64,000 bases of DNA, taken from Echinococcus granulosus. Lineage: Eukaryota; Platyhelminthes; Cestoda; Cyclophyllidea; Taeniidae. The stretch is taken from the NCBI RefSeq assembly GCF_000524195.1, contig NW_020170420.1, forward strand, positions 606,808 to 670,807, read 5' to 3'. Below, piece after piece: positions 1 through 64,000 of the stretch (position 1 is the first letter of the stretch; each line of letters begins with the position of its first letter). The notes under the pieces are model-generated. The model did not search any database. It worked only from the letters and a program-made list of their open reading frames with translations, and was not told the origin of the DNA. The position numbers and the translations under genes were made by a program.

Positions 1-1070
1 CTCATCATTAACTCCGATTGACCAACATTGCTCTCCAGACGGACATTACGCATTTTCGACTTGTCCAGACATATTAGGGAGGCAAATCCCATTCGAAATG
101 TGTCACTGAAGAAGGCATATAGAATGGGATTAACACAACTGTTACCATAGGAGAGAATATTTCCCAAGATGTGGAAGAATCGAAATGAGATGGTTGGAAT
201 GTCTTTGTAAAAGTTCTGGATCATAAAAACCACCTGAATGGGCAACCAACAGGCGGCAAAGACAATAACCACCACAATGACTAGTTTAGTGGCTTTCCGT
301 TTGCCTCGATGCGCCTCCACCGACTTGGACATCTTGGAGACGCGTCCACAAAGGAGTTCTCGAAGGAGGATGCTGTAGAAGATGCAGATCATAGTTAAGG
401 GGAATGCGTATCCCAGGGCAAAGAAGACACCATAAAATATCCGGCTGTGATACTGATTCATCCCCGTGACAACCCCCTCAGGTGTGACCTCAAATATCCA
501 CCCATTGTGACATATCGGTCGTTGGCAGCTTGTCACATTGTCCATGTCAATGGCGTAGATAATTCTTGAGGTGATGGAAATGGGTAGAGTTGCACCGGTG
601 ACAATGATCCACATGATAATGACGGTAATCACTGTATTCCTCGTGGTTCGCCATAGCCTACTTTGAAGGGGATAAACCACAGCTAGAAACCGATCCAAAC
701 ACATCAACACAAGGGTATATACACTGCAGTAGACAGAGAAGTAGGTAGTAAAGAGGTAGAGTTTACACAGCATCTCGGGTAGGGGCCAATTGCCTGTCAC
801 ATAGACCATAGCAGTGAAGGGCACACAGAAGATAATGAAGGAGAGGTCCGCCATAGCCAAGGAGACAATGAGAATGTTGGCGCTATTTCGCATTGTCGCG
901 AAGCCTGTTATCACGATGATGACAAGGAGGTTGCCGGAGAAGCCGATGATGTCAACTATGCCAAAGAGGACGGGAACTACGTAACGAGTTAGAATGGTGA
1001 TGGGATCGGACACATCCACATCGACACACACCGGGTAGGTGGAGAGATTGAAGGCGTCTGATTCGGTCAT
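1..1070 (-). CDS. Class A neuropeptide-type GPCR (allatostatin-A/galanin/somatostatin-receptor-like), 3' end cut by window edge
   Basis: An intronless frame starts at the ATG at 1068-1070 and runs 356 codons off the left edge without a stop. It has the class A GPCR layout: an extracellular N-terminus with an N-glycosylation site near residue 8; GNLLV in TM1 (residues 46-50); SLAMADL in TM2 (70-76); a conserved Cys at 102; a DRF version of the DRY motif at 126-128; Trp154 in TM4; Cys182 and Cys187 in extracellular loop 2; CWLP in TM6 (274-277); and NPILY in TM7 (314-318). A basic third intracellular loop lies around 242-262. Only the cytoplasmic tail is missing. The pattern fits plasma-membrane peptide receptors of the allatostatin-A/galanin/somatostatin group, which couple to heterotrimeric G proteins. 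The ligand and exact subfamily cannot be fixed by eye. Family call is confident; subfamily is inference. Confidence 0.9.
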   Translation of the reverse strand, partial: MTESDAFNLSTYPVCVDVDVSDPITILTRYVVPVLFGIVDIIGFSGNLLVIIVITGFATMRNSANILIVSLAMADLSFIIFCVPFTAMVYVTGNWPLPEMLCKLYLFTTYFSVYCSVYTLVLMCLDRFLAVVYPLQSRLWRTTRNTVITVIIMWIIVTGATLPISITSRIIYAIDMDNVTSCQRPICHNGWIFEVTPEGVVTGMNQYHSRIFYGVFFALGYAFPLTMICIFYSILLRELLCGRVSKMSKSVEAHRGKRKATKLVIVVVIVFAACWLPIQVVFMIQNFYKDIPTISFRFFHILGNILSYGNSCVNPILYAFFSDTFRMGFASLICLDKSKMRNVRLESNVGQSELMM

Positions 1071-1840
1071 TCCTTTTTTTTCTTTTCTTTACCTCTCTAT
1101 AATCTGGAAATGCAAAGGAGAGATCAGCGTTGGTTATTTTTGGCTCAGCTTATCCCGATAGTTGGATGTGAGTTTACTTGGCCCATCTGGGGATGGTCCG
1201 CGCCAGTCCCACTCACATTTGCGCAGTGTTAAACTGTCAGTCAGCTAGCCAGTTCTGAATTCTCAAAAAAGTGTTTTGTTTTTGCCCTCCAACATCATAA
1301 ACAGAAATTTGTTTTGTTCCCCTCCTTTTAGCAGGCAAAACTAGAGCGGGTTAGGTATCATTTTTTTGTTCTCCCGGGGGGGGGGGGAGAAAAACTTTCG
1401 TCCCGATGCTGAGAAAGTTTTTCGTACAGTTTTTAAAACAAAAAAGTCTAACAGAAACTGAATTAAAAGAAAGGAAAAAGGTGGTTGGTAAAAGCTTTTT
1501 CAGTCATTTAATTTGATGAAATGATCATGAAGACTTTGCTACTCCAACAGGAGACACCGAGTGGTCGCCAGTTTCGCCTTCTCAGAAGGTGACTCTAATT
1601 TGGAAGAAGAACAACCAAATGATTAAAAGATTCTTCAATGCTATGAAACGACTATATGCATTACTGGGAGGAAGATGATGGAACCTGGGGGAAGGAAGAT
1701 GGGAAGGGGAGTGAGGCAGGAACCCCATCGGCGTGGAGTTGCGGAGATGTCAACCTCAAATGTCCGGCTTCCAGCAGCAAAGTTGGCACTCAACCCTTGC
1801 AGTAGCTCCTACCGCGACTTTACCTTGACACCTGACTTTA
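1071..1840. other. Upstream region of the GPCR gene
   Basis: No gene is visible. A pyrimidine-rich tract lies just 5' of the GPCR start codon, and a run of 12 G residues occupies about 1376-1387. Promoter elements cannot be assigned with confidence. Confidence 0.4.
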
Positions 1841-1844
1841 TGGG

Positions 1845-2110
1845 TATCAACTAAATCATATCAGACGCGTCAGTCGTCAGTATTTCAAGGTGGCAATAGC
1901 GACACACAACTCGTTGATTTGATTCACCGTCATTATCGAGGGATTTATTTGACCCTTCCTTGTAGATGCGGTGTTCTGTCAAGACACCTGCGACATGACA
2001 ACAGCATATTTGACGGAAAACTGGCTTCTCCCACCAGTTATGGAAGTGGATCAAGCTAGGAATGTAAAGGCGACAAGGTGGAATCGCATTTGCCGGGTTT
2101 GGCCTGCGCT
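1845..2110. repeat. Possible fragment of dispersed repeat family B
   Basis: About 120 bases around 1960-2080 resemble part of the repeat at 22780-22900: both carry a 'gatgc.gtg.tct' start followed by '.tttgacggaaaa.ca/tgc'. The match is weak and was seen by eye only. Confidence 0.25.
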
Positions 2111-5100
2111 TTGTGAAATGAGCGCACCCCATTAAGGAGAAAGGAGAATTAGTAGACTAATACAGACCATTGCATCGTAGAGCGTGGGCATAAGCAAATG
2201 CCTGCATTTGACAAGTCCCTACAAGTGGCAACAAGTCATTGCAGTAGGTTGCACCTCTTGGCCACTCGATTTGCCGAAAGGAGGGCATAAACTTCTCCAC
2301 AATGTCTGAAAACCCTTAAAGTGTGTCAAATCGGCAGAATTCCCCTTTGTAAAGGTTTAAATACTAGCCTGCATCTCCAGACAACGGTGGCTTGCCAGAC
2401 AGCGCGACCAGAAAAAGATGAGGTACTACACTCTCCTTTCTCCATCTCCCCTGACACTAAAAGTATAGACTGCGGGGGTGTTTTGATCATCTCCTAACAC
2501 CAGGCAAGAGGAATTGGGACGCATTATAAATTAGTAATTTCTGAATTGAAAAGTGCCATTTGGATTTTACGGCCTTGGTTTGTGGACCTGGCCGATCTGC
2601 GCCACATCAAAGGATTCCACGGGATCACGACAACAGCGCGGTGACGCCTACGGTCGCCTCACTCTACAACCAATACAAATTTTCCTTCTCACTAATTTCT
2701 AATGCTAACTTTTTTTGTTGTTGGCGGGGTATTTTAAGACAAAATAACCTTTCAGACATCAATGAAGTGTAGGGGAACTGAAGGGTATCAGCATCGCTCG
2801 GAAGCCATGATGCAAAGCTGGAATTTAGTGTCAATTCACCTCGGTGTACCTGCTGAGGAGACAATAGGCAAGCCGGCATGAAGAGCAAACTTAAAAGTCA
2901 AAAAATATGTTCCATTTGTAGGGACCGATAGAAAGTTTCGAAATATCCGCGTTAATTTTGGAGGCTTAAACAAGGCCTAATCCAATATTTATAGTTTTAC
3001 GTGTGGTTTATTACAGTGCCGCACGTTTTTATACAGTGCTATGTAAGGGTAAGACTACTGGGAAATCGCTGCTCTAAATCCATTTAGTTAATCAAAAAGC
3101 CGCCTTTAATGATTGCCCCACTAGAATGAGAATAGAGCGCGAGTTAAAGCACCGAGGTTTATGGCAAGAGAGGTTGTTTCTGCAAAAATTAGAACAATTA
3201 ATTAATAAAAAACTGCCACGGTGTCTACAAAGACATCGCTTTCAGTTGTTTTCGTGTTTTTGTGGCTCAAACCGACGGCGCTTATAAATAATCAGATGTC
3301 GTCAGAAATGGAATTTTTAACATAACCAGAGGAAGAACTAAATGCAAAGAAACAAAACATTTACAACTACTCTGCTATTTTTTATTAATTCTGTTTGATC
3401 TCTCGATAAAGGTGACAAGGCGCTGTCAAGCATCTTAACAAGATATATTTGCCGTGATTTGACCTCGGAAAGAGTAGAGATAAACTGCTTTTAGTAGTCG
3501 GCAAATTAATGTAAACTACTTGTTCGTGAATAAGGCGATGCATATTTCACCCATCAAGTTTGCGTGTTGGAGGCAATAAATGTCAAGACATCCATGGCCT
3601 TCCTCCTTGAAGCTTTCGAGGAAGTTACTCGATAATATGCGCATTTGCACATTTTATTCAGGCCTGCCGATTCAGGCAACAAAGATAGTAAGAAAAATGT
3701 CACATTTAGATTTTTGTAGATTTTATTAACCAGCTGCTAAGACCTGCCACAAGTAAACCTACTAGCCTAAGCAAGAAGATAGCGTCAATTTCCCAAAATA
3801 TGGAAAGTGACAGATTTAAAAACGATTCAAACATTGGTGTTTTTATAGGCATTTTATTGAGGATGTGTAAAATTCAAAGATAAATTGAAGCATTTAACAA
3901 ACCTAAATCATTTATTGTGAGAGGCGAAGATTTGGGTCATCCCACTTTGTTTGAATAAATCAAAATTAAAACACTAAGTTTATTTACATGTCAGATAAGC
4001 CGCTTTGGTTGCTTTTTTCATCAACTTCTAGAGCTACCAAGCAATTAAGCCAAATATTCTGCGTTTTTACCTCGTTTAATGGTTTAAGGGATTAGAGTAG
4101 TATTAAATTGTTGGCTTACCGATGAGAATTTAGGCTCCTCTTGCCTACCAACAACATTTAAGTGACATTCTTTAAACTCGATTAGCAATGTACCACCTAA
4201 TTTCCCATTGGTTCGAAGGGACGGTTAAGTTGTTGACCAATCGCACGATGCTTTGGGATATCATTAGGGTAGGTCATTATCCCAGTGGTAATCAAAAGAG
4301 TCAAATTTTGCAGTCGCTTATCCATTGTTCTACTTACCAGTCACTCAACTACTGGTATAAACAGCATTATTTTGGCAGCACAGACCCTTTACTTTCCGTT
4401 ACAGTGCGTAAAAGTCGTTTGTAACAAGTCCATACATTTATTCAAAAAGATAATCAACTTTGAGCAATGTACAAAAATAACGTTTCGATAACAGAAGTTA
4501 ATAAAAGAGTCCCTTAAGACTCATTCAATGTTGGCAGTGGACGTCACAAAGATTAATGCGGTAGCATCAAATCCTCTCACAAAGTGACGGCTTGAATTAG
4601 GGGTCAAGGCGATGGTGGGGTGAGTCGCACTTGAGGCACATGTTAACATCCCGTGTTTTTGGATTTTCCAAGTATTCTCTACAGAAGTAATCACGTATAA
4701 CGATAGTAATATCCTTCGAACTCATCATTCCTCCTGCTCTCTACTTTTTACACATATGATTAACATTTTTGTGGCAGTTTAACACTTTTGGTGAGCAGTT
4801 AAGATGTACTGCATTAGACTGATATGATGTACTCGATAGTGTACTTTTACCCCGATAAATCTGATATGGCACACATTTTCTCTTTTTTACCTCCAAAGTA
4901 CACGAAGCGAGCACTTCAATAATGGACAATTTTTAAGCAATAAAATTGCAAGAATTTGTGCTATTCTATCAATCATTAAAATTAAGGGGCGTAAAAACAA
5001 ATGATGAAACACAATAAAATTTGGAAATGATTTAAAATAGCAGTAATTGAATTATATTGGCCCTATATCAAGGACTGGGTTCTTGTGAAGTGACCTTTTG

Positions 5101-8100
5101 ATGGTCTGGGTGGAAGGTGGCAAATCTGCCTCCCCTTTTTCCTCAAAAAGAGTCGATATACCGATAAATTTGAGTTACATCTACGCAGTTCTTGATGTCC
5201 TTTTGTCTTTTTTCATTAACAACATGGTGGTTTAAGTGTGCCTTCTAAAATTGAAGCAACAAGAGTGACCGATAGGCCGCTAACGATTCCCAGGAGGCAA
5301 ACGAGATCCGATCCCGTACAGCCTGGGTTTGCTGTTTATTGATGTAACACAAGTCAAATAAACAGTACCTCTACCTAATCTGCTTTTTAACTGTATGAAA
5401 GCCAAAGTTAAAGAAAAAACGTTAAATCTATTGCAGGTGCGTCAATTCCAGGCCAAATTTGAGTGAATCCGAGGTTTTGACTGGTTTGAAATGGAGTTCT
5501 TTATTACAAATAGACAAAGCGCAAATGCAAAAAAGCAAAAATAGTATTCCTATATCAAAATATGCAATTGAGATGGAAGCAACAAATGCTAGGGTACTTT
5601 TGTTTCTAGTGGATGTTCTTTACTACTTTACACAGTACATACATATCGTTTTGTGATATAGTAATCTCTACTCGCTTTTTTTGCAATAACCTTAAATTTT
5701 TAATAAAGAAGGAGTAAGTATCTTATTCAAGTGCTCTTTGTGCCCTACTCTAAGGGTTTTACCAAGGGGGGTAGGAGGAATGTGGCATTTTATATATTTG
5801 AAAGAAAAAAAATTATAATTAGGGGGTCGAAAGTAATGAGCACCTGGTGGCAAACACTCGAGGCGGTACTAACATCAGTAAGTGTTGCGTTGAGGCACCC
5901 GTCCAAGACCATCAATCTAAATTAGACCTACCATACGGCTAGCTAGGAGACGCACTGCATAATACACCAAATCAGTCTCGTTCAATGCTCATTAAGTGTG
6001 GAGAAAGGTGGTAAATGATTCTACTTTCTACATAAAAATGTTTAAAAGTAACACTGCAGAATACTCATTTAAATGTGGATTGTCATATCACTGCCAAGCA
6101 CTTGTTTAATTGCACCACAATGGTGACGATTTCAAAGTTGAAAACAACACAAATGATTGGGCTGTCTTTTCCTTGAGTGGTACAATTGTCATCGGTTAAT
6201 ATTTGTTGATTTTACCAAGGTGGCAGGGATTAGAAATCTAAAAAATGATTTATTAAAACCCAAAATGTAATATTTAGAAAGCACTTTGGTCTATTACATT
6301 AAATGAGCGACTTCTAGGATTGCAGAACGCTCTGCATGTGTTAGATAGTGCAGAGCAACTCTACAGTGTAATAATAGACTCGGTCCTAGCTTCCCATAGT
6401 CCTTATAAAAAACGTGTTTGTTATGTGCGCTGGAAGACCGTAGGCCCCGCCTAATGCTGCTATGCTGCCAAGTGGAGATAAAAGGTGCGAGGAGGAGGCA
6501 GCCCATGCATTTAGTAGTGCAGTCAGAAGTAAAGTAGAAATATTGCATCCTCAAGTAAATGGCCGTTAAACAACTTATTTAATAGACAAACTGTTGCAGG
6601 GGTTGTCATATAAATCTCCAAGTCAAATAATTATTTATTCTTATCTACTTCCCTTCATCAATGCACCTCATATGCACTCTCTCAGAGTTCCCATGATAAA
6701 TCGACCATTTTACTCTTTTAAAATAGGAGTTTTGCTATTATTAAGTTATACTGCCAAAGCCAAAAAATGCGATCACGCTCAGTCCACAAAAAACCCGTTT
6801 TATTGTTTTCAATCCATTTGCTCAGTTAGAAACACAATTTGCTTCAACCGTCCAACAATAAAGTGGTAAAGACTGCATTACCATGTGTTTGTAACGTCGA
6901 TAGCCAATTTGGTTATGCAAAGGGAAGGGAAACTCAAAATCCCTGCAAAACCCGTAAAAGCACCTGCTGCCCTTCCGCAGTTTCTTGACCAAAAAGGTGA
7001 TTTTAACACCTTCAACAATAAAACATCAAAGGTGTTGTAAACTTCCGTTGGGTGCATACATTCAAAAGGATTATGCGCACATATAGTGTGCTTTATGAAA
7101 TTTCATATTTAGTTTCTGCCTGACACTTTGTCTTCTCCAAAAAGAAAACCTGGAATCTGCAGATGATGCGGTTGCAGCACGTGGTGACGATTGAATTTAA
7201 CCATCACTTCCTTCATTCTAAATACCCTAATTTACAATTGCTCATTTATAGTTGGCTTATTTTGTAATTATGCATATTTTGCGACCTCCTTTTTGCTGAA
7301 AGTCGGGGCGAATTTAAGAATGTCTGTTCGAAAATACCTTTAACGATATCAAGAGTGCGCTGCGGGAAAAAGCCCTCCGTTTTAAGGAAATTTGGTTCTC
7401 CGATTAAATGCAAACCATACCCTTATTTTAATATTGATTAATTTTTTGAAAAGTATCTTTTTTAGGCTATGACCAATTAAATACAAACCATTTCTGCTTC
7501 TTCCTTATTAAAAGGCATAACTATTCTGTCTAACGTCTGTTTTGGATGAAGTTTACCTCAAAAAAATATTTAATTGGAGCAAATGAAGACTCCAACCACG
7601 GCACAATTAAATAAAGCTCCCAATTTCTTCTATTTGCTGTTTAAATTTGGTTTTTGCTTGAAATATTATTTTTGAGGAGACGAAATATATGGTCCATTAA
7701 AAGTCTGTTGACTTGTTAACTTTCACGCTTTTGATTTGTTAGAGGCTATTTTTTACTGGTTGACTAAATGAATTTTTTTGGCTAAGAAAAGCGGATTTAA
7801 CAGTTTTCTCCCGACTTTTGCCTGCACAAAGGAGGGACTCGGCGGCACAGGCAAACGTTGGGTACCGCCAAAAAACGCGGTAAATTTGAAATCAGTCGAA
7901 GTCAGAATTTTTTACATTCGTCCATCCTGAGAGGAAAACTTGGCGAAGGGAATGAAATACTTCTGCTAGGCTAATGTGGTGACTGGATGACCCCACTAGT
8001 GGCCCGCTAAATACGCGAACCCTTCCAGCGTGGTTGACTGTCTACCAGCCCCTATGCACTAATGCCTCTGTAAGGTTAGACGTACTACTCCACTCTCAGA

Positions 8101-8844
8101 CAAGTTAAATAAGCCATGACGCAGTGACAGCTATGAAAAAATTGGACTTTGTCAAAAGGGTTAGCAGAGACACCAAGAATAGAATGAGCCGAGACATCAA
8201 GACAAATCGTGGCCTCACCAACCGCCAAATGCTAAAAGCTATTCGCAAGACCAAAGTGGAATTTATGCCTAAATTCTCCATTACGGCGAAGATGTGTGTG
8301 GCTCCAACTCCACCCAACCCCCTCACATCTGCCCTCTCCCGTAATATTTTCTTTTAAACCTCCATTATGCGGATTAAGAGGCTTAGTGGCGCTCCAGGCT
8401 ACTTGATGCCTTGCAATAATCTTATTTTATGTGTCCATTTGGAGAGATGGAAACAATTACCTTAAAGCGGAGCTCCATAAATGTGTGATAAGGGTGTCCT
8501 CCTACTTTTTCCCATTTCACTCACCTCAAAACTATTCAATTGCCTCTCTGAGGCAAAAACCATGACATATGTCACAGGGCTAAGGGTGGGGGTGGTGTCC
8601 GAGGTCTTAGACTGTTTACTCCTGAGGTGTTGAAAGGTGGTAGGTTGTGTTGGGGGTGAATGCTGTGTTGTGCTGATTAACTCGCCCATATCGCTTATGT
8701 TACCCAGGCAACTAATTGTCCTTGCCTATCCTGTAGAGGATAGAGATCTACAACTGCTACCCCCCATTCACCAACAGGGCGATATATGTATTGTGAAGGT
8801 TTCACTAAAACACTTTTCCCATGTCATCCATTAGGCAGTAGACT
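2111..8844. other. Intergenic DNA without recognised genes
   Basis: AT-rich sequence with scattered short open frames on both strands. None has a recognisable motif, signal peptide or splice-consistent neighbour. I see no tRNA, rRNA or conserved protein here. Confidence 0.5.
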
Positions 8845-8851
8845 AAAAAAT

Positions 8852-8895
8852 GAAGGAGAAGAGGAGGAAAAAGGAGAAGGAAAAGAAGAAGGAGA
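8852..8895. repeat. Homopurine tract
   Basis: 44 consecutive A/G residues on the + strand, an imperfect repeat of GAAGGA-type units. Such tracts can adopt triplex structure, but nothing nearby indicates a function. Confidence 0.85.
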
Positions 8896-11800
8896 TGAAG
8901 AAGCTGTGATAAATCCACTATTATATTATTAGAACAGCAGAATAGAGCACGTACTACCTATGGATCAGTCCAGGTTTAATTTGTAGGGGATACTATTTTC
9001 GCTAATTCCAACAAAGTCAACGACATTTGGCTGGTGATATTTAACCCAAGACACGAACTCCTCCCTGCTGCTGCTCCGACGGATCGAATTCCCTAGGGTA
9101 AGTTTGTGTCGAATGAAGTCGAAAAGTTGCCGCGGAGAGCATCGTTGATGCCGAATATTCTCCTAACCTCCACTAGGCTGTCACCCAACCTCTTCCAGCC
9201 TTTCAGCAGGTAAGCACTCAACTCCCTTTCCCTCCTAAGTTCTCTCTAACACGACCTCAACACTTCTTGCCGCATCGCAGATGGTTGAAAGACCGCAGTT
9301 GGATTTTGGATCCATTTACGCTCATTGACTCATGAAAAATTTTTTTTGCATAAAACCGCCTAAAGTAGTCAAGGAAATTAGCTGCTGCCTTGTTGACTGT
9401 TAGTGCAACGCTAGGAAATCGGCAGCGGAAATTGTAAGTTAGAATTGAAAACTTTTTGTTACATATTCACTCAACTGACATTTGATTAATTAGGTATTTG
9501 GGCCATGCCTAATGCCTTAAAAGTTATAAATAAATTAAAAATGCAGACTTGTTTAAATCGACCTAGCGGTGGCTGCACGGGCACAACAACTGCTCACCCA
9601 GCAAATCCAGGTAAATTGAATTTCGTTTTTTTTTAAGATGCTTATCAATAAAAATAGAAAGCTTCAAAGGCAAAAGTTCGGAAAAACTTCAAAAAAGTGT
9701 GGGTTTTTTTATTGGTAAATAGAGGATTTCAAGCAGCAATGTCAGATCGGGAGCAGTTAAAGCATTTTTGTGACGACGTTAAATTTAATGAAATTGCTGG
9801 GTTTCGTTTAATTATGGGAGAGAAAGTGTAATAAAATTCAAATCACTGTATTTCTTCTACCTAATTTTTTTAGGAAGTAACCAATTTTAAGTTTAATGCG
9901 CGTCCATGTGTGAGTTCAAATGAGGAAAATTTTTCTTTCCAAGTTCTTCATGGAACCTCTGATTCGATGGGAGCCGCTAAAATGTTGCTAACCTCATTAT
10001 AGACGAAAATCATGTGTGCAGTACTTTAAGTTTTTGCTTAGCCCTCAGTCTTGGTTAGGGGTCAACTAGGACTTAACCACTGGTTCATGTGACCGGCGGC
10101 TTGGTCTCCAGATCACGTCAGTGTCCCCAAGCCCCTGTGTAGGTCGGCATTACATATTTGCCTCAAGAAAAGTCTGGCATTTTTGCACCTGTTGATATCA
10201 GTATAAGCTCCGATTTGGTTTGGAATTTCTCCGAAGATGAACCGCACAAACAAAGAACGGTGTAAAAATCTGGCAGATATTTGGCAATTTCCATACCCCA
10301 AAGCCAAACCCTAACCCTAGAAAAGCCCAACCTCACTCGACAGCAAAAATTGGCAGTCTTGTAGGTAAAGAGCGAAGGTTTTTATTAGGCCAATTTTTTC
10401 TTTATTAATGGTCATATGATGTGTGCTTACGGGCTTGCTAATCCGATGGAATTAATCTACGTCTAGACTGCTTGTGATTTCAAGCAAAATGAAAAAGGAC
10501 AAACAAACAAGGTACCACCTTCTTTGGCAGAGTGCATCATCCTTGTACAATGGGCCGAAGCTTTAATGAACCTAGGAACAATGGTGGTATTAATATTCGG
10601 AGAAATTGACGACGCAGTGCACAGATTCGCCTAGAAGTTTCATAATCGGTTCAAGCATAAAACGCACAAAAATATAAAGGTCTGGTATTCTAGGACTAAA
10701 AGCTTATCTAGGGTTGTGATCATGGCCAGTGAATTATTAGACAGAAATGAAAATTAAATACTCGCCAAAAGTCAACATCGTCACTCGAAAGCTTATCCAC
10801 TTCGCCTGTGCTTATTCAACGACCACAACGGACATCAATCTTCTGCAAGGTTTTAATGTGGTATTCAGTAAAGAACATTAAGCAGGCTGTTCGTTTGAGT
10901 TGGATCTGGACACTACTTTCGTGGTCCAACAAAAAACATATTGCGCATTAGGATGCAGGGAACTCTATAAAGTGTATGTAACAGGAACACTTGGGCACGC
11001 AAGAGTTCAACTTGTGTCAGAATGGTGTAAAATATTCCTAAGAAGTTATCGACCCAAGTATATTTGCTTTCTTGAGCATAGAACTATTGCCTCACATAAG
11101 GACCACAATGTTGCAATATGTACCTTTCATGCATAATTCGCAGCTTCGAGCTGTTCAAAATTTACTGCTTAGAGTAACTAGCGCAAACAACCCCATAACT
11201 GCAACACAGATATAAATTTAAACATTGCTCATAACGAATGAAGTGACAAATTGATTTAGTCGATCAACTTTGGCCTTGAACGTGACAGATGATATATTTC
11301 ATTAAATCGTTTGTTGCTTATAGATAAGTGACGGACGACTTTTTCAAAAAATATCAAGTGTACATGTTTTAGCACCGAGCTGCTTTTCTTAGTCAAGTTT
11401 TACACGTTAAAAATCACACCGATTTTAAAGGTCCCTGCAACAAATTGAGGTGAAGAAGGCTCTTCAACTCGAAATCATAAATATTGCAACGCATCCTTAA
11501 AAAAAAATTTGAGAGTGTCAGTATATTAAATATGGCAGAAGTGGGAAGTTTATAGTTTATTTCTCTCATTAATTTTGTGAAGGGAAGCTTAATTGGAATT
11601 TGACAGTTACCATCGCTTTTTGCTTAAAATGCATGCATTTGTTTCTCACGTTGATTTAAATGCACATGTTAATAAAAAATTCTTAAATATCCACTCGAGG
11701 TGATTCCTCATCCCTTTATGCAAACAGAAGTAAAAAGGTTGAGCAAGACTACTTCTTTATGTTTGAGATGGTTTTTTTAAGTTAAATTAAATGCAGTAAT

Positions 11801-14800
11801 GAGAGGAGAAGAATGACGTGAGGGAGGTGGCGGAAGAGGAGGGGGAAGCAATGAATCCCCTAATGAATTCAGTGAGAATTGAGAAAGTTTAACTGGAACG
11901 GAAAAGTGGGAATTGTTAAAGTTCATTAACTTTCTATCCGCTTTGCTTTTTGGAGCAAAAGAAATGAAAGCCTTGGAAGAATGGAACTGGAATCTCACAT
12001 CATGAAACATGAGTGATATATTTCATCTCTTTACAAGATAGGTCACGCATCAGGGCACGAACATATCCAAGCCATTCCCCTCCCCGACTGGTATTGTGAC
12101 ATCCCGTTACAGGATTTTGATCCAAAATTAAACAGATGTCAAATTCTCAACCTCTGATACTGCTTTTAGTAGAGCTTATGAGGGGGCTCTTTACTCCTCT
12201 TAGTGTGAAGATGTTTTCAAGTGCCTCTTTGTCACCTTCATACTAGGGCAGAATCTCCTACACTCATCACTAAAACAAACAAAAGAGGCGCCCTTCGAAA
12301 ATTTTTAATAAATTACAGAGACGATTACTTTTGAAGAAAGAGTTGAAGGAGGGAGTGCATTAAACCTCCTCACAAATTAGCAGAAATAAATGAAAAACAG
12401 GGGACGATGGATTAGGCATATCAAATGGCCTTGGTGACATACATTCCCCAGTGGTTTGTCACCACTTTGACAGAAAATAGCCCGCTTAGACAAAGCTTGT
12501 GTTTTGTATAGGCAAGATTTCTCGCAATGCCAACTTTGTTGTTCTGCTATCATTTCTTTATGTTAGGTAACCTTGCAACACTTTTTCGATCCTTTCACTT
12601 AGAAGGGTGGTAGGCTACTTGTAAAGGGCAGCTTTACTGCTTCAAAGGGAGACGCAGTAATTTGCAAGTTTGGTCAGTTTACTTGGATCTACAGACTTCC
12701 GGTCATTCACACCCGCGACATTTTAAAAGCTAGCCACTGGGCAAATGGAAACTTCGAAAAACATAACTGTCGCATCTTTTTTTATTTTTTGACAAAAAGA
12801 TGTAGAGGAATTGTGAACTCTCCAAAACCCAGTAAACAAAAAGATGATTATAACTTTTTTGGTCGCTTTAACTAAGTCGGTGCGGAAGGGCAGTAGTGGC
12901 CGAGGCAAGCCATGCAAAAGTGACGGAAGCAAAATAAAAGCAAGGCTGGCTTAGAGTGTACCAAAGCATCCGCTTTTTGTCCGTGGAAGGTCGGCCAAAT
13001 GTGTCATGTAAACAACATGGGAAGGGCTTTACAAATGGGACACTTTTATAGTAGCTTGGAAGAAGCATAATGATGGCCCAAGTGGTAGATAGAATCATGG
13101 TGATGCAATAAATCGTTGATGACAGCTTTGAATTTTTATTTCTCAGGCAACAACAATTGGGAGAAGCTGGGAATGTAGCCGCCTCGTTAGTGGCTCGCCC
13201 ATTGCCCGTTAAGTCCATGCAAGAACTTGCTCAGTCCTTTCACTTTCACGGTTTAACAGACAATAAAAGGTACAGTAGGAGAATTATTTAGTGCATTCGG
13301 TTGATACCGAGGGATGCACTATTTTCAAGCTTATTTCATTTTCTCTGTCCTGAGTGTGGCAGAAAGGAGCGCAAGAGCAGATGTTTCGCCGACCAAAAGT
13401 AAATAAACTAAACGGTTTGAATGAGCCTCTTTTGGCATCAAGGATCCAGTTTAAAAAAAAACCCCGTGGTTAAGTGGGCGTCAACATCCGCCACGGCGAA
13501 GACAAGATCTGATTGATAGCTCATGAGTTCTTGCAAATCTGTAAACTTCACCCACCCGAAGTCCTCTGTTAATCGGCCTTCCATATCCAAGGATATGACT
13601 CTAGAGGTAGGAGTACAATACCGATTGCTATAAAATGTCTAGGATTCGTAAAATACTGCTTTTGGTTAGAATAATTCCCCTAGGAATTCCACTTTTAAAT
13701 CATAACATAGAAACAAATTAGAATAATCTTGTATTTTTGACTTGAAGGCCTTACAACTGAAAGATAAAATCAATTGCGAATGAGGCGTATTATCTAAGGA
13801 CAACATATTTCTCCTTCTTTTTGGGGTTGCAATAAGGGACAGGTAGAATTGGGATGACGGTGTAGACAACATCAAAAGTAAGTTATCATGCCTAGCAATA
13901 GCAGATCAGTCAACAATTTATCCGTTGACTTATCCATCAATTGTGGCTCCAGTTGTCTCTGAAGCCGTAACGAACCATATCAATCACAAGTGAGATCTAC
14001 AAAGCAATCGGGGATCCTCTATAATATAATTACGAAACGATCGGCAAAGGCCGAAGTAGCTAAGCATCTGGCCAAATTACCCCATAAGCCTACACACATA
14101 CACGCTCGTTCGATTCAGGCATTTATTCTGTAACAGGTTTTTGTTTGAATTTACCTATTGTATGAGAAGAGGACGCTATTGATCCCCATGGCGGAAACGA
14201 CCTTGGAACCCATTTAACCTCAGTTCCCTATGGACTTGTAGGAAAATTATTCGATAAAAGATGGTCTTTGCTAACCCAGAATGTGAAAGCAGAGGAGGAA
14301 GCAGAAATTGCTGAAACCGTTACAATTTTATTAACTCATTTAGGATCCCGAGTAAAAGCACCACGAATAGTAGGTCTGTAAATGTATCTGAAATAGAATA
14401 CTTTTTGGAAGTGAGGCCGAGCAATCCCATTAGACATTTGAAACAAATTCGTATACAAATTCTGAAAAAATGCGACAAGTTCACAAAATGATAGAATGTT
14501 ACTGAGTATTATGATGATGTGTGTTTTTCTCATAAAAGGCAAGTTGCTCTAATGACAGTTGATTTTTGCTCCCACCCATGAGAAATGAAATGAGACAATT
14601 TGGATGAGACAGAAAATTCCCCAAAATATGTGCATAAATCATTTTTGATAAGGAGGAGACATAAACACTGTTGTCATATCATTACGGCTACCATCAATCA
14701 TTGAATGAGAAAATGAGGAAAATTAATAACATTGCAGACAAAATTAACTCGATCTGCCATAAATTTACCAGCTTATTCGCAAAAAAGGCTGTATTTTTGC

Positions 14801-15645
14801 CACATAATTTGGTTTATCAATAGATTATAAAAGAATTATAAATACATTTCGCCCCTGTTAAGGTCGGACTTGTTTTAGTTTTCGGGGCGGCTACGCAAAC
14901 TCTTGAGTCTCCGTCTGACGCGGAGTTGAATTACTTTTAATGTATTTTTTGTGTTAATCAATTTGCTTTCTGCATAAAACAACAAAGTGAATGCATTGCT
15001 GACAATTGCCAATTATCGTAGGAGTCTTTTTTACGGAATCAGGAAAAATTGAAAATATTTTTAAATCGGGAAAACAATATTTAGACCTACCAATTAGGCG
15101 ACGGTGATCTGGCTGTTGAATGTCTAAAAATAGTTTATTTTTTACCCAAAGCATCGTATGCACCTCTAATACTCAAGAATTAAATTTACGCCAATTTCTT
15201 CCTTAGTAATGCAAAAGATCAAGTGGTGAGAGCGAGATCAAGTAACCCCCGTATTACAAACGGAAAAACTCAAAAGTAGTGAGATGGTTGTCTTCTACGT
15301 AAAATATTCTGTTCATTCAAATAACGAGCAGCATTGTTGGGATCCTTTTAAGACAAACTTCCTAGGCGCCTCAAATTCCACCTCAATTCTTCTTCCCAAC
15401 TGTCTATTACTTTTAAATGTGATTGCTAAAAGTTAGTGCCTAGAAAAATTATAACGTGGAGAAGTGACATCGAAAGACTGTGGAGGAGGAGGTGGTAGTA
15501 TCTTTCTATTACCTCACGTGGATCGCAAATTGTCATTTCGGTAGGTTTTGCGGCAAGCCGGGGCAGGACATTGAGTTTACTTCTAAAAATATCACTAGAT
15601 TAACTAATTAATCCTGATTGCCTTTGAATAAAATTTACTCCACAA
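8896..15645. other. Intergenic DNA without recognised genes
   Basis: No supported gene. The longest open frame (12868-13218, minus, 116 codons) has no recognisable domain. A GC-richer patch at about 9080-9210 is open on both strands and ends in a GTAAGC donor-like site on the + strand, but it has no partner exons. Confidence 0.5.
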
Positions 15646-15649
15646 CCTT

Positions 15650-16500
15650 ATTTCGTATGGTACTTATTAGGTGAATAGAAGAGGCGAGATGATAGGAAGG
15701 GATAGAAAAGACAGGTCTCAGTTTTAGTCGTTCCGCCATCAATAAATACTTTTTAGTGAACAATCCAGCCTGTAGTCTACCACACACAGAATGTAGACAC
15801 AGTATCCTGGACATTACTTTCTGTAGTGCTTGCTTCAAAAGGCATGAGCGGTTAATCCAAGCAGCAGAGTCGAGTATTTGGTGGAGGCAGCCAAAGTTTA
15901 ACAAACAGCGGAACAACTTGCAAGAACTCAATCAGTCAGTCGGTTAACTATTTAATAAGGCCTAGTGAAGTAAGATAATGAAGAACAGGATGCAAGTTCT
16001 TTTGTTTAATTACCATCACTTTTCTATACATATGGTACCTAAGTTCTTTCGAGGATTCCATCACAGCTCCCTCTCTGGACTCCGTGGTAAAATAGCTGCT
16101 AATCAAATGTTTCGTCAATACGAACGTAATGTCTTGTCCCTGCAGTGCACAACCAAGTATAGAGGACCTTTCTTCCGTAAACATCCACCGCGCGTCTGTT
16201 CCTTATTCATTCCATAGCCATCCAGCTCGTACCCGTCTATCCCGCATCAATCCATCATTTGAGTGGTAAGGGTTGTGCAATTGACCGTCACAATGTATTT
16301 TAAGCCAGTTCTGGTGGATACAGTGTACAGTTGCCACATTTACGCCTCCTTCAAATGCTAGACCACAACAAATTCGACGAAAAAGCAGCTTCTGCTTCAG
16401 GTTCGTAAGTAATGTACACTCGGCTCACGAAGCAGACAAGTTGGAATCCCACCCATCCGCTCCAATCGGCGTTCAGCTTACGAGGACCATAATTTGGGAC
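15650..16500. repeat. Dispersed repeat family B, copy 1
   Basis: Two blocks here recur in the same order at 22270-22960. The first runs around 15700-15790 ('aggtctcag...' to 'tgtagtctaccac'). The second runs around 16300-16490 ('aagccagttctg.cggat' to 'gaccacaac.aatt.gacg'). Divergence is high, so this is an old family. The intervening sequence contains only degenerate frames. Confidence 0.55.
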
Positions 16501-17566
16501 ACAAAGACCGCTTTAGAGCATCAGACGCCTGAAGGCCCCTCGAAAAACCTAACAATCTCTACAAAGGAAGAGCATCTTAACCAGAAATTTAAATTGCCCT
16601 AAAAAAAGTAAGAAAATCCTTCCTGCTTTTATTCTATACCACAAGAATTAATAATTGGCATCGTGACCAGTACTACCGTTGCGCTAGGAGGCCTCTTTAA
16701 AGCAGCGGGGCGGGAGGAGTGGAGGTAAGGGGTGAGAGAGGAGGATGATGTCGCCAGGATTGCGATACAACTTGAGAATGATTAAAAGACTACAGCTACC
16801 ACCTAAAGAATTGAGCTAAAAATACTCATTTTATGTATGCTTTACTTTCTGAATGCTCCAAAAGTGCCCTCTCGACAGGCGAGGGGTGGGACAAAGGTAG
16901 TGATCCATCGCACATAAGCATGGATAGTGCGCGCGGTAAAAAAAATTCCGTCCCGTTACTGTTTTGCACTCTTTCAAAGTGGGAGGATAAAAAAGAAGGG
17001 AAGTATGAAAATTATGGAAAGTGCTGGTTAGTATCAGCTACTCTCTGTTAAAATGTCCATTAGTTCTGCATGAATTGGAGCAATGAATTAATCAGGAAAA
17101 TAGGAGGAGAATGAGCTAGAGGGACATCATTTATGGAGTTCAAATAATGATGGTAGAAAGGAGACTTGGTAGCCAAATTTATTGGGCAGACAAAGAATCC
17201 TGCCCTTTGTCCTAAGCTTGATTGGAATCCCAGTTGCCAAAGCTGCTCCCCTTCCCAGGAAATCGGACCTACTAACGGCAAAGTGGGTGAGTTAAAACCC
17301 TCTAGAGGATTAACTCGGACCCAACAATGTTGGCAGCACCGATAAAATTGCTCCAAGGGTACAACCATTGCAGCGGACAGTACGAAGAGGGAAGTTAGAA
17401 AAGAAGGGCGCGTCCGTTGTGCACAAAGACTCAGGCCGGAGTGGCCACACATCGACGAAGTAAAAGACATCTTGACTTCCAGCTTTCTCGTGTAATATTT
17501 AGATAGGAAAAAAATAAGATAGACAGACAGGTAGGAGAGAATGAAGAATGGCTCAAAAAAGCTACG
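16501..17566. other. 3' flank of slc25a46
   Basis: Lies downstream of the slc25a46 stop codon on the minus strand and probably contains its 3' UTR. No clear AATAAA was fixed. The minus-strand open stretch at 17060-17470 has no domain and is best read as UTR. Confidence 0.4.
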
Positions 17567-20500
17567 TTACAAGGGTGCATCAAAGGGTCCAGGACTGTAA
17601 CCACGAAACACAAAGGAAGACCTATTCGGCACCAGAGGTGCCCCATTTTTCGAGTTCAAATTTGGATCCGAGGTCCTCCAACGCTCTGAATCAAGATTCG
17701 GCTGCCAAACCGATGTTGTTGGTTGATGATCCAACAGATTTGGCACCGTTGAGTAGAAAGGAGACTGGAAGGAGGATGGATGCTGATTGGTTGGTTCGTA
17801 GTCAGAAGGCATTGAAGATCTCCCAATCGGAGGTGGAGGTGGTTGGGTTGATGTCGGAGAGCTGTAGTAGAGGACACGTTCATAGGCATATTTCACACCG
17901 ATAAGGAAGGCGAGTTGAACGGCATATTGCAGTATGAGAGCGCCAAATCCTCGGTACAGACCAATAAAACCCGAAGCCGAGGAAGATGAATGTCGCAAAA
18001 CGTCAAATGGTCCGTCAAAGGAGGTGATTATAGGGATAACAGAATCACCAGTATCAAGATTATCCACCAGAGTTCTAGTGCCTTGAACACAGAGTCGAAC
18101 AGCAATAGTTTCAAGGGGAAAGAGAATCGCCTCAGAGGTCAGAGAAGCGACAAAATCGGCGGTCAGATCGCTAGTGAAGAGAGAGTAGGCGGCCTGGAGC
18201 ATTTTCTCCCGCCGGTGTGATGTCAAAAGAGTTCGATCGTTTCCATCAATGCCCTTCTGTGACGAAGATGAAGCATCCTGTAGGTGGAAGTAAGATTAAA
18301 AATCTAACATTAGAATACTTGAACTTCTTCAAAAGTACCACCTTTCAGGGTTACCATCTCTACGTGCTGGGAAAGTGCTCCAACACCATTTCAAGCTCAC
18401 AGACAAGATGCTCCCCTTCGGTAACTCGGATAAGTCGGCAATCGGTTAATTCGAGACAGCAGTTAAAGGTTTGATGTGACACATGCGGCCCAAGATTGAA
18501 CGGAAGTTCATCACCTTCTTCTAGAGCGAAAACAAAGTCTCACTTTTCTACTTATCTCCACACTAAGGAGGTTTATCACTCTTCACTCTCCTGGATACAA
18601 TCCGGATGGCCGAAAACTTCCAGGGCTGCATTATCACTTGACCTCTTCAAGTCAAACGGCCAATGCTTAAAGCGCTTCAATGAGAGATTTACCAACTCGT
18701 GTTATCCACGAGGACGAGGGATAAGCGTAACACAAGAAAACACATTCAATCAGTTTAGAAAGCCCTGACAACTGTTTTATTTATGCAGTGGATAATAGGT
18801 GGCGAACTCTGTATCCATTGAGGTGGGGGGGGGGATCAGAAAATAGCCACAGAGCTGAAAAGAGGAACTGGTCAGGGGAGAAATCATGCCGGCCACAAAC
18901 AAGGCAATGTATGAACTGTCAGAGAACTGAGAATGAAAGAAAAAAACTGGACGTTGCTACATGAAGCACCGCAACGGGGCCGAGAAGCTATAGTCGTCAT
19001 AAGGAGGGGGCAAATGGGAGCAAAGCGCGCATACGAGTTGTAAAGTACGACAAGGTAGAAACAAAAAGTTGGTTTTATACGATGCTTCTAGTGGAAAATA
19101 AGGTGATATACAAGGAAGCATGTAGGTACTAGAAAATCACCCAGTCCCCTAAGCCCCCAAGAAGTGCAAAACATCGGTATTTAAATAGAAAAAAATTTCA
19201 TCTCCTCCAGCTGGCCACCAGGCTAAAACGTCCTAGAAGGGAGATGCTTGTTGTAGAGAGCCGAAGCCATGGTGACTGTCAAAACCGCATCAACTTTCGC
19301 CAACTACTCCACCTCCAAGCTACGCATCATAATAAACGGGAATGAGGCTAAAAAAACAAGTCTGGACGGAGTGTCTGCAAACGTCGCCATGAAAACGGCT
19401 ATTCGTGGAGCACAATGAAAGGAAAACTGGGGAACATCCTGTGTTGCAAGAACTTGAGAATGAGGAAATGGGAAAAGAAGACAGGGTGCACTTCGCGTGT
19501 TGTGACTTCCATCCAATGATTTTGTCCCCTAATGAAGGAAGCACAATATTCGTATTCCTCCGAACTCAACGGGCGACTTCAGTTCCCTCGAAAAGTTGTG
19601 ACGACCGAGATAAGAGGGAGTAATCACGAGGAGCGTTGGAGAGGGACTACCACGATTCGGTCTCCACACATGAGGCATGGATCCACCTCCCGTCCCCTCG
19701 AGCTACCTCTTAAGTCCATAATACAGCTACGTGCAGATTTGCACGTTTAGAAAGAACAACATCCAATTTGAGGGAATACATAATTAAATATGTCCTTCAA
19801 ATCACAATTTTGTGCGTACGCTTGAGGATTTCACGCATTTTTTTCCCCAAGCAGAAAGTGTTTTTTCATTAACAAAGTCCTGTTTCAATGTAGAAGTTCA
19901 TTTGTAATACTTTGATAGCTTGTTTACGTCTTCGGGTACTTAAGGCTGGACGGTAATGACCTCCAAGCCCCCGACCCTCATGTACTACGGCAATACAAGT
20001 TCTGCCACACTACGATGACTTTTTACGACTTCAGGGAAAACTCGGAGCGCCACATTGCTGGCCGCCGAAAGCAAATCCCAGTGCAAAGGATATCCATCCC
20101 GATTTGTACAACTGAAGAGGGAAATATGCTGTAGATGAGTGAATCTGTGGCAACTCATAATAGGAGGGTTGAAAATGGNNNNNNNNNNNNNNNNNNNNNN
20201 NNNNNNNNNNNNNNNNNNNNNNNNNNNNNNNNNNNNNNNNNNNNNNNNNNNNNNNNNNNNNNNNNNNNNNNNNNNNNNCGTCTACTTTCGGCAACCAACA
20301 CCCAGTCCTGCGTTCTACAGGAGGGTTATTAACAACCGAGGTGACACTAGCCGTGAGCCACCTAGCAAAGTTCGTTACGAAATTGTCCATGGTACCTGGA
20401 TGAAGATATCAAGTAAGTGAACACGCGGTACCTCCTCCTCCACCCCTCTACTAACTAAACAGAGCCCTGGTAGATATATGGCTGCGCAGTACTGAAGTGA

Positions 20501-23500
20501 GAACAAAGCTGCAAGGAGGAATAGATACAAAATCCCATCAGCATGAAGCTATTTTAAGCGCCATCCTTCGCCAAGCAACTCGGCTCCCCGGTCAGCGATT
20601 TCACGACTAGTGGGGGATACAAGAAATGGCCAGTACAAACCCCCTTCCCCAATACAGTTCCCAAACAGGACGAAACTGCAGATCCCATGGAATTGCAAAG
20701 AGGAATAAGTGATATTGAGGTCAAGTATCCCCTCAGTTACATGCAAATTCCACGGCTGGCACATTGGTTCGAGTGTGTTTTTCCCAAAGCACAGACTGCG
20801 TTATGATAATTGATGGGGAAGTTGACCAAGGGGAGTGGTGAGGACGAACATCTCGTTTTCATTTCACAGGCACCCATTGTTGTTAGGGTGGGTGGCGTGA
20901 CCTCCTAGTCATGTTAACAACTCCTCCGCCCTTCTGTGCGTCCCCCAGCATTACATCGACCTTTGAATTCAGGAAAGACTCGGTGCGATGCACGCTCTTA
21001 CGATAAGAAATTCCCAACACAACAGTCAACTGGCAACAGATGACTGTGACTACGGGGAGAGAGAGGAGGACTCGACTTATTCAGGGAAAAGGACACCCAT
21101 CAAATGAAAAGAAAGGAGAATACTTGATAAAAAACCTCCTACAAGACCATACCATGTAGTGAATTTTAGACTGCCGGACTGCAACCCACCTGACCAATTC
21201 GTGTTTACTTCTTACTGATTCGAAATTCAAAGCACCAACAATAAAAAGGTATCTGCAAAGACCGCCCTGCTTCCTCAATTCAGCAGAGGGGAAAAGAGAG
21301 CAACTTTCTTAAGGAAAAACTGTTGACTAAAACGTAAAAAGCCAGTTTCACTTTCACTTTCCTTCTTAGTTGTTTGAAAGAGAACGCAAACAATTGAGAG
21401 TAATAGCATCTTTGCTCCGGTGTGGAGGAGAACCTACTAGACAGGCGAGAGAAACCGTCGAGAGCATTGAGAGTGAATCTAGCAGCCTCCCGCCAACAAT
21501 AAAATCCTCCTTTATTCAAAAGAAAAAGAAACATAAGGAGGAGATTGATTTCGCAACTCAACCCAACTTGATCAAGTTGATAGGCTTGATGGAGCGGAGG
21601 GGAGGAGCGGTGGGGGGTGAATAGTTACCCAAAGAAGCGCGGGAGGGAAAAAAGACACTTGAAAATGAATTTGCCCTAAGGGGATGGTTGCATTGTGGTG
21701 AAATTGCCTTTCCTACTACCTGCCAGAGACTAAATTCACCAATTTCACACAATTCCCCCACTTCACGAGGAGGGGGAGCATAGTCTCGACTGACCAGGCC
21801 AAGATCAAAGGCAGGACAGGAGTAGAAAGTGATGGGGCGGAGGAGGACGGAGGGGGAAAAAAGCAGGATGCGAAAATTCCTCCTCGTTGGTGTACTCATG
21901 GAAAGAAAACACCGCTAATTAACCACATCAGAAAAAATATACATCGCTTCAAATTCAGCGTTGAGGAAAAAGACGGGAATGCAAATCTCCTCTCAATGCA
22001 TGGCAAATCAAATTCAGTAATTTTTCATGTCATTTCTTTGAGTTACGTATAGAACGAGGCTTTCCAGCCTCCAGCTATTCGGCCTCTATATGCTACAAGG
22101 CAACCGGGTACGATCTAGGTCCGTAGGAGTAATCACAATTTCAGCCAATCCATCACTTCCCAATGAGATACAAAATAGTTGGGAATCCCACTTTTACGTA
22201 ACAATGTGTCTCTGGGAGCCATCTCCGCTTCTACCGCTTCAAATGTGGTTGAATAGTGGCAAGAAATTATAATAACCACCCAGATGGTGATGATAGAAAG
22301 CCATCTTCCAATTCTGAGGTGCAGTACAAGGTTGGAGACAGACGACAGGATGGAATAGAATAGGTCTCAGCCCTAATTGTTTCGCCTTCAACGAATACGT
22401 AATTGCCAGTGAATAATTCTGTCTGTAGTCTACCACAACAAAGTGAAGTGGAGTGAAGTGGTGAATAAGGGAGTGAAAGGCCTCCTACCCCATTGCCACC
22501 TGTTACCTAGCCACGTGGTACCCATTCCCCTTGGAGCATCCACAGCTTCCCCACCTCGCTTTATGATGGCATAGAGGATAACCAGATGTTTCATCACCAC
22601 CCACGTAATTCTTTGTTCTCACATTGCGCGATTAAGCATAAAAAACCTTCCCTCCTTAACCTCCTCCTCCTTCCATCCATTCATAAATCATTTCAGTGAT
22701 AAGGTTTGGGCGGTACGCCACCACAACCAAATTATTCACTTGCCGCCTTACTTATCCATGCATTCAAGCCAGTTCTGACGGATGCTGTGCTCTACTACCA
22801 CATTCATAGCCTCTCCAAACGCTAGACCACAACGAATTTGACGGAAAATCAGCCTCTGAGGTCAACTCGACTCCCGGAGCAGATAAGGTGAAATTCCACC
22901 CATCAGGGCCAACCGACGTTTTACGAATAGGAAGTTCATAAACAACACGTTAAACTGACACAGTTCTAAGCTTTGTAGTGCCTACGAGTAAATAGTCGTA
23001 TGTAACGACCCCAATCCCAAGTTTCTGCTGGAGACCACAGCAAAACACCGCCGAAAGAAAACATCAGTTGGGGAGAGAGAGATCTGTGGAAACTCGCAAC
23101 AGAAAAGCCACTGGAGGAGCGTCGACTTCTGGGAAGGACCCAAACTGCAGGTTCTGAAATGTAGCCAGGGTTAAATTATTCAAAGCCACTTCATCAATAG
23201 CCTGAGTAGGTGGTTGAACGATATCAGAAATGGAAATGAAGTGGAAGCGAGGAATGTGGTACGGATCTTATTCAATAACCCCACTTAAGGTCAAACATCA
23301 CCCGCAAATTGATTGGCGGTCGATGGAAACCCATCCTCAGCCGTAAATAAATAAATGAAGAGACCCCCTCCTCAGCACAATTCGCGATCGGAACCATCGT
23401 TGGAGTCAAGAACCCTCTCACGGTGATGGCAAATCATGATACTCCTTGCCCCCCTCCTATAATTGCCGAAATAGAAGAGGAACCACATAAAACCCCCTTC

Positions 23501-26500
23501 CAAACAACTACGCGGGTCCTTCCAGCCTCTTCTGATTCGGTACCTCGCTGGTTGCGACTCCAACACTTCGGCCAAAGTTGTTCAAAATGTCGAGTATTTT
23601 TTGGCAAATGATTCTATCCCAAATCGCCTAATCAATGTGATATTTTGATACACCCTAAAGTGTAACACTAAAATTCACTTGTGAATTTATTTCCCCGTAG
23701 AGATAAAAATGATTTGATAAATACGTAAACTAGTTACCAATGGCCAAAAAAAGCTTTTATCCACAAATTCACTTACGAACGCGTCCTATCCGAAGCTAAG
23801 GTGGATAGAAAGAAGGTCCCATTGAAAGGAGGATTACTTTGCAACGAAAGAACTTATCCCCACCACAACAAAAACAAAATCAAAACTCTCCATAAAAGTG
23901 TAGGAGGGTAATAATTACAGCATGCAAATGAGTGGGCGTCATCTCAGTGCCTCCTCCCATTGTGTACATGGGGAAGCCTAGGGACGCTGCATTTATAGTG
24001 GTGAATCACAGTAACAAAAATCTCGATTTTGTAGACTAATTACCAAGCCTAAACGGTACAGGAGGAAGAATGACTAAGCGCGTGGAGACTCGTAAAAAAA
24101 GAGCTATTGAAATATGGTAGGATTTGGCAATCGCCACAACCCGAGGGGAGATAAGAGTTGAAGAACTGGAAGTCTTTCATGCGAGAAGCGCCTACAACAT
24201 TAGATTTTTCCACATAGCGAAAACCTTATCAAGATTAGCACGACAGCTAACAGATCAGGGTTTACCATTTCAATCCCAACCACACTGCTTGTAATGTGAA
24301 TTTCCGCGATCTGTTAGCGTGAACCAACAAGAAGAGCATGTCACACATATGTTACGCCGGTAAGGAACGTGTTAAAAATGCGAATAGGTGAAAAAGACAA
24401 ATGGTATCACGAAGTGTTCACTAGAAAAGGAGGACTAAAAACGCTGAAGGTTTTGTCCTACACATGTTACATGTGGCAAGCACCTAATCAAAATTAACAC
24501 GTTTGGCGCCAGGAACTCGGGAAGAAAATCGACCAAATCAGGAATACTTTTTATCCATTTTATCATTCCAGCCTCAGCTAATCTAGTTGCAACATAGTCC
24601 ACCGCAATCTGTTATCGTAAACTGGCAAGAAGAATGCGTCACACATATGTGACGCTGGTAGAGAACGTGTTAAAACCGCAAAGAAGTAGAAAAGACGAAC
24701 AAAATCACAAGCTGTTCATAAGAAAAGGAGGACCAAAAAAAGTGAAAGTTTTACCCTACACATGTTTCCTTCAGCATGTAGTAGTGGTGGCCACTGATAA
24801 ATCTTTCATACAACCTCCCAAGAATTGAAGCTTGTATTGCGTGTATGCCTTAGATTAGGCGACAGCGATATCCTCGGAATTTAAGACTTCCGTTAGGGTG
24901 AGTGTGAAAAACGATAACTTAAAATAACGCCTCTTGAATAAAGAAATAATTTTAAAGAAACAAAAATTAGCTCTAGACGAAAGAGATCTGTTTTGGATGG
25001 ATAAGTCTGGGCAGAAACGCAACAGAGGGATCGCGTAGATGACACATTCAGGGGTTAGTGGCATGACCTCAGATAAAGGGTAAAGATAGGGGAGCCGATT
25101 GGGCAAGGTTAGATGGACTTACAGGAAATAAGTCCAGGCGTTACAGTCAGGTAAACACTGAGGCTACCGGGGGTACAGAGGGTACTTACCTTAATTACTC
25201 ATGCAATAATATGGAGTCTTTTAGCTCACCAACCAGTCGGCTTTTAACATGGTGGCAATTTGTTCTGCTCCAGGTCTCCAAATGGTAGAGAGCTAACTTT
25301 CAGCCATCTAAGCTTTGGGACGTTCCCAGGGGAAAAGCGAACACCAAACACCCTTCTCCCCTGTAACCGATCGAATTTCGGATGGGGAACTGAGAGCAGT
25401 TTGGACGCAAGACTGGTCAACAAATTGTAATACTTTAATAGGTTGTTTAATTTTTCGTTTTGGCTGCGGAGGCATGCAAGGCTCCGAGGAATGTCCTCTG
25501 GGTCAAGCCAGTAGCCCCCAGCCCTTCCCTACATCGGCAAAATATACCTTGTGCTGGTGCTATGACTTTTTTCACCTTCAAGGAAGACTCAAAGCGCTGC
25601 ATTGATGGCAGTGGAAAGCGAACCCAAACATAAAGGACAACTACCCACATTCCTATTGCTGACTGACAAACAGTAAAGTGACGGAAGAAGGGCATCTGCT
25701 GGGGATGGGAGGACTACAAATGGCATCTATCTTCAGCAACTAACACCCAGTCCTGTGTTCTGCAGGAACGCCATTAAAAACCGAGGCAACACTGGCCGTG
25801 AGCCATCTAGCAAAGTTCGTTACGAAGTTGTCTACGGCACCTGCATGAAGGTATCAAGCAAGTGAACTCGCCATGCCTCCTCCACCCCTCTACCAACTGG
25901 ACAGAACCCTGGTGGATGTATGGCTGCGTAGTACTGAAGTGAAGACAAAGTGGCAAGGAGGAATGGACACAAAACCCCATCACCATTATGCTGTTTTAAA
26001 CGCCGTCCTTTGCCAAGTAACTCTGCTTCTCGGTCAGCGGTCTCACGACTAGTGATGGACACACGAGATGACGAGCACATTCCCCTTGCCTTCGCCACAG
26101 TTCCTAAACAGGACAAAACTCCAGATCCCATGGAATTCCAAAGAGGAATAAGTGACACCGAGGTCAAGCTCCTCCTCAGTTGCACGCAAATTCCACGGAT
26201 GGCACGGTTGGTTCGTGGATGTTTTTCCCAAAGCACCGACTGCGTTGTGATGGCCGACGCAGAAGGTTGACCAAGGGGAGCGGCGGGGACGACGCTCAAA
26301 AGAAGAGAGGGGACTACGTACTACCTTGATTATTTGGCTAACTCTTTGCTTTGATTACGCAGGCACTTAGGGCTTCGCGATTGCACTTCCACAGAACGGC
26401 ATGTCCTCCAGGACATGCCAGCCCTTCCGTATGCCAGTGATGCGTTTTCTGCCCTAGTGTTATGACTACTTTCAGCTTTGAGAAAGCCTCGGAGCGCTAA

Positions 26501-29500
26501 AAAATCCAGGAGTTAAGGCTTAACGAAGTACACCGAATTCATGCGCAGCCATTACTGCGAGCAAATTACTTTTATCCCAAAAACACAAGTGGGACGTCCT
26601 TTAAAGGAAAAAAGGGGAGCGCCGACGTCAAGTGTCAAGACTGATGTAAAAAAGCAGGGGCCATAAATGGCCATTGTGACAGGACGTCAGGGCAAAACAA
26701 TGATGTGGTAGGCCTGTGACGCGCTATAACGACAACCATTGATGGAGCACTACAACTTGAAAGTCCAGACGGCAATGTGCTCCAAATACCCATTAACGCA
26801 TTTGACCCACTCCATGAGCTTCAATGTTCCAGCATGACCTTAAATTGTCTACGAAAGCGTAATTTATCCTTTTACAGACCAGAAACATCCCTTATCTATG
26901 TTATGAGTTTAAACTCAACCTACCTGTTTACAAGATTCGATTACTAAGTGATACTAAACAAGCGTCACATATATGTGACGCCAGGCTGATGTAATAACGT
27001 CACGCATGCGTGGCGCTAGTGACAAATGTGTTAAACCTGATTCTTGTGAGAAAACAAAAGCCCTAATTTTTAACAAAAGAAAAGATATGCATTAACTAAA
27101 GACATTTTTCCCCCAACTAGATTCCGTGCTTGCACCTAAAGCTAAGTAGATTCACTACTGTCGGTAAAAAGGGCAAATCGCCTCGTTTTCCCCGACAGTC
27201 GGAAAAAAACAACTCGAATAAATATGATTGCTACCGGCCTAACTTGGGCTGCTAACTTAAGTGAGTGTATCCAGGTCCGACCGACTGTCGAGGTGCCTTC
27301 AAAATGCACTATACGTTTGTCAGGCTTTTTAACATACAGCAGACGGGGCATTTTAATTAATTTTTAAATCTAAATGAATGCGAAAAAAAGGAGATGATAA
27401 CACTAAATTGCACTCTACAGTTTATCTGAGTCCACTTAGGACAAGCAAATCCGCAGCTTGCGCTTGATTTTGCGAAATAAGGGAAGGGGGAGTGGATATG
27501 GTGGAGGAAAATTTTGAAACTCTTCTCTACTGCAATAAGCACTGGCATAGCGACGCCCTTCTTGCATGCTACAAGCAAGTGGAGATGTGTGGTCCTACCC
27601 GTACAGCACACTGTGAGAAGTGGCAAGTGCGTCACAGATCACGACCCACTCCAAAGGTCTTCAGACAAGTTGGCGATCGACAGTGCTACTCTGTGCACGG
27701 AGCTGAGGGAGGCGCACCTTGTGAACAACAGCGTGGAATCCTAACCCTCGCGGACTTCAAGCGCAATGCAGCAGCGGAACACGCGGTTTGTGAGCAGCAA
27801 GGCGTTTGGACAGTGATAGTGCCAGTCATGGTATTTTCAGTGCCAGACGAAAGCCGTCACCCCTGTGAACACTTACCTCTTAGAATTTCTGATCTCGTGG
27901 AGGTGGGGGTTGCAGTCTCAATGACGACGTGAGGCAGACCATACTGAAAACTCCTCCTACGCCGAAAATGTTCAAGTTGACGCCGTTTGCACTCCCTGAA
28001 TTCGTGTTTTATTTCAAAAACCCCCACTCGTAGTTAAAGTAGAGAGAGAGTATGGAATTTATAATCACTGCTCGGTAAAGAAAGGTTGAAAAACAATAAT
28101 AGACGCAATAAGGGTGCTAAAACTAACCAAAGAGAGGAATGGAGAAAGATGGGTAAGGCATAGTGACAAATGGAAACCGCTAGACAATAGGATGTGTCTA
28201 CTCTTCTTTTTTCTCTTCGACTACCTTGACAATGACCATAACCATTCTCACCACACCACGTGGTAGTACCGCGAATGCAACGCCATTTGGCTCGACGAAG
28301 AGGGGGGAAAAAAACAATTGGGAAATCATTTGAGTGACAGGAAAGCTCACGCATATGGTGGTGTCCGAGTTTTGTTAAGCCCATTCGCTACATCTCAAAG
28401 ATTTCAATTTGACTATTCTGAGGAAGACACCTCATTTTCTGCCATAAGGTCAAGACAGCTTAAAACGTCAGAGAGAATAAATAATAAAGTGTTTTTAGAG
28501 GTTCCGATTTGGGGTGAAACCGGGTGCGATAGAAGGAAGTAGATGGATCCACCTCGAACCACAAGTATATCAGAGGAGAATGGGAGAGGGCGTCTGAGGC
28601 AAACTTGGACTTTTGGTTTTACACAAAATAATAAACACTTTCAAGGAGTGAGGTCTGCATCTGTTTTTTTTAACTTGTGCGGGTTTACAATGGATTACAA
28701 GTCGACTATTCACGTCCAGGCATTTCAAAAGCTGAATGAGTATCGAGGCTTGGGGCTTAGAGCCGCGTCTTTGAAACGTTGACACCATTCCAGTTACCCA
28801 TGGTGGCGCAGCCGCTCATCCCCGCACCATATTATGCTTGAGATTTTCAAAAAGGCAAGACGTCTGTAGATTCGGTTTTTACAAATTCGTTCATTACCAT
28901 TCACGAGCTACTGCTGTTGTCAATAGTCTTGACGTGACCTGAATTGACCCATGAGATGTGCACTGACTACCAGCACTCGCGGCAAAACACACCTTCCGCC
29001 TAAAAGTACGCTTTGTGCTACCATAGCAGCATCCTTTTAAGTGATTTGATGCTTGAAAAAGTTCTACTTTGCCCGACACTTTTACTCTTGGGAGATCACA
29101 GCAGAGACCAAGTTGGATACATCTATCCACCTCGAGACACAGATGAAGCAGATTGAATTAGTTCTGCCATTTCTATAGCAAATGGATCATTTAAAATAAG
29201 TCTGGAAGTGAAGGACGTCTCCAAGCTAGATGGAGTTGAGTAAGTGTCAAAATCTGATAGAGATGCATTCGGATAGCTTATGCATGAGATGATCAATGTG
29301 CTTCTCTTTCGGTAAAGAAACATCGCACCCACAGATATTCTCCCTTTTGAGCTATCACAGAATAATGGGTAAAAAGTGTCCCCCTCCTACCTCTCTGATT
29401 TGCCCCCGAAAGGGAGCATAAAGCAGAAATCTACGTCAATTCCTCTGAAGGAGTTTCCTTAGAAAAGTAATTTGATAGTGGGCGCCCATCATCATAAAGG

Positions 29501-32500
29501 TAAAAGGGCTTATGTCATTGCACTGCGTTAAAGCGAGCTCATAAAGATGGAGATAATGTTTTGAGAACGTCTGCAGTAAGTATTTCGGATGGAAATGGCA
29601 CCAGTGGAGGTATTTATTACCACAATAACGTGATAATGCATCCCGCCTCTCAATGCGCCTTTTCATGGTGCAGCAGTCGCAGAGAATGGATACGATCGGG
29701 TGATAATGGGAAGATTAAAAACACCATTTTATCACAAAAAAACGCGCTACCTTCTATGATCCTAATGCCTAAAATGAACTCTTCTGGCTAGAAATGCATA
29801 CAAATGTAAAGATTATAAGATAAACTACTCAAGTTTCATAAGCTAGATTGTCTAAGAAAGTCTGTTTCTTTTATCTGCAGAGCAGCCAATTCTTTCACAC
29901 CAATTAACGCGCATAACAGAAGCAGTTATGAACTTTACTAGACGAGAAAAGAATGGATTTTAGACAAAGTTGACTGCACAGCATTTCACTTTATTCAGCC
30001 TAAGCACACTGAAACCCAGTTTTAAGTGCAATAATAATGACGGCGTTATACTGTGTATGAATACCGATCGAAGTATGGGTGGAGTAAATGAAGAAAATTA
30101 CTCCACAAGCCGGGCGCTTAATTTATCAACAGAGCCCCACAAATGTTTACTGATTGTTTGTAAGTAGGCTAAGCCGGGGGAAATGTGAACCTGTGATTTC
30201 ATGCCTCGGCCTTTTTATTGTAAATTTTTCTGGGGGAGTCTAGAACCAAAAACAGCAATGTTTTTCCCACAGAATGCACAGTTGGAGACAATATTGCGGA
30301 CCTCGGTGTAAGCAAAATGCTTAGGAATAGTCAAATAAAGCGGTTAGGGTTTGGTGTTCTCATAAAACAATCAAATGAGGTCAAAAATCTTGGTTTATTT
30401 CTGGCCTGGATCATCAAAGTCAAGCTATTAAGAGAGGTAGAGTTAAGCTGTATAATTGGGGATCCATTATTACTGTGAAATAGATGATACAGCAGATGGG
30501 GTGACCTCCCTGAGGAGACGATGGAATTACGGGAAACGCTCCTTCACTTGTGATAATTTAATAGATCAAGGCTACAACACAGCAAGATAGAAAACCCTAA
30601 TGCATAAGTTGAGACTCATGGAGTTAATTTAACAGCCCAAGGGGGCCAAAGGGGGTTAGATATGACCAAATAGGAGCCAAAAACGTACCGGAATGTTGCA
30701 CGACTCAGCTACCTCCGCATCTAACTGCTCCGGCTCTTGGTCACGTCCCAAATAGGCACTAACTCCAAAGCTCACAAAACTGTGAATAATATGCTGCCCC
30801 ACGCCAAGCACCACTACAGGCAGCACGAGTCGCCATACGGGCAGGAGGCGTGAAGTTCGAATGGGAATTGCTCGCAAACCCGCCTTGAGTTTGCCCCCCA
30901 CGGAACCCATTCGTGAAACGGTAGGAGAGATGTTGGGCAGGAGACGTCGCAGCCCCTCCTGGAGGCAAGACACCAAGGTTGTCGGCTCTGAGGCTATATC
31001 TGACTGCAGTAAAGATAGTATAGGAGGATCAAACACATTATAATGAGAGGTTTAGATTTGCAAACTACCATCTGTCCACGTTTAGTGCCCCTAAGGTCAT
31101 GTGCAATAAAGTATTTTTCTGGATCACTATGTCTTGTCAGATCACAGAAAGAAAATCCACGATGTGGATGTATGAATCAACAAGAAAGTTGAAGAGACGT
31201 TGATTTTGGCAGGCCACATTCCCGAATTCTGTACGAAGACAAGTTGCAACAAACCGTAATGTACTTCACTATGTGTATCCGACCAAAACAATTTAAAGCA
31301 TAGCCTAAGAACATGATATCACTCCTTCTCTTAATATCTTTGAGTAAGCGTTAACAGGAAGGGCGATCGAGCTAGAGGATGCGCTCCCAGATATGTTCAG
31401 TCTTCCGAATTAACCCCAAAATTGATGTTTCCCTCGACGGAGGACCTAGTATTAGGAAACCCAACTCTGTTCCACAGCATGGACTGTCACTAGTAGGTAC
31501 CACTCATCCTACAAGCTAAGTTCCTCGCGCCACCTTTGTCCCTGTGCACTGCTAAAGAAAAGACTCATGACAGGCGAAGAAGAGTTGGCAATGAGAGCGC
31601 CAGTAGTACTCAAGAAGAAAATAAATTATGCAGCAAAATGAAACTCGTTTTAAAACACATTTAACTACGTGAGCCCTACGGTCTCCACGATCTTGGTTAA
31701 CACCTTCATGTCATGAAGGCGCTTCCGTGTCTATACTGTTCCAGTACATCTGTACTTTAACGATAAACGTTTTCCCAAACTGAGATAGCCCGTAGTACCC
31801 TCAAAAATGACTCAAATACTCAAATAAAAACACCTCATATCGGTACATATCTAAGCGAAATGAGCACCAGCTTACCTGAACAAATTCCACAATGCTTGCA
31901 GCGTAAAATGGAGTTACAATCATCCAAGAAAGTCTAGATTTTATTACATCAGAAAAAATCCTTACACTTTGAGGAGAACATGAAGCGAAATTTTGGCAGC
32001 ACTGCTATAGATAGTAATTTCTCTAAAGACTCGAAATTATTGCGAAAAACAAAACCCAACTTGGGAAGTGACAGAACCTCAGAGAGTCCATTTTCGGAAA
32101 CTGTTTTAACAACTTTCACTGTTACTGCACCACTTAGTCCCTTCCATAGCGATAATACCCCCTGACAGCATAAAGTAATACAATACATGTACGTATGCAT
32201 CTAACCTGCCGCGAAACATAAGTGCGTATAATCGGTAGGAGAGAAAATGGTAGAAAATGAATAGATTTGCTTCGGCTTCGAACCTGAAAGAAGAACTAAT
32301 GCTTCCTATGGAATTACTTGGCATTGATGTCGAAGGACCAGAAATGGGTGAGCAAATAATACATCTGTAATTGCACTAAGAGAGAAGTCGTCAATTGCAC
32401 AAAATACCTTGACACGTTGAGCCCGTAACTAACCATTTCTTTAACAGCTGAAGGTGTAAGTTAGCGCAAAAAGAACATACAAATATCGGTGGATTTACAC

Positions 32501-32613
32501 GGGATTTCAGTCGATGCGGCCGCTTGAGGTTCAGGGACTAAAGCAGTATCTGCATCTTCTTGATTGGAAGATGATGGTGATTTTTCCATTTCTCTTAGTT
32601 TACTTGACCACAT
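17567..32613 (-). CDS. slc25a46: Solute carrier family 25 member 46 (outer mitochondrial membrane carrier-like protein)
   Basis: Eight exons join in frame: 32613-32499, 32447-32408, 32375-32318, 32283-32206, 32161-31968, 31933-31876, 31003-30689 and 18277-17567, giving 522 residues (human is 418). The ATG at 32611-32613 has an in-frame stop upstream. Signature blocks appear in the expected order: FAHPFLVLRHQCQ (exon 3), SLWKGL (exon 5), TPFYAASIVEFVQ (exon 6), RLLPVWRL (exon 7), then TADFVASL near 325, FPLET near 340 and QGTRT, and GLYRGFGALILQYA in exon 8. The last ~100 residues are a Pro/Ser-rich tail absent from vertebrate forms. Introns 1-5 are 51, 32, 34, 44 and 34 nt, intron 6 is 872 nt and intron 7 is 12.4 kb. 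In animals SLC25A46 acts in the outer mitochondrial membrane in membrane dynamics and lipid handling. Only the exon 1 start is less certain. Confidence 0.92.
19900..21010. mobile_element. TRIM-like non-coding LTR element, copy A (interrupted by assembly gap)
   Basis: Terminal direct repeats lie at about 19904-20055 and 20865-21000. Both contain a 'cccttc..gta' block followed by a 'gacttcaggaaa.actcgg.gcg' block. A TGG-initiated 20-nt block just inside the 5' repeat (from 20059) is shared with copies B and C and sits where a tRNA primer-binding site would be. The interior shares 'tcggct(c)...cagcg.tttcacgactagtg' with copy B and carries only degenerate frames. LTR-like ends without coding capacity suggest a terminal-repeat retrotransposon in miniature. 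Confidence 0.65.
20179..20278. other. Assembly gap (100 N)
   Basis: Exactly 100 undetermined bases inside repeat copy A. The length is probably a placeholder for a repeat-induced break. Confidence 0.99.
22270..22960. repeat. Dispersed repeat family B, copy 2
   Basis: Matches copy 1 (15650-16500) in two ordered blocks and copy 3 (51585-52330) around 'aat.tctgtct.ta.t.taccac' followed by 'aagtggagtg'. No coding capacity is visible. Confidence 0.55.
24233..24375. mobile_element. Degenerate TTAA-bounded MITE-like element, copy 1
   Basis: The right end reads AACGTGTTAA preceded by an imperfect GTCAC-N6-GTTAC inverted pair. The left end near 24233 is a decayed TTAGCACGAC. It is about 300 bases upstream of, and similar to, the better-preserved copy at 24494-24673. 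The flank after the TTAA is also shared, so the pair arose by a local duplication. Confidence 0.45.
24494..24673. mobile_element. TTAA-bounded MITE-like element (piggyBac-type ends), copy 2
   Basis: 180 bases bounded by TTAACACGTT on the left and its exact reverse complement AACGTGTTAA on the right. TTAA ends are the hallmark target site of piggyBac transposons. Just inside the right end is GCGTCAC-N6-GTGACGC (24636-24655). It is too short to encode a transposase, so it would be non-autonomous. Superfamily assignment is inference from the TTAA ends. Confidence 0.55.
25420..26500. mobile_element. TRIM-like non-coding LTR element, copy B
   Basis: The best-preserved copy. Terminal direct repeats lie at about 25424-25605 and 26312-26495. 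The 20-nt putative primer-binding site is at 25606-25625, directly after the 5' repeat, and a purine run (26298-26312) sits directly before the 3' repeat, as a polypurine tract would. The interior of about 700 bases is homologous to copies A and C. A 155-codon minus-strand open stretch (25832-26299) is not preserved in the other copies and is not believed to be coding. Confidence 0.7.
26962..27034. repeat. Palindromic GCGTCAC-N6-GTGACGC motif followed by a TTAA end
   Basis: 26962-26981 is a perfect 20-bp palindrome. A second, imperfect one (CGTCACGCATGCGTGGCG) follows at 26998-27015, and then 'acaaatgtgttaa' ends at 27034. The order matches the right end of the 24494-24673 element, so this is probably a truncated relative. 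Confidence 0.6.
27492..27932 (+). other. Unassigned 146-codon open frame
   Basis: An open frame in a locally GC-richer stretch inside the slc25a46 giant intron, on the opposite strand to that gene. It is Cys/His-rich (about 8 Cys) but has no signal peptide, membrane segment or recognised domain. A second frame on the same strand is also open for about 76 codons, which is equally consistent with a GC-rich repeat remnant. No function can be assigned. Confidence 0.2.
27935..30688. other. Intronic DNA without recognised features
   Basis: The 5' end of the giant slc25a46 intron. Only short, motif-free open frames are present on either strand. Confidence 0.5.
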
Positions 32614-33840
32614 TTTTAACGAAAAAATTTACGCTTAAATGCGAATAGAAAATCTTGCTCACTGAACAGTGCTGCAAATTGATTGGCTGAAACAGTTCAC
32701 TCGTATAGTTTGCGCTAGTTAACGAATCATTCAAATACATTTCCTTCAACTCAAAAAAATAAATAACATTGCTTTTCAAAAATAAAATTGTAAATCCTTT
32801 TTTAGTGTATATTGGCACTATTAAGCGAGTGTTAGCAGGTACACTCGCACCTTCTGAATCAAATCATTGATTAGTTAGCATAATTTTTACGGTAGCATTA
32901 GGACGTTTTTACTCAAAAAAGTGCAAAATCCCAAACGCTAAGATATCTGACTTTATATTTTTTAAAATGCTTAGAGTTTTTAAATGATTGGTATTTGACA
33001 ATAAATATACGCATATGTTCTTGTTAGAATACCCACGTTTCCAATACCTTTCCAAATTCAGTGTATGTAGGCGTTTTTATTAGCATAACGTACAATTACA
33101 TTTATAGTCTTGTAATACGATGGTTGTGTATCTCCCTATTGGCTAGGAGCCACTTCTGACTTGTCCTTTGTACCACACTGGGTGGACTGGCCTTCAAGCC
33201 ATGCCAGTAGCCCAAATACCTCCCCCTTGCAGAGTATATGGGAACGTCCCGAGACTTCCCTGAGGACGAAAGAAGGCACAATACTCGGGCAGAATATATA
33301 TATGTTCAGCACGGAGAAGGTGTCTGGGTTATTGGCATGGCCCGAAAGGACAGCCCTCCCAGCTAGGTACGCAAAAACCAATTCAGAGTACAACAGTGGC
33401 GCCTCACCATTACCGAGGGATAACCATTGTCGTATTAAAATATATATTCTGCCTAATTATTATGCCTTCTTTTGTCTTCAGGGAATTCTCCGGACTCTAT
33501 AGTCTACTCTAAGTATCATTTATTTTACTCTATGTACCACAGAGGTCTTGAGCATACTTAATGTTCGCCAAGCTAGTATTCCGGATTCTCCGTGGAGTTA
33601 AAATGCGTCAAACCATTAAAAGGCTGGGTTTGTCATTTGGAAACAGAAGTGCATAGAGCCCCACTCCACGGAGCATATGTTTAACTCACAGGGACTGCTG
33701 AGTGCGCGTGGTTAAACAAATTACCAAGACGTTACACTACCTTAGCAGCACATGTCCGTGGTCACTGTAGCACCCTAGGCCCATATTAAAGTTGTTAAGG
33801 TCCACACAATCAAAGGTGTTTATTGCTAGTGAATAAAAGG
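32614..33840. other. Upstream region of slc25a46 and intergenic DNA
   Basis: The first few hundred bases upstream of the slc25a46 ATG should hold its promoter; no TATA box is obvious. The rest shows no gene. Confidence 0.4.
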
Positions 33841-33844
33841 TATA

Positions 33845-34090
33845 ATGTAATATTCATGTTGTTTTATTGTTCCTCGCCAGAGAGGAGTCGGGAATACAAG
33901 TCGAACCTCTTAACTGCGGCGTGAAAATCCAGCGACCCCGAGAGCGTTTCCGTGTCCACACCACATTAAACTCTGTACTTGCTTACCTCATTTACTTACC
34001 CTAATAAACATGTTTAAGCCAAATCAACCTGGGTGTTCTACGAGTATGAGGACCAGGGAAGAGGAGAGATACAAGCCTCATGAAAAAAAA
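33845..34090. repeat. Solo-LTR-like repeat, left of the Kunitz pair
   Basis: Aligns by eye to 41088-41330 over most of its length: 'gttgttt.a.tgt.cct..c.g.gaggag', a shared 'actgcgg', and 'aataaa.atgt..aa.c.aatcaacc.gg'. Its start resembles the beginning of the TRIM-like terminal repeats ('gtaata.t...gttgttt'). The AATAAA inside fits an LTR polyadenylation signal. No interior is attached, so it reads as a solo LTR. Confidence 0.45.
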
Positions 34091-34468
34091 GCACCCAAGA
34101 CATGCGGTTTAACGAAGTTTCAGGTCATTACATTCACACCGTTTTTTATCACCTTGCCTTTGCCCTGTGATTAAACAAAGACACGCATTGACGATGTCTT
34201 TCAGATTGGTGTAAACAATACCTATATTATTTACTTATTGCTAAAAGTGAGAAATTTCACTCATCAACTTTTGAAATTTGAACAGTGCCTATTATGACCA
34301 CTATCTAGCATATCTTTTAATCAAGAGCTTTCCTCAGCATCCCCATTAAGTCGGGAGTAACAGATTGAATTCTTTGTTAACAGTTACTTATTAAATGGCA
34401 CACTGAACCCAAACACCTAAATAACTCCACGCTAAAATGTGTTTTCTTCCAAATGTTTGAAAGCTAGT

Positions 34469-37400
34469 TTACTCCTCTTCCTCCTCCTCCTCCTCCTCCT
34501 CCTCACTGGAGGGATCTGTGGTGCATGTTTGCATGCACTCCTCATAGGAGTCAAAACGGTTCGCGTTGCCGCCAAACCCGGTGTAGGTGAAGGGAAAGCA
34601 GTTCTTGTCCTTGACGCTATAGTAGAACATCTCGATTTTGTCACTCCCAAGGCCCGGATGGTAGATGTAAGTACACCTTCTGAGAATTTGTCTTTCTACA
34701 GTAAGAAGCAGGGGGATTATAAAGTGGTTACGTGGCAAATAATTGGTGGTAAAGCCGCAAAAGCTGCTTAAGTTCGTGTTTTTGTGTTGAGATTCGTTTG
34801 CCACTGCTTGAGGCGTTATCCGAACCCTAGAGTTAGCCCACTCTCACTTATCACTTACACTTGGAAACATTGCACATTTTCAAAGATAAAACATAAAGCA
34901 GTTGGAAAAAAATGCAATAAGAAACAAAATTTTTAAAAAATACCAACTTACGCTGGTTTTTTTCATCCAAATACACTACAAATAAAGTAAGTAAATGTAT
35001 TAAATACCAAACGCACTCTCTGTGCTACTTATTTGCCTATTTAAGTAATGCTCAAAAGTAGGTTGGTCTATGAAAAATTAAAACTTTGTAAGTAAAATAG
35101 TAACATACCAATCGGTAGTATATCCCCGTGCTTATCTAGATAAAAGTTAAAATAGGAAGTTATTGCCAGTTTTTCTCAGACCACAAAAACCTGGTTTCAA
35201 TGCCTCAGTCTACTCCAATCCGTTCTTTAAAAATAGCAAGAGAAAAAAGGAGTAAAATTTTAGGCATGCAAAGTTAACCTAATTGAAATTATTGTAAGGA
35301 AGAGATTGTATTTTTTAAAAGTGCCTTGCGAACCTTAAACTATCTATCTATTTTTTACTGTTATAATAATTAATTAGGTGATAGTAGTAATCATTTATGG
35401 GGAAATGCAAGGTTTGCGCTGATTACAAAAGTGCCAAACCTCTGGCCCGAGATCAGTTCTTAATGTGCGTGTTACTCACGTTTGTGACCAAGGTGGAAGA
35501 TGTGGCCAATGCTGTCGTACATTACCGAACGAGGAACTAAAAAAAGATGGGGATGAAATACGAGGGAACTCGCACACTCTTGCAAACATTCAAGTAATAA
35601 TTCCAAAAATAATTGAAAAGAAACTGAATTGAATTGAAAAAAAAGTTCGTTTAATCCAAATATTTATTACAAGAAAAGATTTGCCATTTTCTTCCTATCA
35701 CACACTTTGTTTTCCTAAACTCAGTGAGCCTGAGGGGAATGCAAATTCGCAACAATTGAAACATTTTACATTTCTAATTGCCGAAAAAGAAATCAGTACC
35801 TCTATATTGATGTTTCTCATTCTCATCCACCTCGGAATCTAGGACAAAAATCGGAAAAATTTTTATGCTGCTTTTAAATAAGTAGACCATATAATCTGAG
35901 TAACTTAAAATAAGTAAAATATCAAGCCGAAATAAATCAAAAGATCGGCACTAGTCAGTTAATTTTCTTCTCAAATCCTCAATTCTTTCGAAAATACAAA
36001 TAAAATCATTTTGTCAGATTAGAAGTTACTTCGTGTACATCGATGTGATGGTGAAGTGAAAGGTAGGAAAAGAACTTGTTTTTGCCCTTTCGGGATGGTG
36101 GTATTTAAACGTTAATATTAAAAAACGGCTATTAATTAATTGTATAACAACTCCATTTGCCACTGATTTAAATGAAAACTTGCGGTTGATTATGGTTTGT
36201 AGGGCAGGTGATCCCCATAAATTACTGCAAAGTATGTAAGGCGAACAATTGGTAAGGTGAGCTTAATTAGTTAAAAGTGCAGAAAAGAAATCTAAGGACG
36301 CAATCAGTGTTTTTGATTAGTGTGAGAATAAATCACTCACGAGAATCCGTATTGTGATTTGGATGAGAAATGACCCCATTTCAGAAACCAGAATTTTCAC
36401 AAATTTCAAATGGCTTGCCACAGGTGTATGAAATAAGCAAATACCTTTTTTCTAATAACTGTCAAAAATTAGGTATTTGTGGGACGACTACACATCTGCA
36501 TACTTGATGAAGCTTTGATTTTTGTAATAAATAGCTTTTGCTTTTACCTTACCAACCTTTTAGTAGACTTCACGAAATTGAGCAAAAAAGCTTATCTCAA
36601 AGCCTAAAAATAGATGCTTAAATCCCTTCGCTGGTGAACTTTTCGTTGAGCTAACGAAGAAAATCACCTGCAGCTAATTAAAATAAGATTGTTACTCATT
36701 GAGCGGGTTGGTTTTGTAATTAAATCTTGCCAAAGCAACTGAGTAGTTTCGACATTAACATCTATTAGTTTGTAAGTTAGCGGATAAAAAAGTCAAAATT
36801 TCTGGCTCTTACCTAACTGATGCAGATCGCCACCATTTCGAAGGGTCTCATAGTCTTTGGCTGAAACGGAGGATAAGTTTTTCCTTACTTTTGCAAATAT
36901 TCTTGCGTTTTATCAGTTTAAATTAAGTAATCAAGCGCTTTGAAACAAATAACCAGACAATTAATTGTACCACAGGATACCTTACCAATGTTTTCCCAGG
37001 TAAATGCATCTCGATCTTAAATAATGATAGTGTTATTTTTATAATTAAAGACTACTCTCACAGACCTTAAGTATTCTACACCATTAAACTAATGATGCCT
37101 GATTGCCAAAAATTTCTTTTATCCTACTATACACTTTTATTTTACCTTTTCAATCACAAAAATTGACTTGATGACATGCTTACTTAAATTGCGTATGTAC
37201 AGTTTGAGCACAAACTATTTGAGCAAATATTTAAAGTATCACTTACAGAGCCTTTTCGGAGAGTATACAGGAACTCTTCTCACTGTTGTTAAGAGGTTAA
37301 AAAGATTATTCAGCGCTACCGTTTATAAACACTGTTGGGTTGTATTAAAAATTTGCGGAAGAAATTGCCCCGCCTACCGATACAAGCCGTCCCCTTCTAA

Positions 37401-38733
37401 GAACGGGCGCATCCTTTACAATAAATTGCTTTTCTTTACTGCGAATTTGTTTTAAGTATTAATGGTATACTGATTCTTGTACGTGCAGTATATTACTGTG
37501 TTACCTTCTGCAACTCAAGTTTATTTCTGAGCTCTTAAATACTCGTTAAGCGCCAAAAATGATAAATCTGAAATATCCTCTGCAGATAACTCAGACTGTT
37601 GCACACAAGTCTTACCTTCCTTGACTAACTCAACGTAGTTGGGGATTTGTTTCTCAGGCCTCTTATCAATTAACTCTACAAATAACGATGAAAATTTTTC
37701 ATAGATTAAATGTGCAATAAATCCAAATGCGCATGACTTTTTGGTACAATGGCAAGTTAAAGCAATAAAATTTGGTAGCATCACAGCGTAATTTATTATT
37801 TACAAGACCTTTTGAAAGTAAAGCAATGAAAAAGTAATTGCCACAGTGATGTGATATTTGTTTAGGTACTTTAATTACTTGCTATCTTCCTATTAGAAAA
37901 GAATATATTTTTTTCTGTCCCATGGGGGCTTTGCAAAATATACGACTTTCACTTACTAAGTTCAGCATTGGCGAATTTAGCCGCGTTTCCTATTTAATGA
38001 ATAAAATATTAGGTATATGTTAATAGCAACGCATAAATATATCTTCTTTGTAATCAAGGATGGAGGAGCCTTGATTACCCACCTCATATCACTCTCACTC
38101 CGTGCCCCCACCTGCACTAAATTTGGCGAGAAGCCAACTTCTCTTGTAGTACTTAAACCGATTTAAACTTGATTCTCAAAGCAGTCAAGCCCGATTTGCA
38201 TACCGAATGAGTGTGTGTGTGTGTGTGGTAGTGCTGACAAACTGGCGGATGCGTCGCACAGGTCTTTATAACCTACGGCGAGTCATTGCAGTGTGCTAAA
38301 CCGAAATGTGCGCAATCTTTTGTGATTATCTGAGAGTCAACAGAAACCCCCTCAAGCATTTCAACGCATTCCAGCTAAAGTGTCCAACATCTGCTTGATT
38401 TAATTTGGATGCTAGTTAAGAGAGCAGTTGTGTGTCACTTGTATAGTACTTTTAACAAAGCAACGTCAAGTACAGTTTTCCAACTCACCTGAAGGTGGTG
38501 GTGCTCTACCTCGCAAAATACCACCTGCATTTAAAACAAGCACTTTAAATCAAGCATATTTTTTCTACTAATACATGTTCTACAAGTTATAGAGAACTAC
38601 TTCTTTACTCTCTATTATCTTTGCCGCTCTTTGATGTGTCAAAAACGGCGTTTGGAAAAATATTCGTTAACTTACCGGCAAAGATTGGGGTTGAGATAAA
38701 CGCAAGGAGTAGAAGAAAAATGGGGTGCACCAT
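34469..38733 (-). CDS. Secreted Kunitz-domain protein built from phase-1 micro-exons
   Basis: Nine exons join in frame: 38733-38676, 38524-38489, 37989-37957, 37675-37616, 37015-36986, 36860-36813, 35838-35800, 35536-35480 and 34695-34469 (195 residues). Exon 1 encodes a 19-residue signal peptide (MVHPIFLLLLAFISTPIFA). Exons 2-8 are 36, 33, 60, 30, 48, 39 and 57 nt, every one a multiple of three and bounded by phase-1 introns with GT donors and AG acceptors, adding a 101-residue segment of no known fold. Exon 9 carries a Kunitz domain (C128 to C178) and an acidic tail of 11 Glu. Cysteines 1, 3, 5 and 6 are at canonical spacing, while positions 2 and 4 are Gly137 and Phe161. The P1-equivalent residue is Ser138, so trypsin inhibition is unlikely; channel binding or another role is possible. 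A TATA box lies 38 bases upstream. More micro-exons may have been missed. Confidence 0.8.
38211..38227. repeat. (GT)8 microsatellite
   Basis: Simple dinucleotide repeat within intron 2 of the micro-exon Kunitz gene. Confidence 0.9.
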
Positions 38734-38770
38734 AATGAGGGGAGTGGGTGATGAATCCCCATTCCTCTCC

Positions 38771-38778
38771 CTTTTATA
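38771..38778 (-). promoter_or_regulatory. TATA box of the micro-exon Kunitz gene
   Basis: TATAAAAG on the minus strand, 38 bases upstream of the signal-peptide ATG at 38733. This implies a very short 5' leader and a well-defined start site. Confidence 0.6.
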
Positions 38779-39844
38779 CCAACCAGTGTGTCCCTACGGG
38801 GGAGGGTAGAGTTTGCTCCTATTCCATCTTGAGGCAAAGTTGAGGTCGTGTAGAGCCTAATTTGCATACGTCAGGTCATGAAGATTATAAAAGCTTGAGC
38901 TTTAACACTGGAGTTTATTTTTTATAAATTAATATGAATAAGTCTCCTTGTGCATAAATAAAAGTAAAAGCTCAGTCTGTCGTCCCGATTGATCACGATA
39001 TAGCAAGATGGTATTTTGTTGAGTCAACATTTAACCAAATAACCTCTTCAGTCATTGTGGTTTGCTCCTCTATTTTCTGAGTCAACAGCTCCCCACTTTT
39101 CTGAGAGGTGGTAAATCAATCTTCATGCTTAATTAAAGTAATAACCACTTCAAAAGAAGGGACTATGAGCAAAGCGATCTCTTTAATATGGTTAAATTTG
39201 AGGATACAAGATGTATGTCAATAAATTAGATGAAAAGTTGTTCATCAGGTGAAGTTTTTTCGAGACTCATTTATGCTTAAAAAATCACCTAGAAAATTGT
39301 AAGTTTGGGTTTTACTAAGGTTTAAAAATACTTTTATAATTTCTTTAAGAACCTCAAATTTCGTTTTTTTTTGCTTACTGTTTTATTATATGTGATTTGC
39401 ATTTATAAGAGATTTCGAGAACTCATATAATTCATATAAACATGATTAATAGTTTTTTTAAGATGCATCTTTTGTGTTGATCAACTTATTTTAGGAGAAA
39501 AATTTTTCATTTTTCCGATGCTAAGGTCACTGTTGTTTAATCAGCTTCCATATAGCGCAACGTTTTGGATAACATCGCTATGAATTTCACTTTGCTTGGT
39601 AAACTGGTCTTTAAAATGCCAATTTTCGTTAGAACAAGAATTGTATGCTCCTGACTTATTGTCACAACCCCCATTAATGTGCTCCCTTTACGGTTTAAGG
39701 TAATTGACTATCGTAAACTAATAAAGGGCGCAAATCAATGTATAACGCTTGATTGTTGTAACGGACGGTTTAGCACGTGGGCAGAATGAATTAACTCTTG
39801 ATAGGAAAAAATAATTGTTCATTGGGAACACATAGTCGATATTC

Positions 39845-39852
39845 TTATATAA
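39845..39852 (+). promoter_or_regulatory. Candidate TATA box of the plus-strand Kunitz gene
   Basis: TTATATAAT-type element about 100 bases upstream of the signal-peptide ATG at 39947, in the divergent promoter region shared with the minus-strand Kunitz gene. Confidence 0.35.
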
Positions 39853-39946
39853 TTTGGCACTTTGTGAAGTCTGAATTTTTGCTACGCACTATAACCTCTG
39901 GTAGTCCATCTTTGTTATCTGACGGTCTATAACTGGAGGTAAAAGA

Positions 39947-42900
39947 ATGAATAACAAAGCGGCTATGCTGGTGGTACTGTCAACAGCCTTCTCTTTCATC
40001 ACAACAGGAGCAGACTTTGGCAAATGACGCAATCAATTAATCTTCATCCTCCGGTCCTACCCTTAATGACAAAAAGTAGCAGATACTAAGTGATTCACTT
40101 TCACTTGCATTTTTTTTGGTCAAGGTGATAACAAACCTGCTAAACTCTTGTCAGTCACACTCTTGACATTTGATAGCTCATAAATCTGAACAAAAGACAA
40201 ATCACCAATTTGTCGGTAAAGGTGTAGGCTTACTCTGCGGTCGTAACTGTGGATCGCTTCGTGTCTGGGCTTCTTTTCCCATTCAGAGCGTACATGCAGT
40301 AGGCGGTGCTTATGAGTATTCTGAATGGGAAAATACTGCTTATCTTTAGCGTAATTGCCTGGTCTATATTGCTAGATTTAGGGAGGCACCCACGTTTTCT
40401 TAGATGCTACATTTAGGTGCTGTGATTAGGCACGAAATGTCTATTTTCTTACTCAAATTTATGCATCCACCAGCAATTTAGTAAATAAATTAGTGTCTAC
40501 TTGCATTTTTAAGTAACGTGTTATATTGACTTGTCGTGCAATTAATTAGCATCAATCCTTTAACAATTACACAGCAAAAACCTCGGTTGGCATCAAGGAT
40601 CGCAGATTCGCGGTGCTAATTCTAGCTTCTCTTAAAGACTCCTGCCAAGTCCTCTCTGATTTGTTCGTGGGATATAGTTTCTTCTTCACGTAACTCTATG
40701 GTTAAAACTTCACTGACTGCGTACCTTTCCGCTTGTTAAATGCGACTCTGTTGCACCCTTTTTGAAACGAGACTAACATGAAATGCCATTTAATGCTATT
40801 AAGTTAGCAGCCGAACTATTCGGGAAGCGAAATACTCGTTCAATATATACCAGGGCTCTTTAATATCAATTGATTTAAAAGCAATAGTTTTTTACAGGTT
40901 TTCTAAGCTCCTTCATTCACGTTGAAATGACACCCACCTTCCTTAATTAGTTTGCTAACAATGATGTCAATAAAATGGGTAGATTGATAGTATATTGATT
41001 CCCAGAAAGTAGCATTTAAACAAAGCTATTTTGTGAGTTCTGACTGGTGGCATACCATTTTGCCGAATTCGCAACACTCATTGTAATACTTACGTTGTTT
41101 CAATGTACCTTTCAGGGAGGAGACAAACAGGAAATTCGAATCCCGTGACCGGATTGTCCTCTCCCTTACCTAGTGACTGCGGCTCTCCTCCTTCTTGAAC
41201 ATTGTATTTTCCTCTCCATCTTGTCACCTTTAATAAAGATGTCCAAAGCGAATCAACCGGGCTTGTCTAGGAACGCTAGGAATAGGGAAGCGGAGACCGA
41301 CGATTTTCGCTCCATACTCATAAAGTTTTTTTTGGATGTGTAAACAATAGCTGTGGTCCTTGTTTAGTTCCTTCAATAGCGAGACAAACTTTCAGAAATA
41401 ATATTAATCCCTTTATTAAATTCCATCCTGATATCAACTAGGCGTACATACATTATTCTTTTTATTCAAATGAATTCCCACTAGGCAGTAGACTTTAAAT
41501 ATCTCGCCCACTTAACTATGCAGGTTTGCCTCAATCTTCCCTTTGGCTACGAATCCCGCTAAGCGCATTGGCTATGCCATGACATCACTCATTGCTATGC
41601 TTTGCATTTATCCTAAGGGCAAACAGAATGTTATAAATTGGGCTCTGAATACAGGGTTTGTTATATTCAGTAGCATGCGAATGCTTGCCGCTATCATTGT
41701 TGTCGCTTTCATCCTAGCTAATACAGGTACCTCGGTAATGCTGGTCCCGATTTCTATTTTGATAGTACTGACCACTTAACGTCTAGGCTAGAGGCTGAGT
41801 ACTTTGCTTTAAAAGAAACTCTTTATATATCAATTTTTCCTGCTGACAGGTAGACAAAAGATGGATTGTCCTTTGTTTCTTAACATTAAATTCATGTCTC
41901 TAGTAGAAGTGTCCAGCACTCGCCTAGTGAACCCCACAACAAGGCTTTTTAGTCGCGTGCATTTCGAAATTTCCGTCGGTCGTTTTTTTTCCTATACTGC
42001 TTCTAATGACACGCCTTTTATCATATTAATTCTAATACTACGCAGTTTTATCTATTCATCATTTCTTAGATGCCCTGAGGTCCCCTGGCCGTTATATCTA
42101 TCTTCCCCTTCACGGAGGTAAGATATAACTAACAGTACAGATTATTTTAATTTATCGCACAAACCATTCTAAGGTCAGGGATATTTAAAACACATTTTGG
42201 TGCATGGTAATTGGGAAACTAGTGACTCAAGCTTAACTTTGGCCTTGTAAAATAAATGTTCATTTTACCAGTTGTTCATTTCCTTTTGTTTTTCAGCGTT
42301 TTGCGCGAATGACTACAGCAATATTTCATTCATGAGTTCTTCCTAACATTTTAGGTTATATGGGGTATGATGCGGTGGATTCTAGTGATGATGGTCGGTT
42401 TTGCTGATTTAAATAATTATCTTTTATTTACCTTGCTACATCTAGAACTCCAACTGCAGCAAACATCAAGATAAAATTATCACATAATTAACTCTTCAAC
42501 TTTTTGGCTTTATAGTTAAACTTTCTTCAAAAATGCTTTCATAAACTTTCCGCATAGTTTTTCATTATTACTTATCTGTGCCGTTAGCAGCAATATGCAA
42601 CTAGTTTCAAACATGGAATTATTCGAGTTTTTAGTTTAGCCTTAAGCCATATCAGGTCACCTTTTCCTTCTAACAATTAGTTATATTTTTTCCGACTTCC
42701 ATACTGTCATAATTTGTAAAGACAACTCTAGCTTTGAACACTTTAATAGTAGCAAGTTTAACGTTTTTGCTCTTGTGATAGAGGGGAATAATTCTTGATC
42801 ACTTTTGTCTATGCATGTAGACCCGTGCCAGTTGCCCGTCGATCCGGGCCCAGGTCGTGCCTACTTTCCCTCGTACTACTATGATGCTCGCCAAAGCGCA

Positions 42901-42996
42901 TGCCTGCCTTTTGTCTACGGTGGCTTGAAAGGCAATGCCAACAGGTTTAGAAGCATTTACGAGTGCGAGGCCATGTGCATTATCAATAAAGCCTAA
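39947..42996 (+). CDS. Single-domain secreted Kunitz protein lacking the Cys14-Cys38 pair
   Basis: The Kunitz exon (42821-42996, phase-1 AG acceptor) is certain. It has C27, C52, C73 and C77 at canonical spacing, GRAYFPSYYYD after the reactive-site position, and GNANRF before C73. Cysteines 2 and 4 are replaced by Gly36 and Leu60, while the P1-equivalent residue is Arg37, as in trypsin-type inhibitors. The proposed first exon (39947-40019) encodes a hydrophobic signal peptide (MNNKAAMLVVLSTAFSFITT) and ends in phase 1 at a non-canonical GC donor, joining in frame to give 82 residues. That junction is inferred: in the genomic frame a TGA follows within three codons. The product would be secreted. 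It is the divergent partner of the micro-exon Kunitz gene, with about 1.2 kb between start codons. An alternative first exon elsewhere is possible. Confidence 0.65.
41088..41330. repeat. Solo-LTR-like repeat inside the plus-strand Kunitz intron
   Basis: Partner of the 33845-34090 repeat and in the same orientation. Starts with 'tgtaatactta.gttgttt', like the TRIM-like terminal repeats, and contains AATAAA at about 41231. Together the two copies bracket most of the Kunitz pair. Confidence 0.45.
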
Positions 42997-43217
42997 TGCC
43001 ATCCTCGCCCTGTCTCAACCTTCATATCTCGCATTTTCATTAGCTGACTTCACTTTCTTCCTCTTTTAAGGATAAATACATTTCCTTACTGGCAAATTTT
43101 GTTTTAAAATTGGCAAATCCCCATGATTCATAACAGCACTGAAGTTATTTGATACTTGTGCGTATTTAATGCTTGTGTTTGTTATCTTTATGTACATAGG
43201 AAACACCAAAAGAATGG

Positions 43218-45467
43218 TTATTGTAATACATCGGGGAGGGAAAGGAAAGGAGCGAGTTGGGTACTGACGTAGGAGCATGGGTTATTGAAGCGTTTCATAA
43301 CCTTGCCTGGGCTTTGCGACTCTTTGACATCGTCTGCCTCCTGCCCCTCCACCTCCACCGCAGAGACCGGAGTAGTGGAATTTGGACTCTCCTTAGAGAG
43401 TAAGGAATGAACCACTGAAGCACTGTCACAGTAGTGAGAAGTGAGGGTTTTTACCTTGCAGATCTTTTTATGCTTCATGCGACGGTTCTGGAACCAGGTC
43501 TTGACCTAACAATGGCCAAATGTGCCGTGTCATTTGATTTAACAGGCATCTGTCCCCGTGACTTTTAGAAATTGGATGCTTAAAATGCTGCCTAAATGCT
43601 TAAATAACCAATTTTATGCTGATGAAAGACTTTTGACTCATTCGACACTGAGGTGTAATCTTTGGAATCATCAAGGACAGTGATATAAACAATTCATGAA
43701 CCTAATTGGTATTCACGTTAGCATGTGTATCTTTGCAACAATTATCTTGTATTTTTTGCGCAAAATATAAAAGGCAACTTTTAAACTTGAGCGCCACAAA
43801 CCTGGGCTTCCGACAGTCCCAGAACGGAGGCGAGTTCGATCCTCTCCGGTGTTGAGAGATACCTCTGTCTTTGAAAGCGCAGTTCTAATTCCGAGAGCTG
43901 CTGATCACTGAAAACAGTGCGTGCCTTGCGTCGTCGACAGCGTTTTAGCACAGCCGAGGTGCAGGCTCCCGGAAACGCAAAAATTGAAAGCGGAGCTACT
44001 GAAATGGGAGCGTGAAGTACTAGTAGCATGAGCCAATTTTAGATTACAAAATTTGGTAACAGAATTTATGTCCCGAAAAAGCCGTTTATGAATGAAGGGG
44101 AAAAAGATGGTCGCAAAAAATAGTAGTGGCTCAAAAAACGAGCTTTTGCCTATAAATCCCTACCCAATGTTGCGGGGATCCGCACAGAATAGCTCCATCA
44201 GGTAAGGTCAATGATAGGATGCAGCAATGACTTGTTGGAAGTCAGCACTTCGAATCAACATCTCTACATTATTCTAAGCATCCTTTGCATGGCTCGAAGA
44301 GCTAATTTAACCCAACTCATACGAATCAAAGCCATGTGATAAAAGTCAAAATTGAGGCGGCGGCCGAATTTTCATAAGCCCTGTATACCTAGCCATTTGC
44401 TCCCTACGGCAAGACTTTACTCCTTCTCATACAGCAGACAGGTTTTAAGAGTAGATAGGGAAATTTTCTACTTAAATACTTCCTTATAATTGACCTCTTA
44501 GCTCCTCTTACTTGAATCTCTTGAACAAGTGTTGGAGACGGCAGTAATATATCTACAGGGGAGCTTGTCAGCAATCTCAAACTGTCGCAAGTGCCTACAG
44601 TTAAAGCGGCTATAACTAACATACTTTTAGCTACCTAATAAATTTGTTTCGGTGGTGGCAGAGGCAACTCAATAACCACAGTCCAGAGGTTCTATTGGTC
44701 TGGAATGGCCCCGATTTCCATCCACGTTTTCAGCTAATTTAATTGGTGTCCACAGGCTAAAAGCAGAAAACTACAACCAAAAACTGTCAGACAACTGCAG
44801 ATACTAAAAACTGGTAGGAAATACAGGCCGTACTGTTGTGACATGCGGTCTAATATACTTCAGGTGTCACATATGTGTGACGCTGGTAGCAAACGTGTCC
44901 GTAAACTGATCTAGGACAAATTATGCATGCATTCAGTAATTTTTGCGTGTACATTTAGAAGCACAACAAAGCGATGCTTGATTTAAATTCAAAAACTTTA
45001 TTTACTTATGTGTCAAGGTTGACCTATCATTGCCCTGGTTTCTATCATCCTATGGGCTATTTTGGTGCGAAATCACGTCCAATGACCACTTAAAGGCAAA
45101 TTTTATCAACTTATTATGCAAAAAAATTATAATTTTCTTCCTAATTTTATCAATTTTTGGTGTTATTTATTCAATGGTAATTTCAGGAGCCACTCTTACC
45201 CGAGTTCTTCATAAAGTAAGGCAAAAGGAAACACTCGGTGGGGAACATGGCACCAATCTTCTGCTCACTCGCAGTCAAATGAATGTGTGGATTCACTTCG
45301 CAGAGAAACGAGGATACTGCTGCATTTGTTGCCCTCTGCACTGATCCCATGTCGGGTTTATCCGCGCCTTTGTCTACCGTCCCACTCAGAATGTTGTCAA
45401 TGGAGAAACCCGATTTCGAAGTCAACCTTGCCTTCCTTGTTACCCTCTCCTGACGCGCAGTCTCCAT
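43218..45467 (-). CDS. bsx: Brain-specific homeobox transcription factor Bsx/Bsh
   Basis: Three exons join in phase: 45467-45200, 43998-43802 and 43505-43218 (250 residues). The homeodomain spans residues 111-170. It starts [11 protein letters not shown], contains [20 protein letters not shown], and is split between residues 46 and 47 by a 296-nt intron before [14 protein letters not shown]; Trp48, Phe49, Gln50, Asn51 and Arg53 of the recognition helix are all present. The core is that of the BSX/Bsh family. Exon 1 encodes FSIDNILSG (21-29), an EH1-type Groucho-binding motif near the N-terminus, as in BSX proteins. The C-terminal ~80 residues after the homeodomain include an acidic stretch and are read through a weak donor-like GTAAAA after KKICK, so an extra 3' exon is possible. 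The family is a nuclear DNA-binding regulator of neural and neurosecretory fate. Confidence 0.9.
44863..44898. repeat. GTGTCAC-type palindrome with 'gctggtagcaaacgtgt' tail
   Basis: Inside bsx intron 1. Matches the right-end signature of the TTAA-bounded elements at 24.3-24.7 kb, but the terminal TTAA has decayed. Confidence 0.5.
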
Positions 45468-45789
45468 TGTAAGGTGGACTTTTTCTCTATGTTTACCACA
45501 GGTGGTTAATTCGCCTTATTATTGTGGTATCAAGTCCCCCTTCCTCCTTCAATTACCAGGACCTATTTGAAATCTGATTGGTTGATGGCTCTAAGCTGCG
45601 AATGCACTGCTCGTTGATTGGCTATCTAGTGCGTAAGGAAAATGGCGTCTACTTAAGGTTTCTAACATATTTTTGAATTATTTTCTTATTACTATTGACA
45701 TTGTTAAGTTAATAGCTTTCGGTACTAGTATCCACACCAGGCGAACCTATCAAGTATATTTAAATCACGCTTTTGGCCTGCTTGGTGGT

Positions 45790-46350
45790 GCATCTCGAGG
45801 AAAGCTACCCCCAGCAAAAAACTGATGAAATTTTTTTTCCAAATTGAAAGCGCCCATGATAAAGCATTTTCGTCTTACTATTGATGGAGCGTAGGACTAA
45901 TGAGGCAATCCCATGCTCTCCAATTGGAGGGAGAATGAGGATACAGAGGAGAGAGCATCTTTCATTCAGCCCATCTCCAAACCCGTAGTGCAGTCTTCTC
46001 AACGTTAAGTTGTATGGCATGAGGAAGGAGGTCTTGTGTTGTCTTTCCGCTCCACTGTCTAGCCCACTCACCTTCAAATTGTTTAGTACCACCTGCGGCC
46101 GTCGTTATGTGACCTTCAGGAGATGAGTGAAGTCTTGTAAACAGTTTCGTCTTCAGTCCACCGCATACAAAGCAGACAAAGCCTCATGTACCGAATTGGT
46201 CCGTGCCTCAAGGAGGGCGTGATGAAGTGGGCTACTGAGTGGATGGTTTGGTGACAGCCGGTGAGACACTAATTCTGTACCACATCACAAGTCAGTCTTC
46301 ACTTTCAAATAGACATCGCCAGCTCCTGAATCGTCTTCCCCCTCATGGAC
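45790..46350. repeat. Possible divergent copy of repeat family B
   Basis: Around 46110-46190 it resembles the 'agtgaa.aatt.tgtct..agtctacc.ca' block of copies 1-3. It lies upstream of bsx, so regulatory sequence of that gene may also be here. Weak by-eye match. Confidence 0.3.
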
Positions 46351-46816
46351 TGGCATCTACCCACTATTACGATGTGGAAGAGGAAATGTTTCATTAGCTT
46401 TTTTCCTTTCGAAAGATCTTTCCTTTTTCTTCGCACCATTAAAGGAATGAAGGAAAGTTTGTCACTTTGAGCTCATTATGAGCTCACAATTTGCCCTCTT
46501 TAACCCCCTCGCCCCTAATTAATCCACCAACAACGCACGAAGTGCCCAGTTAGGAGATGGAATGGACTCGCACACCTCCGCCTCCTCCTCCTCCCCCTCC
46601 TCGTCTTGATTAGGTCACGCGATGTAGCTAATTAGCAATGGGGGGAGGGTGGAGGGAGGGGTTCAGCTAAGGTAACCACTCGTTAGGGTAGTCATCAAAA
46701 ATTTCGCCTATCTCTTCAGATTAAGGGGTTACTATTCTATTGTTAGATTAAAATTCCACTTAATTAGAAATTTCAGTTCATCCTTTTTTAGATAAAAAGT
46801 AGGCAGTCGGAACTGA

Positions 46817-47236
46817 TTGATGGATATCACTTCATTGTATGAAGGAATGAAACCAAAAAAAGATTTCTGCCTAGACCATTTTCGGAATTTTTGTCATTCT
46901 TTTCCGCTCGCTTTTCCATACCATCAACGAGTCTTTGGTACTGTGGAGAGGATCTTTGGTAGCCCTCGCGGCTACGCCTCATCTACAGCAGTCTCGTTGG
47001 GGGGGAGGAGGGGGGGTCAAGGTTATTCCAGGAAAGTGACGGATCATTTTATTTCCTTTGCAACCGTGGAAGGTGCTTTGAAGTGTGCATTACTCCCGAT
47101 GTATGGTTGGCTATCAGCCACCTCCAACTTCTGCGGATTTGGGCAGCCGACCGATTTTTTAGCCACTTATGTCTTCATTCAGCCTGAAAGGGATTTTCAA
47201 ATTGTTACAGCTTTCGGTTCTTTCACTCCAGGTTGA
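46817..47236 (+). other. Unassigned 139-codon open frame
   Basis: One of the longer open frames outside the recognised genes. It is rich in aromatic residues and lacks a signal peptide, clear membrane segment or known motif. No splice-consistent neighbours were found. It could be a repeat-derived remnant. Confidence 0.15.
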
Positions 47237-47239
47237 ATA

Positions 47240-48670
47240 CTGGTAGTTTGAAATGGTGGATACGGGGTTAATGTGAAAAAGATAACGATAAGTAAGCTCA
47301 TTGTTAATGCTGCCTCGTCAAGGTGAAATGTCTTCTACCCAACTTCTATAAGTTCCCCCCACGGCTAGGCGAACGATTGGATGGCTTTTTACTGTGGCCT
47401 CCATTGATGTAATTCATGGTTTATCCAGTGGCGAACGTCAACACGAAGGTCTTTGTACTGTGGACATACTTGTTATGGCTCCCCCCCCCTTCTCAAAGAT
47501 CCTTTTTAAATTACCGGTCGAAGAGGCTCACATCATGGCCTCATCAAGGTTGGGAGGGCTTTACCTATTCACTCCTGGATTGGTCAATGGGGTGTGTCTG
47601 TGGGATGAGAGTCATAACGTAATTCGAAAAAGCCTTTTCCTCCTCCTCCTTAGTAAAGGTTCCAAACGTATGGTTGTATACTGCCATACCGATCCTGGAA
47701 TCTCTCAAAGGTGACATTTTTCTCAGTCGTCAAAGAATCTTTCTCCACAATGACCATAGATAATTTGGTACTTTAAACACGAGAGATCTAGAATAATGCT
47801 TAGGGGAAAAGAAGACAATTGTACCGAGAGAGGACTCTTTTCTTGTACCTTCGTCAAAGCTAAAGCCCTTCCGTCTGATAGCATTTCTATTTGGATAAGT
47901 GATCATGGCGTCACAAATACGTGACACGTTTTCCTAATGGCTTTATGACCAAATAATTATGTAAAAAACGCATTAAATAAGTTCAAACAAAAGATAAAGA
48001 CGGAGTAGTTTATAAAATTGCTCATTTTATCTGCTATGAATGGTAGGAAAATGTCGTGATTTAACATTTGTTCCGCTGTGCTTTTAAATATGTCTCCACT
48101 TTAGTTTCTGTGATTTTATCCCCCCGTGGTGGCAGCATGGCCAAAAGATATTGCTTTTCAGCCCTTCTGAATGTTTATAATAAATGTCCCTTTAGACTGG
48201 TGAGGCTTTTAAGGATTTAGGTAGGAGACTGGAAGCGCTACAGGGACTTTCGGCAAAAACTACTGATACTCGTTGTCGCACTGGGGCAAAGAAGCACTGG
48301 GTCCCTTCTTGTCGTCTTCCTACAAACACTTTGTGTATTGAACCGTTTCGTCCCCGAAGTTGTAATGTGCTAAAGTAGTGTGATAAAATCTACTGCTAAC
48401 AAACGTACAGCCGATTTGAGAGGCTATTAGCCCAAACACAACAGCAGGCCACAAAATGAGCGTAAAAACCGTTGTGATTGACTTACCCGCGTATTTTAGC
48501 ATACGGCTAAACAAAATACCAAATCACATTGACCTTTATCCATAATTTTTTTTTCACGTCCTGTATATTTTATTCTGCACCTCCAGTTTGCCTCGATTTA
48601 ACATCAAATGTGAATTCTAGACATGATTTCAGATAGTCCGCATTCGAGCCATTCAAACACATGTAAGGAT
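47240..48670. other. Intergenic DNA; one palindrome relative
   Basis: No gene supported. 47908-47929 contains GCGTCAC-N6-GTGACAC, another relative of the palindrome in the TTAA-bounded elements. A minus-strand frame at 48320-48514 includes one hydrophobic segment but has no further support. Confidence 0.4.
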
Positions 48671-48675
48671 AAACT

Positions 48676-49765
48676 TCATTGTGTTCTGCGTAATGCTTCG
48701 ACAGTTTGTTGAATTCTGCATTTGATCACGCGGGCTTCTAAGACTCTACCATTGTACTTCCTCATGGCAGCATGGCTTCTGGGCCATGCCAGGGACCCCT
48801 CAACCCTCCCGTACATTAGCATTCCACTTTCTGCCTCAGTCTTATGAATTCCTTCGACTTCAGAAAAGACTCGTAGAGGTGGTACGCCGATGGCAGCGGA
48901 AAGGCAACCCGATTCACAAGAACAAGAACAACCTGGATTTCTACTGCTGTTGGTTAAACTTAAAGGTTCAGAAGAAGGCCATCTGGTCCTGGTGCGAGAG
49001 CCTGTGAAGACCCCCAATAGAAAGGTCGAAAATGACCACCGCAGTTCGGTGTTTCGCAGGAATGGTCTTAACAATCGAAGCGATGCTGGTTGCGAATCAT
49101 CCGTAATATTTCGGTACAACGCTATCTAGGGTGCCCATAGTAAAGGTGTCAGGTAATTAAGCATGCGATACTTCCTCCACCTCTCCACTACCTAAATAGA
49201 ACCCAGATGGATGTGACTGGGCAGTACCAAAGTAAAAACAAAGTGGAGACGAGGAATAGGCGTAAAGCCCTATTTCCAAGAAACTATTAAATGACTCTGC
49301 TTTCAGGCCAGTGTTCAGATGACAAACGATGGGCATACAAGATTACCAGCACATAATCCCTTCCCCATTATAGGTCCCAAACAGAACGAAACTCCAAATC
49401 CAGTGGAGTGGACCAGAGAATCGGTGACGTTGCGGCCAAATATCTTTTCGGTTGCACGCGAATACGATGACTGGCGCCATTGGTTCGTGGGTGTCATTTC
49501 GTGCCGCACCGACTACGTTGTAATGGTCGACTAGGGAGGTTGAGTAAGGAGAACCCGGGAACGACGCTAAAAATGGAGGAGCCCTATGTACTACATTTAT
49601 AGTTTGTTTAGCTCCGCGTTTTAGTTGCGCGGATAATTAAAGCATTGCCCGCTGGCCATGCTAGAAGCCTCTCAGCCCCTCTGTACGTCGGTAATACGAT
49701 CTCTGTCCAACTCTTATGACTTCTTTCGCCTTCGGCAAAGACACTGATGGCAATATTCGCTGTGT
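48676..49765. mobile_element. TRIM-like non-coding LTR element, copy C
   Basis: Terminal direct repeats lie at about 48676-48890 and 49585-49760: both show 'ggccatgc.ag' then 'cccctc/ct..cgta', then 'tcttatga.tt.cttcg.cttc'. The putative primer-binding site is at 48891-48910, and a purine stretch (about 49568-49580) precedes the 3' repeat. Same orientation as copies A and B. Confidence 0.65.
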
Positions 49766-50177
49766 TGAGGATTCTCACGACGAGTCTTCATGCATAACAC
49801 TATAAAATTCCAAATCAAACTCAACGTCAGGGGTCAACATGGCCAAATGATTTTGGGTCGTTCACTCCTGATGAAATAGACTCAGCAACAAGAAGCAGTG
49901 CCTTACTAAAAATAAGTTAGGACCTCCATTCGAAATCGGATAAATTTTTCCCTGTTAGGATTCAGATCCTCTGGTCCTGTGGGGAAAAGTTTGGGGGGGG
50001 GGGGGTCGTGGTGTCCCCCACAAAGTATCATCGTCAAGAATGCTTTTCATTTAATGGCATTGGAAAACTTTCCGATAATAATCGCTATAAGTTTGTCAAA
50101 TTGGTCTCTTTGTTTATTTTGAAAGTCCTTTATGTCATTAAATTCTTGCGGCGACTTGTTAAAACTTCGTAGGGTCT

Positions 50178-50263
50178 ATGGTACCAAAAATACCAGTACA
50201 GGAGGGTGTAGAGACAGCCACTATGAACCGTAAAAGATCTCAACGCCAGAAACTGACTAAAAA
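50178..50263 (+). other. Candidate exon of an unidentified plus-strand gene
   Basis: After a TAG acceptor at about 50172, an ATG at 50178 opens 29 codons ending TATMNRKRSQRQKLTKK, then a GTGCAT donor-like site. The basic run resembles nuclear or nucleolar proteins. It fits no known family and its phase does not join directly to the next candidate exon. Confidence 0.22.
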
Positions 50264-50891
50264 GGTGCATAAGTTGTGAAAGCATCTTTCGCATCACTTT
50301 GCTGAATTTCTTTTGTTAAGGGGCCATTTTCAGGTTGGCAATTTTTGCCTGTACCTGTTCTAACTCCTCACTAATTATCATGAGATTTGTAATTTCTCTT
50401 TGCCTAATTGTCTGCTTCGCACGCTCTGAGAATTGAGATGCATTTAGATTGCAGGGAAAGGAATGTCGGAGCGGCGATAATTAACCCAATTCCCACTTTC
50501 ACAACCAATGGGATTGCCTCAATAATCGTCCAATTAAACTTTGTAACATTTAGCCCAATTACTCATAGGTGGGAAAGCCTTTACACCTTATGCCTAAAGT
50601 ATCAAAATAACCTAATTTCCTCTTTTTTAATAACCCGTTTGCATCGCATGAGTAGAAATCAAAAGGGAAAAGAAGTCTTGTTAAAATTTTCTGGTTAAAT
50701 TGTTTAATCTACAAGTAGGCACTTTCGTCACCATTCAAGGTGCATTTTCATTGGTCTATTTCTATTTTCAAAAAAGTGCAACACAGCTGATATCAATCAC
50801 CTAATGTTACCATGCGTTATGTATTAAAGGCGAGGTTATAAATAAGTTAACTAGTTGTCACTCAACTTTACGGCCCTCGACTTCTTTTAAG

Positions 50892-50988
50892 TCTCGACCT
50901 TGAAGCTCTCCGTGACCGCCACGCCTCTGCCTTGGCCAACTCAAGTCAAGTCGGTCAGCAAAGTGATTTCTACCAGTGGGAAAATTGA
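50892..50988 (+). other. Candidate 3' terminal exon of an unidentified plus-strand gene
   Basis: After a TTCTTTTAAG acceptor, 32 codons (LDLEALRDRHASALANSSQV then GQQSDFYQWEN) end at TGA. Amino-acid composition and local GC content look like real coding sequence, and the residues suggest a short helical segment. It is too short to name, and upstream exons are unresolved. Confidence 0.3.
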
Positions 50989-51584
50989 TCCTAAATGATG
51001 ATCTGCCATTACTTTGTAGCAAACTTCTCATAAACAATTTGTCTGGTTTGTTTCAGGTCTCTCCACCTTTAGTGATCATGGTACACCAATGATAGCGGAG
51101 AGTGGTGACCAGCAACTGGTGCCTCAGCCATAAGTCTTCACGGATACCGTCAATCCCAGCCGATACCCGATAGACTATGGCGGGTACATTCGCACGTACC
51201 ACTATAGGCCTGCAGTCCACTGTAAGATATAGGAGTTCCCACCGTAGGGAAGACCTGAGAGACTGGTAACAGCAGGTGATGAGGGAGGAATCCCCAGTTA
51301 CCCACATGCGGGGCGATTCATGATTAACTCGAAAGACTAGCCTCCTAACCTCTGTCATTGAATTCTCATCACTTCAACCGCATAATTTGCGTTCCGTTCT
51401 GGAAGAAGCCTTTGGAATTGCAAGCATTTTATTAGTAATCCAGGTAGACACCTGTTCCCACCCAATTAAACGCAAGCCGTAACTGTAGCCACCTCCGTCC
51501 CCCCATCTCTTCTTATCCCCTAAATGCCCGTTCTATTTCACACGTGATTGTGTGATAATGGATCCCAAGAAAAGGTGAGAATCA

Positions 51585-52330
51585 CTAAAAGACATACCAA
51601 CAGAAATAAAAGGATGGATTGGAAAAGGCAGTAGCCCAATCCCACCCATTCAAACGCGTGGCATCTCCTCTCACAAGTCCAAATTGTGGCATAATTAGGT
51701 CTTCCGTTGTCTTGTAGGAAGAGGACTTTCTTCCGGGTTGTCTTCCTAGTGCACCTTCAAGTTTTATGGCATTGAGTGGATAGGGAGGTCTCGACCGCAG
51801 CAAGCCTTCAGCAAGTGAACAAGTCTGTCTATACTTCACCACACACAAGTTAAAGTGGAGTGTGAGCTAGAAGTGATGAGAGGGTCACGCTCCACATGTC
51901 AGTAAGTCGGTGAACATGTGGATGAAGGCGTGGTTTATGGAGTAAGATGAACGAGTTCGTAATAAAGTGGAACTTCTTGCCACTTGCTGCTAATACGCAT
52001 GACATCCGCTTTCTTAAAAGCCCTTGCCACGGCACAATTAAACCAAATGATGTAAGTTCCTACTCCTCGTAATCAATGGTAGGAAGACCCGCCTGAACTT
52101 GGCACGTCGATGGTTGAGCAGCGCAAAATCAGGATCCAAATTTTCCTTGGGCCATTCCTCAATGGTACGTTGTTCCGCTGTAACATTCCGCACCTTCTAC
52201 TCATGGTGTGAGATCTCAGTTTCTAAGCGAAACTTCTGCCTCAAATATGGTACTGAATCAGACTTGGTTCATGAACCCCACAATTTGAAGTCATATCCAC
52301 CAGGTTCAGTTGACATTTCATTAGCATCAA
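51585..52330. repeat. Dispersed repeat family B, copy 3
   Basis: Shares with copy 2 the ordered blocks 'gtgaa.aa.tctgtct.ta.t.caccaca' plus 'aagtggagtg' (about 51810-51870), and 'gtt.ccgctgtaacattc' through 'aaacttctgcctc' (about 52170-52240). No coding capacity is visible. Confidence 0.5.
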
Positions 52331-53075
52331 AAAATAGGGGGGAGGGGGAAGAAAAAAAATGCTTTGTAAAAGTGGGGATCGTGACAAGCCTAGAGGCCGA
52401 ACAGCAATGGTGCTTGTCAACTTATATCAAAGTCTTAGCAACGAATTGGTACTGTAAAGAACACTTCAACCTACCCGCTTACCTTCTATACACCAAAACA
52501 ATAATCCAGTAAAGTCTCGTAGGGCAACGCACCCAGTGTCGGAGTCAAAAATCAACCCACCTAGCATCGAAAAGCACCTGGCACCCATTGCCGGGCCTTA
52601 TAGCCAACCGGTCAAGACCTCGTCCCCGCAGCTTTTCAGAATTTGACATGAGCAACTTCGTACTTATTAAATTTAAGTAGCAAAAACCGAACCCCTTCAC
52701 ACAGCACGACTGATACTTTGTAAGACCAACAGGTGCGCAGCGATCAAGACTTAAAAACTCGGCCACTTGGCTAGGTGAAGGAATCCACCCTTTCGTCGTA
52801 AAGGCAGTTAGTTCGAGGAAACAATTCTCAGATGTGCCCTAATAATTAAGTCTTAACTGGAAAAGCACACCACCTCGGAACCGTAGGCCAACACAAAATC
52901 AAACGACCCCAGAGCATAATTCAACAAATGAATTAGCGTTAACTCCTACCAAAACATTAAATCACCAGGTGAATCAACTTTCAAAAACGAATAATGCGAC
53001 TTCACCAAACGTTATATCAGGACTTTGCAAATATTACACAGTTCAGCGCATAAAACAATATACCCACGCATACAC

Positions 53076-53081
53076 TTTATT
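53076..53081 (-). terminator. rpl8 polyadenylation signal
   Basis: AATAAA on the minus strand only three bases after the rpl8 stop codon, giving an extremely short 3' UTR. Confidence 0.7.
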
Positions 53082-53084
53082 CAT

Positions 53085-53980
53085 TTACTCCTTATCGGAC
53101 TTCGCAACAATGACACGAGTACCACGGATACGACCAGTGCGTCTAGCAGCAATGAGACCGACCTTCCTACCGTGGGAGGCGTCTCTGCGGATGGTTGACG
53201 GTTTGCCAATGTGCTGATGATTACCACCACCATGAGGATGTTCAACGGGCTGGAAAAGGAAGGAACATTAACTGCAAGTCTATATAGAAGTAAGTACAAG
53301 CCAAGGACAAGAAGAGAACTCACGTTCATACAGACACCACGAACGTGTGGCCAGCAGTTACGCTTAGCTTTGTACTTGTGATAGGCACGGCCTGCCTTCA
53401 GAATAGGCTTATCAATACGTCCACCACCGGCGACAAGACCAACCATAGCACGGCAACCCGAGGAAAGAACTTTCTTCGCGCCAGATGGCAGCTTAACGCG
53501 GGTCCTATTTGTGTCGTGATTGTGAGACACAATGGTGGCATAGGTACCACCAGCCCGAGCAAGCCTGCCTCTATCGCCGTTCTTCTCTTCTACATTGCAG
53601 ATAACTGTACCCTCAGGCATGGAGCCAAGGGGTAACACGTTACCAATCTAATTTTTAATAAAAAGTACTTCCTAAACCTTGTTTCAAACCTGTAAAGCAG
53701 CCTTCTTCCCGCAGTAGACGAACTGACCAGTATGCATTCCCTCGGCAGCGATAAAAAGCTGCTTAATGTGCCTGTAGGAGTACATATCACGGAAATCAAC
53801 ACGAGCCAGAGGAGCACCACGACCAGGATCATGGACGATTTCCCGAACAACACCACGGATATACCCATGTCTTTCTGAATAGTCTACGGGGCGCAACTTG
53901 GCAGGACCCTTCCGATGTTTAACGTGCGCTCTGAAAACACTTCCCGCTCCCTTACGCTGACTCCTGATTACGCGTCCCAT
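53085..53980 (-). CDS. rpl8: Large-subunit ribosomal protein L8 (uL2)
   Basis: Complete in three exons: 53980-53690, 53647-53324 and 53249-53085, all phase 0, with introns of 42 and 74 nt; 259 residues against 257 in human. It begins [20 protein letters not shown] and includes [56 protein letters not shown], the highly conserved [20 protein letters not shown], and [20 protein letters not shown] near the C-terminus. uL2 is a core component of the cytosolic 60S subunit near the peptidyl-transferase centre. A TTTTTGTAG acceptor-like site ends only seven bases before the ATG, so a 5'-UTR intron or spliced-leader addition is plausible. Confidence 0.98.
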
Positions 53981-54039
53981 GAATTGGCTACAAAAAGTGC
54001 GACAAACAGCACACGACAAGAATCAAACGCGAAATTGTG

Positions 54040-57000
54040 GCGGGGCAAACTTAAACAAATTTTTGTGCCACGAAAATGTCTAAAGCAACGCAGTCACTTC
54101 AAAAATCCCAACCTTACCAAGAAAATGATTAGTGCACAGGGTATTTGCAGGCATTAGATCAATAAAAATTAAAGCCAAAATTTTTTAAGGAATAACTGTT
54201 AGCTAATTACTTGTACAAAGTATTTGACACATAAAAATTTTTAAAATGTTTATTTAAATGTAGTGGAAAAAAAGAGCTGCATTCTTAAATGTTAGGTTCT
54301 GGAAACACCGATGTTTTAAGAGATTAGAAAATTTGATTATTTTGCAAGCCCCTAAACTGAAACTATTTATTGCTTACTATATTTTTAGCCACTTTGCTAG
54401 CTTAAAGTTAATTCTTACAACAGATATCGTATGTAGTGCACTCGTGACTCTGTATATTGATGACTGAGAATTTTTATCAAAAACGATTATGCTGTTGTAC
54501 TAAAATTACCCTTGATTGTTTACGTTACGAGTAAGATTTGCTTCATTTCAGAGAACACAATTTCTTCTAACTGCTGCATTGATTGGCATGATATTTTCGT
54601 TTTACTAAATCATCCCATTTACCTGCTGGTACTTGTTTTTGAATTTTTTGAGGCTTGGAGGATGAGTGGATTTGTTGCATATTATACATCGTGGGGTTTG
54701 TATTATGCAACTTTTCACTCCTACATCAAGTCTGATCGCCTTTTTACGTCTGATTTACTACTTTTCGTAGTTTCATTTGGTTCTTTTTCCAGAAGATTCA
54801 CATTTGTGCTCTGTATTAAACTAGGTAACTTGCGTTCTTAATTTTTTGCCTCTCCTTTCCTTGGCTTTGTGCGTTTTTTTGCTTAGATTTTTAATTTAAT
54901 TCTGATTAGCAGTATTCTTTGCTATGGGCACATAGATGACTTAGAACCGGATTTCGCTTGCACAAGTTAGCTTGGCTGTATTTGGAAGCGCAACCGTTAT
55001 GAGTTACCCAAATCCTGATCTGAAGTTGGGTTCGTTTTGTGCATTTTTTTGTTTGCGTCTTAATATTTTCCTGGCTGTGGATATCAAACAATGAGATTTT
55101 GTTGAATCCCAGCCGTGCGGCTCCCTTATTTAGCGGTATCAGCCATCATGGTTGTGTTTTTTTCTTGTTAACGAAGTAGTTTGACACTTTCTCACTTGAG
55201 TCACTTAGGTTAACGGAAATTTGGTGGCTTTGTCAGGGCGGCCTGGGATTTCATAATTTTCTCTGGTCATGTGTATACCTAATCCATTCATGCTTAATAG
55301 AATCGGTAATTTAGTTGTCCTGTTTTTTCCAATCAAGCATCTTAAATTTTGGAAGGGTGTAAACTTTCTTACCCTATGAGCATCTTAATAGTCAATTTAG
55401 GATAAGTGGGAGAATTTATTTGGGCTTCTCCCAAAACTATTTGCCTCATTTAATGCCTTTCGAAAAAGGTGACATCCGTAAGCTATCCATTTTCTCATGG
55501 TAATTCTTGATGCATGACGCGGTGTCATATCGTGTTCCGAGGCACGTGTGGTTTCAGGGTTGCTTTTTTCTTGGCACGTTGTAGACGCGTTAGCAACCAT
55601 TCGGGGCTTAATGTACGCGTCTTTCATGTCATTTTGACGAACATTCCTGGGGCCCACCCCCAGTTTATCAGTGGAAGACTGTCACTAATTCAATCTCTAA
55701 CAATCGGTTCAATTTTTGGCTGGGCCAAGTATAAGCACGAGGTTCCACCTCTACTACTCAGTGTTGCGAGTGCTTTTCACAAGCCTTTTATGCATTTTAT
55801 TAAACACTCTAAGGTCTCATGACGGATTGACACAAGGTAGTACGAGTGGTGTGGGTTTCGATAGGATTTAATCTTTTTAGCTTTGGCTGCTAGGCGCCTG
55901 GTGGCTCAGGGATTGCATCCTTCGAGCTTTCAAGCACGAATGGCTTCTGATTTCTGAGTCTACCCTAACTAGGGAGGCTTTCTTATCCTAATCTTGTTCC
56001 ACTAGTGTTTTAAAATTATTTTTAAAAATAACATTGTCGTCTAAATGTAAGTTCTTTTGCAAAAATGGAAATTGAATTCATAAAACACCTAATTAACTAC
56101 CTCGATTAAAAACGCATCAACAATGAGCTTCTCCTAGGTATTCAAACGATGTTTAGAGTAATTTCTTCAGACCTTATTAATTCATCAATCTTATGGAGTA
56201 CAGCCGAAATGGTTGCCCCTCTTAGCGCCAGAAAGAGCAACTTGCGCCTCGACTCAATTCAGTCTCCGCCCACTTGCGCCACAGGTGAAATCACAAGTGT
56301 CTCGTCTCCCAGGAGGATGTTTTCTTACCTTCTTAAGGGACGAATTTACCTTCACAACGGCCATTTACAAACTATCAACTGGTTTTGGGATTTGTGCAAG
56401 ATGGATTGACGACCCATTACCATGATTGGAGCGGAAAAGCTCCACATCTGTCACGGAGATTATTTTTTTGTAGGGACGGTTCTCTACCGCCACCTCATCC
56501 GAAATTTTTCATGTTTTAAAACTCGCCAACTAAATCGGCATACAAAGGCTGCCAATTCGGTCAGGCTTCTACTCGATCTATCCTCGGTCATTTTGGGTCG
56601 TTCTCAGATCCGGCTTGGAATCCCAGAAAAAAGGAATTTTGTATCGAGTTTGGGACACTTGTACGTTCTTAAGGCGTTTTTATGAGCATTTCCCCTCATC
56701 TGTTGCGCATCCCCAATTTTAGCTAGGCAAAAAGCAGGCACCAAGTTTACCTCTGATATGAGCCATCCAGGATATTCTGAGATTGGACCTTCATCCCGTC
56801 TTTGACATTAAGTATGGTAATTCAGAAACCCCATTTCTTCGTGGTCAGAGTCAGCGGTGGTCCTGATCTCTTCTAAAAATACTTCCTCTGTGATAATGAC
56901 AGGAATCCCATATCCTCTACGCTATTTGAAAACCACCTTATTCCGCTTCATCAAAGGAAAAGCCGACTCCAAAAGGGAATGTCCAGGTTGGATATTAATT

Positions 57001-57700
57001 AGTTGAAGCAACCATCAGTACAAACGAGAATCCTTCTTCAAAGCTAGACTCAGAAGTCAGCCAACGAAGCCCAAATTGTTCTTTATTTAGATTGGGCTCA
57101 TTTATCTATGTCTCCAATGTAGCGTCTCAGATTCTCCCAGAAGCCAATGTTGAAAAACGGTCTCTTTGTGATTGCAAACCGGTCCGGAGGGTAGTGTCAC
57201 CATAACCGGAGTACAATCAGCCAAGAATGGGGAGCCAAAGTAGTTTGATGTAAATTCAAACAGATGTCAAAGCGCTACAGGAGAGGCAATAGCAATTGAA
57301 AAGCCCAAACCAAAGTAGGTGCTGGGACCCTAAATTCTACCCTGACAAAATTGCTGCCAGTCACGTGGCATGAGACGCCTCCACTTTGTTTCTGAACCAC
57401 CCAGCAGTCACAAACACGTAACGCATTCCTTACCAGTTGATGATAACGGTGAAATACATGCAGGATGTTCCTGGCCTGGTACTCCCAATCCCCTTTCTGC
57501 CTGTTGAATCGGCAAGTTCGATAGTGCCAGTGTCGGTGCTAGGTTGGGTCAATAAAGCACACTTGGACTGCGGTGATCGGTTTCCCCCTAGGCCCTGGTA
57601 GCGACCAAATTAAGCGCATGGGAACGGGAATGTCACAATTTAGTGAGGTACTAGGAAAACCATCTTTCACCTTACAAAGGCATAAAATATATGCAGCATT
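54040..57700. other. Intergenic DNA without recognised genes
   Basis: Open frames of 60-100 codons occur on both strands (for example 54512-54841, 55514-55822 and 56149-56685), but none shows a domain, signal peptide or consistent splice sites. A segment at about 55890-55950 vaguely resembles a tRNA D-arm region. Confidence 0.45.
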
Positions 57701-57714
57701 TTATAAAAAAAAAG

Positions 57715-60700
57715 TCAAGTTAGCACATTTGGATGTAACTGAATAACAACATTCTGACAATCTGACAGGGGAACTTGTGACGCCTCCAACTCCGGTAGCT
57801 TGATCGACAGCCCCAGGGGAATGTTCACTGCTTGACCAATCAAAAGCCCTGGGTCCAAGAAGGAGGACTGCAAAACGTAGGGAAAGATTAATGTTCTTAA
57901 ATTGCCTTTTTTTCCCCAGGAGTTGTAGCCACTAGATTGTCTCACCTGATGAATCTGGGCCTCCGAGAGTTTCATCATTTCCGCGAAGCATGAGGGCAGT
58001 ATCTGTATGAAACACAAGGATTAAAGAGAGCCTCCAACTTACGCAAACTTTGAAACGCCGTTGCTGAACTTTGTCAGTAACTTCCACGAAAATTTCAACC
58101 GCATGAAAAGGTCTGTCGATTCTTGCTTCGCACCGAGAACACTCCAGATGGGTGGTAGATGGATTCGACGTGGATGCCTTCTGTTTCAGAGCATCGGAAA
58201 GGCAGCCAGTGCACAGGGGCCACACTTGGGAGGATGATGAATCAACGTCCATGACTGTACCTATGTATCAAATAGCAACATTTGTTGCATTTGTACCGCA
58301 ACTAATGCATGTACTACAAGGTACTTCTAAAGCCCCCTTTTGCAAACATGTTGCCGTGGCAGTCTTGCACACACTGATGCGTGCCAAGTCTAGCCACACA
58401 AGTAGTACCAGTAGCAAGGCACACACTTCTTGTGTGTCCCGGTCCAGACACTGGTGATTGCACTAGCAAGCAAGTGGTAGGTGTGTGAAATCTTGGGGAT
58501 GGTCTTGTCTACCGAAGACTAAAAGCCAAGTATAGTACATTGATGGGATGGGGAAGCGTTCAGCCGGAGTGAGACATTGGAATGATGTAGTCGTTTTCGA
58601 GACGCCCGTAGCACAGCAGTTAGACTAGCATTCAACACGGAGCACCTGTCGTCAAAACGAGCCTCAGAACAGCGGCAGCACGCAGATTCACCACCGTTTC
58701 AATATGGATGACGAAGTGAGGTAGAAGGGGTCAACTGTACCAACGACTCCTTCTGTTCCGAAATTCTTCAGGCCAGTAATTAGCTGCACGCCGAGAGAAG
58801 TGACTCAGGAAGGGCAGTTTTTTCTTCAATTTTTGACACTTTTCTTTTATACACCCAGACATGCCGGCTTTGCTTTAACATCCTCCTCGTAGCTCATAAT
58901 GACGCAATCTTAAAGCGCAACGTGCTCTGGTTGATTGCAGGTTTAGTAAGTGTTCTAATGTGGGAGATGATCGAAATCTTAGGTCCAAATGGGTCAGAGG
59001 TGGGGCATGAACCGAGGCCAAAGCGCCGGTTACAAGTGACGTGTAGACAGTCATAGCTAAAGCGACAGATAAGTAGCACAACGGGTGTTGTTTGAACGCT
59101 GCCGAAACATTTAAAACCCGATGGAGAAGGCTTTTAAAGAAGCTAAAATTGGGCTATTTATTCGAGAACAGATTGAATTCCTCTGCCATCAAGATGCAAG
59201 GGTACCACGTTTGATTATCAGTGAGATGGTCAAGTAGGTTTGGGAGTGGCAATATTTCCTCCGATGGTATAGAAGATTACGCAAGCTTAAATGAAAAGAT
59301 TCAGAACTTTTTGTAGAAGGAATTATCTACAAAAGCGGTGAATGATAAGTAAAATCTGACGACCTAGCACCTCCATATGTGACGAAGATCTGAGGTATAA
59401 CCCAGAAAAAGCTGGGCGGCATTAAAAGGTCAACGGAGGAACGGGAAAGAGATAAACAGAGATTTGGTTACTACTAACAAAAGTTATGACAGTTTAAACC
59501 TTATCAAAATCTAAGACGGATCACTACGATTGGAATCGAATCCCTCCTCCCCGAGATGAAAGATCATGGCATCATTTGCGTTCTTACTTTGGGGTCAATT
59601 GCACATCACCTGACAATACAGCCAATATGGAATGGCAATTACTAGGAGTGTTGATATGACGCTAAAACAAGACGGAAACCTGTAGTGGAACGGGATTTGT
59701 TTTGCTTGGGGTGCAGTATTACGCGGGCCACTTTAGTCATCCGTGCTTCAGTCCAACATGGCGGCAGCACCGAGCTCCTCCCCTATGCCGCCTATGTTAC
59801 CAGTGTTCGAAAAATAGTAATAGTAATAGTAATCATTGGTATACTAAGACACAAAAAGTTATTAGTCACGTTCTCCCATGAATTGCATTGCTAGCGTCAC
59901 TCTAGCAGTACAGAAATATTCCTCGTTGAGGAGCCTTCACCAAGAGCACACAACAAATCTGTCGAATGCGACTTTCAGTTAAATTTAGCGCAAAAGAAAA
60001 ACGCCTTTAAAAATCCTACCTTAAAGCCGATTGGCTTAAAACAGTACCTGCCATTGTTATTAAACTGGCTTTTCTATCTCGAGAAGCCCCCGCGAAGCCG
60101 GGCCACTGATGGCCGCGGGTGTGGTCAAGCCGCCTTTCCGGAAGTCGTGCCACCTCAGTCAGATCGACCCGACTGAACGCGTCCAGAATGAAGAGACCTA
60201 GGTGAGGGAAGGACAAGTCTTTGTGTAAATGTTCAGCTAGTTTTTCCGGTAATTGTGACAACTGAACCACATTTCAGCTATAAAGATCACTGCACTGGTC
60301 ACTCCAGCCTCAGCATAGTAGGGACTGAAACTGCACAGTGAAATTAATGCGTGAGCCACCTTGATGCTAATTAGGGATGCTCCTAGTGCATTGTGCTAAT
60401 AATGATTAGCTTGAAAATTTTAACCTCTTAGGTCATTCATAAAGCTCAATTTTTATTTGAGCAGATTAAGGTTATAAGGAATGAAAAGCTGCATGCTCCA
60501 AATGGACGCAATAACACAACCTATCGCGTATTTATACCATGGTAGTGCAAAAAGACTGGGGTTTATGAAACTTTAATTAGTACACACGAGAGAGTCACAG
60601 CTATCAAGCTTCTCTTTTGTGTAGTAGAGCTAAGTCTGCTATAATTTAAGGAGTGCCCAAATATGTGGAGAAGCACGAAGGGAGGAGGGTGGCATTGTCA

Positions 60701-61899
60701 ATCACGCCGATTTTTGGCAACAACTTGGACCTCAAGTTCTGTCTCATGGCTAATAGTGGGGCGAGACCATAATTCAATGCGTCGGAAATGCTCACAAATA
60801 CATATATGAATGGTAGTGGAGCCTGAAGAACTGCCACCTTTTTAGAGTGGCAATGAGGTGGAAAGGAGACGCAGATTGAGGAAACAGTTGCTTTATATTG
60901 TTTGATACATTGAATGGATTTTGCTTTTAAGCTCTTCAAATACAAAATGTGTGTGCGGTACTCCAATACTTAACAAATGAATGCCTCCAAAATGGGACGT
61001 ACAAGGTTGACTCTGTCGAGATCTGCCATAATTAAAGTCATTTTCCTATAATGGGAGTCCATAATACGATCTTTTTTTCTACCTTGATTTAAATTTGCTT
61101 GAACATGGTTATAATGATCTAAGCAGAAAAGACCGAGGTGATGGAAGACCAATGTTGAACACGTTTATGTTACCAGAGCAGAGATTAAGTTGTGGTAGAC
61201 TAAGAAGGGCTGCACAATAAAGCACATATTTGAAGCAAATCTTGTCGTGCAACAAAGGAGGCATAATTGAGCAATGGAGTGTCAATTTGAGTCACTTGAA
61301 AATGATCATTTGCTCAAAAAACATATACTACGTAAACAGCCCTTTCCAACATTTCAGTAGCAATAAGAGTCTATAGTCCACATTGACGATAGGTTTCTGC
61401 AAACCAGGGCCAAAGACGAGAACGTTTTGAGGATCCTAACTTCCACGCTTTCTAAGTAGAGAATCATATTAGCAAAGTGGTTCCAGATTCAGTCACAGGA
61501 ACCGCTTCGGAATATCAGCAATTGTCGTCGCAAAGTGTCGGTGATAGTTTTGCCACCTCAGAAGCACTTTTCCAGTGCCGAAAAGCAACTATTTTTTTTC
61601 ACACCTAGCTTAACCATGATCTGTTGATGCGACAAAACCTTTTGTCATTGTGGTCGAAGAAAGGTAAGGCTAGGGGCAATTCTCCCTACGACATTCTTTC
61701 AAAAAAAGGCCATCAGCCGTCTAGGCTGCTTACTAGCTCCGCCGGTTCGCACCAAAAATTCCATCACTATTTTTGACATTTTACCTGCACCAAACCTTGG
61801 TGCTGATTCACGAGTGTGGTAGCAGGCAAGTATACCGGTTTCCATTGCAGTTACTCTCAGCTTACCATTACGCAGTTTACTCGTGAAGATTAAAGTCAC
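57715..61899 (-). CDS. Probable OB-fold protein with inserted zinc ribbon (3' exons)
   Basis: Five exons join in matching phase: 61899-61785, 60197-60048, 58260-58043, 58002-57946 and 57867-57715 (230 residues, with the 5' part missing). Two CxxC pairs (about residues 105/108 and 129/132) sit between short strands and are followed by FHAVEIFVEV, RRFKVCILPSCFAEMMKLS and FLDPGLLIGQAV. An alternating-strand fold with a zinc ribbon inserted resembles the last OB domain of RPA1, SHLD2 or DDIAS, which are single-stranded-DNA-associated proteins. This is a by-eye fold guess, not an identification. The intron of 40 nt between exons 3 and 4 is typical of the window. The first exon begins with a phase-0 acceptor (CCGACAG), so more exons lie upstream, probably those at 62.4-63.2 kb. 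Confidence 0.6.
58550..59990. other. Intronic DNA; weak tRNA-like segment
   Basis: Part of the 1.8-kb intron of the OB-fold gene (58261-60047). About 58607-58670 resembles a tRNA-derived SINE head, with a D-arm-like 'gtagcacagcagttagac', but no clear B box or cloverleaf follows. Confidence 0.25.
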
Positions 61900-62406
61900 C
61901 TGTCGGAGGGAAACTTCTCACGCGATCACATTGTCACATTGCGCAGATTACCAAAACAGCCACCTTGCCAACCAAAAAACAATTCATTCACGCCTAATAA
62001 TTCCGTGAGAGCTCTTCTGCTATCAAGTCTAAACGTCAACTCTGCTGACTACTTTCAGTATTTTTGGTAAAATTGTACCGGTAATCAAACTGTATCGGTG
62101 GATCATCCGCTGCTTAAGTATCCACAGCTTTCCACAACCTTGGCTTCTGGCTTAGACCTTCCTCGCGGTTTACTTAATTAATTTCAGTAGTAAAATCAGC
62201 CACTGGAGCATGACTATCGTCTGGGATAGCCCAGTGATTCTCGAAGTACGAAAGTTATCGGTTAAAACTCGACGATTCTTCCTCACAATAACAGCACACG
62301 AAAGAAAAGATAGAGTAGAATACGAACTACATACCTCAAATACTCAATCAAATTGGGCAGTTTAGACTTGATAACTCAGAAAAAAATTTGCAAGTACGAC
62401 ACCCAC

Positions 62407-63247
62407 CGTGCGCAACAATAGCGCCAACGATGAACAACCGGACGCGGTAGGACCGATGCTGACCGTAGTCGAGGGTGGCACAAGGAGAGAGGTGGTCGGA
62501 GCTGATGAGAAGGGTCAGAGGCGTGACAGCGTTGGCACTGCAGAGCACCAAGTACACCGTACCCTGAGAGGGGGTCGACTCAGTGGAGATTGCAAAGACG
62601 GTTGAAAGTTGGTGATCTTCATTGTCAGTTAGAGTACCTCGATTGCCGGCTAGGATTCGTTCTGCGATCAGTGAACCCGAGGGGAACTTGAGGCAGGAAA
62701 GGAAAGACTTATTCGTGTAGTGGTTGTCCAACTTACACTCAAAGGCCGAAGCAAAAGAAAGACAACAGGGGACACCTTCCATTTGTCACTGAAATGTCTC
62801 ACCTAGTCCACATCCGTTTAATTTATGCCCTGGAACTCATTGAGTTATTCAGCAATATTATAAAGTGGGTTGCCTATTTGATGACTCGGAAGTTCTAGGA
62901 CCAAGTTTTTGGATTCTACCACAGCCTCCAACCAGATAGGTAATAGACTTCAGAGCGGATGTCTTGATTGACCAGTGTAATGAGGTACGGTCACCGGTTA
63001 CGTTCCTGGTGGCTGGGAAGTAAAGACTGACGGAGAATGAGTCTACCTTTTCCAAACTATTCATCAGACGCACCCGAATATTTGCAAACTTGGGTGACCG
63101 CAGTCTAACAATAAAGGCGAACGATTTGAACTGGTCATCAGTTGAGGACTTTAGATTGAATCACCCGCACTTCCGACTCACATTTTTGCCGTACGTCAGG
63201 AGAACATCAGTCTCGTGCATGCCCATCTTCAAACAACGATCTTTCAT
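62407..63247 (-). CDS. Probable upstream exons of the OB-fold gene
   Basis: Four candidate exons: 63247-63182 (begins with an ATG, ends in a strong GTGAGT donor), 63088-62920, 62802-62737 (ends in a strong GTAAGT donor) and 62686-62407. The third and fourth join in phase 0 across a 50-nt intron. The encoded segments (FANIRVRLMNSLEKVDSFSV, VSPVVFLLLRPLSFPSGSLI, SYRVRLFIVGAIVAHG) alternate hydrophobic and polar residues as beta-rich domains do. Phases between the second and third exons, and from the fourth to 61899, are not reconciled, so an exon or boundary is wrong or missing. They may belong to a separate gene. Confidence 0.4.
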
Positions 63248-63671
63248 CGAAGTTTGTCACTTTCTCGTCGAAAGTGCAGTCCCGTAGGTTTTGTGGCAAC
63301 ATCAGGTTGCAACACTGACTAAATTTGGCTGTACGCAGCTTTGCATGCATCATTTTACAAAGCGAGATCGACGTTGAACAGGTCCTCGGACCGTTTGGAC
63401 TATGGGTCAAATGCAACGCTATCCTCTGGATCGCAATGGTCCTCCGTAATACTATTTGCGACAGCGGCAACAGATTGACACCTTTAATCCGACTGTGGCG
63501 TGGCTGGATCGTGAATTCCTGCAGCAGTATCCAACATGTTGGATCGAGGTTACCAAACTGTGCCAGCTAAAGCTTTAAAATCTTGTTTAGACCATTGGCG
63601 GAAAAGAGTACGGTCCATTTTTTATAAAATACTGCGTCGCCACTGTCAAAAACTCATCAATTTGTGTTAGA

Positions 63672-64000
63672 TGATTCGTCAAGCCTTGTTTCTTTCAACT
63701 CCTGTGTGGTTTAAGATGGTTTCATGAGCCTCATTCCATTGTAGTTCTCAGTTCGTCGTCTACCGCTTTGGACTTAGCTCACATTCTCCATTCCATTGTC
63801 AAAATCGCCAAAAAAGGAACAACTGGCGCGCTACGACAACAATTCACAGCCTCATTAAGAAATTTCGCTAAAAAGGTTAATTCGAAGGTCGTATCTGCAT
63901 TGAAAATGGCATCGATACGCCTCCAGGATATGAAAATAACACAAGTGGGCATTGTGAAAATATCAGAGACATCAATTACGCACCGCTTGGACGTTCAAAA
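63672..64000 (+). other. Open frame running off the right edge, possible exon
   Basis: About 109 codons without a stop, from just after a TGA at 63669 to the window end. A CCATTGTAG acceptor at 63744 would start a 256-nt exon. It includes LAHILHSIVKIAKKGTTGAL and is basic and helix-prone. No family is recognised. Confidence 0.3.

What the first reader, a model, noticed from the sequence alone, without database searches (positions are those of the whole stretch)
34469..38733. Kunitz gene assembled from seven tandem phase-1 micro-exons
Between a signal-peptide exon and a Kunitz exon, seven exons of 30-60 nt can be placed, each a multiple of three and each flanked by phase-1 introns with canonical GT and AG ends. 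Symmetric micro-exons let a secreted protein vary by skipping any exon without losing frame. This is the defining feature of schistosome and tapeworm micro-exon genes (MEGs), but a MEG-type array fused to a Kunitz domain is, as far as I know, unusual. The chance that seven arbitrary GT-AG intervals all fit one phase is small.
Basis: partly seen in the sequence, partly recalled or inferred. Interest (0 to 1): 0.85.

Follow-up and report, generated by a model that had tools for sequence, protein, structure and literature searches.

The report
Tapeworm Kunitz gene with nine micro-exons
A tapeworm gene for a secreted Kunitz-type protein places nine tiny exons, each a multiple of three bases, between its signal peptide and its folded domain, so that exons could be left out without breaking the reading frame; the layout is real and mostly kept in another tapeworm genus, but it has not been shown here that exons are skipped.

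Summary
The array is real, and longer than reported. On the minus strand (38733-34469), nine symmetric phase-1 micro-exons of 24-60 nt, not seven, lie between a signal-peptide exon and a Kunitz exon; a 30-60 nt range would leave out the last two (27 and 24 nt). All exon peptides are letter-identical to a database protein of Echinococcus granulosus (P0001). An E. multilocularis protein carries all nine; a Taenia solium protein carries eight (61 of 108 residues identical). A splice-site scan finds 7 phase-1 candidates against a shuffle maximum of 2 (0 of 200). The gene meets the published tapeworm operational definition of a micro-exon gene, but not a stricter schistosome description. Skipping is structurally possible (504 of 512 exon subsets without a junction stop) but not shown; a second database model uses exons 1, 4, 6 and 11 only, and is probably a prediction. 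The gene is catalogued as a Kunitz inhibitor (EGR_05482 / EmuJ_000077700); ten full-text searches surfaced no paper on its micro-exons. Nearest precedent: SmVAL6. New variant of a known kind.

The parts
38772..38778 (-). TATA-box-like site; first base 45 nt upstream of the gene A start codon
   Evidence: Sequence TATAAAA at 38778 (the distance of 43 printed there for gene A is two too small, 38778 minus 38733 is 45); function inferred
38676..38733 (-). Gene A exon 1 (58 nt): signal peptide; ends phase 1
   Evidence: identical to P0001 residues 1-19. Signal-peptide reading is by eye
38489..38524 (-). Micro-exon 2 (36 nt)
   Evidence: in P0001, P0002, P0003
37957..37989 (-). Micro-exon 3 (33 nt)
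   Evidence: in P0001, P0002; as aligned, 5 of 11 residues identical and 3 extra residues in P0003
37616..37675 (-). Micro-exon 4 (60 nt)
   Evidence: in P0001-P0004
37247..37282 (-). Micro-exon 5 (36 nt); absent from the T. solium model
   Evidence: in P0001, P0002 only
36813..36860 (-). Micro-exon 6 (48 nt)
   Evidence: in P0001-P0004
35800..35838 (-). Micro-exon 7 (39 nt); weakest donor (gtactg)
   Evidence: in P0001-P0003
35480..35536 (-). Micro-exon 8 (57 nt)
   Evidence: in P0001-P0003
35109..35135 (-).
   Evidence: in P0001-P0003 (3 of 9 residues identical in P0003)
34952..34975 (-).
   Evidence: in P0001-P0003
34469..34695 (-). Exon 11 (227 nt with stop): Kunitz domain lacking the Cys14-Cys38 pair, then an acidic Glu tail
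   Evidence: PF00014 E 7.7e-13; identical to P0001; cysteine numbering by comparison with BPTI from memory
41675..41726 (+). Divergent neighbour gene B, signal-peptide exon
   Evidence: peptide in P0005; P0006 (T. solium) begins at the matching place
42070..42117 (+). Gene B micro-exon 2 (48 nt, phase 1)
   Evidence: in P0005, absent from P0006
42355..42393 (+). Gene B micro-exon 3 (39 nt, phase 1; donor gtcggt)
   Evidence: Read (first took its end three bases too far); peptide in P0005, diverged counterpart in P0006
42821..42996 (+). Gene B Kunitz exon, also without Cys14 and Cys38

Best explanation
Gene A is an intact 11-exon gene of an Echinococcus tapeworm, with no second copy found. It encodes a secreted one-domain Kunitz protein of 214 residues whose 120-residue, cysteine-free N-terminal part is built from nine symmetric phase-1 micro-exons, that is, a MEG-type array joined to a Kunitz domain. 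Shown: the exon layout, its match to database proteins of three species, and the frame-keeping property. Inferred: exon 1 is essentially the signal peptide, so cleavage at the exon 1/2 border would leave a mature protein beginning with whichever micro-exon is used; exon skipping would change this N-terminal segment while leaving signal peptide and Kunitz domain untouched. The domain has lost the Cys14-Cys38 pair next to the inhibitory loop, so it is more likely a binder or channel-type Kunitz than a classical trypsin inhibitor (inference, by recalled analogy with conkunitzin-S1, which lacks the same bridge).
For: Exon-by-exon identity to P0001. Eight micro-exons retained in T. solium at 61 of 108 identical residues, against 49 of 65 for the Kunitz exon. 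Shuffle test 0 of 200. One DNA match in the genome, itself, and no micro-exon match elsewhere below E 1. No 4-kb segment away from gene A exceeds 3 candidates, against 6 on it (294 of 318 segment-strands of the window and 14 Kunitz regions, 24 rich in N dropped). 504 of 512 exon subsets give no junction stop. Olson et al. 2020 MEG rule met: 11 exons, 9 micro-exons under 70 nt, one run of nine. P0004 joins exons 1, 4, 6 and 11 at exactly these borders.
Against: No transcript evidence for any junction was reachable; the database proteins seen are gene predictions as far as can be told. P0004 may be a predictor's shortcut rather than an isoform. Some exons are individually weak in T. solium (exon 3: 5 of 11; exon 7: 6 of 13; exon 9: 3 of 9) and exon 5 is absent there. 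In a published table EGR_05482 (taken as P0004 from its length of 130 aa) had 1, 2, 0 and 0 reads in four stages, so expression is barely documented. One junction (5 to 11) makes a stop. The AlphaFold model was uninformative (mean pLDDT 33).
Confidence: 0.8

Rival explanations
1. Constitutive micro-exons: the nine exons are real but always included, giving one 214-residue protein. The exon symmetry only reflects the phase-1 habit of extracellular-module genes.
For: Phase 1 before the Kunitz domain is common in this genome (best site in 20 of the 25 loci with an open acceptor-like site, of 40). Eight micro-exons are kept in T. solium in order, and the form with all nine is the E. granulosus and E. 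multilocularis protein.
Against: P0004 is a shorter model of the same gene. The T. solium model lacks exon 5. Schistosome MEGs of similar design are spliced differentially (PMC3597483 passages).
Confidence: 0.45
2. Prediction artefact: micro-exons were threaded through introns by gene finders and by eye.
For: All support is from gene models; three exons score low with a generic splice matrix; one scan candidate (35729-35706) was false.
Against: The peptides of all nine micro-exons were in the query, before any database protein had been seen, and matched P0001 letter for letter. A Taenia protein keeps eight of nine. Shuffles never reach the count.
Confidence: 0.04
3. The array arose by tandem duplication of one exon, or is a relic shared by all tapeworm Kunitz genes.
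For: Neighbour gene B has two phase-1 micro-exons in the same place.
Against: No direct repeats of 24 nt or more in 34400-43000; micro-exon peptides have no other match in the genome below E 1 (which also misses gene A's own shortest exons); no comparable array in the other Kunitz regions scanned.
Confidence: 0.1

Closest known systems
Micro-exon genes (MEGs) of schistosomes and tapeworms (as in Olson et al. 2020, PMC7653826)
   Same: Signal-peptide exon, long run of small symmetric exons, frame-keeping skipping possible, flatworm parasite; meets that paper's numeric rule (passages). Exon sizes lie within the 6-81 bp range given for S. mansoni MEGs (PMC10526429, passages).
   Different: Carries a recognised folded domain (Kunitz); exons of 24-60 nt are larger than the 15 bp said to be commonest in S. 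mansoni MEGs; micro-exons are 360 of 645 coding nt (56%), not about 75%.
SmVAL6 of Schistosoma mansoni
   Same: A known protein-family domain plus a stretch of small symmetric exons, proposed to be a VAL-MEG composite (PMC4350168, passages); alternatively spliced outside the domain (PMC7957364, passages).
   Different: Different domain (SCP/TAPS), different class (trematode), and the spliced exons lie 3' of the domain; here they lie 5'.
EgKU / EgKI monodomain Kunitz family of Echinococcus
   Same: Signal peptide plus one Kunitz domain; secreted family with protease inhibitors and channel blockers (PMC5325619, abstract and passages). A phase-1 intron before the domain is common among Kunitz loci of this genome.
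   Different: [quoted passage not shown] gene A inserts 120 micro-exon residues and lacks the Cys14-Cys38 pair.
Conkunitzin-S1 (cone snail)
   Same: Two-disulfide Kunitz fold without the Cys14-Cys38 bridge (recalled; its missing Cys14 is mentioned in PMC5325619).
   Different: Sequence similarity to gene A is only that of many Kunitz domains (E 1.2e-6); no micro-exons known to me.

Membership tests
MEG, operational rule of Olson et al. 2020 | At least seven exons | tested here: met
   11 coding exons; rule read
MEG, operational rule of Olson et al. [quoted passage not shown]
   9 of 11
MEG, operational rule of Olson et al. [quoted passage not shown]
   Run of nine
MEG, stricter schistosome description | Micro-exons <36 bp making up about 75% of the sequence | tested here: not met
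   Exons <36 nt: 3 of 9 (33, 27, 24 nt). All micro-exons together 360 of 645 nt; description from PMC3597483 passages. PMC10526429 passages give a wider 6-81 bp range
MEG | Signal peptide | tested here: inconclusive
   Hydrophobic N-terminus ending in FA at the exon border, by eye; no signal-peptide predictor was run
MEG | Differential splicing of micro-exons in transcripts | not testable with these tools
   No RNA data; P0004 is a database protein with exons 1, 4, 6, 11 only
Kunitz/BPTI domain family (PF00014) | Profile match above the curated cut-off | tested here: met
   P0001: 52.6 bits against 21
Classical inhibitory Kunitz domain | Six cysteines including the Cys14-Cys38 pair | tested here: not met
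   Four cysteines; positions 14 and 38 are Gly and Phe in Echinococcus, Gly and Ile in T. solium (numbering recalled)

The most novel reading that the evidence does not exclude
Gene A is a combinatorially spliced Kunitz gene: a conserved two-disulfide Kunitz head is secreted behind many alternative N-terminal segments assembled from nine micro-exons, giving a tapeworm a pool of related secreted proteins from a single locus. It would be a tapeworm case of MEG-type splicing grafted on to a known domain, parallel to SmVAL6 in schistosomes.
Probability: 0.35. Interest if true: 0.65.

Novelty: new variant of a known kind. Interest (0 to 1): 0.48.

Why it matters
What the variable parts of MEG proteins do is little known (PMC7263636 and PMC7653826, passages). 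Here the possibly variable part is attached to a well-understood domain, in a gene kept across Echinococcus and Taenia. If skipping is real, one could measure whether swapping N-terminal segments changes binding or antibody recognition of an otherwise constant domain. It also suggests that catalogued Kunitz proteins in these species (for example the 130-residue EGR_05482 model) may miss most of their small coding exons.

Tried and rejected
Structure prediction of P0001 with its three-sequence alignment failed (mean pLDDT 33, low over the Kunitz part too), so no fold search was run. A Kunitz-domain tree was too weak to place gene A: 30 domains (26 of the 40 other hits, 14 dropped, mostly partial or weak; genes A and B; two from T. 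solium), 53 columns, 17 of 27 inner forks open; the Eg-Ts pair of gene A is solid (100/100) but on a long branch. The idea that the exons are duplicates of each other found no repeats of 24 nt or more. A sigma-70 promoter scan is not meaningful for a worm and is ignored. A profile search for relatives beyond taeniids returned the four known proteins and one Kunitz protein of Cyprideis torosa (5 at E <= 0.01 of 1069 candidates); this search needs shared 5-letter words, so absence from other cestodes is not shown. NCBIfam gave nothing useful. The genome search with P0001 did not pick up gene A's own exons 7, 9 and 10 as matches of their own, so it would also miss such exons in a relative; the splice scan of other Kunitz regions cuts some upstream stretches at locus ends.

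That the micro-exons are not in print rests on ten paper searches with capped listings. The 10 papers holding both 'Kunitz' and 'micro-exon' are Schistosoma work by title or abstract; I saw matched passages in 5 of them (PMC7263636, PMC13219023, PMC3597483, PMC12058154, and PMC7959349, the last for micro-exon terms only), and those passages show no Kunitz MEG. Tsai et al. 2013 and DeMarco et al. 2010 are not held and no supplements could be read, so gene A may sit in an unread MEG table.

Full report
What was checked. The finding names seven symmetric phase-1 micro-exons between a signal exon and a Kunitz exon at 34469-38733 on the minus strand. I read the sequence, searched the whole genome for Kunitz domains (42 matches, two of them in this window), wrote a simple splice-site scorer with a generic matrix, and tested the array against shuffles, relatives and published definitions.

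The exons. Reading GT/AG borders by eye with phase 1 gave eleven coding exons: 58, 36, 33, 60, 36, 48, 39, 57, 27, 24 and 227 nt. The nine inner ones are all multiples of three. Nine of ten donors match GTRAGT at 5 or 6 of 6 positions; exon 7 has gtactg. All nine exons are open in phase 1; five of nine are open in phase 0 and two of nine in phase 2.

Chance. In the 4-kb stretch between the two end exons the scan finds 7 phase-1 candidates at threshold 5 (5, 3 and 3 at thresholds 6, 7 and 8); 200 dinucleotide shuffles have a mean of 0.27 and maximum of 2 at threshold 5, and none reaches the observed count at any of the four thresholds. The opposite strand gives 1 at threshold 5. By the listing, one of the seven (35729-35706) is not an exon of P0001, and exons 3, 5 and 7 score too low to be counted, so the scan is neither clean nor complete; the weight of the case lies in the relatives.

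Relatives. The exon peptides, kept apart by X, were searched against 5.8 billion proteins. Four proteins matched at E <= 1 among 43 candidates. P0001 (E. granulosus, 214 aa) contains every exon peptide letter for letter, with exactly one junction residue between neighbours, so the window is E. granulosus or a very close relative (inference). P0002 (E. multilocularis, 210 aa) contains all nine micro-exons with 109 of 120 residues identical and 68 of 71 in the Kunitz exon. P0003 (T. solium, 182 aa) contains eight of nine with 61 of 108 aligned residues identical and lacks exon 5; exons 3, 7 and 9 are weak taken singly (5 of 11, 6 of 13, 3 of 9). Its Kunitz exon is 49 of 65 identical, and its signal exon is mostly missing from the model. 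P0004 (E. granulosus, 130 aa) is the same gene with exons 1, 4, 6 and 11 only, joined at exactly these borders. All of these look like gene predictions; their agreement across two genera is nevertheless hard to explain unless the micro-exons are coding.

Uniqueness. The gene's DNA has one match in the whole genome, itself. P0001 has 32 matches at E <= 10: outside the locus they are to the Kunitz part only, apart from one weak hit at E 1.64 that reaches into the micro-exon part. Short exons are hard to find in this way: exons 7, 9 and 10 of gene A itself were not listed on their own, so a diverged second array is not excluded by it. Sliding a 4-kb window over this window and 14 fetched Kunitz regions gave at most 3 candidates away from gene A, against 6 on it (294 of 318 segment-strands scored, 24 with many N dropped). 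No direct repeats of 24 nt or more lie in 34400-43000, so the exons do not look like recent duplicates.

The neighbour. A second Kunitz gene (gene B) lies head to head at 41675-42996 on the plus strand, with a signal exon, two phase-1 micro-exons (48 and 39 nt) and a Kunitz exon. Its peptides are in P0005 (E. granulosus, with one different residue in the Kunitz domain) and partly in P0006 (T. solium), which lacks the 48-nt exon. The T. solium partners of genes A and B carry consecutive locus numbers (TsM_001125600 and TsM_001125700) and list the same longest contig length, 177,859, so the pair is probably kept together there (inference). Both genes have a TATA-like site before the ATG, 45 nt in gene A and 43 nt in gene B by coordinates. 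Both Kunitz domains lack Cys14 and Cys38.

Published record. A 2021 survey of Echinococcus Kunitz genes lists EGR_05482 (130 aa; 1, 2, 0 and 0 reads in adult, oncosphere, protoscolex and cyst membrane) and EmuJ_000077700.1 (210 residues by its percentages), which I take to be P0004 and P0002 from their lengths (PMC8684439, sections 5 and 6 and passages). Words beginning with exon, intron or splic do not occur in its main text. The same paper notes ten sequences that lost the second cysteine and places these two near mamba toxins in a tree. [quoted passage not shown]

How it probably works. Shown: the layout, its conservation, and that 504 of 512 exon subsets give no stop at a junction; the only junction that makes a stop is exon 5 to exon 11 (TAA). 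Inferred: exon 1 is the signal peptide, so any of those subsets of exons 2-10 would leave secretion and the Kunitz fold intact and change only a cysteine-free, slightly basic N-terminal stretch (120 residues, net charge +3). Whether the animal uses this freedom is open. I put about 0.35 on real combinatorial splicing and 0.45 on constitutive inclusion; the remainder is lesser variation or the other rivals.

Is it a MEG? By the rule used in the Hymenolepis genome paper (exons under 70 nt and divisible by three, at least seven exons, at least half micro, a run of four) it is. By a stricter schistosome description (<36 bp, about 75% of length; PMC3597483, passages) it is not: 3 of 9 micro-exons are under 36 nt, and all nine make up 360 of 645 nt. 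Another paper gives 6-81 bp as the range for S. mansoni MEGs (PMC10526429, passages), which gene A fits. The Hymenolepis paper counts 35 MEGs in E. multilocularis and does not use the word Kunitz in its text; gene A may be among them, which I could not check. SmVAL6 is the nearest precedent for a domain joined to such an array (PMC4350168 and PMC7957364, passages), with the array on the other side of the domain.

Verdict. Real, correctly placed, longer than reported, mostly conserved in order; a domain-bearing MEG-type gene that is catalogued but, in the ten searches made, not found described as such. Interest is moderate until transcripts are seen.

Noticed in passing
41675-42996 (+): Divergent second Kunitz gene with two phase-1 micro-exons; its E. 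granulosus protein P0005 begins upstream of the TATA-like site, probably a wrong start.
   Followed up: partly
34520-34680 (-) and 42823-42980 (+): Both Kunitz domains lack Cys14 and Cys38 while keeping the other four cysteines; the T. solium counterparts lack them too.
   Followed up: partly
34472-34504: GAG/CTC triplet repeat (11 copies) encodes a C-terminal run of Glu: 11 in E. granulosus P0001, 7 in E. multilocularis P0002, none in the T. solium protein P0003.
   Followed up: no
43799-43930 (-) and about 43460-43509 (-): Homeodomain (PF00046, E 3.2e-11, positions 1-44), with the rest of the domain in a separate downstream exon read by eye; the Kunitz pair sits beside a homeobox gene.
   Followed up: partly
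17567-18295 (-): Open frame with a mitochondrial carrier domain (PF00153, E 4.6e-7).
   Followed up: no
G000:C200:164591-164746: Another Kunitz domain that lacks Cys14 but keeps Cys38.
   Followed up: no
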